This document shows, piece by piece, positions 1 through 34,634 of a DNA stretch of 34,634 bases. Both the position numbers and the translations under genes were made by a program. Where the stretch lies: positions 1-34,634 of the forward strand of contig JAUHWS010000012.1 in NCBI GenBank assembly GCA_030427295.1. Reading direction: 5' to 3'. The DNA is from a bacterium. Its GTDB lineage: Bacteria > Patescibacteriota > Gracilibacteria > UM-FILTER-43-11. The first letter of the stretch is position 1. Each line of letters starts with the position of its first letter. Below the pieces are notes generated by a model. It was not told where the DNA came from. It was given only the letters and a program-made list of their open reading frames with translations, and ran no database searches.

Positions 1-176
1 GTTCCAAAAAATTGCAGGACTTTTTTGTGGATGCAAAAGTGCCTCGTTATGTTCGACACCGGTTGCCCATTGTGGTGGACGAGAAGGATGTGATTGTGTC
101 GGTGGCGAATTTGCGCTTTAGTGAGGCTTATTTTCCTGATAAGGAAAGGATTTTGATTGAAAAAGTGGACACTTAA
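1..176 (+). CDS. tilS: tRNA(Ile)-lysidine synthase, C-terminal fragment (5' end outside window)
   Basis: The reading frame is open from base 3 to a TAA at 174-176 and encodes the last 57 residues of a protein. The segment has the look of the TilS C-terminal domain: a KKLQDFFVDAKVPRYVRHRL stretch, then a PIVVDEKDVIVSVANLRFSE stretch. In TilS this is the 'KKL-D-F...KVPR..R..PlV.D....I..V.G.R' pattern. TilS modifies C34 of tRNA-Ile(CAU) to lysidine in the cytoplasm so that it reads AUA. The catalytic N-terminal ATPase domain with its SGGxDS loop lies upstream of the window, so the call rests on the tail alone. No terminator hairpin is obvious after the stop. Confidence 0.72.
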   Translation, partial: SKKLQDFFVDAKVPRYVRHRLPIVVDEKDVIVSVANLRFSEAYFPDKERILIEKVDT

Positions 177-301
177 AAGCTTAATTTTGGCTAAAAAATT
201 GATTAAATTGCTTTAAATTCAGTTTTTTCCATTGATTTTGGACAAAAGCGTGTTACGATGGTCTTGTAGGGTGTTTCCTAATGAAGAGAGAATGTCTCTA
301 C

Positions 302-330
302 TTGACAAATTTAAATAAATAGGTTAAAAT
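302..330 (+). promoter_or_regulatory. sigma70-type promoter for the lipoprotein-like gene
   Basis: TTGACA (302-307) is separated by 17 bp from TAAAAT (325-330). The predicted start of transcription is near 337, which leaves a leader of about 35 nt before the ATG at 372. The rest of 177-371 is AT-rich, with a weaker alternative at 232-259 (TTGATT, 16 bp, TACGAT). Confidence 0.75.
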
Positions 331-371
331 AGATTACCTTCCCGGCATTTATTTTCCTAATTTTTAAGAAA

Positions 372-1202
372 ATGCCAGAATCAGTTGAAAAAATTGTTGC
401 CCCCCCTCAAGCTACTACTGCTGTTACTGCAGCAGAAACTCAAGGAATACCTTTACAAGTAGAATTTAAGGATGGTGTAAAAGACTCACGTAGAACGGAG
501 GGTGCTTTTTGGCAACGTGTTGCTCTATGGGCTAAATTAGGTTTAGCTTCTACTCCTGTCCTAAGTGCGTCCGCTTGTGGAGATGACGGCTGCATCGAAG
601 ATTCGCGGCGGCCAGAGGAGTGCGCTATCAATCCTATTGATTGTGTTAATATAAATGAATGCGAGGCAGATACAGATGTTAACTCTAGTACTGGTTTTGA
701 CTCTGGTGAATCTGAAGGTGAAGCGACAGCAGGTGATTCGGATGGTGATCCCACAGCAGATGCAGGGACTTCAGGTGGTGAAATGACAGGCTCAGATGCA
801 ACGGGTGGTCCAGAAACTGGTGCTGAGACATCAGGAAATGAGACGGATGCTGGGACGGATACGGGAATTGATGCTTTGCCTGTAATGGATACTTGTATCA
901 TGACACCACTTTATGGAGAGAATATGGATGTGGTTGCTTCTAGTGAAAAAATGACTGTTATAATGTCCGGTTCTAATTTAGCTAAATTTAATGTCTATAT
1001 TGAGGTTAACGGTGGCCCAAAAGAGACTATTTTATCCAATCAGGCGCCCTTGGACTCAGAAAATATAGAATTTGACTTTATTACACCTGCAATTAATGAT
1101 GCTGATGTAACTTTGTATGTAGATATTGATGGTAAGATGACGGTTCAAACATTTTTTACTTTGAATACTGGTTCTTGGGATGGCAATTGGGTAAATTGCT
1201 AG
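372..1202 (+). CDS. putative secreted lipoprotein with acidic Ser/Gly/Thr/Asp linker
   Basis: I do not recognise a family. The 276-residue protein has an unusual layout. About 47 polar residues come first, then a short hydrophobic stretch (about 48-68) ending LSASAC-GDD, which resembles a lipobox with Cys69. A Cys-rich segment with six Cys follows (about 74-97). Residues 100-168 form a low-complexity linker rich in D, G, T, S and E, and the last 100 residues are predominantly beta-type with an Ig/TIG-like look, ending in Cys. The 'ACGDD' start plus linker resembles lipoproteins of myxobacteria, where the linker spans the envelope. The long N-terminal extension is atypical, and there is no downstream Met before the hydrophobic stretch that would shorten it. 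The gene has its own consensus promoter and converges on the giant pilin gene with a 2-nt gap. Surface location is inferred. Confidence 0.6.
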   Translation: MPESVEKIVAPPQATTAVTAAETQGIPLQVEFKDGVKDSRRTEGAFWQRVALWAKLGLASTPVLSASACGDDGCIEDSRRPEECAINPIDCVNINECEADTDVNSSTGFDSGESEGEATAGDSDGDPTADAGTSGGEMTGSDATGGPETGAETSGNETDAGTDTGIDALPVMDTCIMTPLYGENMDVVASSEKMTVIMSGSNLAKFNVYIEVNGGPKETILSNQAPLDSENIEFDFITPAINDADVTLYVDIDGKMTVQTFFTLNTGSWDGNWVNC

Positions 1203-1204
1203 AT

Positions 1205-3511
1205 TTATTTGCATTTACAAATTCTGTTTTGCTCAGAGTCTATAAATGATGAACAGCTAACATCTCCTTCTTTTCTGTAAAAACATCTTTTTAGATTGTC
1301 ATCATAAATTGGAGCGTAGTCGTTTTCTAGTTCAAGAATTTTACTAGGATATTCTTCAATTAGGCTAATGCATATCATTCCATCATCCGCTACTCCGTCT
1401 CCACCACAAACGCCATCTGGGCCGCAGTCGTTCCAGTTGGGATCGGGGTCACATTGAGCCGTGGCTGTTAGGCTTCCGCAAGCAGTGTCACATGCTTGGC
1501 CTGCTTCACCCAAAACCCAACAGCTACCCTCTTGCCACAAGCCATTGTCGTCTTCTTTGCCTTGATCATTGAGCAAGTTGTTTCCAAAACAGCTAGCCAT
1601 CACGGCGGGTAAAACAGCGAGTTCATGGGTGGCGGTAAAGTCTTGGTAATTGCATGTAATCATTTGAGCGCCCTTGGCCTTGGTATCATTGACAGTGAAG
1701 ACTCCTGGGTTGTCTGGATCCATTGCTCCCAAATTTTCATTCGATAGATTCCATTCACATAGCTGCTCCACATCTTCCTTTGTCCCATCATCGTAACTAG
1801 CCTGCACCATCATCTTAAGTTTTGCGTTTTCCACTGCTGCCAACCGATCTTCATCATTGATGATGACCAGGTTGGTTAATTTTGCAGCCCCATCTTCCAA
1901 AAGTTCAGGGTAAAAATCGATTCCAAATTCGTAGATGTATTCGTCATTTGGATTAGGCTCTAAACCAAGGGCCGGCCATGATATTCCAGAATAACTTGCT
2001 TCTTGTCGTCCACGCAAAATGATGGATTCCATCCCATCGGTCTCCGCATTGTAAAACGGATTGTCTGCTTGTTTTTGGTAGGGGATGTCAAACACATAGG
2101 CCTGCACATTCTCGTCGTAATTCACTTGATTGGTTGAAAATAGGGGCTCTACATTTGCTTTGAGCACTCGAGTGTCTGCCGTTTGAGACTCTCCAAAAAG
2201 GTCAAAGCCTTCCACCTTCACCCCATCATTGTCCATCAGTCCGTTGAAAGTCACATGTATAGTGTAGGTCCCATCCGCATGGGCGACTGCTTTGGTGATG
2301 TAGGGCCAATCTGTTGATGAGATCGTTGATCCATCCTCACCATAATATTTCTTAAGGATCTCTTCCTGTTCTGCTTCGTTCAGCTCAGTTCCATTCCCCA
2401 CAGGAATTTTAAAGCGTTTCATGGTTTGACCATCCGCGTTGGTTTCTTGGTCCGCTGTGAAGTCATTGGCAGAAAATTCTAAGAATTGCCCCTCACCATT
2501 GCTACTTGCTTTTTCCTCATCTGTTTTGAGTCGGGCAGCCACTACTCCCGACAACATGGTGATGGTGTCGTTGTCGGCGTTGATTCCAAATTCCGTTCCC
2601 CGTACACCCGCAATGGCATTGGTCGTTTCGACGTTGAATTCTGAATCACTCGACAAGTGAATCACTTTGTTCCAAATTTCTCCTTCGAACAATTTGAGGC
2701 GCACCTTGCTTGAAATATTGTCCTCATCATTTTCGGCCACTTCTGAATTCGGAAGGATTTGTAACTCAGTGTTTTCATCCAAGTGGGTCACTGAGCCGTC
2801 TGACAAATAAAGTATGACACTGGATTGAGGCCCTGTGGCAATGAGGTCGCCTGCCACTGCAGTGGTGTCCTCGTTTGCCCCTTGGCCATTGACCGTGACC
2901 GCCCCCACCGCTTGTTGGATCCGTCCAGAAATATCAAAAGGATTTGGGCTGTAGGGGAGTTGCGTGGCTCCATTGGTGACTAAGTTGGGACTGTCAAAGG
3001 CTTGAATGAGACCCGCTTTTTGAGTGGCCCCTTCTATATTTCCTAAAACCTGCGCCACCCATTCTCCTTCATCGTTCATTTTATTTCCAGCCACCTGAAA
3101 AAATTGGCCGTCGGTTGTCACGGCATAAATATAGCGTGCATTGCTACGAGGATCTGTTGGGACTTCTTGTAGATAACGTTTAGTGAGTAGCTCATTGTCC
3201 ACTTGGGTTTGCAGATAACTTGCTTTGTCACAATCATGAATGTATTGGTCCGTTTCGTCAAAGCAGCGTATGTTTCTGTTCTCACCTAGTTTGATGGGTT
3301 TATCAAAGGTGGGATAGACTCCTTCTTTCTCTTTGTATTGATTAAGGGCGTTTTCGATGGCCAAGAGATCAGCAGAGACTTTTTCGTTCATCACTGTGTC
3401 TTGAGAGCTGCTTAAACCGATGTAGGCACCGACTCCAATAATGGCCAAAAGGGCAATGACGATGATGAGTTCGGTCAAAGTGAAGCCTTTGCGAGAGAGA
3501 GCATTTTTCAT
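1205..3511 (-). CDS. giant type IV pilin-like protein with internal FecR domain
   Basis: The 768-residue protein starts with a class III prepilin leader: MKNALSRKG, then F10 TLTELIIVIALLAIIG, with cleavage after Gly9 and Glu at mature position +5. The first 150 residues follow the major pilin/pseudopilin (GspG-like) pattern, with the amphipathic helix and a YKEKEGVYPTF segment. Residues about 197-312 look like a FecR domain: GAVTVNG, a GDLIATGPQSSVILYLSDGS segment, LFEGEIW and TTNAIAGVRGTEFGI. The long C-terminal part is predicted beta-rich. The last 120 residues hold about a dozen Cys, suggesting a disulphide-stabilised tip. Ordinary pilins have 130-200 residues, so this is probably a pilus-borne adhesin or tip protein. 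It is the last gene of the pilus locus and has its own promoter candidate at 3542-3571. Function beyond pilin-like export is inference. Confidence 0.85.
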   Translation of the reverse strand: MKNALSRKGFTLTELIIVIALLAIIGVGAYIGLSSSQDTVMNEKVSADLLAIENALNQYKEKEGVYPTFDKPIKLGENRNIRCFDETDQYIHDCDKASYLQTQVDNELLTKRYLQEVPTDPRSNARYIYAVTTDGQFFQVAGNKMNDEGEWVAQVLGNIEGATQKAGLIQAFDSPNLVTNGATQLPYSPNPFDISGRIQQAVGAVTVNGQGANEDTTAVAGDLIATGPQSSVILYLSDGSVTHLDENTELQILPNSEVAENDEDNISSKVRLKLFEGEIWNKVIHLSSDSEFNVETTNAIAGVRGTEFGINADNDTITMLSGVVAARLKTDEEKASSNGEGQFLEFSANDFTADQETNADGQTMKRFKIPVGNGTELNEAEQEEILKKYYGEDGSTISSTDWPYITKAVAHADGTYTIHVTFNGLMDNDGVKVEGFDLFGESQTADTRVLKANVEPLFSTNQVNYDENVQAYVFDIPYQKQADNPFYNAETDGMESIILRGRQEASYSGISWPALGLEPNPNDEYIYEFGIDFYPELLEDGAAKLTNLVIINDEDRLAAVENAKLKMMVQASYDDGTKEDVEQLCEWNLSNENLGAMDPDNPGVFTVNDTKAKGAQMITCNYQDFTATHELAVLPAVMASCFGNNLLNDQGKEDDNGLWQEGSCWVLGEAGQACDTACGSLTATAQCDPDPNWNDCGPDGVCGGDGVADDGMICISLIEEYPSKILELENDYAPIYDDNLKRCFYRKEGDVSCSSFIDSEQNRICKCK

Positions 3512-3541
3512 GATGTGTTTTTTATTTTTTTATTCTCTTTA

Positions 3542-3571
3542 ATTTTAACATAGTCATCAGGTTTATATCAA
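3542..3571 (-). promoter_or_regulatory. candidate promoter for the giant pilin gene
   Basis: On the minus strand TTGATA (3571-3566) is followed by 18 bp and TAAAAT (3547-3542), ending 30 bp before the pilin ATG and just downstream of the ATPase stop. It would let the abundant structural protein be expressed apart from the upstream operon. Confidence 0.45.
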
Positions 3572-3574
3572 CAA

Positions 3575-4879
3575 TTAGTGGCTGGCGATCACATTGTTGA
3601 CCTCTTCAAAACTGGTGAGTCCTTTTAAAACTTGTAAATAGCCATATTGTTTGATGGTCAACATGCCTCCATTGATGGCTGCTTTTTGAATGGCTTGTTC
3701 ATTGCCACTTTCAAAATTGATAATACGTTTGATTTCATCTTCAATTTTCATCACCTCCATGATGGCCATGCGCCCCTTGTATCCTACCCTTGAACAATTC
3801 TCACAGGATGTCTCATTTGACTTGAGTACCTCTATTGATTTAGACGCTTCTTGAAATATGGTTTTTATTTTACTGTGACTTGATTTAAATGATTTCTTAA
3901 TTTCATTTAGAATGACTTCAGTTTGAGGATCAGGTGTTGAGCAATTTTGACAAAGCTTTCGAATGAGTCGCTGAGCGACGACGTATTTTAAGGAGGAGCT
4001 GATGAAATAGTGTGGCACTTTCATTTGCAGTAATCGGGTGATGCTTGAGGCAGCGGTGTTGGTGTGCAAGGTAGAAAAAACCAAGTGTCCTGTGTTGGCT
4101 GCTTCAAAGGCTTTATTGGCTGTTTCTTCATCTCGCATTTCACCCACCATGATGATGTCAGGATCTTGTCTTAGGGTCACCCGCAAGGCTTTTTCAAAAT
4201 CATAGCCAATGCGATGAAACATCTGGGATTGATTGACGAGTGGAATTTCAGCTTCAATGGGATCTTCGAGCGTGATGCAGTTTTTTTGACTGCGATCGAT
4301 TTCTTTTAGTAGGGCGTAAAGTAGGGTGGTTTTTCCGCTCCCTGTGGGTCCTGTCACACAAATGAATCCATGGGGGAGTTGGATGGATGCTGTGAGGGAT
4401 TTTGTGTAAATGGGTAGAATGCCGAGTTGGTCGAGCTCACATGTATTTACATCTGCCATTTGCCTCAAAACCACTTTTTCTTCTTGCTGGTTTCGGATGG
4501 TGCAAGGCATCAAGGATAGTCTAAAATTATAGATCGTTTCATTTAGTCTGAATGAAATTCTACCATCTTGAGGCAATCGTCTTTCGTCTATTTTTAAACC
4601 CGCATCTAATTTTAATTTGTTAATTATTCCTCTATATAAAGGAATGTCTTCAAATAAGCCGGCATCAAAACAGTGACCATCCACTCGATATCTTATTTTA
4701 AAAGCGGCTTGCCCTTTTTTACTCAGGGTTAGATCAATGTGGATGTCTGAGGCTGATTTTTCAATGCTATTTTTTAGTATTTCATAAACGAACCCGTTGG
4801 CATCCATTGCATTGTCTTGATTGAGGATTTTTGCTTTTGATCCCTGATTTGATTTTAAGAGGGTGTTGAGTTGAATCAT
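3575..4879 (-). CDS. type IV pilus assembly / type II secretion ATPase (PilB/GspE family)
   Basis: This cytoplasmic hexameric ATPase powers pilin polymerisation. Motifs in order over 434 residues: the N2 region with SASDIHID (42-49) and VDGHC; Walker A GPTGSGKT (177-184); an Asp box around CITLEDPIE (201-209); Walker B DPDIIMVGEMRD (239-250); the His box TGHLVFSTLHTN (263-274). Cys310, Cys313, Cys359 and Cys362 form the zinc-binding tetracysteine motif of PilB/GspE, which PilT lacks. It is shorter than typical PilB (about 560 residues) because the N-terminal MshEN/GspE_N domain is missing. A 50-residue insert sits between the two Cys pairs. The start codon overlaps the stop of the upstream gene (ATGA), indicating translational coupling. 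No PilC platform gene or prepilin peptidase gene lies in the window. Confidence 0.92.
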   Translation of the reverse strand: MIQLNTLLKSNQGSKAKILNQDNAMDANGFVYEILKNSIEKSASDIHIDLTLSKKGQAAFKIRYRVDGHCFDAGLFEDIPLYRGIINKLKLDAGLKIDERRLPQDGRISFRLNETIYNFRLSLMPCTIRNQQEEKVVLRQMADVNTCELDQLGILPIYTKSLTASIQLPHGFICVTGPTGSGKTTLLYALLKEIDRSQKNCITLEDPIEAEIPLVNQSQMFHRIGYDFEKALRVTLRQDPDIIMVGEMRDEETANKAFEAANTGHLVFSTLHTNTAASSITRLLQMKVPHYFISSSLKYVVAQRLIRKLCQNCSTPDPQTEVILNEIKKSFKSSHSKIKTIFQEASKSIEVLKSNETSCENCSRVGYKGRMAIMEVMKIEDEIKRIINFESGNEQAIQKAAINGGMLTIKQYGYLQVLKGLTSFEEVNNVIASH

Positions 4880-7440
4880 TGGTTTTGATTGTAAGGGTCT
4901 AAAACATCTCCTGAGCTTGGATTGACCTGTTGCCAGATTTGGTATTCGTTGGGGAGGGTTTGATCTCCCGGAACGGGTACCACATACTTTCGCATATCTT
5001 CAATTAAATGTTCGGATGGTTCATTGATGGCTTCGGGTGATTGCTCTAGATATGGCTTGCGTTCCCAGTAGGTTTTTTTAGCAATGACATCTCCTAAAAT
5101 TCTGAGTTGCTCATGGCTTTCTCCACTGTGAAATTCGTTACGAGCTAGTAATAAAATTTCTAAATCTTCGACTTCTCCGGATACATAAATGTTGTGAGCG
5201 TCAATTCGTAGTGATGGAATGTCAGCATATTGGGTTGTATTTTCAGGGTCGTATAAAATGTCGGCATTGAGGTAAACATCACCTTCAACGTAAAGTCGCG
5301 ATTGTCCTCCTTTTATCTTTACTTGATCATTTATCCCTTCTTTTCCAATCACTAAATCACCGGTTTGGTGCCACACCACTCCATTTTGGATGTCAATGAT
5401 TCCATTCAGCTTATTGTGAAAATGGTCGATTTTTACTTCTCCGTAAAATTCATGCTCCAATAAATCTGTTTCAAAATCACGGGGATTTTCTGTTCGGTCA
5501 TAGGCATTTCCTCGATTGATGAAATCAAGGTCGGCTCCTTCCACTTCCCATGCTTTTCCCGAGGCTGAACGGAAAAAATCATTTTCCTTTCCAGAGAAAA
5601 CCAGGTAATCTGCGTTGACTTCTCCAGTGGGGGAGTAAAGATGGCTAGGGGTTAAAATTTTATTGGGTTCATACACCCATTCGTTGGGTTCCATGTAGTC
5701 ACTTCCTCCAAATGTCAAATTCACTTGATTGTACTCACCACTTCCACTTTGAATAAATTGATTAGTTCCCACATGGCCTCCTTCGGTTTTTAGCCAGGCG
5801 GTTGAACTGTAGACTGAAATGGGAGTTTGGTCTTCGTCTTCAGGGGTGAGCGGAGTGCTTGAGGTTTTTTGCCAGGTGTATACTGGGTACTGATCGGTAT
5901 GGATGCAATCTTCTCCACAGCTGCAGGTATCGTAAGTTTTTATTTGCCCATTGGGTTTGTAGGTCCATAAATCTTCGCTTAAATTTACAAGCTCAGCCTT
6001 TGAGTTGACAATTCCCATTGATCCATCTTCGATGGCGCGGGCGACAGTGAATTTTTCGGGGGCTTTAATGACTCCTCCCATTTGCATGAATTGATTGACT
6101 GATCCTGTATCTCCGTAATGATAAATTTTTGTCTTGCTGTGTTGGCCTCCATCGGTGATCAGACTGGGGCTTTGATTGGGAAATTCTGAGCTTAATGAAA
6201 TGTCTAGTGTTTTGCTTGAGAGGCGGCAGTTGCTCATTTTTTCACAATTCCCTCCACTAGAATTGTAGGCGTAAACCGTGGATCCTTTTCCATGGTCATA
6301 TTGATAGTTACTGCAATAACCTTGATAAGTTTGGTTGCCTGATTCATAGATTCCAAAATTTCCCGTTAAATTAAAAGTGTTTGGCTTTCCTCTTCCTGTG
6401 TATTGGATGACATACTGAGTTTCGCTTAAATCAGCTTGATCGGGTCGCGGGCTTTGATTGGGTGAATTAAGAATTAAATTGGGAACTTGTTCGGTGTATA
6501 AAGTGAATTCTCCACTGCCGATTTTCATTTCGTGATTGATGGGATGATGAATGAGTACTACGAGATCCTTTTTTTCCATTTGATCTGTTTTGATTGAAAC
6601 GATTTTATGTTCAATTTGATCGAGTTCGACATTGTCTAAAGCCTGCACGGTCATTTCGACGGTCATGTTTTCACCTGGTGCAAGGGGTTCGTTGAATTGA
6701 ATGAGGCCACAATTTTCAATACAACTTGTTCCTTTCGGAATGTAATTGGTCAACTGAATTGAATCAATGAGTTGCCCTCCTGCGTTTTTTAATTGATAGA
6801 GATAGCGGATGGTTGATCCCGGAAAAACGGTTTGCCCGGCTGAAGGGAAGCTGGTAACTTCTAGATTTAAACTCCCTGTGGCTTCCCCTGTGATTTGATT
6901 TTGAACCACATTGCTCATGACAGGGATGGAGGAGTGTCTTCCAACCAGTGACGCGGAAGCTACTGTGTGAACAGGGTCGCTTTTTACGGAGTCGGGTACT
7001 TTGGCTTTGTATTCGATTTCAATGTCGATACTGCTTCCGGCTGGCAAATTATCAATTTTGTAGCCATTGCTGAGGGTTGAGTTTTCATTTTGGTCTTTGA
7101 TGATTTTTTCTGACTGGTCCTCAATCATTTTTGTGGAGCCAGGTTGATAGCTCATGTAAAATGGCTCTTCCATGAACAATCTTAAATCGTTTAAGGTTTT
7201 TTCACCTTGATTTGTTACGTTGATTTTGTAAATGACTTGTCGTTCCTTTTCAAACGATTCCCCTTCATCTTTGAAGTCGTGTTCCAGGTCTTGGGTTTCA
7301 ATGAAGAGAGTCAATTGTACATCCTCTAAAACGGTTCCAGCCTGGACTGAATTGAATGGTAAGAAGAGTGCAGAGCTCAAAAATAGAATTCTTATGCTTG
7401 CTTTCAAGTAAGTGTTCATGTTTAGGTTGTTAATTTCCAT
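4876..7440 (-). CDS. large secreted DUF11-like protein of the pilus locus
   Basis: This 854-residue protein has an N-terminal signal peptide (hydrophobic about 13-30, cut near VQAG). Two DUF11-like beta-sandwich segments follow: QVIYKINVTNQGEKTLNDLR with YMSYQPGSTKM, and VFPGSTIRYLYQLKNAGGQL with NYIPKGTSC. These are typical of repeat adhesins. The middle is a long polar region with scattered Cys. Near residues 715-790 short strands repeat (LYVEGDVYLNADI, LRIDAHNIYVSGEV, LRILGDVIAKKTY), suggesting a beta-solenoid of the kind seen in bactofilin-like or PilX-associated proteins. It overlaps both neighbours by 1-4 nt, so it is co-translated with the VWA-like gene and the ATPase. It is probably a pilus-associated surface protein. 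No enzymatic motif is seen. Confidence 0.7.
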   Translation of the reverse strand: MEINNLNMNTYLKASIRILFLSSALFLPFNSVQAGTVLEDVQLTLFIETQDLEHDFKDEGESFEKERQVIYKINVTNQGEKTLNDLRLFMEEPFYMSYQPGSTKMIEDQSEKIIKDQNENSTLSNGYKIDNLPAGSSIDIEIEYKAKVPDSVKSDPVHTVASASLVGRHSSIPVMSNVVQNQITGEATGSLNLEVTSFPSAGQTVFPGSTIRYLYQLKNAGGQLIDSIQLTNYIPKGTSCIENCGLIQFNEPLAPGENMTVEMTVQALDNVELDQIEHKIVSIKTDQMEKKDLVVLIHHPINHEMKIGSGEFTLYTEQVPNLILNSPNQSPRPDQADLSETQYVIQYTGRGKPNTFNLTGNFGIYESGNQTYQGYCSNYQYDHGKGSTVYAYNSSGGNCEKMSNCRLSSKTLDISLSSEFPNQSPSLITDGGQHSKTKIYHYGDTGSVNQFMQMGGVIKAPEKFTVARAIEDGSMGIVNSKAELVNLSEDLWTYKPNGQIKTYDTCSCGEDCIHTDQYPVYTWQKTSSTPLTPEDEDQTPISVYSSTAWLKTEGGHVGTNQFIQSGSGEYNQVNLTFGGSDYMEPNEWVYEPNKILTPSHLYSPTGEVNADYLVFSGKENDFFRSASGKAWEVEGADLDFINRGNAYDRTENPRDFETDLLEHEFYGEVKIDHFHNKLNGIIDIQNGVVWHQTGDLVIGKEGINDQVKIKGGQSRLYVEGDVYLNADILYDPENTTQYADIPSLRIDAHNIYVSGEVEDLEILLLARNEFHSGESHEQLRILGDVIAKKTYWERKPYLEQSPEAINEPSEHLIEDMRKYVVPVPGDQTLPNEYQIWQQVNPSSGDVLDPYNQNQ

Positions 7441-9362
7441 TAAAGGGTTAGGTTGCCACGGATGCGTTTGGATAGTTCTTTTACAGCCTCTTGAAAGGTA
7501 GTTTCAAAATTCTCAACATAATTTTTTTTGGTGATCAACTTGTAAATCAATTCTTTATTGAGTGGGATTTTTTCAAGTCCGTGGTGAATGAATTCTTCTT
7601 TGTCCAGAAAGTTCATGATGTAGTAAAGCGCTTGAAAATAGTCACTCTCTTTTTGAAGATTTTGACCTAGCGAGGGAGTGATAATATAAGTCAAATATTG
7701 AGCCGCTTTTTCGAGTTTGACGGGTGACTGGGCGGAAAAATTTGGAAAAAGTGATTTGAGCATGCTTTCGTTTTGAATGTCTTTTTCTTCTAGGCATTTG
7801 AGCATCAATTGAGCGGCTTCTGTTTCTGTGATTGATGTTTCTGATTCATTTTTGTCGACATAAAATTCATGAGGACGAGAACGGTGGCTTTTGCTTTGAT
7901 CTTCAAAAATAACCACCACTTGCATGATTTGATATCGGTTACAGTCGTTTAGTGTCACGTCGTAATTTTTTTCTGTGGTAGTTGTGAGCAATTTGTCTCC
8001 CGACCACAACTCAAAACTTATGCCTTTTTTGACCGTGGGTCCTGACCAGGTCCACTTCACTGTTTGTTCGTCTTTCAATTGAGCGTCTAAAATTATTCCG
8101 TCATCGTAGATGTGTACGGGTAGGGTGATGAGTCCTGTTTCTGGTTGATTGGTGGAGTAGGGGGTGTGGGCTGAGATATAATATGAGAATGAGTTTTGTT
8201 CTAATAAGCTGTCTTTTAAATTTGTTGCAAATTTTAGAAGGTCGTCAGTGGAATCGGCACGTTGGTGAAGGAGGGGGATGGATTCAAATATTCCGTCTTG
8301 GTTCAAATAATTTAGTAAGCTGACGTTGATGGCTTTTTGGTGATTTTTGATGGATAAAGAAAAGTCTTCTAAATTGTCATTATTGAATTCATTTTCGGGA
8401 AGGTGTTCGATTTCTAGTTGGCTATTAATCGGTTTTTGGTAGCTGAATTGATAGACTGGTTGGTTGTCGATGGCTAAAGTGACCGGGGTTTTAGAGAATT
8501 CTCCAGGATGCTGCCTGGTGTAATATTGAAAGACAAAATGGTCTTCTGATTGCTTTAAAAGCAGATCTCCTAGGCTGCTTAAATCGGTGGCAAATCCACC
8601 TAAATACCCTCCTCGAATACTGTGTGCAAAGTCGGCGATTAGGATGGATGGATCGTCCACGCGTGGTTGATGTATTTTTTGAAAGGGGTGTCCCATTACA
8701 AAGCTGAGATCACTTTGGGTGTTGACGGCTTTGATGGCGGCTTGCATTTTCTGTCCTGTCACTCCATCGGGACGGCTGTCTTCAAAAGCACTTCCATTGA
8801 AAATCAGGAAGACCTTTTGGCTGCCTTCTCTTTTTTCATGTTTGGCGAATGTTTCTACTTTTGAAAATCCATCTATTTTGCCTTCGGATTGATTTTTAAA
8901 TTCAAGTGAATCGATGTGCTCGATGTTCTCACTCAGTATTCCGCTCGAATTTTCTCCTTCATTTTGAAAGGTGGAAAGGACTAGTTTGGTGTCTAGGTTC
9001 TTTTTGTTGAGATAAATCAAAAGACTTTTCAGGTTGGCTTGAATGATTTTCCCCCAATTTTGATCGTCAGATTCGAGATCAATTAAGACATGAAGGTCAA
9101 TTTTTTGAGGTTTTGGATGGGGTGGCATTAGGACGATGGGGTTGATATTGATTTGATCATTTTCTCGGATGCTCAAATGCTTGGGGAGCAGATTCTTATT
9201 TTCCCCTTCAATGGACAGGGTTCCTTGGATGCGTGGAAATTCGGATTCATCAATCCATGCCTCTGTCACTTCGTAGGGGGCAGCGGCTTTGGCAGTCAGA
9301 ATGACAATGATAGAAAATAGGATTGCCAGAGTGATTTGCTTGATTTCTTTGAGAATTTTCAT
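7440..9362 (-). CDS. secreted protein with degenerate von Willebrand A-like domain
   Basis: The 640-residue protein has an N-terminal signal or anchor (KQITLAILFSIIVILTAKAAA). Residues about 85-260 have the alternating strand/helix order of a VWA fold: DLHVLIDLESDDQNW, TKLVLSTFQNEG, KVFLIFNGSAFEDS and LSFVMGHPF. The first strand ends DLESDD, where a canonical MIDAS has DxSxS, so metal binding may be altered or lost. A beta-rich middle and a helical C-terminal 130 residues follow. VWA proteins occur as tip adhesins or assembly factors in pilus systems, for example PilY1 partners and CPR pilus loci. Its stop overlaps the next start (TAATG). The VWA assignment is by secondary-structure pattern and is moderate. 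Confidence 0.6.
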   Translation of the reverse strand: MKILKEIKQITLAILFSIIVILTAKAAAPYEVTEAWIDESEFPRIQGTLSIEGENKNLLPKHLSIRENDQININPIVLMPPHPKPQKIDLHVLIDLESDDQNWGKIIQANLKSLLIYLNKKNLDTKLVLSTFQNEGENSSGILSENIEHIDSLEFKNQSEGKIDGFSKVETFAKHEKREGSQKVFLIFNGSAFEDSRPDGVTGQKMQAAIKAVNTQSDLSFVMGHPFQKIHQPRVDDPSILIADFAHSIRGGYLGGFATDLSSLGDLLLKQSEDHFVFQYYTRQHPGEFSKTPVTLAIDNQPVYQFSYQKPINSQLEIEHLPENEFNNDNLEDFSLSIKNHQKAINVSLLNYLNQDGIFESIPLLHQRADSTDDLLKFATNLKDSLLEQNSFSYYISAHTPYSTNQPETGLITLPVHIYDDGIILDAQLKDEQTVKWTWSGPTVKKGISFELWSGDKLLTTTTEKNYDVTLNDCNRYQIMQVVVIFEDQSKSHRSRPHEFYVDKNESETSITETEAAQLMLKCLEEKDIQNESMLKSLFPNFSAQSPVKLEKAAQYLTYIITPSLGQNLQKESDYFQALYYIMNFLDKEEFIHHGLEKIPLNKELIYKLITKKNYVENFETTFQEAVKELSKRIRGNLTL

Positions 9363-9377
9363 GTGATTTTGAGGAGA

Positions 9378-10364
9378 TTATTTGATAATGGATTCATCGC
9401 TGAAGTGGACAAAGTTTAGTCCGGGAGCTAGTCCTTCTTCGGTTTGACGTTGGTATTTGAGGCGTTGATAGACCCCATTCACAGTCCCTCCAATGAGGTC
9501 GATATTTTGCATGAGGTTGGGTAGAATGACTGCTTTTCCTTGGTTTAAGGCATTGAGCTGATAGTGGATGGGTTGGTTGTCTAGGGTTTGAAAATGAAAT
9601 ATGTAGTTGTTTTCTAGGGGATTGAATCCGGCAATGCGCAGTGACTTTTTATTATTTTTACTGGAGTCAAACTGGGTGGTGAGGGGGATGTCTGTATTAA
9701 ATGCGAAGCTGGAGGAGGATTGGTCTGCACTGTTGATAATGATTCGTTTGAAAGGGTTTTTTTCAGGATTGTTTTTGAGATCTTCAAAGTTGGGAAGTTG
9801 GATCATTGTATTTTCTTTGGGAAAAATGATGACTTCAAATGCGATTTCTGAATGTTGGCTGTTTTGATCCCACTTGAATTCAATTTCGTTGAAGTTGTTT
9901 TCGATTTCTACTTCTCTGATGACAAAGGTTCGAGAGGGTTCGGCTTCGACGCCGTAAAATACATTTTCTGACCAAAGCTCTTTTTCGTCTTCATTTATTC
10001 TGGCTTCGAGGACTGGGGCACCTTGTAGTGGGCTGGTTTTTTGTGCGGTGTGTAAAAATGAATCACTTACATTCATTTTCCGTCGATTGTAAAATGATTC
10101 TGCGCCTTGTTGGTAGCTCAAGAAGTTACTTGCACCTTGTTTTTCACGATTCTGATTTTCGGCTAAAAATCTTTGATTTGAGGTTGAAGGATGATTTTCT
10201 CCCAGGTCGGCGATGGTTTTCTCGATGCCCCCTTCGGCGGTATATAGGGCTTGGGTAGCGCTGAGCAAATCATTGCTCACGGACAACTCCTTGTAGAGTA
10301 TAGATACATCCACTAAGACGAGGGTGTAGATGGCGAGGGCTGTGGAAATGATTAGTGTGTACAT
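9378..10364 (-). CDS. PilX-like minor pilin, apparently lacking its prepilin leader
   Basis: Residues 1-22 form one hydrophobic helix (MYTLIISTALAIYTLVLVDV), followed by ALYTAEGGIEKTIADL. That 'A.YtAEgGIE' pattern is characteristic of PilX_N minor pilins. The rest of the 328 residues is a beta-rich soluble domain. Normally a basic leader ending in Gly precedes the hydrophobic helix. Here an in-frame TAA lies 9 nt upstream of the ATG, so no such leader can be encoded. The upstream sequence is a heptamer repeat tract bordering the inserted S23 gene, so the 5' end may have been lost at that junction. It may still insert in the membrane as an uncleaved N-terminal anchor. It lies 15 nt from the VWA-like gene and is presumably co-transcribed with it. 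Confidence 0.7.
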   Translation of the reverse strand: MYTLIISTALAIYTLVLVDVSILYKELSVSNDLLSATQALYTAEGGIEKTIADLGENHPSTSNQRFLAENQNREKQGASNFLSYQQGAESFYNRRKMNVSDSFLHTAQKTSPLQGAPVLEARINEDEKELWSENVFYGVEAEPSRTFVIREVEIENNFNEIEFKWDQNSQHSEIAFEVIIFPKENTMIQLPNFEDLKNNPEKNPFKRIIINSADQSSSSFAFNTDIPLTTQFDSSKNNKKSLRIAGFNPLENNYIFHFQTLDNQPIHYQLNALNQGKAVILPNLMQNIDLIGGTVNGVYQRLKYQRQTEEGLAPGLNFVHFSDESIIK

Positions 10365-10370
10365 TTTTAT

Positions 10371-10403
10371 TTAGCGTTTAGTGGTTAGTGATTAGCGGTC
10401 AGC
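10371..10403. repeat. heptamer tract (TTAGYGN) at pilX/S23 junction
   Basis: Successive 7-mers TTAGCGT, TTAGTGG, TTAGTGA, TTAGCGG, then TCAGC. The tract ends 6 bp before the PilX-like ATG and encodes the last residues and stop of the S23 protein. Confidence 0.8.
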
Positions 10404-10750
10404 TTTTTGTAGAATGCAATTAGCATTTTGTTTAATTCATTTATTCTTATCATTAAATTCTCGTATTCATTCGTTTTAAAATATTTGAGCATTTTAAAGA
10501 TAATCAATTGAGTTTCTAGTTCTGCTAAGGATCCTTTTGCAATTGCTATGAATTTTGAAAATTCTTTGTCAGTTTTTCTTTGGCTTCCTTCGGCAATGTT
10601 GGATGGAATGGATACTGCTGAACGGCGGATTTGACTTGTGAGTCCATATTTTTCTTCAATGGGAAATTTGAATGTTGCTTCATAGATTAATCTGGTTAGC
10701 TCAAGTCCTTTTTTCCAAATTTTTAATTCTTTGTAAGGAAGTTTTATCAT
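10385..10750 (-). CDS. four-helix bundle protein (23S rRNA-intervening-sequence S23 family)
   Basis: The 121 residues match the S23/four-helix-bundle family (TIGR02436 type): YKELKIWKKGLELTRLIYE, then FPIEEKYGLTSQIRRSAVSI, then the family hallmark PSNIAEGSQRKTDKEFSKFI, and AKGSLAELETQL. Family members are encoded inside 23S rRNA intervening sequences or stand alone. A homologous fold is the Avd accessory protein of diversity-generating retroelements. Neither an rRNA gene nor a reverse transcriptase is in this window. The molecular role is unknown; nucleic-acid binding is proposed for the family. It sits between two pilus genes and is flanked on both sides by heptamer tracts. Its C-terminal LTANH plus stop is written by the left tract. 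It looks like an insertion into the pilus operon. Confidence 0.88.
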   Translation of the reverse strand: MIKLPYKELKIWKKGLELTRLIYEATFKFPIEEKYGLTSQIRRSAVSIPSNIAEGSQRKTDKEFSKFIAIAKGSLAELETQLIIFKMLKYFKTNEYENLMIRINELNKMLIAFYKKLTANH

Positions 10751-10761
10751 GTTGATTTTTT

Positions 10762-10792
10762 GCTATGCGCTATTCGCTGGACGCTAAACGCT
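10762..10792. repeat. heptamer tract (GCTANNC) at S23/pseudopilin junction
   Basis: 7-mers GCTATGC, GCTATTC, GCTGGAC, GCTAAAC, GCT. It is the complementary-strand version of the AGCG family and provides the last codons (RLASSE) and the TAG stop of the pseudopilin. Confidence 0.8.
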
Positions 10793-11435
10793 TTTTAATT
10801 AATAATGTTTTGCTGACATCAAAATTCAGGCTAACCTGCCCCCCTTCATTCTCTTTGTACTGAAAAATTAGTTCTATCTGATCGAACTTTTCTTGATCTT
10901 TGAATAATTCATCTGTATTTGCTGGAGTGAATTCTGGTCCAGCATCGATAAAAAAGACTTTGGCGAAAGGAGGGATGAATCCAATGTAGGCGGAAGAGAC
11001 GGTTTCACTTTTTTCACTCTCGTTTTGAGTGAGTCTGATTTCTTTCAGAAATACGTGGGTGTTGGGGTACGGATGTTCTTTTTGATAGATCCATTCCATG
11101 CTTCCGTTTTCATTTTGGGTGAGTTCCAAATAGCGATAGGGGATGGGGTCTCCAAAGTCGTTATTGCTTTGGAAGTGGAGGAGGTAGGCGAAGGGGAGTT
11201 GGCTTGGATTTTCGATGTTTTGCCCTTTGATGGCTCCAAAAGATTTTCCAGCCATGGCATAGTGGAGCGTGCTGATGAGATCTTGTTTGATTTGCTTTAT
11301 GGTGGCTTCCATTTTTATCTCTGGCTCCAAGGAGTTTACCAGGGGGGCGGATAGCGAAAGCATCAGGGCGGCGAGGCCCATGACGATGAGGAGTTCAATG
11401 ATCGTGAAGCCTTTGTTTTGAGTTCGCCAGGTCAT
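10770..11435 (-). CDS. GspH/FimT-like pseudopilin
   Basis: This is a minor pilin of the type IV pilus/type II secretion class. The leader MTWRTQNKG precedes F10 TIIELLIVMGLAALMLSLSAP, with Gly at -1 and Glu at +5 for prepilin peptidase. The mature part has the FimT-like helix IKQIKQDLISTLHYAMAGKS and a beta-rich C-terminus. I chose the ATG at 11435. A TTG at 11450 would add five residues (MKSKL) and is a possible alternative. It is the first gene of the pilus operon behind the promoter at 11529-11557. The last residues RLASSE and the TAG stop lie inside a heptamer repeat tract, so the original C-terminus was probably replaced. Confidence 0.85.
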   Translation of the reverse strand: MTWRTQNKGFTIIELLIVMGLAALMLSLSAPLVNSLEPEIKMEATIKQIKQDLISTLHYAMAGKSFGAIKGQNIENPSQLPFAYLLHFQSNNDFGDPIPYRYLELTQNENGSMEWIYQKEHPYPNTHVFLKEIRLTQNESEKSETVSSAYIGFIPPFAKVFFIDAGPEFTPANTDELFKDQEKFDQIELIFQYKENEGGQVSLNFDVSKTLLIKKRLASSE

Positions 11436-11460
11436 CAATTTAGATTTCAAAATAAACCGT

Positions 11461-11478
11461 TACTGACGGGTGTCAGTA
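11461..11478. other. leader hairpin upstream of the pilus operon
   Basis: TACTGAC and GTCAGTA form a perfect 7-bp stem around a GGGT loop. It lies in the predicted 5' leader, between the promoter and the pseudopilin start, so it may be an operator or an mRNA-stability element. Confidence 0.5.
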
Positions 11479-11528
11479 CGGGTGGGTCAACTTTGGGGCG
11501 GCGAACTTTTCCTCAAGCGAGGTGAGTC

Positions 11529-11557
11529 ACTGTAATCGAAATTTCTTAAAAAGTCAA
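11529..11557 (-). promoter_or_regulatory. sigma70-type promoter of the pilus operon
   Basis: On the minus strand TTGACT (11557-11552), a 17-bp spacer and TACAGT (11534-11529). Predicted transcription start near 11522, giving a leader of about 85 nt that includes the hairpin at 11461-11478. Confidence 0.65.
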
Positions 11558-11581
11558 TGGTTGTTTTGAAAATTTTTGTGG

Positions 11582-11825
11582 AAGTATATACTCACCTTCT
11601 TCCCATCTATATACCTATCCTCTGTAAAATGCTGGAGTTCATCTCAGTACCTTTTTCAGCAAGCGAGTAGCGAATAGCGAGTAGCGATTAGCTAAAATAG
11701 ATCTTAGAATAGAGCTAAACGCTATATGCTAACCGCTAAACGCTCAAAAAATAAACTCGTAATTGGCAACTCGTAATTCGTAATTAGGAAAAAAGTATAT
11801 ACCCATCATTAACAAAAGTATATAC
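11582..11825. repeat. composite repeat cassette A bracketed by GTATATAC doublets
   Basis: The left doublet is GTATATAC at 11584 and CTATATAC at 11607. The right doublet is GTATATAC at 11795 and 11818. Both are spaced exactly 23 bp. Each octamer sits in the context AAGTATATAC-CCA or close to it. The left doublet is followed by a conserved segment (CTATCCTCTGTAAAATGCTG, then TTTTTCAGCAAGCGA) that recurs in cassette B. Inside are heptamer tracts: AGCGAGT/AGCGAAT/AGCGATT at 11662-11693, GCTAAAC-type at 11713-11745, and a TCGTAATT-type tract at 11756-11787. No ORF is supported in the 11451-11836 gap. Confidence 0.8.
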
Positions 11826-11836
11826 CCAGTATCCAT

Positions 11837-12850
11837 TTATAAATTTCTTAGGGCTTGTTCCAGTTGGTCTCGGTATCGAATCATATCTGTAAAGACGCTC
11901 GCCTGATCGAGTTCGGTGATATGGAAGATGCTTCCAAATCTTTTTTGGGCTTTGGCTAATTCTCCACTGTTCTTGTATCCCATTCCTGTAAAACAGAGGT
12001 CAATTGAGCTAGGGCGCAGGTCTCGTTCTAATTTCTCGCTCACTCTTCTTAAAGATTCACCGGTTATCGCATCGTTTTCACACAGTAAAATGCGCATGCC
12101 TTTTCGGAGTGCTTGCGTGGCATGGACATTCCTCAATCGAGGTGATGCTTCCCATCGTTGATGCCATTCTATGTAAGCGACGTTTTGGCCGATTGGATGT
12201 AGGCGGTTGGGCAACAAACTTCCTCCGGAATGGATTCCAGCAACTAGGTCGTAGTGTGCTTCTTTTATTTGGAGGGCTGCGGTTGGAATGAGCCTCCCGA
12301 AAAGAAAGCTGCCGTCTGGAGGTAATTTTACTCTTTTTGAGTAGTCTTCATACAATGTTTCAATTTCATCTATTAACTTTCTTGCTTTTCCCTTTGCTTT
12401 TTCATTTTCTTTGTCATTTTCAAGTGGATATGTGGCATATAGTTGATCAATTTCAGTTGGTTTTCCATAGCGCTCAACAGCATCGGCTAAAATGGGGTCA
12501 GGCTCTCCATATTCACTACTTACTCCATGTTCTCTAATGTATTCCAAAACCATTGGCCATTCTTGTTCGGTATCCTTGCATAGGCTTCGGGCTAAGCGTG
12601 GACTTCCGGCTCTGGATAGCTCTACGGCGTATTCGTAAATTTTTCTTTTGAGTTCTTCTTTTTGTGCCCTACTCAATCCTCCTAGATACCAGATTTTTGC
12701 TAAGATTGAAAAAGCCATGTTCCATGGACCATCTCTCTCTACTTCGACCAAATCAGCGATCATTTCTCTTGTTCCCGCTTTCTCAGCTGTATCAAAGCAG
12801 CTGTCGATGACTTTTTGAGCGATTTCTGAGGGTGCTAGTTCCATGTTCAA
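11837..12850 (-). CDS. orphan phosphoribosyltransferase-like protein with helical N-terminus
   Basis: Residues 1-175 are helical and unrecognised. Residues about 176-335 follow the type I phosphoribosyltransferase fold: a YDLVAGIHSGGSLLP strand-loop (the PPi-loop position), GQNVAYIEW, then RILLCENDAITGESLRRV (253-270), which occupies the PRPP-binding loop. The usual two acidic residues are replaced by Cys-Glu-Asn-Asp, followed by A-I-T-G-E-S. A purine or pyrimidine salvage or regulatory function is possible, but the substrate cannot be told. The TTG at 12850 directly follows the upstream stop (TGATTG); the ATG at 12844 is equally plausible and shortens the protein by two residues. It is the second gene of a two-gene unit with the 209-residue protein. 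Confidence 0.65.
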   Translation of the reverse strand: MNMELAPSEIAQKVIDSCFDTAEKAGTREMIADLVEVERDGPWNMAFSILAKIWYLGGLSRAQKEELKRKIYEYAVELSRAGSPRLARSLCKDTEQEWPMVLEYIREHGVSSEYGEPDPILADAVERYGKPTEIDQLYATYPLENDKENEKAKGKARKLIDEIETLYEDYSKRVKLPPDGSFLFGRLIPTAALQIKEAHYDLVAGIHSGGSLLPNRLHPIGQNVAYIEWHQRWEASPRLRNVHATQALRKGMRILLCENDAITGESLRRVSEKLERDLRPSSIDLCFTGMGYKNSGELAKAQKRFGSIFHITELDQASVFTDMIRYRDQLEQALRNL

Positions 12851-13480
12851 TCAATTTAATCTAGCTAATTCAAGTCTCAAATGGCTTGGGTCATCATTTT
12901 CGGCTACGTACCCAAGGTCTTCTCTAGTGAGTTGATCATATAATGGATGGTTGGGATTTATTGTGGTTTCAATGGCTTGTCGCTCTTCATAGCCTAACTC
13001 CATTTCGGCTAATCCATGTATTCGATAAAGCACATCAATGGCTTGGTCTTTTCGTAGGGCAAAATCAGTGATGAGGGCGGTGGTGCCGTTTCGTCTCAAA
13101 TAACCGGTAATAAAGGCAATGGCGTGGCGATTTGATGGATCTCGGGCTATGGCATGGAATAATTTCCCTTCTTCCTCTTCTTTTGTATTTCTATATTCTT
13201 CACAATAGACTCTTAGCATGCCTTCCACAGCTCTTCTGACACAGCTCGCAAATTCTTCATTTCCCCCCTCAATTTCTTCAAATAGATCGATTTCCAATGT
13301 TTTTAACATGTCTTTGTGTGCCGCACTATGACCTTTTAGCTCAATGCCCTTCACTCCCTGTCCCTCTAATTCTTCAGATTCTACTATCTCTCTTAGAAAG
13401 TCCATGGCTTCGTTCAGTTTTTCATCCGGAGGATGCCAGCCAAAACTTAGGTCAAAATTTCCTACATCTAACTCTGCCAT
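12851..13480 (-). CDS. hypothetical acidic helical protein, partner of the PRTase-like gene
   Basis: I do not recognise a family. The 209 residues are acidic and mostly helical, with no signal peptide or membrane segment, so the protein is probably cytoplasmic. A segment ALITDFALRKDQAIDVLYRI lies in the C-terminal half. It is the first gene behind a consensus promoter (13507-13535), and its stop abuts the start of the PRTase-like gene, so the two are translationally coupled and likely act together. No catalytic motif is visible. Confidence 0.6.
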   Translation of the reverse strand: MAELDVGNFDLSFGWHPPDEKLNEAMDFLREIVESEELEGQGVKGIELKGHSAAHKDMLKTLEIDLFEEIEGGNEEFASCVRRAVEGMLRVYCEEYRNTKEEEEGKLFHAIARDPSNRHAIAFITGYLRRNGTTALITDFALRKDQAIDVLYRIHGLAEMELGYEERQAIETTINPNHPLYDQLTREDLGYVAENDDPSHLRLELARLN

Positions 13481-13506
13481 GTTGTACGCGTTAAAATTAA
13501 GAATAT

Positions 13507-13535
13507 ATTTTAACTTTATTAAATCATTTTGTCAA
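13507..13535 (-). promoter_or_regulatory. consensus sigma70 promoter of the two-gene PRTase unit
   Basis: On the minus strand TTGACA (13535-13530), a 17-bp spacer and TAAAAT (13512-13507). It lies directly after the stop of the anti-sigma gene, separating the two transcription units. Confidence 0.8.
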
Positions 13536-13536
13536 T

Positions 13537-14394
13537 CTAATTCGTGTTGGCCCAGTAATGTTCCACCAATGTCTGGCTGCGTTCCATTTTCTCGAGGATT
13601 TCACCTGATAGTGAAGTTTGGGCATCAAAGTAGAATTCGGTGGTTTCGATTTCGGATTCTTCTGGGTCGAAGGCTTCATCCGTGATTGGTCGATTGTAAT
13701 GATGGATTTCTTGGATGACGTAAATGAGTTCACCCTCTACAAAATAATATTTGGAGACGGTTTTTCCGGTTTCGCCCAAGAGTTCTTCTTTGATTTTTCG
13801 CACGTAGCCTTCTTTTTCGTAGAAGGTGGCGGTCCCACCTTCGGTGGAATGGTTCATCCACGGCATTTCAGTTTTTTTGCAGGTGGTCAGCCCTTCGTCA
13901 ATGGCTTGGACTTGGGCTGAGATTTGATCGGTGCTCACTTCTCCTCCAAATCCACTTGTGGCCACTTCGATGCTGCTGTCTTGTTCGGGCGGGGTCATTT
14001 CTTCGGCTTCCATGCTGGCTTCGGTGCTCTCTTCGGCAATTCCTGGTTCGATCGCCAATTCATCAGGTGCCTTGTCTTGCGTGGTGAATGAAATGGGTTC
14101 TGTGATCAAAACCACCACGATGAGGATGGCTAACACCCCTCCGGCAAAGGGTAAGAAAGTGCGGTTGAGTAGTTGCCAGAAATTTTGTCTTACTTCTTCT
14201 TCCGTTTGATTCAATTGACTGGCCTCATGCTCTAGTAAATTTTTTAGTTGTTTCACAAAATTTGGATCCACCTTTAAATGAGGTTTGGCTTCGAGTAATT
14301 GTGCGATCAATTTTTTTAGATCCTCTTCCTTTGATTTGAGGCTGGGGTCCACGTGGTATAAATCGTTTAAGATGGATTGAATATCGTTTTTCAT
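13537..14394 (-). CDS. probable single-pass membrane anti-sigma factor
   Basis: This 285-residue protein is encoded 22 nt after an ECF sigma gene. Residues 1-78 are soluble and helical, matching the cytoplasmic sigma-binding part of anti-sigma factors but without a zinc-binding HxxxCxxC motif. A membrane helix (about 79-100, FLPFAGGVLAILIVVVLITE) follows, then an extracytoplasmic part with an acidic linker (about 105-150) and a C-terminal beta-rich domain (about 165-280, e.g. YYFVEGELIYVIQEIHHYNR). Position and topology are typical of anti-sigma factors that sense an envelope signal. There is no recognisable sequence family, so the function is inferred from context. Confidence 0.65.
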   Translation of the reverse strand: MKNDIQSILNDLYHVDPSLKSKEEDLKKLIAQLLEAKPHLKVDPNFVKQLKNLLEHEASQLNQTEEEVRQNFWQLLNRTFLPFAGGVLAILIVVVLITEPISFTTQDKAPDELAIEPGIAEESTEASMEAEEMTPPEQDSSIEVATSGFGGEVSTDQISAQVQAIDEGLTTCKKTEMPWMNHSTEGGTATFYEKEGYVRKIKEELLGETGKTVSKYYFVEGELIYVIQEIHHYNRPITDEAFDPEESEIETTEFYFDAQTSLSGEILEKMERSQTLVEHYWANTN

Positions 14395-14416
14395 GACAAG
14401 GGTCTCGACTGGAGAT

Positions 14417-14968
14417 TTATTTAATGAGTAAAAGGAGAATGAGGAAGGGGGCGAAGTCGTCTCTTAGTTTTTCCATCACGCGCTTGAAGCTCATTTTACA
14501 GGCGGCTTCGGTTTTTCCCATGATTTCGGCGATTTCTTTAAAACTGTGTCCACCCCACACTCGCAGGAGTATGATTTCGCGTTGCTCGGGCTTGAGCTTG
14601 TCCATGTATTTTTGGATGGATTCTAGTTTCATTTGAAAATCGGTGTCACGTTCAATATTTACTTTTTGATCGGAAATATCCCAGGCATCGTCGATGTTTC
14701 GCGTTTCTTTGTGTTGGCGATAGTGATCGATGATGGTGTTGCGGGCGATTTGATAGAGCCAGGTTTTGAAGGAGGCTTTTTGTTCGTTAAACTGACCGAT
14801 GGCTTTCATGGCTTTCATAAAAATACGACTGGTCAAATCCTCTGCGGTTTCTTTGTGATGGACTTTGAAATAGGTGAATTGATAGATTTTTTCGACGTAG
14901 CTTTCGTAGAGGGTTCCAAATTGGCTCAAATCGCCTTGTTGGCATTGTCTGATCAGGGTCGCTTCCAT
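14417..14968 (-). CDS. ECF-type RNA polymerase sigma factor
   Basis: The 183 residues carry the two sigma domains of ECF factors. Region 2 is at about 25-92, with AEDLTSRIFMKAMKAI and ASFKTWLYQIARNTIIDHYR. Region 4 is at about 122-170, with LKPEQREIILLRVWGGHSFK, EIAEIMGKTEAACKMSFKRV and MEKLR as the -35-binding helix-turn-helix. The last residues, FAPFLILLLLIK, form an odd hydrophobic tail. It is co-transcribed with the membrane anti-sigma candidate. A SigW-like motif lies upstream at 15042-15067, compatible with autoregulation. The regulon is unknown; the adjacent pilus and envelope genes are candidates by proximity only. Confidence 0.93.
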   Translation of the reverse strand: MEATLIRQCQQGDLSQFGTLYESYVEKIYQFTYFKVHHKETAEDLTSRIFMKAMKAIGQFNEQKASFKTWLYQIARNTIIDHYRQHKETRNIDDAWDISDQKVNIERDTDFQMKLESIQKYMDKLKPEQREIILLRVWGGHSFKEIAEIMGKTEAACKMSFKRVMEKLRDDFAPFLILLLLIK

Positions 14969-14991
14969 GATTTAGGGTGATAGGGTGATGG

Positions 14992-15032
14992 GGGTGAATT
15001 CATCAGAAGGCGCGCGCCCGTCTGATTCACCC
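14992..15032. other. GC-rich palindromic leader hairpin upstream of the sigma gene
   Basis: GGGTGAA (14992-14998) pairs with TTCACCC (15026-15032). Inside are TCAGA/TCTGA arms and a GGCGCGCGCC core. It lies between the promoter candidate and the sigma start codon and may control the mRNA. Confidence 0.5.
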
Positions 15033-15041
15033 GCTGTAGTA

Positions 15042-15067
15042 TACGAGAGATTTTGGGAAAAGTAACT
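15042..15067 (-). promoter_or_regulatory. candidate ECF-type (SigW-like) promoter of the sigma operon
   Basis: On the minus strand AGTTAC (15067-15062), a 16-bp spacer and CGTA (15045-15042) resemble the TGAAAC-N16-CGTA consensus of B. subtilis SigW. A sigma70-like TATACT -10 overlaps it. It overlaps a decayed repeat cassette, so it could be chance. Confidence 0.3.
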
Positions 15068-15170
15068 TTTTCTTTTCTTCATCTATATGTCGATATTCTT
15101 TAAAATGCTGAAATTCGGCATGTCGCCTTTTTCAATAAGCTGTTAGCGAATAGCGATTAGCGAATAGCTG
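15056..15170. repeat. decayed copy of the GTATATAC cassette head plus heptamer tract
   Basis: AAGTAACTT...CATCTATATGTC, then TTTAAAATGCTG and CCTTTTTCAATAAGC, align with the head of cassette A, but the octamers are mutated. It runs into a TAGCGAA/TAGCGAT heptamer tract at 15138-15170. Confidence 0.55.
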
Positions 15171-15186
15171 CGAATTGTTTTTCAGA

Positions 15187-15271
15187 AGCCCCCTCTGACT
15201 CCCCCTAAGGGGGAGGATAATATATTCACTTCTTACTTTTTTCCTCCCCTTTGGGGAGGCTAGGAGGGGCT
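15187..15271. repeat. dispersed inverted-repeat element (AGCCCCCTC ... GGAGGGGCT)
   Basis: AGCCCCCTC (15187-15195) pairs with GGAGGGGCT (15263-15271). Internal hairpins CTCCCCCTAAGGGGGAG and CCTCCCCTTTGGGGAGG are present, and a T-run follows at 15271-15277. It could terminate plus-strand transcripts. Sequences of this type are dispersed in many genomes and look MITE- or REP-like. A short CTTCGCA heptamer tract follows at 15281-15309. Confidence 0.65.
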
Positions 15272-15316
15272 TTTTTTCCCTTCGCACCTTGCACTTCGTA
15301 CTTTGCACCGGAGATG

Positions 15317-15561
15317 AAGTATATACTCACCCTTGCTTCAAGTATATACCTATTCTCCACAATATTCTGAGGTTCAGCGGCTCACTTTTTTCAGCAAGCG
15401 AATAGCGAGTAGCGAATAGCGATTAGCTGAAATACGGCTTAAAATAATACTCATCACGTAGCACTGACCATTCACCCGGCTAAAATAAGACTTAATCGTT
15501 ACTCCTTATTTATTAGTTCTTTAGATGAAAGTATATACTAACCATTAATCAAAGTATATAC
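15317..15561. repeat. composite repeat cassette B bracketed by GTATATAC doublets
   Basis: The left doublet is GTATATAC at 15319 and 15342; the right doublet is at 15531 and 15554. Both are spaced exactly 23 bp. The head shares ACCTATYCTC and TTTTTTCAGCAAGCGAATAG with cassette A, and is followed by an AGCGAAT/AGCGAGT/AGCGATT heptamer tract (15397-15429). Total length is about 245 bp, nearly identical to cassette A. No ORF is supported in 14969-15581. Confidence 0.8.
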
Positions 15562-15581
15562 CTATATTAAAATAAATTTTT

Positions 15582-16781
15582 TCAAATCAATCCCAATCGT
15601 AGCTCATCTGATTTTTTCTTTCGCTTTTCATAAAACAAATGGGAGGCGCTGGAGAGGGCGAATTGCCCGTAGCGTTTGTTGAGTTCGTCTTTGGCTTGGT
15701 TCAGTTTTTCTTCCGAGATGACGCTGCTGATGTCTTCAAATAAATTGAGTTGCCGGCTGTTTGCCGAGCTCAGTCCTGTGAATAAAATGCCAGCGGAGCG
15801 CCACCAGCGGCCTGGAGGGATTTTCCAAATCAACTTTTGGAGTTGTCTGGCCAGCTTGAAAAAATCATCCGTGGGTTTGCTAAAGCTGTGCGTCAAATAC
15901 AATCGTTTGAAGTCTCGGTCTCTCAAGTACAAATTCACGTCTCCGACCGCCAATTTGTGACGGTGTAAGGATTCGATGCTCCGCTCCAAATGATAAAAGG
16001 CTAGGCCTTCGATGATTTTTAGATTGGATGTGGGTTTTTCTAGGCTGCTGGTTCGTCCAATTTGTTTGGGGGTGTGCGCTGAGCCATCCACTTTGAACAT
16101 GTATTCGCCGTGAAGTTCTTTCCACAGCAAGATGCCATTGCGCCCGAATAAGTTTTTGATGATGGACATGGGGAGTTCGCTCAATTCTTTGGCCCAATGG
16201 ATGCCGTATCGTTTGACGGCCAGTTGGCGTCCTCGTCCAATACCGGGGATGTCACCCACTTCTATTTGAGATAAAAAATGGGGAATTTGAGGTTTTAAAA
16301 GGAGGGCCGTTCCGTTGGGTTTTTTTTGTTCACAGGCCATTTTAGCCAGCACTTTGTTGGGGGCAATGCCTACGGTCACAGTGATCCCTAACTGTTGCCA
16401 CACGTCTTCTCGGATGGCATCCCCAATGCTTTCAAAAGACTGATCTCGCATTTTATCGATACCCGTTAAATCCATGTAGGCTTCGTCGATGGAACTGACT
16501 TGCACGAGCGGGCTCCAGTTTTTTAGGATTTTCATGAGGCGTCTGGAGACTTGGGTATAGAATCGAAAATCGCCTTCGATGAAAATGCCCTGAGGACACT
16601 TTTGCTTGGCTTCCCAGTAGGGCATCACGGTATTGACCCCATATTGTTTGGCTTCGTGGGTTTTGGCGAGGATGAAACTGCCGATGCGTCCTAACACCAT
16701 GACGGGCTTTCCTCGTAGATGAGGATTTCTGGAAAGTTCGCAGGAGGCAAAGAAGCTGTCGGCGTCGATGAGGGCAATCAT
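15582..16781 (-). CDS. Y-family translesion DNA polymerase (UmuC/DinB-like)
   Basis: This error-prone polymerase inserts opposite damaged bases. The palm motif MIALIDADSFFASCE has the metal-binding Asp6. SSIDEAYMDLTG (96-107) provides Asp99-Glu100. The helix-hairpin-helix part reads VGDIPGIGRGRQLAVKRYGI (175-194). A little-finger domain follows, and QLNLF (344-348) is a beta-clamp-binding peptide. The 399-residue length fits UmuC/DinB, and the 'FFASCE' start is closer to UmuC. It lies 60 nt downstream of the lexA/umuD-like gene on the same strand, so it is very likely under the same SOS promoter. A strong hairpin (16801-16834) sits between the genes. Its 3' end abuts repeat cassette B. Confidence 0.93.
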   Translation of the reverse strand: MIALIDADSFFASCELSRNPHLRGKPVMVLGRIGSFILAKTHEAKQYGVNTVMPYWEAKQKCPQGIFIEGDFRFYTQVSRRLMKILKNWSPLVQVSSIDEAYMDLTGIDKMRDQSFESIGDAIREDVWQQLGITVTVGIAPNKVLAKMACEQKKPNGTALLLKPQIPHFLSQIEVGDIPGIGRGRQLAVKRYGIHWAKELSELPMSIIKNLFGRNGILLWKELHGEYMFKVDGSAHTPKQIGRTSSLEKPTSNLKIIEGLAFYHLERSIESLHRHKLAVGDVNLYLRDRDFKRLYLTHSFSKPTDDFFKLARQLQKLIWKIPPGRWWRSAGILFTGLSSANSRQLNLFEDISSVISEEKLNQAKDELNKRYGQFALSSASHLFYEKRKKKSDELRLGLI

Positions 16782-16800
16782 GGAGGTGGGGGTTAGGTTT

Positions 16801-16848
16801 ATCGTAGGGACGCAAGATTTTGCATCCCTACGATTGCGTTCCTACAAT
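16801..16848. repeat. strong hairpin repeat between lexA-like and polymerase genes
   Basis: ATCGTAGGGACGCAA (16801-16815) pairs with TTGCATCCCTACGAT (16820-16834) with one mismatch and a GATT loop. A third, partial arm (TGCGTTCCTACAA) follows to 16848 and contains the lexA stop codon. It is a dispersed-repeat type hairpin that could attenuate or process the operon mRNA. Confidence 0.7.
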
Positions 16849-17414
16849 TTTCTGACCACTCCTTTCACGACCCCCATCATGCCATGATGAATGTAGTCTT
16901 CCAGAGGGAGGTTGGGGTAGTCGGGGTGGGCGGATTCTAAAATGAATTGGCCTTGGGCTTGTTTCAGGGTTTTGACGACCATTTGACCTTCTAGATTCAC
17001 CACGACCATTTGGTTCAAATAGGCGCCTTTGCTCCGCTCCACGATGACGATGTCTCCTGCAAAGATGCCGGCTTGGCTCATGCTGTCTTCTTTGACTTTT
17101 AAAAAGAAGGTGCTGTTGGGTTGATCGATCAAATACTCATCTAGGCTCATTCGATCGCTCGCTTCCTCTTCGGCGGGGCTGGGGAATCCGGCTCGCACAG
17201 ATTTGTAGTAGGGGAGGCTCATAAAATGAGGTCCTGGAATGAGTTTTTGGCCTTTCTTTTTCAAGAATCCCGCGCTGACGAGTTTGTTGATGGCGTAGAA
17301 GGCGGTGGATTTGGATTTGCATCCAAACAAGTGGCGCATGTCTTCGTAGGTGGGAAGTTTTTGATGCTCTTTGTAGTAGAGTCTTAGTTTTTGAAGTTGA
17401 GAGTCGTAGGTCAT
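16842..17414 (-). CDS. LexA-family repressor with UmuD-like peptidase domain
   Basis: This SOS-type transcriptional repressor inactivates itself through RecA-stimulated self-cleavage. Residues 1-55 form a LexA-like winged helix: LRLYYKEHQKLPTYEDMRHL and KSTAFYAINKLVSAGFLKK. Residues 70-190 are the S24 peptidase, with a predicted Ala75-Gly76 cleavage site in VRAGFPSPAEE, catalytic Ser111 (EDSM) and Lys148 (VVKTL). The GFPSPAEE context and the following SLDEYLIDQPNSTFFLKV are much closer to UmuD than to standard LexA, so the protein may combine repressor and UmuD-like roles. It heads an operon with a Y-family polymerase. A LexA box sits in its own promoter (17621-17649), indicating autoregulation. 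The stop codon lies in a repeat. Confidence 0.88.
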   Translation of the reverse strand: MTYDSQLQKLRLYYKEHQKLPTYEDMRHLFGCKSKSTAFYAINKLVSAGFLKKKGQKLIPGPHFMSLPYYKSVRAGFPSPAEEEASDRMSLDEYLIDQPNSTFFLKVKEDSMSQAGIFAGDIVIVERSKGAYLNQMVVVNLEGQMVVKTLKQAQGQFILESAHPDYPNLPLEDYIHHGMMGVVKGVVRKL

Positions 17415-17445
17415 ATTTTTTAATTATTAATTACGAATTTTTCAG

Positions 17446-17590
17446 AGCGTTTAGCGATTAGTGTGTAGCGTTTAGTACTATTTTAGGAATTTGCTGATCG
17501 CTATTCGCTAATCGCTTATTAATTGCGAATGGTTAACGAATGGGTTGCGAATTGTTTACGAATTGTTTTCGGATAGTTCGCGAATTGTTT
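17446..17590. repeat. heptamer and 11-mer degenerate repeat tracts in the lexA leader
   Basis: AGCGTTT/AGCGATT/AGTGTGT 7-mers (17446-17479) are followed by the complementary CGCTATT/CGCTAAT run (17497-17520). A GCGAATKGTTTA-type tract of roughly 11-bp period follows (17525-17590). They separate the SOS promoter from the lexA start by about 200 nt. The 17415-17893 gap holds only these repeats, the SOS promoter, another heptamer tract (17712-17752) and the RRM promoter. Confidence 0.75.
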
Positions 17591-17620
17591 AAGTTATAAG
17601 TTATTCAGAAGGCATTCTTT

Positions 17621-17649
17621 ATTTTAGTGAACGTATGTTCACTAATCAA
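17621..17649 (-). promoter_or_regulatory. SOS promoter with LexA box in the spacer
   Basis: On the minus strand TTGATT (17649-17644), a 17-bp spacer and TAAAAT (17626-17621). The spacer consists almost wholly of the palindrome AGTGAAC-GTAT-GTTCACT (17626-17643). This contains GAACN4GTTC, the LexA operator of Firmicutes and Actinobacteria. Bound repressor would block the polymerase directly. It drives the lexA-polymerase operon. Confidence 0.8.
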
Positions 17650-17711
17650 GTTATTTGTCTTGACCTTACTTGCTGTTCGATGGGCTGTCTTAAAAAAATT
17701 CCAAATTTAAT

Positions 17712-17752
17712 ATTGGTCATTGGTGATTGGGTCATTGGCCATTGAGGATTGA
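17712..17752. repeat. heptamer tract (ATTGGNC)
   Basis: 7-mers ATTGGTC, ATTGGTG, then ATTGGGTC (8), ATTGGCC and ATTGAGG. It lies just upstream of the RRM gene promoter. Confidence 0.7.
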
Positions 17753-17763
17753 GTAAACTGGGA

Positions 17764-17792
17764 TTGACTTTTTACCTCTTTTTCTGTATGAT
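17764..17792 (+). promoter_or_regulatory. sigma70-type promoter of the RRM gene
   Basis: TTGACT (17764-17769), a 17-bp spacer and TATGAT (17787-17792). The predicted start near 17799 gives a leader of about 95 nt, long enough for cold-shock-type post-transcriptional control. Confidence 0.75.
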
Positions 17793-17893
17793 TAGGGTGT
17801 ACAGTTTTCACATTGTGTTTTATCGTTCCTTGTTAGGTTAGGATAGACGTTCAGTGAGATAAATTGTGATTTTATTTTCTATCCTTTATTATT

Positions 17894-18151
17894 ATGGGAA
17901 CTAAATTATTTGTGGGGAGCCTTGCGTGGGCAACCACTAACGAAGGGCTTCGTGAAGCCTTTGAAAAAGCCGGTACCGTTGTGGATGCCGTGGTTATTAC
18001 CGACCGCATGTCTGGTCGCTCTAAGGGTTTTGGTTTTGTAGAAATGTCTACTGCTGAAGAAGCTCAAGCGGCTATGGAAATGTGGAATGAGCAAGACCTT
18101 GATGGTCGTAAGATCATTGTTAACGAAGCAAAACCTAAAGAAGAACGATAG
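17894..18151 (+). CDS. single-RRM RNA-binding protein
   Basis: The 85 residues form one complete RNA recognition motif: RNP2 LFVGSL (5-10) and RNP1 KGFGFVEM (44-51) with the exposed aromatic residues that stack on RNA bases. It then runs GRKIIVNEAKPKEER to the end. Bacterial single-RRM proteins, such as the cyanobacterial Rbp family, bind RNA and are often cold-induced. This one lacks a Gly-rich tail. It is monocistronic, with its own promoter, a 95-nt leader and an intrinsic terminator. Confidence 0.93.
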   Translation: MGTKLFVGSLAWATTNEGLREAFEKAGTVVDAVVITDRMSGRSKGFGFVEMSTAEEAQAAMEMWNEQDLDGRKIIVNEAKPKEER

Positions 18152-18175
18152 TCTCTTTGTTTCAAAACCTAAAAG

Positions 18176-18206
18176 CACTCCCGATCATGTGGTTGGGGGT
18201 GTTTTT
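18176..18206 (+). terminator. intrinsic terminator after the RRM gene
   Basis: CACTCCC (18176-18182) pairs with GGGGGTG (18195-18201) with one G-T wobble, followed by TTTTT. It overlaps the last codon of the converging gene. Confidence 0.75.
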
Positions 18207-18891
18207 ATGTTCTTACCATTTTCTGTGGATAAAAATGATTGTCGTATTTCACCCCTGTTTCATCTCTTTTTAAAAGCTCTGAGCTTATTAAGCCTCGAAT
18301 AACCCTTCGATTGATGCTCATATATGTTTTGGGATCTTCAATAGATGCTTCTAATATATCCCCCAGTCGGTTGACAACGACTATTAGGTGGGGCGCCCAG
18401 CGTGGGTGGTTGGCTTTGAATTGTGGCCCCATTACAATTCCAAAAGGTCTTTCTAATTGTGGGGCATAAGAATAGAAATCTGATTCCAATCCCTCTGTGC
18501 CATTTGTGTTTTTCCTGATATTTTCCCATTTCCTTTTTGCATAGGCTGGGTCAACTTCATAGATTTCTTTATCAATTGACTCACCTATAAAAAAGTACAA
18601 CTCTCGGCATGCGATGATTCCCTCTTCATGATTTTTGGGATCGTTGGCTCCAATGAATATTAAGTTCGGTACCTTGCCCTTTATAAAGAGCCTTATTTTT
18701 TCTTCTAATTCATCTGTTTTATGCCTTTTTATGCTGTTTGTGTCGGCGTCGATATAAATTATTTTATCATCATGTTTGGCTGACTCTCTTCCAAAAGGGC
18801 AAACGTTTTTTCCACCTAGTAAAAAATCTATTACTGCTGCTTTTTTATCCTGAAAACTACTTAGGTATTCGGGTATTTGATCGAAGGGCAT
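18205..18891 (-). CDS. conserved-looking hypothetical protein
   Basis: I do not recognise a family with confidence. The 228 residues show no signal peptide or membrane segment. A NVCPFGRES stretch lies near residue 29, with a strand IIYIDADTN. A central strand pair reads PNLIFIGAND, and FGIVMGPQFKANHPRWAPHL is followed by IVVVNRLGDILEAS. The pattern suggests an alpha/beta enzyme-like fold, but no catalytic motif is certain. The gene is monocistronic, converges with the RRM gene and shares its terminator region. 18892-18990 upstream is AT-rich with only weak promoter matches. Confidence 0.6.
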   Translation of the reverse strand: MPFDQIPEYLSSFQDKKAAVIDFLLGGKNVCPFGRESAKHDDKIIYIDADTNSIKRHKTDELEEKIRLFIKGKVPNLIFIGANDPKNHEEGIIACRELYFFIGESIDKEIYEVDPAYAKRKWENIRKNTNGTEGLESDFYSYAPQLERPFGIVMGPQFKANHPRWAPHLIVVVNRLGDILEASIEDPKTYMSINRRVIRGLISSELLKRDETGVKYDNHFYPQKMVRT

Positions 18892-18993
18892 CTTAGATCA
18901 TTGTTATGGATGGTTTTTTATTTTACCATTTTTTGAAAATACTTCCTATATTTGTTATACAGGTACTTACAATGCCCTGGGGACAGACTAATT

Positions 18994-19018
18994 TAAAAAA
19001 ACCAAAGTAAGTATTTGG
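18994..19018 (-). terminator. weak intrinsic terminator of tRNA-Val
   Basis: On the minus strand CCAAA, a 7-nt loop and TTTGG are followed by a run of seven T, beginning 9 nt after the tRNA CCA end. The stem is only 5 bp but the U-tract is good. Confidence 0.5.
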
Positions 19019-19026
19019 AATTTTTA

Positions 19027-19103
19027 TGGTGGGCGCTATAGGAGTCGAACCTATGACCTTCTGGGTGTAAACCAGACGCTCTAACCAACTGAGCTAAGCG
19101 CCC
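19027..19103 (-). tRNA. tRNA-Val (anticodon TAC)
   Basis: The minus strand reads GGGCGCT at the 5' end, pairing with AGCGCCC at the 3' end in a 7-bp acceptor. The D arm has AGCTCAGTTGGTTAGAGC. The anticodon stem TCTGG/CCAGA encloses TTTACAC, so the anticodon is TAC. The T loop is GGTTCGACTCC. The encoded CCA lies at 19029-19027. All conserved positions look intact, and it decodes GUA and other Val codons. Confidence 0.96.
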
Positions 19104-19121
19104 ACGTCGTCGCCTTGTTTT

Positions 19122-19167
19122 AGCTTGCGTAAAGATTTTACAGTCTTTACTTCAGCTTACACAAGCT
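19122..19167. other. hairpin upstream of tRNA-Val
   Basis: Nested inverted repeats: AGCTTG...CAAGCT outside and GTAAAGA (19129-19135)/TCTTTAC (19144-19150) inside. On the minus strand TTGTGT-N18-TAAAAT overlaps it and may be the tRNA promoter. A second palindrome, CCCGAC-ATCC-GTCGGG, lies at 19195-19210. Confidence 0.4.
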
Positions 19168-19299
19168 CCTCCTTCCCTCCAAAAAATTCATTCTCCCGAC
19201 ATCCGTCGGGATCATTTCCCATTTTTTGAGGCCCCCTTTATGGGACTGAATTGCCAAGCGATTTTATCAAAAAGAGTTTGGGATGGCAAGCTTATGTTT

Positions 19300-20955
19300 T
19301 TAATATACCTTTTCTAGATAACAGGCTTCGCAATACACTTTATCCAATTTTTCTGGTGAGTAGGGGGATTGGAGTTTCTTTTGGCAGTTGTCACAGGTCC
19401 GATCCCAGAGCTGATTGGGGTTTCTGGATTTGATTCGTTTTTCGTGACGTAGGTCGGGGTGTTGGCGAGGAATGGGGATTTTGTGCTCATGATAAAAATT
19501 GAGTTCTTCTTTGATCAGTTTGAATGGTTTTTGACTCACTTCACATTCAATGGCCCAATTGAGAACATCGTCAGGAATGTCTTTGTTATGATCTGGTAAT
19601 TTTTGGGCGGGAATGGTTCGCTCGACGTTGGGGGGAGGGGGGGAATAATCCGACCATGTGAACCCTTTCTCTAGTGCTTCTTCCTTGTTTAGTGGGTATT
19701 GCTCTTGGGCGACGGTTTCGTTGTAACCGAAGGGTGAAAATTGTGGATCAAAAAATTCGCCCCATTCTCCGGTTTGCTTCATGTGTTCGATGATTTTCTC
19801 CACTAACGTTTCATATTCTTCTTTTGTGTACTGTTTATTTAAAATACAGTACTGATTTCGCTTTAATCCAACGCAGCCGAAATTGTTTTGAGAATTGAAG
19901 CATCCGTAAGAGTAACGCATGTCACTGCAGCTCCAATTTTGAACCGCAAATTGCACGTTGTTGGATGAAATTCCCGTGTTGATGCTTTCGTAAATCCACT
20001 CAGCGTCTCGGCCGGCGGTGCTCACATCCATGTTATTTCTTGAGCCTCGCCACACGTGTTCTCCATACTTACAAAATTCAGCGTCGTGAGCATGATAGCA
20101 ATCCTGGCAGTGACGACTATTGATGATGTAATCACCCGTGCAATCTTCGGCATTTAAGCTGTGATTGTATTTTTGTGGAAACTGCAGTTTGAACTCCTCA
20201 AATGCTTTCTTCCAATGATTTAGTTGCTCATGTGATTCAAGGTCTAGCTCACTGATAAAGGCTTCGTATTCTTCTTTGGTTTTCTGTTCGTTAAAAATGC
20301 AATATTCTTTTTGTTGTAGATTCACACAGCCGAAAGAATTTTTGACCCCGTTGCAATTTTTTAAGAAGTAACTGTCGGATGAGTTGGTGCAATCGCTGGA
20401 CCATTTGAGATTGTAACAATTATAGCAATTGTCCACCTCGTAAACATATTGGCTATTGTGGGTGTAGGAGGTGTCGACGGCTGCCAAGCATTTTTGGAGC
20501 CAATAGCCATAAAGGCAGTCTTCGTTGTTACTGCTTTCCACAATCATGTAGCAGTGTTTGCAGTTGGCTAAAAGATGGCAATAGCCACAGTTTTCATTAT
20601 TACTGCCAATCAAATTCATGTGAGGCACGTCTTTGAGCAAGGCTGAAAATTGCTCAAAAAAAGGTCTTTTAAAATCAAACTCCCTCCCATAATCGAGTGG
20701 TTTGTATTGATCGGACCACCATTCTTCTGATTCGTAAACTTTGAATGCTTTGTCAGGTGAGATCACAGAAACAATGCGTTTTCCCGAAAGGCCTGATTGG
20801 GTCACGTAAAGTTTTCTTTCATTTCGCCAGGCTAAACGTCTTTGGGCACGGCAGCGGGGACACAGGGTAGGTTCGGGAACCTCTATTTTTTCATAATAGT
20901 TCCGGTCTTCCTGTGTGATTTCAAAATTGAGGTGACATTTTTGACAGCTTTTCAT
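19300..20955 (-). CDS. Cys-rich zinc-ribbon protein, CPR-type
   Basis: The 551-residue protein starts with a zinc ribbon (CQKC at 4-7, CPRC at about 32-35) and ends with another (CDNC and CEAC in the last 40 residues). Between them, two blocks (about 120-230 and 275-375) carry closely spaced Cys in motifs such as NCGYCHLLANCKHCYMI, NCYNCYNLKWSSDC and HCQDCYHAHDAEFCKYG. These are probable strand repeats of a Cys-lined solenoid. A QKEYCIFNEQKTKEEYE unit recurs as RNQYCILNKQYTKEEYE, showing internal duplication. Proteins of this build are common in CPR genomes, and no function is known to me. Metal binding is inferred. It begins 14 nt after the upp-like gene and is likely co-transcribed with it. 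Confidence 0.75.
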   Translation of the reverse strand: MKSCQKCHLNFEITQEDRNYYEKIEVPEPTLCPRCRAQRRLAWRNERKLYVTQSGLSGKRIVSVISPDKAFKVYESEEWWSDQYKPLDYGREFDFKRPFFEQFSALLKDVPHMNLIGSNNENCGYCHLLANCKHCYMIVESSNNEDCLYGYWLQKCLAAVDTSYTHNSQYVYEVDNCYNCYNLKWSSDCTNSSDSYFLKNCNGVKNSFGCVNLQQKEYCIFNEQKTKEEYEAFISELDLESHEQLNHWKKAFEEFKLQFPQKYNHSLNAEDCTGDYIINSRHCQDCYHAHDAEFCKYGEHVWRGSRNNMDVSTAGRDAEWIYESINTGISSNNVQFAVQNWSCSDMRYSYGCFNSQNNFGCVGLKRNQYCILNKQYTKEEYETLVEKIIEHMKQTGEWGEFFDPQFSPFGYNETVAQEQYPLNKEEALEKGFTWSDYSPPPPNVERTIPAQKLPDHNKDIPDDVLNWAIECEVSQKPFKLIKEELNFYHEHKIPIPRQHPDLRHEKRIKSRNPNQLWDRTCDNCQKKLQSPYSPEKLDKVYCEACYLEKVY

Positions 20956-20969
20956 TCAGTGGGGGTTTT

Positions 20970-21656
20970 TTACTTTTCCGTATTCGAAATCATCTCTCCC
21001 ACGCCGCCTAAACCTGGATAAATGTAATCTTGCTCGGTGAGGCCTTTGTCTTTTCGGGCGGCGTAGATGGTCAAGGGGGCGTCGATTTTTTTCATGTGTT
21101 CCAGGTACTCGGGGGTGATCACCAGGTGGACGGCGACAAATTTTTTGGGTTGGCCGTGGCGGGCGAGGTAGAATTCGATCACTTCTTGCAGGCTGTGGCC
21201 GGTGGCGCCCATGGGGTCGGGGATGAAGACGATGGCATTGTCGATGGAACCCCCAATTTTTGATCCCATCAAATCGGTAGCTTCTACGCCGTGTTTGGTT
21301 TCGATGCGTTGGGCCATCACATGGTCTTGACGCACCTTGTCAGGATTCAAAATTTCGGTCAGTTTATGATAAAACAGGGCGGAGGGTTCAATGCCAGCGC
21401 GGATCAAATCGCAGACCACGACCTTTTGATCTTTTTTGAATACTTTGCCTTCAAAAATCCCTCGCTTGTCTTCGGCATAAATTTTGGTTTTCTGTTTGAT
21501 TACTTCTGTTTCGAGTTCTTGACTCACGATCACTCCAAATAAACTGTCATAAACGGCATGGATGATCTGGCTGACGCGGGGTTGCTTGGTTTTGGGGTCT
21601 CCAAGTTCTGCCAGCAGGGTGCGGTGGTAGGAATTTTCTAAAGTTTGGATGTCCAT
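20970..21656 (-). CDS. upp: uracil phosphoribosyltransferase
   Basis: UPRT converts uracil and PRPP to UMP in pyrimidine salvage. Visible motifs are VVVCDLIRAGIEPS (the PPi loop region), FIPDPMGATGHSLQEVIEFY (PRPP-binding loop), VHLVITPEYLEHM and the C-terminal YIYPGLGGVGE, which corresponds to the uracil-recognising 'YIxPGLGDxGD' of UPRT with Asp replaced by Gly and Glu. I chose the ATG at 21656 (MDIQTLENSY, 228 residues). Starts farther upstream, up to 21740, would add an unconserved peptide encoded in low-complexity sequence, and a TATACT -10 candidate lies at 21685-21680. The changed C-terminal loop means substrate specificity should be treated with some caution. Confidence 0.8.
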   Translation of the reverse strand: MDIQTLENSYHRTLLAELGDPKTKQPRVSQIIHAVYDSLFGVIVSQELETEVIKQKTKIYAEDKRGIFEGKVFKKDQKVVVCDLIRAGIEPSALFYHKLTEILNPDKVRQDHVMAQRIETKHGVEATDLMGSKIGGSIDNAIVFIPDPMGATGHSLQEVIEFYLARHGQPKKFVAVHLVITPEYLEHMKKIDAPLTIYAARKDKGLTEQDYIYPGLGGVGEMISNTEK

Positions 21657-21800
21657 AAAATGAGCTTTGATTTGTTTGAAGTATAACATTCTGAATTTCC
21701 AATGACTAATTTTCAATATCTTATATTCTAGTATAAGCATTTTTCTTTTTTTCTTTTTTCTTTTTCTTCATTTTTGGCAGCAAAAACGAAGCAAAAACTG

Positions 21801-21868
21801 CCGGGGAGAACACGACGCGGACTCATCTTTTTCCTTTTTTCATCTTTTTACCCGCCGTTTCTCCCCGG
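21801..21868. repeat. inverted repeat CCGGGGAGAA ... TTCTCCCCGG
   Basis: Perfect 10-bp arms at 21801-21810 and 21859-21868 enclose 48 bp. It lies between the divergent upp and MgtC-family genes in a gap with long T-rich stretches (21741-21780, 21826-21850). It may be a dispersed element. A -10 candidate TATATT at 21995-22000 precedes the MgtC gene. Confidence 0.5.
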
Positions 21869-22019
21869 ACCCCTAATTTCCAGGAATTCAACGGGGTTTT
21901 ATGGCGTGGGTAATCGTTTAAAATTTTCACTCAAGTAAACATTACTCACTTCTTTCATGCCATATCTTCTGATGTCTAATGATTGTGTTTGTGTTATATT
22001 GAGGTAAACAAAAATAAAT

Positions 22020-23279
22020 ATGGATTTTAGTGTGGATTTGCTCATTGGTTTGTTGACGAGTTTGGCCTTGGGGATTTTGATTGGGGCAGAGCGGGAGATG
22101 AATCGCGCGAACGAGGCCCCTAAGAAGGCCAGTTTTGCGGGGCTGCGGACCTACAGTTTGGTCAGTTTGCTGGGATTTGTGGGGGCTTATCTTTCTGATC
22201 TGGTTTCTCCGTGGATTTTAATGGTGCTTTTACTCTCGGTCACGGCCTTCTTTTTGACGCGCCACGTGGACAATGAGCGACTGGGTTTTTTTGGGATCAC
22301 GTCTGAAATCACCGCTTTGATGACTTTTTTGATTGGGACGGTGGTTTTTTATCAACCTCTTCTCGCCGTGATCTTGGGTGTGATCACCGTACTGCTTCTC
22401 ACCTTTAAAAAAACTTTGCATCAGTTTGTTCAAACCTTGGCCCCAGTGGAGTTTCTTTCGGCCATCAAGTTTATCATTGTGGCATTCATCATTTTGCCCA
22501 TCCTCCCTAAACAACCGATTGATCCGTGGGGACTGGTGTCTCTTTTTAATGCCTGGCTGATGGTGGTCTTTGTGTCAGGCATTAGTTTTGTGGGATATAT
22601 TCTGGTCAAAGCGATTGGGGCTAAAAAAGGTTTGGGTTTGACGGCTTTGGTGGGAGGTTTGGCGAGTTCCACAGCAACGACGATGAGCATGGCTCAGCAG
22701 GGGAAGAAGAATAAAAAGGTGGTGATTCCTTTTGTGGCGGCGATTGTGATCACGTCGACCATTATGTTGGTGCGGGCTTTGATTGAGGTGGCGGTGATTA
22801 ATCCTATTTTGTTGCCTAAGCTGGTTTATACGATTGGATCGATGATTGTAGTGAGTGTTTTGATCCTTTTGTTCATTTGGTTGGGGGGAAAACGCAAAGA
22901 AGCTAAAACGGATGCATTGGAACTGAGTAGTCCCTTTCAACTGTGGCCAGCTTTGCAATTTGGACTCTTGTACGTGCTCATTTTACTCGCGGCGGAGTTC
23001 GGAAATCGCTATTTGGGAGATCAAGGGGTTTATTTGGCCAGTGTGGTGGCGGGCTTGGCGGACATTGATGCCATTACTTTGTCGCTTTCTAATCTTTCGG
23101 CAGAAGGGAGTTTGACTGCCACTTTAGCAGTTGAGGGGATCACGATTGCGGTGCTCACGAATACGCTGGTGAAGTTGGCTCTTGTTCGGGTCTTTGCTTC
23201 TACGGTTTTATTTAGGCGTACGGCGTTGGCGATTGGGTTGGTTTTTTTGAGTGGACTGGCTACTTTAATTCTCATTTAA
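22020..23279 (+). CDS. MgtC/SapB-DUF4010 family membrane protein
   Basis: The 419-residue integral membrane protein has about 12 predicted helices. The N-terminal 130 residues are the MgtC/SapB domain, with the family signature LGILIGAEREMNR (17-29), AGLRTYSLVSLLG and ITSEITALMTFLIGT. The C-terminal part is DUF4010: VGYILVKAIGAKKGLGLTAL, GGLASSTATTMSMAQQ, and AGLADIDAITLSLSNLSAEG. MgtC proteins are linked to Mg2+ limitation, and the transport substrate of the DUF4010 fusion is not established. It is transcribed divergently from upp. The downstream gap (23280-23864) is filled with repeats. Confidence 0.9.
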   Translation: MDFSVDLLIGLLTSLALGILIGAEREMNRANEAPKKASFAGLRTYSLVSLLGFVGAYLSDLVSPWILMVLLLSVTAFFLTRHVDNERLGFFGITSEITALMTFLIGTVVFYQPLLAVILGVITVLLLTFKKTLHQFVQTLAPVEFLSAIKFIIVAFIILPILPKQPIDPWGLVSLFNAWLMVVFVSGISFVGYILVKAIGAKKGLGLTALVGGLASSTATTMSMAQQGKKNKKVVIPFVAAIVITSTIMLVRALIEVAVINPILLPKLVYTIGSMIVVSVLILLFIWLGGKRKEAKTDALELSSPFQLWPALQFGLLYVLILLAAEFGNRYLGDQGVYLASVVAGLADIDAITLSLSNLSAEGSLTATLAVEGITIAVLTNTLVKLALVRVFASTVLFRRTALAIGLVFLSGLATLILI

Positions 23280-23280
23280 T

Positions 23281-23366
23281 GCGTATTACGGATTACGTAG
23301 TACGTATTACGTAGTATGCGTCGGCCATCTTCCTCTTTTTTTACTTCGCACTTCGCACTTCGAACG
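23281..23366. repeat. TTACGTA-type and CTTCGCA-type short-period tracts
   Basis: A degenerate TATTACGGATTACGTAG-type 7/8-bp tract (23281-23320) is followed by CTTCGCA 7-mers (23344-23366). Both lie directly after the MgtC-family stop and before cassette C. Confidence 0.75.
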
Positions 23367-23380
23367 TTTCACCTATGACG

Positions 23381-23600
23381 AAGTATATACCCACCCTCGC
23401 CTCATCTATATACCTATCCTCTGAAAAAGCTGGGAGCTGTAAGCTCGTAGCTGGGAGTAAAATTCAGTTAAGACAACTCTTTATTCATCTTAAATAAGAG
23501 GTAATTTATATTATTCCAAATAACGACTAGTCTACCAGCTAACAGCTAATAGCTATCAGCTCAAATAAAGTATATACCCACCTTCACCCAAAGTATATAC
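23381..23600. repeat. composite repeat cassette C bracketed by GTATATAC doublets
   Basis: The left doublet is GTATATAC at 23383 and CTATATAC at 23406. The right doublet is GTATATAC at 23570 and 23593. Both are spaced exactly 23 bp, with the context AAGTATATACCCACC. The head shares CATCTATATACCTATCCTCTG with cassette A, but the interior holds a different heptamer family: AGCTGGG/AGCTGTA at 23429-23458 and AGCTAAC/AGCTAAT/AGCTATC at 23535-23562. No ORF is supported. Confidence 0.8.
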
Positions 23601-23616
23601 CCACCCTACACCTCAA

Positions 23617-23741
23617 TGTCACTCCCGAGCCTTTATGGCCCACGAGGTAACGAGTGGTTTACCAGAAAGGTGAACTCGGGAGTCTTTTTGAGTTCAGAGC
23701 TTCAGTATTCAAAGACTCCAAGGTCATGCATTGGAGTGACA
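23617..23741. repeat. MITE-like double-hairpin element, copy 1
   Basis: Terminal inverted repeats TGTCACTCC (23617-23625) and GGAGTGACA (23733-23741). Inside are hairpin ACTCCCGAG/CTCGGGAGT (23621-23683) and hairpin ACTCCAA/TTGGAGT near the right end, joined by a CAGTATTCAAA linker. Confidence 0.7.
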
Positions 23742-23755
23742 ATCGTTATTAATAG

Positions 23756-23859
23756 TGTCATTCTCGGACCTACCTGCCGGCAGGTAGGCTTGATCCGAGA
23801 ATCTTTGAATGTTGAATGCCTGAATACTGATGACTCTTGGATCAAGCCCCAGAGTGACA
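23756..23859. repeat. MITE-like double-hairpin element, copy 2
   Basis: Begins TGTCATTCTCGGA and ends AGAGTGACA. The first hairpin has TTCTCGGA/TCCGAGAA arms around a perfect 20-bp palindrome (23769-23788, centre GCCGGC). The second is ACTCTTGG/CCCCAGAGT. The linker TTTGAATG...CTGAATACTGA parallels copy 1. Confidence 0.7.
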
Positions 23860-23864
23860 ATTGC

Positions 23865-25457
23865 TCATTCCTTTTCTTCCTCAAAAAATGATTTCGGTTC
23901 GTTGGCGGCGTTGGGGTGTAGCCAGGGCTGAAATTCGGGATGACTGTTGTAGAATTCGGTGTAGGTTTCCCGGATTTCATTTCGTGGATCTTTGATAAAA
24001 GGGGATAGGCCATCGTTACCGTCGCGTTCGATATTCATTTTGTAGGTGTTTTCAAAGGGGTCTCCCTCTTCCGGAAAAACATCAAAATGGTAAATGAGTT
24101 CGCCTTCACCTCGATGCACGTTTTTCCATTCGGCCCATATTCGAGAGCGCAGGAGGGCTCGTCCACTTGAGAGGTCATAATAAAATCGGGCATGGTAACA
24201 GAATCCATGACATTCCCAGTTGTAGTGGGTGACTAGGGCATGATCGTCCTTCAGTTCTAAAATTCCAGAACCAAGTACCCATGCGTCGTAAGGTGTGTCG
24301 TAGCCGACTTCAATCGTTGTTCCATCGTCCCGATTGGTTTCATGGAGTACATACAGACTCCCTTTGTCTGGGGCGTAGATCAGAAGGGCACAATTGCCTT
24401 CGTAGGACTCAGTGTTCCCTAGAGTGTTCATGCAGTAAGCGTGCCTCAAGGCGATGACATACTTGCCATCTCGGTAGTAGGCATTGGGAAGGTAGCTGGG
24501 TAGCTCGTCAAAGCGATACTCTCCGGTTTCTAGGTTGACCCCAAACATGCCTCCTTCAGGAGCCGGGAAGGTGACCCAATTTTTGTATTCTGTTACCGCT
24601 TGAGAAAAATTGAAATCGATGGGTAGCTCTGTTCCATTGGCGTCGAATAATTTAGCTGTATACCATTCATCCGAGGTATTGCGCATGTATTTACTCTCTG
24701 TTTTTTCTAGGGTCCAGGGGAGGGGATACGTGTCTTTTAAATTCCAAACACCTGCTGACTCGTTGAAGGTGGCCTTGAAGGCTTCAAATTGATTGGCCCG
24801 GTGGGCGTATTTGGCTTGCCACTCTTGTTCCATGAGGATCATTTGGGCAAAGGTTTCGCGGTTCACATATTTGTCCAGTTCTTCCTCCTTACCCAAATTC
24901 AGCAATTGAATCATGTTGGCTTTGGGGAGGTATTGTTCATACCACTGTCTCGGATTTTCTTGGGTTTGAGGTAGAAGGGTGGGGCTAATGCCTAGGGCAT
25001 TGAAGCTCATTTTTAGAGCTTCGGTAAAACTCACCGGTTTGTTTGCTCTGAAGAGGCCATCGTCGTAGCCTTTGATCCAGCCTTGTTTTTTCATGCTGCA
25101 GACGGGGTCTTGATACCACACGCCATTTTCCATGTCAGGAAAACAAGGGGTGTCAAAATTCTCCATCATGCTGGGGTTGAGTCGCATCAAAGCGGCGGCC
25201 ACTTCGGCACGATTCAATTCTTTTTTAGGTAGATAATTGCCATCTTCTTGCCCGATCATGACTTTTTTTTCATTCAGGTAGCTGATGCCATCCAAATGAA
25301 TGGCATCCTCTAGGTCTGGAAAATCGAGGTAGGCTACATTGGCTTCATATTCAGATGGCTCAGCTCTCAGGTGATAGAAATCGAGGTCACTGGCTTGCGC
25401 AGGCAGGCAACTAAGGCTAAATAAGCCCAGACCTAGCCATAATTTTTTGTGATTCAT
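23865..25457 (-). CDS. S-layer homology (SLH) domain surface protein
   Basis: Exported 530-residue protein: signal peptide MNHKKLWLGLGLFSLSCLPAQA. SLH repeats follow: one at about 45-93 (FPDLEDAIHLDGISYLNEKK, LNRAEVAAALMRL), a second at about 104-157 (CFPDMENGVWYQDPVCSMKK, then WIKGYDDGLFRANKPVSFTE), and a degenerate third at about 168-210. SLH domains bind pyruvylated cell-wall polymers and anchor proteins at the surface. Residues about 215-530 are a beta-rich domain of unknown function containing WECHGFCYHARFYYDL. It is the last gene of the envelope operon, 2 nt after the DUF4349 gene, and ends in an acidic tail. Confidence 0.88.
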   Translation of the reverse strand: MNHKKLWLGLGLFSLSCLPAQASDLDFYHLRAEPSEYEANVAYLDFPDLEDAIHLDGISYLNEKKVMIGQEDGNYLPKKELNRAEVAAALMRLNPSMMENFDTPCFPDMENGVWYQDPVCSMKKQGWIKGYDDGLFRANKPVSFTEALKMSFNALGISPTLLPQTQENPRQWYEQYLPKANMIQLLNLGKEEELDKYVNRETFAQMILMEQEWQAKYAHRANQFEAFKATFNESAGVWNLKDTYPLPWTLEKTESKYMRNTSDEWYTAKLFDANGTELPIDFNFSQAVTEYKNWVTFPAPEGGMFGVNLETGEYRFDELPSYLPNAYYRDGKYVIALRHAYCMNTLGNTESYEGNCALLIYAPDKGSLYVLHETNRDDGTTIEVGYDTPYDAWVLGSGILELKDDHALVTHYNWECHGFCYHARFYYDLSSGRALLRSRIWAEWKNVHRGEGELIYHFDVFPEEGDPFENTYKMNIERDGNDGLSPFIKDPRNEIRETYTEFYNSHPEFQPWLHPNAANEPKSFFEEEKE

Positions 25458-25459
25458 TT

Positions 25460-26545
25460 TTATGAACGTTTTTTAGATGATTTATCTTCCCCTTTCCACA
25501 CGCGTTTGATGCCTTTCCACACCCATTTGACTAAGAAGAGGGATAGGAAGAGGTAGAGGGTTCCTACGGCGATGTAGAAGAAGTAATTCACCAAATTGAG
25601 GGTGATGACTTGGAAGGCACCACTGATATTGTTGATCATATTTCGGGCTTCCATTTTCCAATTTTCCTTGATGTTTTGCCAATCGAAGACGACGTCCTTA
25701 GTGATGCTCACTTCAAAAATAGAGTAGTTGATTTGATCCATCCATTCATCTCGTTGCTTGTTGTATTGATCAATTCGACTGATCAAATTGAGGCGTTCAT
25801 TGGTGAGTCGTTCGATGAGTTGTAATTTTTTATCGACAATGACTCCTAAAGTTTCCACATCGTTTTGGCTGGTGGCTAAATTGCTAATGCTGTCAAAATC
25901 GGTTTGGGCACTTTGCAAGGTTTCTTCCACAGCTGTTAGTTTTTTTTGTAGGATGTCCAGCTCGGTGTCCACTCCTTCAATTTGTTTTTTAATCGTGCGA
26001 ATGCTGGTTGAGAGGTCTCGGGGATTCAGGCTCTCGATGAGGGTTAAAATTTCACTGGCCATTTCTTTCTTAACCTTGAAGGTGTAGTAGCAGCTATAAT
26101 CTCCTTCGTTTGAGTTTTCAAAGATGACTTCCTCTCTTATTTTGAGGGATGAAATGGCTTGGCATGCTCCGTCAAAAGTTCTCGTGCGAATGTCGGCCCA
26201 GTAGGTGATGATTTCATAATTTTCGGCATCGATGCCTGGCGTGATGCTTACCCCGGGTTCTATCGGTAAGCCCCCTTCTTCATATTCATAAAATTTGTCG
26301 TAGTCGGCTTCATCTTCACCATAATAAAAGTCACCGTCGTAGCTGCTAGGGGCACTGCTGGTGGCGTAACCATAATCCAGTGAGTCGTATTCTTTGCTAC
26401 TTCGATCTAATAAACTCCCCACCGAGCGCACCGAGAAGACAATGGCTGAAATGATGGCTGAGATGAGGAGTATGCCCAGCACGATCCATCCAATGAGCTT
26501 GGCAATGGTTTTCTTATTCCATTTGATGTTTTTGAGCGATTTCAT
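25460..26545 (-). CDS. DUF4349 domain membrane protein
   Basis: The 361 residues have an N-terminal membrane helix (about 14-42) and an acidic, Tyr-rich extracytoplasmic segment (about 50-105). A DUF4349-type core follows: ITYWADIRTRTFDGACQAIS, YTFKVKKEMASEILTLIESL. A long coiled coil (about 185-275) includes EGVDTELDILQKKLTAVEET, and a C-terminal membrane helix lies at about 312-340 before a basic tail. The family is a membrane-tethered coiled-coil protein of unknown function, widespread in bacteria. Position between TrbC-like and SLH genes suggests a role in the cell envelope. A GGATTAA/GGATTAT heptamer tract lies just upstream (26577-26606). Confidence 0.82.
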   Translation of the reverse strand: MKSLKNIKWNKKTIAKLIGWIVLGILLISAIISAIVFSVRSVGSLLDRSSKEYDSLDYGYATSSAPSSYDGDFYYGEDEADYDKFYEYEEGGLPIEPGVSITPGIDAENYEIITYWADIRTRTFDGACQAISSLKIREEVIFENSNEGDYSCYYTFKVKKEMASEILTLIESLNPRDLSTSIRTIKKQIEGVDTELDILQKKLTAVEETLQSAQTDFDSISNLATSQNDVETLGVIVDKKLQLIERLTNERLNLISRIDQYNKQRDEWMDQINYSIFEVSITKDVVFDWQNIKENWKMEARNMINNISGAFQVITLNLVNYFFYIAVGTLYLFLSLFLVKWVWKGIKRVWKGEDKSSKKRS

Positions 26546-26576
26546 GGTTGTTTTTTGGAAGTAAAATTTTTTTGGA

Positions 26577-26606
26577 GGGATTAAGGATTATGGAGTAGGG
26601 ATTAAG
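26577..26606. repeat. heptamer tract (GGATTAN)
   Basis: 7-mers GGATTAA, GGATTAT, GGAGTAG, then GGATTAAG, in the 75-nt gap between the 558-residue protein gene and the DUF4349 gene. Confidence 0.65.
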
Positions 26607-26620
26607 AAAGTTGGGTTAGT

Positions 26621-28297
26621 TTAATTGAAGACAACGAGGCTGGCGACGATGACATACGAACTTAAAATGACGATGATTCCGATGATGGCATTGCGGATGA
26701 TTTTTTTGGCTTTTTGCACCATTTCATCATTTCCATAATTCATGATGAGGGTGGCAGCGCCGTAAACCAAAATACCAAAGGCAATTAGTCCAACAAAGCC
26801 GATTAAGAATTGGGCCACGTTTCCAAAGGTGTTGACCACTTGAACGATATTAGACTGTTGGATGCGATCACCTTGTTGCACTGGAATGTTGAAGATGTTT
26901 TCAATCACGATTTCATTGACAGCGATGATGATTAAACCAACTCCAACCCACAGAATTGACTGTCTTTGTTTTTTGAGTTCATCTTCTTGCCCTTCTGCAA
27001 ACAGCATCCGCACGCCACTGAGAATGATGAAGAGGATGGCAATGCTCCCCACGAGGGCTTTCATAAAGGTGACAATTCCCATCACTTGATCGCTGAAACC
27101 TTGGTTAGGCGTTAGGGTGTTTCGAATTTCACCCGGGGCACCGTACAGGGCGTTGATGATGGGGCTGATGACCAAAATGGCGACTAAGCCAATCACGCCA
27201 TATAAAATAGCCTTTTTTTGTTCACTGACCGTGCCTTCATCACCCCCTGAAAAAATCATTCGAATGCCAGCGACCACAATCCAGATGACAGCCAGGGCTC
27301 CGGCAATATTTCGGATGGTATTCACCACGTCAGTCACTGCTTGAGAGAGTTGAGCCTCACCGCTTTTGCCAGCAATGGCAAAGGCCAGTGAATCAATGAC
27401 AAGTTCGATGTCGTCATTGGATAAGTTTTGGTAATCGGCTAGTAAATCTCGAATTTTATCGAGGCCCGCTTGCATTTGGGCTGGCTCACTCAATAAAAAG
27501 TTTGCGACGAGGTCTTGGAGTCCGTTTAAGTTTCGAAGTCGATCATACTGACTTTCGGCTGGTGTTTCTGTCAGTAAAGTGTTGATGATTCGTTGTGGTA
27601 AAATACCCCACTGATTGTAGTTGTAGTAGGTTTTGACTTCTTCAAACAGGGTTTCGGTACCCAATCCAATGTTGGCCATTTGATCTCGCAATTGACGCAG
27701 GGTGGTTTCGACTTCTGATTTTCGTTGACCGGTGGCTCCGATCAATTGTTTTTCGGCGGTGGCGATTTGTTTGATGAGTTCTTCAACAGGTCCTTCGTTG
27801 ACGAAATCAGGAAAAAAGCTCAGTTTGAAATTATTACTGATTTCGGTGTCGATGAGAGCGATGAGTTTCAATTTTATTTGTTCTTCTTTTTCGATGATTT
27901 CTTCTTTGATGAACTTGATCGAACCTTCGTTATTGCTGAGTTCGATGGGATCACTTAATCGGATTCGCTGGGCTTCGAGCTGGGCTAGTTCATTATATAA
28001 GTTGTTCAATCCGTTTTCACCTGCAAAATCCGTTGAAAAAGCGTTGGCGATTTCCTCCAAATCCTCAAAACTATCGGCAAAATAAACCACCCAATTGCTT
28101 GGCAAGGTTCCCCATGCTCCGTCTGGGCTATCATAGACGATTACCTCAATGCCTTCTTGCTCCAGTCGGTTTTTAATGTCGTTCAATACGTCATCATCAT
28201 AAAGATTTTGTTGGGCCAAGACGGGAATTGAAACACTTGTCATTAAAATGCATATGATGCCCAAGGTGCTACCTATTTTTTTCATCCAGTGTTTCAT
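26621..28297 (-). CDS. membrane protein with three TrbC/VirB2-like modules
   Basis: The 558 residues carry a signal peptide (to about LAQQ, 29) and a 280-residue extracytoplasmic helical region with a coiled-coil part. Three two-helix modules follow at about 319-386, 400-470 and 483-556. Modules 1 and 2 have a hydrophobic helix ending AGIRMIFSGGDEGTVSEQKK or SGVRMLFAEGQEDELKKQRQ, then a second helix; module 3 (YGAATLIMNYGNDEMVQKAK) is more diverged. The 'G.RM.fs.G..e...KQk' hairpin is typical of TrbC/VirB2-type pilin subunits of type IV secretion systems. Here three are fused with a large ectodomain, so it is probably not a simple polymerising pilin. Its ATG overlaps the stop of the upstream paralogue (TAATG). 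Confidence 0.78.
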   Translation of the reverse strand: MKHWMKKIGSTLGIICILMTSVSIPVLAQQNLYDDDVLNDIKNRLEQEGIEVIVYDSPDGAWGTLPSNWVVYFADSFEDLEEIANAFSTDFAGENGLNNLYNELAQLEAQRIRLSDPIELSNNEGSIKFIKEEIIEKEEQIKLKLIALIDTEISNNFKLSFFPDFVNEGPVEELIKQIATAEKQLIGATGQRKSEVETTLRQLRDQMANIGLGTETLFEEVKTYYNYNQWGILPQRIINTLLTETPAESQYDRLRNLNGLQDLVANFLLSEPAQMQAGLDKIRDLLADYQNLSNDDIELVIDSLAFAIAGKSGEAQLSQAVTDVVNTIRNIAGALAVIWIVVAGIRMIFSGGDEGTVSEQKKAILYGVIGLVAILVISPIINALYGAPGEIRNTLTPNQGFSDQVMGIVTFMKALVGSIAILFIILSGVRMLFAEGQEDELKKQRQSILWVGVGLIIIAVNEIVIENIFNIPVQQGDRIQQSNIVQVVNTFGNVAQFLIGFVGLIAFGILVYGAATLIMNYGNDEMVQKAKKIIRNAIIGIIVILSSYVIVASLVVFN

Positions 28298-29250
28298 TAG
28301 GCGAAGTAGGTGTTAAGTAGGCTTAGATCTTGCGAGGTGATGGTGTTGACCAGGGCAAAGGCGCCATAAATGATGACAATGGCAACGATGCCTGCCACGA
28401 TTCGACCCCGTGCTCGTGTGGCCTGTTCTTCGTTGTCCAGGGCGGTGAGGTACCCAAAACCTGCCACAATGGTAAAAATGATGGCAATGGGTCCCATGAA
28501 GACTAAAATCAAGCGAATGATGCCTCCAATTTGGCCGATGGCTTCTGTTGGGGCAGTGCCTACCACTTCATCGGGCGCGTTAATCTGATAAACGGCGTTT
28601 ACAATTCCATTGGCCAATAGGATGGTCATCATGCCTAACAAGCCCCAGGTCAGACTCTTCTTTTGTTTGTTGACCTCTTCTTCATCTCCTCCAGCAGTGA
28701 TCATGCGGACACCAACAATGACCATATAAAGTACAATGACTGATCCCAGTAGCCATTTGACGTAGTCGACAATGTCTCTTAGTTGGTCTCGGGCGGCCCC
28801 AAAGTCAATGAGGGCGGCTGAGGTGGCTCGTTCGGGATTGAGAATACTCGCAATATTTTCGGAGACGATGAGGATCAAAAATCCCAATAGCATCCACAAA
28901 AAATTGTTCCGCTGCTTGGTGATGCCTTCTTCTTGGCCTCTAGAAAAAATCAATTTGAGGCCATAGGTGACCCCCATGACTAGGGCTAGTGCTCCGGCCA
29001 AGGTTCGCACAATGGCAACCAAATTGAGTACAAAACCAATGGCTAGTTCTTCTCCAGTTTGATTGTTAGTTGAGAAGCCCGGTAAAAAACGATCCCAATC
29101 GCCCAGAGCGCCTTGGGCTTGGGCCATGTGGGGAACCACGATCAATAAAAGCACTAAAAAGCCTGCCCACAGCCACTTTGAGTTTTTTAGTTTCGATGCT
29201 TCGCCTATTATTCCTGCTTTTTTAGTCAGGGAATGGTTTTTTTTGTTCAC
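28297..29250 (-). CDS. membrane protein with three TrbC/VirB2-like modules, short paralogue
   Basis: The 317 residues hold a signal peptide (WLWAGFLVLLLIVVPHMAQA) and three two-helix modules at about 75-136, 158-220 and 240-305. Their hairpins read YGLKLIFSRGQEEGITKQRN, VGVRMITAGGDEEEVNKQKK and AGFGYLTALDNEEQATRARG. They are homologous to those in the downstream 558-residue protein, giving six modules in the operon. A GTG start at 29250 is used; no ATG precedes the signal peptide. It is the first gene of the envelope operon behind the promoter at 29279-29306. No VirB4/TraG-type ATPase is in the window, so a secretion role is unproven. Confidence 0.78.
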   Translation of the reverse strand: MNKKNHSLTKKAGIIGEASKLKNSKWLWAGFLVLLLIVVPHMAQAQGALGDWDRFLPGFSTNNQTGEELAIGFVLNLVAIVRTLAGALALVMGVTYGLKLIFSRGQEEGITKQRNNFLWMLLGFLILIVSENIASILNPERATSAALIDFGAARDQLRDIVDYVKWLLGSVIVLYMVIVGVRMITAGGDEEEVNKQKKSLTWGLLGMMTILLANGIVNAVYQINAPDEVVGTAPTEAIGQIGGIIRLILVFMGPIAIIFTIVAGFGYLTALDNEEQATRARGRIVAGIVAIVIIYGAFALVNTITSQDLSLLNTYFA

Positions 29251-29278
29251 GCGTTTACTTTTTGTTTTTGATGTTCTT

Positions 29279-29306
29279 ATTTTACCTGTCCAAAAAAGAT
29301 TTGCAA
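29279..29306 (-). promoter_or_regulatory. promoter of the envelope operon (shares -35 with the rpmF promoter)
   Basis: On the minus strand TTGCAA (29306-29301), a 16-bp spacer and TAAAAT (29284-29279). TTGCAA is self-complementary and also serves as the -35 of the plus-strand promoter. Confidence 0.6.
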
Positions 29307-29329
29307 GCTTTGCTAAAATAGTTTAGAAT
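29301..29329 (+). promoter_or_regulatory. promoter of rpmF-nusB-rnc
   Basis: TTGCAA (29301-29306), a 17-bp spacer and TAGAAT (29324-29329). The predicted start near 29336 gives a leader of about 26 nt with no Shine-Dalgarno sequence. Confidence 0.65.
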
Positions 29330-29361
29330 ACCCAGGCTTCGAATCAAATAATGACGATCTT

Positions 29362-29601
29362 ATGGCTAAACGATCTACTCCCAAAAAGCAACAGGCAAAT
29401 TCACAGTCGTCTAGACGTTATAAAGCTTATCAAAATAAAGCTCGTAAACGTTTGGTTGATATGACTGCTTTGTCTAAATGTGACCAGTGTTCAGAAATGA
29501 AGTTGGCTCATGCGGCTTGTGCAACCTGTGGCACTTACAAGGGTCGAACAGTGATCGATCAGTCAAAAGCGATGGATAAGATCACTAAAATACAAGCCTA
29601 A
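29362..29601 (+). CDS. rpmF: 50S ribosomal protein L32
   Basis: The 79 residues begin MAKRSTPKKQ with the basic N-terminus of L32, then SSRRYKAYQNKARKRLVD. The zinc-ribbon pairs follow: CDQC and CATC, within LSKCDQCSEMKLAHAACATC, then GTYKGRTVI. This is the four-Cys (zinc-binding, C+) form. It is slightly longer than the usual 57-60 residues because of a C-terminal extension of about 15. It heads the rpmF-nusB-rnc cluster, a common order in bacteria. Confidence 0.95.
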   Translation: MAKRSTPKKQQANSQSSRRYKAYQNKARKRLVDMTALSKCDQCSEMKLAHAACATCGTYKGRTVIDQSKAMDKITKIQA

Positions 29602-29681
29602 TTTAATTCTTGGGTACTCGTTTCTTGGGGCTTTGGTGGGATTGATTATTTCTACGATGTACCTAAACTTCTCTCGCAAAT

Positions 29682-30107
29682 ATGGCTAGTTGGAGACATT
29701 TATCAAGAGTCATGGTGATGCAGAGTTTCTTTGAGCATGAAGCTCGGGGAGGGGATTTGATGGAAATTCTGGATTATAATTTGGAAGAGTACGGTCAAAA
29801 AATTTCAGATACAGATTTCGCTCAGCATTTGGCTTCAAAAATTGAGAAGCACTATGCTCAAATCCGGAATTTAATTAAAACTCATGCGCCGGAATGGCCC
29901 ATTGAAAAGATGGATCCTGTTGAACGTGCTATACTGGTTTTGGGGATTTGTGAGCTCATTGACCCTGAAAAAGATGTGCCGATGATCGTTGCCATCAATG
30001 AATCGATTGAATTGGCTAAAACGTATGGTTCAGATACCAGTGGTAAATTTATTAATGGAGTTCTAAATGCCGTGGCTCATGATGACTCCATTCAGAAAAA
30101 ATCATAA
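29682..30107 (+). CDS. nusB: transcription antitermination factor NusB
   Basis: NusB with S10 (NusE) binds boxA RNA and supports antitermination of rRNA operons. The 141 residues show the all-helical family features: [20 protein letters not shown] near the N-terminus, [20 protein letters not shown] in the middle, and [20 protein letters not shown] followed by [12 protein letters not shown] at the C-terminal end. It follows rpmF by 80 nt, in which no convincing separate promoter is visible, and is followed 9 nt later by rnc. Confidence 0.95.
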
Positions 30108-30116
30108 TTTAATTCA

Positions 30117-30797
30117 ATGTACAAAAAGTTAGAGGAAATGACCGGGTTGAAGTTTACAGATCATAATGTGCTTCGACAGGCTTTTATCCATCGTTCGTAT
30201 TTGAACGAGCACAAGGATAGTAAATTTGAAAGCAATGAGCGCCTTGAATTTTTAGGTGATGCTGTTTTGGAGTTGGTCGTGACAGAATATTTGTATTCCC
30301 ACTATCCCAATCCTGAAGGGGAGTTGACCAACTGGCGTTCCGCTTTGGTGAAAGGAGAAATGCTGGCTAAAGTGGCGCGTCAGCTTCACTTAGGGGAATA
30401 CCTTTATCTGAGCAGGGGTGAGGAAAAATCGGGTGGTCGTGAAAAAGATTACCTACTTGCCAATACGTTTGAGGCCTTGGTGGGTGTGATTTATTTGGAA
30501 TTGGGCTACAAAGATTCTCAGAAATTCATCATGAGTTTTTTGTTGGTGCATTTGGAAGATATTTTGGATGCGGGGGCTCACATTGATGCAAAATCTCGTC
30601 TTCAGGAGTTGGCTCAAGAAAAGGTGGGGATCACTCCCAGTTATGAATTAAAAGCTGAAGATGGACCCGACCACGATAAAATCTTCACCATGGCGGCTTT
30701 TATTGGCGATCGCATGGTGGGAAAGGGAAGGGGGGGGAGCAAGCAGACCGCTGAACAAAAGGCCGCTGAAGATGCTTTGAATCGATTGAAATGGTGA
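30117..30797 (+). CDS. rnc: ribonuclease III
   Basis: RNase III cleaves double-stranded RNA and processes rRNA precursors. The catalytic signature NERLEFLGD is at 40-48, with the second acidic cluster at DYLLANTFEALVGVIYLE (about 111-128), and the double-stranded RNA-binding domain in the last 70 residues (SRLQELAQEKVGITPSYELK ... GKGRGGSKQTAEQKAAEDAL). Length (226) is normal. It ends Trp-TGA, direct evidence that TGA is a stop here. It converges on the jag-like gene with a 3-nt gap and no visible terminator. Confidence 0.97.
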   Translation: MYKKLEEMTGLKFTDHNVLRQAFIHRSYLNEHKDSKFESNERLEFLGDAVLELVVTEYLYSHYPNPEGELTNWRSALVKGEMLAKVARQLHLGEYLYLSRGEEKSGGREKDYLLANTFEALVGVIYLELGYKDSQKFIMSFLLVHLEDILDAGAHIDAKSRLQELAQEKVGITPSYELKAEDGPDHDKIFTMAAFIGDRMVGKGRGGSKQTAEQKAAEDALNRLKW

Positions 30798-30800
30798 GCT

Positions 30801-31262
30801 CTATTTGGGTAGGATTTTAACCGCTCGGTTTTGTCTTTCTCCGACACTGGTGGTTTCGACGTGGTCTTTGAATTGCTCAGAATTAGCCAAATGAAGGTGA
30901 ATCTTTCGTCTAAAGTAGGGGTTCATTGGAGGAAGGATGACTTCTTTTTGAGTCTCAATGGCGTATTCTGCTTTTCGTTCTGCTAATTTAATGACGCTTT
31001 CTTCTTGTCTCTTTTTATAGCCATCCACATCGACAATGACCTGGACTTTTCCACCCAACTTCTTCTTCCAGAGAAGGCATTTGAGAATGTGTTGAATGGC
31101 TGCAATGGTTTCCCCATGCCAACCAATAAGCAGATTGGAATTGGAAGTGTCGATGGAAACATAAAAGCTAGTGTCGCTTTCTTTTTCGACGGAGACTCCT
31201 GAAAATTCTACTTGCATCACTTGTAAAATTTCTTCAAGGGTTTCTTTGATGAGTAATTCCAT
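30801..31262 (-). CDS. Jag/KhpB-like RNA-binding protein (KH-R3H)
   Basis: The 153 residues contain a KH domain with the GxxG loop (LLIGWHGETIAAIQHILKCL) and a C-terminal R3H domain (RRKIHLHLANSEQFKDHVET, then TSVGERQNRAVKI). The family (Jag/EloR/KhpB) binds RNA and affects cell elongation. The N-terminal Jag_N domain is absent, so it is a short form. It is the last gene of rpmH-rnpA-yidC-jag, the classical order beside the replication origin in many bacteria, 73 nt after yidC. Confidence 0.9.
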   Translation of the reverse strand: MELLIKETLEEILQVMQVEFSGVSVEKESDTSFYVSIDTSNSNLLIGWHGETIAAIQHILKCLLWKKKLGGKVQVIVDVDGYKKRQEESVIKLAERKAEYAIETQKEVILPPMNPYFRRKIHLHLANSEQFKDHVETTSVGERQNRAVKILPK

Positions 31263-31335
31263 TTTCGTTTGTTACAGGGTTTAATGATCTAATTAAGAGT
31301 TTACCCTTGATTAGAATGAATCGCAACTGCGTCTT

Positions 31336-32493
31336 TTAGTCTTTTGAACGGTTTACGACCGTTTGCTGGCCGATACCAAAGAGAGTGTTGATTCCCCAAT
31401 AAATGCTGACAGCGGCGGGCAAGGTGGCGGCAAAAATTGCCAATAAGACTGGTAGAGCGTACATCATGAGTTTGCCCATCATGGCCGAGGCTTCATTTCC
31501 ACTGGATTGAGCCTTCAGTGTTCTACCCATGGTTAATCTTGTGTGGAAGAATTGTAACAGACCAATCACGATAGGAATCGATACGGGGTAAATTTTTTCT
31601 AGATTGATGACTCCTAAAAAGTTTGTTTGGATTTGACTCAAATCAAATTGGGCAAGACTGCCATAGAGTTGTTGTGGGTTGATCCCAATGATTCCATTTT
31701 TAATCACATAGAACAATGCCAACATGATTGGTAGCTGAATTAGGAGTGGTAGGCAGTTGTTTAGGGGGTTGACTTTGTATTTTTTCCATACTTCCATGGT
31801 TTTTGCAGCCTGCACTTGTGGATCGCTGGCGTATTTTTTCTTGATGGCTTCTAATTCAGGTTGGACCTTTTGCATCATTTTCTGGCTTTTTGCCATTTTA
31901 TGATTAGGAACCAGTAGAATCAACTTGACCAGCAGAGTGAGTAGAACGATAGCCCATCCTAAGCTGTTGCCCGGAAGAACAGAGGTGAAATAAACGAGGG
32001 TGTTGAGGATGGGTTTGTGGAAAACCTCTTCCCAAAATGCGCTAAAAATAGAACGTGAGCTGATTTCAATTTCCTTGGTAAAGGTCTTTTCTTTTTCATC
32101 AATGTCGACATTTAAGCTGATTCGATAGCGGCCTTTTTCATCAAACAACTCTGGATTCCAAGGGGCATAATTGATTACTTGGCTTTCTCCTGCATCTAAG
32201 GTGATATCTTTACTGTCACAATTTTCTTTGGCTGTTTCAGCGCTGCGGGTGATCCATTCTCCATTGACGTATTGTTCCACCTCTAATGGGTTTTCTGGAC
32301 AATTACTGGGAATCACGATTTTTTGTTCCGTGTTGTTTAGAACGCTCAAGGTCACGATTTTTCCAATGGCCAGCTCTGTTTCACCTTGAATGACCACATC
32401 GTCAGTGCTTTGCTCTTCTTCTTTGGGTTGAAAAAAGGATAGAATGAGTAGTGCCGCTAGGGCGAAGAAAGCGATGCGAGTGAGTTTAGACAT
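31336..32493 (-). CDS. yidC: membrane protein insertase YidC/Oxa1
   Basis: YidC inserts proteins into the cytoplasmic membrane, alone or with SecYEG. The 385 residues have an N-terminal anchor (about 6-21), a small beta-rich extracytoplasmic domain (about 25-150) and the conserved core. The core reads GWAIVLLTLLVKLILLVPNH, MAKSQKMMQKVQPELEAIKK, NPLNNCLPLLIQLPIMLALF, then the C-terminal helices with ALPVLLAIFAATLPAAVSIY. The conserved positive residue in the groove is Lys near LLTLLVK. Its 5' end overlaps the rnpA 3' end by 8 nt, so the two are co-translated. Confidence 0.95.
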   Translation of the reverse strand: MSKLTRIAFFALAALLILSFFQPKEEEQSTDDVVIQGETELAIGKIVTLSVLNNTEQKIVIPSNCPENPLEVEQYVNGEWITRSAETAKENCDSKDITLDAGESQVINYAPWNPELFDEKGRYRISLNVDIDEKEKTFTKEIEISSRSIFSAFWEEVFHKPILNTLVYFTSVLPGNSLGWAIVLLTLLVKLILLVPNHKMAKSQKMMQKVQPELEAIKKKYASDPQVQAAKTMEVWKKYKVNPLNNCLPLLIQLPIMLALFYVIKNGIIGINPQQLYGSLAQFDLSQIQTNFLGVINLEKIYPVSIPIVIGLLQFFHTRLTMGRTLKAQSSGNEASAMMGKLMMYALPVLLAIFAATLPAAVSIYWGINTLFGIGQQTVVNRSKD

Positions 32494-32830
32494 GTTGATT
32501 GAGGTGATTAATGAATTGTTCCACCTGGTTTTTGATCGTCTCGAACTGAATGATTTCAGGGGTGCCTTTTTTTTGAATCACAAGACAGACAATGGGTTTT
32601 TGAATTTGGTTGATGTAAAGGCGTAATGCGTCACTGATTTGTCGCCTCAGTCGGTTCCGTTTAACCGCTTTGGGAGCGATTTTCTTGGAGATGCTCAGGG
32701 CGAATTTTGATTCTGGAAAATGAGAGGGGAGGTATTTAAAGACAAAAAATTTTGTCTTATAAGCCTCACCTTGTCTGCTTAACTTGATGATTAACCGCTC
32801 GCCGGAAATTCGGTTGCGTTTATTTAACAT
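32486..32830 (-). CDS. rnpA: ribonuclease P protein component
   Basis: RnpA assists the RNase P RNA in 5' maturation of tRNAs. The 114 residues include FALSISKKIAPKAVKRNRLR, with the RNR motif continuing RRQISDALR, which is the family signature. The length is standard. It begins 2 nt after rpmH and overlaps yidC by 8 nt. The RNase P RNA gene itself is not in the window. Confidence 0.94.
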   Translation of the reverse strand: MLNKRNRISGERLIIKLSRQGEAYKTKFFVFKYLPSHFPESKFALSISKKIAPKAVKRNRLRRQISDALRLYINQIQKPIVCLVIQKKGTPEIIQFETIKNQVEQFINHLNQHV

Positions 32831-32832
32831 GT

Positions 32833-32961
32833 TTAAGCCGCAAGGCGTTTTCGCCCCTTACTTCGTCGTCGACTGATGACTTTTGCCCCACCTTTGGTGG
32901 CCATTCTCGCTTGAAAACCGTGTCGTTTATGTAGTTTTCGTTTATTTCCTTTGCTGAGCAT
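32833..32961 (-). CDS. rpmH: 50S ribosomal protein L34
   Basis: The minus-strand frame from ATG (32961) to TAA (32833) encodes 42 residues. They begin [20 protein letters not shown] and continue with [20 protein letters not shown], which matches L34 (the R..GF..RM.T..G..V...RR.KGR..L pattern). The first residues MLSKGN differ from the common MKRTFQ, so the N-terminus is slightly diverged. It heads the rpmH-rnpA-yidC-jag operon behind a consensus promoter 28 bp upstream. Confidence 0.95.
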
Positions 32962-32988
32962 GTCTAAATTCGTTTAATAAGCCAAAAA

Positions 32989-33017
32989 ATTCTATATTCT
33001 TTTCTGAATAAAGTCAA
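32989..33017 (-). promoter_or_regulatory. promoter of rpmH-rnpA-yidC-jag
   Basis: On the minus strand TTGACT (33017-33012), a 17-bp spacer and TAGAAT (32994-32989). The predicted start near 32982 gives a leader of about 20 nt. Confidence 0.78.
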
Positions 33018-33022
33018 ATTTA

Positions 33023-33181
33023 ATTATGAATTACGAATTACGAATTGTTTTCGAATAGGACGTGAATGGTTTACGAATCGTTTCACGGATTGTTTTACGT
33101 ATGGTTAATCGCTAATCGCTAATCGCTAATGCTTACAAATAGCGTTTTACACTTAGTCCATAATCCTTAGTCCATAGTCCC
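33023..33181. repeat. array of four short-period repeat families
   Basis: In order: TTACGAAT 8-mers (33023-33048), a GAATKGTTTACG 11-mer type tract like that in the lexA leader (33052-33110), CGCTAAT 7-mers (33106-33130) and TAGTCCA/TAATCCT 7-mers (33152-33181). It ends 3 bp before the isomerase stop codon. There is no DnaA-box cluster, so no origin is supported although rpmH is adjacent. Confidence 0.8.
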
Positions 33182-33183
33182 TT

Positions 33184-33927
33184 TTATTTGTAGAACTCAT
33201 CTACAAATTCTTTGATTTTTTTCAATTTATCAGCCACTTTATCATCATCTCCGGCAAGAAGCTCACTGGGGCGGACTCGGATGGAAATGGCTCCTTTGTA
33301 GTCATTTTTTTTGAGTTTTTTAAGGAAGCTTTCTAGTGGCAATATCCCTTCATTCGGAGCAGAATATTCTTTGTGCTTGTTGATGTTGGACAAATGGACG
33401 TGAACAATGAGTTTTTTAAGTTGTTCATAAACGGTCATTAAGTTACCCCATTTTTTAGATACAGCAGATGAGCAGTCCAGGGCAGCCATGCCGAATTTTT
33501 TGATGTCTGATAAACTGTTGAGGGCACGTTCGGGTAGAAATCCAAATAAGGTTTTTCCTGGCGCATTCACTAGGGCGATTTGGATGTGTTTTTTCTTTCT
33601 GAGTTGAGGTGCTTGTTTTTTGAGCCAGTTGACGAATTTAAAATCCAGCAATTTGGGAGGTGTGATCACCACGACTGGACATTTTAAATAGTCAGCCATT
33701 TCGACCACATGCTTGGCACTTTTGGCCGTCCCATTTTTAGGGGAATGTAGGGCAACGATGGGTAGATTGTGTTTTTCGGAGAGCTCTTTGATGTACTCCG
33801 CGTTTTGGGTGTCATAATTGGCTTTATCTACCCCAATTTCAATGCCATCATACCCTGCCTCTTTGGCAAATTCAAAAATGCGATTTAGGCCATATTTTTT
33901 GAGCGAATTGGTATGCAGTGCAAGCAT
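33184..33927 (-). CDS. sugar phosphate isomerase/epimerase-like TIM-barrel protein
   Basis: The 247 residues follow the xylose isomerase-like TIM barrel (AP endonuclease 2 superfamily): MLALHTNSLKKYG, FAKEAGYDGIEIGVDK, NLPIVALHSPKNG, KCPVVVITPPK, AALDCSSAV, VHVHLSNINKHKEYSAPNEG and YKGAISIRVRP. Metal ligands normally provided by His, Glu and Asp are partly recognisable (His in VHVHLSN, Asp in ALDCS), while others are unclear, so the substrate and even activity are unknown. Monocistronic with a strong promoter. Confidence 0.8.
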   Translation of the reverse strand: MLALHTNSLKKYGLNRIFEFAKEAGYDGIEIGVDKANYDTQNAEYIKELSEKHNLPIVALHSPKNGTAKSAKHVVEMADYLKCPVVVITPPKLLDFKFVNWLKKQAPQLRKKKHIQIALVNAPGKTLFGFLPERALNSLSDIKKFGMAALDCSSAVSKKWGNLMTVYEQLKKLIVHVHLSNINKHKEYSAPNEGILPLESFLKKLKKNDYKGAISIRVRPSELLAGDDDKVADKLKKIKEFVDEFYK

Positions 33928-33956
33928 GGCTGTTTTTTTGTTTATTTTATCTTTTA

Positions 33957-33985
33957 ATTATAGCAAATTTTTATCTTAATAACAA
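33957..33985 (-). promoter_or_regulatory. promoter of the TIM-barrel gene
   Basis: On the minus strand TTGTTA (33985-33980), a 17-bp spacer and a perfect TATAAT (33962-33957). It lies 30 bp before the ATG. Confidence 0.75.
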
Positions 33986-33995
33986 GGTTATTTCT

Positions 33996-34460
33996 TTATT
34001 TTGGAGGGAGATATCCTTCGTTTGATGCGGCTTCTTTGGTTTTGAAATAAAGTCTATTTTTGGGAGTGATGCGTAGGGCTCGTGGATCGAGAATATGATA
34101 GAAATATTTACCGGACCGACTGCTGATATATTGGGTTCCCTCTGGCAACTCACTGACTTGGTCGTAGCTGCTTAAATTGATTTCGTTTAAGGGGATTTTA
34201 AAGGTTTCATTGGGCTTGAGGTCGATGATTTTTTCTGGATTGTAGGCTAGACGTGTTTTTTGACCTTCCACTGCCCCAATCAGTTGATTATTTTCTATTT
34301 TGAGTAGTTTCACAAGGCTGATTTTGGGGTTGATTTCTCCCACGGTTTCAAATAGAGGAAAATTAGCTTTTTTGGCCTCTTGATAGCCTAAGGCGTACCC
34401 TGTACTGAGTCCAATGAATAGGATGAATAATGAGGTGATGGTGAGGTTTAGTTTGTTCAT
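33996..34460 (-). CDS. membrane-anchored protein with Ada-zinc-domain-like C-terminus lacking Cys
   Basis: The 154 residues have an N-terminal membrane helix (LTITSLFILFIGLSTGYALG, about 6-25), a small beta-rich domain, and a C-terminal 47-residue module: YISSRSGKYFYHILDPRALR, ITPKNRLYFKTKEAA, NEGYLPP. The layout 'yvaS..gkyyH...C..a..i.p.nri.F.s.eeA...Gy.P' is that of Ada metal-binding-like domains seen on many secreted CPR proteins. Here the Cys positions are not Cys (for example Asp in LDPRAL), so metal binding is doubtful. The 5' side is the 23-bp tandem repeat, and no standard promoter is visible. Confidence 0.65.
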   Translation of the reverse strand: MNKLNLTITSLFILFIGLSTGYALGYQEAKKANFPLFETVGEINPKISLVKLLKIENNQLIGAVEGQKTRLAYNPEKIIDLKPNETFKIPLNEINLSSYDQVSELPEGTQYISSRSGKYFYHILDPRALRITPKNRLYFKTKEAASNEGYLPPK

Positions 34461-34464
34461 TTTT

Positions 34465-34634
34465 AAGTGTGTATCTGGTAAGTGTTTAAGTGTGTATCTG
34501 GTAAGTGTTTAAGTGTGTATCTGGTAAGTGTTTAAGTGTGTATCTGGTAAGTGTTTAAGTGTGTATCTGGTAAGTGTTTAAGTGTGTATCTGGTAAGTGT
34601 TTAAGTGTGTATCTGGTAAGTGTTTAAGTGTGTA
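34465..34634. repeat. 23-bp tandem repeat, about 7.4 copies, running off the window
   Basis: Unit AAGTGTGTATCTGGT plus AAGTGTTT, repeated without visible variation from 34465 to the last base. It starts 5 bp upstream of the 154-residue gene. Its true length is unknown because the window ends inside it. Confidence 0.92.

Follow-up and report, generated by a model that had tools for sequence, protein, structure and literature searches.

The protein encoded at positions 1205–3511 (minus strand, ATG start) of contig JAUHWS010000012.1 was found to join a type IV pilin part to a FecR domain and an exchangeable C-terminal end. We regard it, with a probability of roughly 0.7, as a modular minor pilin that displays its putatively adhesive C-terminal module on the type IV pilus, at the tip or close to it. 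The best explanation for its FecR domain is that of a structural module, not of an anti-sigma signalling domain. The window, that is, the whole stretch of 34,634 nucleotides that was analysed, belongs to a Peregrinibacteria-like Patescibacterium with a genome of 1.48 Mb in 98 contigs. The first-pass annotation had offered two readings of the FecR domain, coupling of surface contact to an ECF sigma factor or a structural adhesin module, and the second was found to fit the data better.

For the adhesin we counted the conserved stem (49–60% identity in the pilin part, 70% in the FecR core) as opposed to the variable end (15%), the pilin leader and FecR matches themselves, the two alternative terminal modules, the confinement of the Cys-rich tail to these proteins in 18 genomes, the scores against Leptospira adhesins, the structural match to 5ix9 and the precedent of Streptococcus sanguinis PilB and PilC. 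Against it we counted the low confidence of the structure models (mean pLDDT of 57 and 53), a Cys-rich tail that belongs to no recognised family, the strong conservation of the FecR core and a tip location argued by analogy. The analysis adds the architecture of the pilin-FecR family, the exchange of its ends and the lack of support for ECF coupling.

Domain architecture of the modular pilin

The protein begins with a class III prepilin leader and a GspG-like pilin part; next comes the FecR domain, and then a variable extension that runs into the Cys-rich tail. The leader, MKNALSRKG/FTLTE, had the class III motif with Glu at +5, and Pfam N_methyl was matched at residues 7–30 (E = 2.4e-6). Profile comparisons of the pilin part matched the sequences of GspG and geopilin in the PDB and, in NCBIfam, GspG (E = 2e-8) and TIGR02532. 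The class III leader and N-terminal pilin helix that characterize modular pilins, both proposed from the first inspection of the sequence, were thereby recovered. This module (residues 1–160, positions 3032–3511) contains Cys83 and Cys94, and it is followed by a conserved linker (residues 157–196, positions 2924–3043) with the consensus SLIRAYDGPNFV...LPYSPD and a mean pairwise identity of 52% (n = 13 sequences).

The FecR-fold module (residues 197–326 with a core at 268–312, positions 2534–2923) was delimited by Pfam PF04773, the identity of the core and the strands of the model, and the variable beta-rich extension (residues 327–639, positions 1595–2533) by its low identity and a low-confidence model. 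The Cys-rich terminal module (residues 640–768, positions 1208–1594) was delimited by alignment. Recomputation of the ORF confirmed the previously stated length of 768 residues and the Cys-rich end, as 12 of the 16 cysteines lie within residues 640–768.

A pilus subunit with a signalling-type domain had been put forward as a new way of coupling contact to transcription. The combination of pilin and FecR is already catalogued: in Raynaud et al. 2021 (PMC8179133), pilin-FecR (IPR006860) is among the 15 commonest modular-pilin architectures. IPR006860 is PF04773, the FecR domain (PMC5498481). Like the present protein, the catalogued IPR006860 proteins carry a FecR domain grafted onto an N-terminal type IV pilin (PMC8179133). 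Here, a long variable extension comes after the FecR domain, and the protein ends in one of two exchangeable modules.

Conservation and distribution of the fusion

Homologues of the pilin-FecR gene were found in 13 of the 18 genomes of the host's order, including one in which the frame has one TAG (G014) and one in which the contig lacks the gene start (G016). Divergent forms were present in two relatives with in-frame TGA codons, which were translated with genetic code 25, a code that these codons fit. The assembly is of metagenome type, with 98 contigs, and an error of assembly or gene calling might in principle have joined two genes. But 13 independently sampled genomes share the fusion (in one of them the frame has its single TAG), and the two TGA-recoded relatives have divergent versions of it; the artefact was thus already refuted by independent homologues and its probability is negligible. 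Judged from these sequences, the fusion is a genuine, old family trait.

The mean pairwise identity (n = 13 sequences) was 49% in the leader and helix and 60% in the pilin head. It rose to 70% in the FecR core, the highest value of the whole protein, and fell to 15% directly after the FecR domain (residues 327–398). In a phylum-wide survey of 333 sampled genomes, with six candidates scored per genome and E ≤ 1e-24, there was no pilin-FecR match except in the window's own genome, a cut-off that may miss divergent forms like those of G048 and G056. A full pilin-FecR gene was also observed in a record titled Deltaproteobacteria (JAQTNF010000003.1), reflecting either a mislabelled bin or horizontal transfer.

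Identity of the FecR domain

Pfam placed PF04773 at residues 223–324 (E = 5.9e-13, 49.5 bits against a cut-off of 24), and the FecR region as a whole spans about residues 197–326. The limits of 197–312 given earlier were thus about right, with conservation extending further, to about residue 326. In NCBIfam the top matches of the FecR part were models of Leptospira surface adhesins and lipoproteins (Lsa33, E = 2e-13; LipL45, E = 2e-10), and the E. coli FecR model followed behind them with only E = 5.6e-5; since all these scores are under the model cut-offs, they show a shared domain and not a shared identity. Among the FecR-fold surface lipoproteins of Leptospira (Lsa33, LipL45 and Lsa19), against whose models the pilin FecR scored best, none is a pilin, and the match is far under the cut-offs.

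When 55 FecR domains were placed in a tree, the clade of ECF-paired FecRs (support 100/98) contained no pilin FecR. The pilin FecRs also stood apart from the secreted FecR proteins of those genomes. Separately, a FecR fragment resembling Bacteroidetes-type anti-sigma FecR was noticed in G001 (C66), possibly on a contaminating contig.

Structure prediction, which the first-pass annotation had named as the test of the FecR fold, gave an AlphaFold2 core model of low confidence (mean pLDDT 57), too weak to decide. Part of the FecR region was better, with blocks of 65–92 at residues 191–260, but values fell to 41–56 around residues 281–320. With this low-confidence model, the top Foldseek match was 5ix9, a cell-surface anchoring domain (probability 1.00, E = 0.027), and the anti-sigma factor structure 4m0n was matched with a probability of only 0.38 (E = 2.8). 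The FecR identification is carried by the sequence profiles, not by the predicted fold. The model of the extension (mean pLDDT 53) suggests an Ig/FnIII-type sandwich at about residues 400–515, for which Foldseek returned FnIII-type matches.

Relationship to the ECF sigma factor

It had been proposed that the pilin FecR couples contact to transcription through an ECF sigma/anti-sigma pair encoded 11 kb upstream on the same strand. The position is literally correct: the ECF sigma factor (14417–14968, minus strand), recognised by Pfam sigma70 regions 2 and 4, lies next to a 285-residue membrane protein that is an anti-sigma candidate (13537–14394, minus strand). According to this proposal, the pilin FecR would touch the 285-residue protein, and pilus contact or retraction would release the sigma factor. 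FecR domains do work in ECF signalling, and a true, dedicated ECF and FecR/anti-sigma pair, with a FecR protein of 734 residues, is present in the window's own genome (G000:C78). Nevertheless, gene linkage, co-occurrence, the promoter motif and the FecR tree all spoke against the coupling, as did the presence of a dedicated pair elsewhere in the genome. We consider it very unlikely; both genes were rejected as partners of the pilin.

Four other genomes (G001, G003, G012 and G014) carry both the ECF and the pilin-FecR gene, each time on separate contigs. This ECF type was absent in 8 of the 13 pilin-FecR genomes, and the co-occurrence that had been suggested as a check was not significant (5/13 fusion genomes with the ECF gene versus 0/5 others, Fisher p = 0.25, with G016 and G017 covered for the anti-sigma gene only). 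Outside the family, ECF and anti-sigma homologues occur without the fusion. Moreover, no FecR domain was detected by Pfam in the anti-sigma candidate.

A conserved autoregulatory promoter, GTTAC-N16-CGTA, was found with constant spacing upstream of six of seven ECF homologues by motif comparison; all six are in the family, and the out-of-family G018 lacks it. The scan covered the window and 14 homologous pilin loci. The window holds a single copy (15042–15066, minus strand; 0.09 expected), before the ECF gene itself, and the motif was not found at the pilin gene, the pilus operon or any of the 14 loci. This promoter could define the regulon of this sigma factor, although a sigma regulon need not include the gene of its own sensor, a caveat on the promoter comparison.

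The pilin shares PF04773 with FecR-type anti-sigma regulators such as E. coli FecR and the 734-residue protein, and its FecR domain would likewise lie in the extracytoplasmic part, as the pilin leader implies. In contrast to these regulators, its N-terminus is a pilin leader and helix and not a cytoplasmic anti-sigma domain; no cognate sigma gene adjoins it consistently among relatives, the ECF gene being 11 kb away here and unlinked elsewhere; and its FecR domain belongs to a different clade from the ECF-paired FecRs. Such ECF and FecR/anti-sigma pairs were recognised by position in 14 genomes of the family, three of which lack the pilin fusion. A FecR match should not be taken as evidence of sigma-factor signalling.

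Exchangeable C-terminal modules

The Cys-rich module, with eight invariant cysteines and the terminus RICKC, forms the C-terminus of eight proteins across the 18 genomes, including the protein of the window. Four homologues end instead in an alternative module; these ends are related to one another and Lcl-like. Pfam Lcl_C was matched weakly in one of the four (E = 0.002, 18.8 bits against a cut-off of 34.9), and none of the four reached the cut-off that would class them as Lcl-type adhesins. In G015 two pilin-FecR paralogues were observed, one with the Cys-rich and one with the Lcl-like end. The Cys-rich module was not found outside pilin-FecR genes or their fragments in the 18 genomes; an extra match in G015 was a short fragment on a contig shared with a partial FecR match. 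Comparison of the Cys-rich tail with Pfam and PDB gave no match to a recognised family. By sequence, a constant stem with an exchangeable end is the pattern expected of a tip adhesin.

Proposed role at the pilus tip

Direct sequence evidence exists for the leader and helix of the pilin, for the FecR domain, for the conservation and for the swap of C-terminal modules; for cleavage, assembly, location and binding, the scheme below leans on S. sanguinis PilB and PilC (PMC8179133, PMC9934059). By this analogy, prepilin peptidase would cleave between Gly9 and Phe10, and the pilin part would be built into the type IV filament. The bulk of the protein makes the tip its probable position, which would leave the module exposed. 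The conserved linker, together with the FecR domain, might act as a stiff spacer or as a docking collar. Attachment to a partner cell or surface may be the task of the variable extension and its terminal module, whether disulfide-rich or Lcl-like. Models place PilB and PilC at the tip of the pilus, and the two pilins bind host proteins or glycans (PMC8179133, PMC9934059). Like the present protein, they are large minor pilins of a monoderm bacterium in which a ligand-binding module, putative in the present case, sits on a small pilin; their modules, however, are vWA and lectin domains without FecR, and their function has been shown experimentally.

With its constant stem and exchangeable ends, the pilin-FecR family is a good candidate for the determinant of partner choice, and it supplies a defined, testable set of candidate binding modules. 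Type IV pili have been implicated in host-finding by Patescibacteria. All cultivated Patescibacteria are obligate episymbionts, and Saccharibacteria use type IV pili in episymbiosis (PMC12206443).

Other membrane signalling genes

Alternatively, the FecR domain might signal to, or dock on, some other membrane receptor, of the CHASE2 or SpoIIE/STAS partner-switching type, so that contact would be reported without an ECF factor. FecR-CHASE2 gene pairs have been described (PMC5192318), and in G008 one pilin paralogue has a CHASE2-cyclase gene at a distance of about 2.6 kb. No other part of the protein is as strongly conserved as the FecR core. Since a pure spacer would have no need to exceed the pilin in conservation, there could be a specific binding partner. 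Just upstream of the pilin gene, a gene for a transmembrane SpoIIE phosphatase is found in five genomes of three genera, and four of these five loci also have STAS/RsbW-type genes. However, SpoIIE genes were present in all 18 genomes, fusion-free ones included, and were unlinked in most; an opposite-strand gene intervenes at three of the five loci; and no such signalling gene adjoins the window's pilin. We thus consider this alternative unlikely. The partner-switching cassette was rejected as the cognate partner for want of specificity: it adjoins the pilin gene in no more than five genomes, from three genera, yet occurs throughout the family.

A contact-reporting role of the pilin-FecR protein is accordingly possible but not likely. 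It also seems improbable that the FecR core docks a dedicated extracytoplasmic partner, in which case the tip would both grip a cell and report contact to a membrane signalling protein other than the ECF pair. At one locus (L042:704-9035), genes for a multi-PAS histidine kinase, a response regulator, an RsbW-like/STAS protein, a STAS protein and a membrane SpoIIE phosphatase were observed in a row upstream of the pilin.

Gene neighbourhood

Upstream of the pilin gene in the window lie, all on the minus strand, genes for a pilus assembly/retraction ATPase of 434 residues (3575–4879; T2SSE, Pfam E = 8e-106), a secreted DUF11-type protein of 854 residues (4876–7440, by profile matches), a secreted protein of 640 residues (7440–9362), VWA-like by eye and with no Pfam match, a PilX-like protein of 328 residues recognised by eye and synteny (9378–10364) and a GspH-like pseudopilin of 226 residues (10770–11450; N_methyl E = 2.5e-5, and synteny). 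The middle three were assigned to a pilus gene cluster. Homologues of the 640-residue gene are present in G001, G005 and G008, in which the order with the PilX-like gene is kept, and in G001 a relative of the DUF11-type gene adjoins that homologue. The pilin-FecR gene lies on a different contig in these three genomes; a conserved operon of the pilin with pilus genes was hence rejected, the arrangement in the window not being general. A sigma70-like promoter (TTGATA-18-TAAAAT with TG; 3542–3571, minus strand) between the ATPase gene and the pilin is a consensus match, in a scan that gave about as many sites as shuffled sequence.

On the other side, a gene for a 276-residue protein with a lipoprotein-like Cys motif (372–1202, plus strand, from the ORF reading) converges on the pilin gene, the two stop codons being 2 bases apart. 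At most pilin-FecR loci (L034, L035, L037, L038, L040, L043 and L047) an opposite-strand gene for a secreted, often lipoprotein-like protein likewise converges. Short secreted proteins of the YD-shell/Rhs-core type with differing C-terminal domains were observed adjoining pilin-FecR genes in five genomes (L044:7255-8322 and 13907-14977, L045:2250-3302, L043:6227-7129, L041:3-1013 and L035:2236-3330). Their C-terminal domains include an M15/VanY peptidase in L045 and a match to Ntox24 in L035, and these proteins look like polymorphic effectors.
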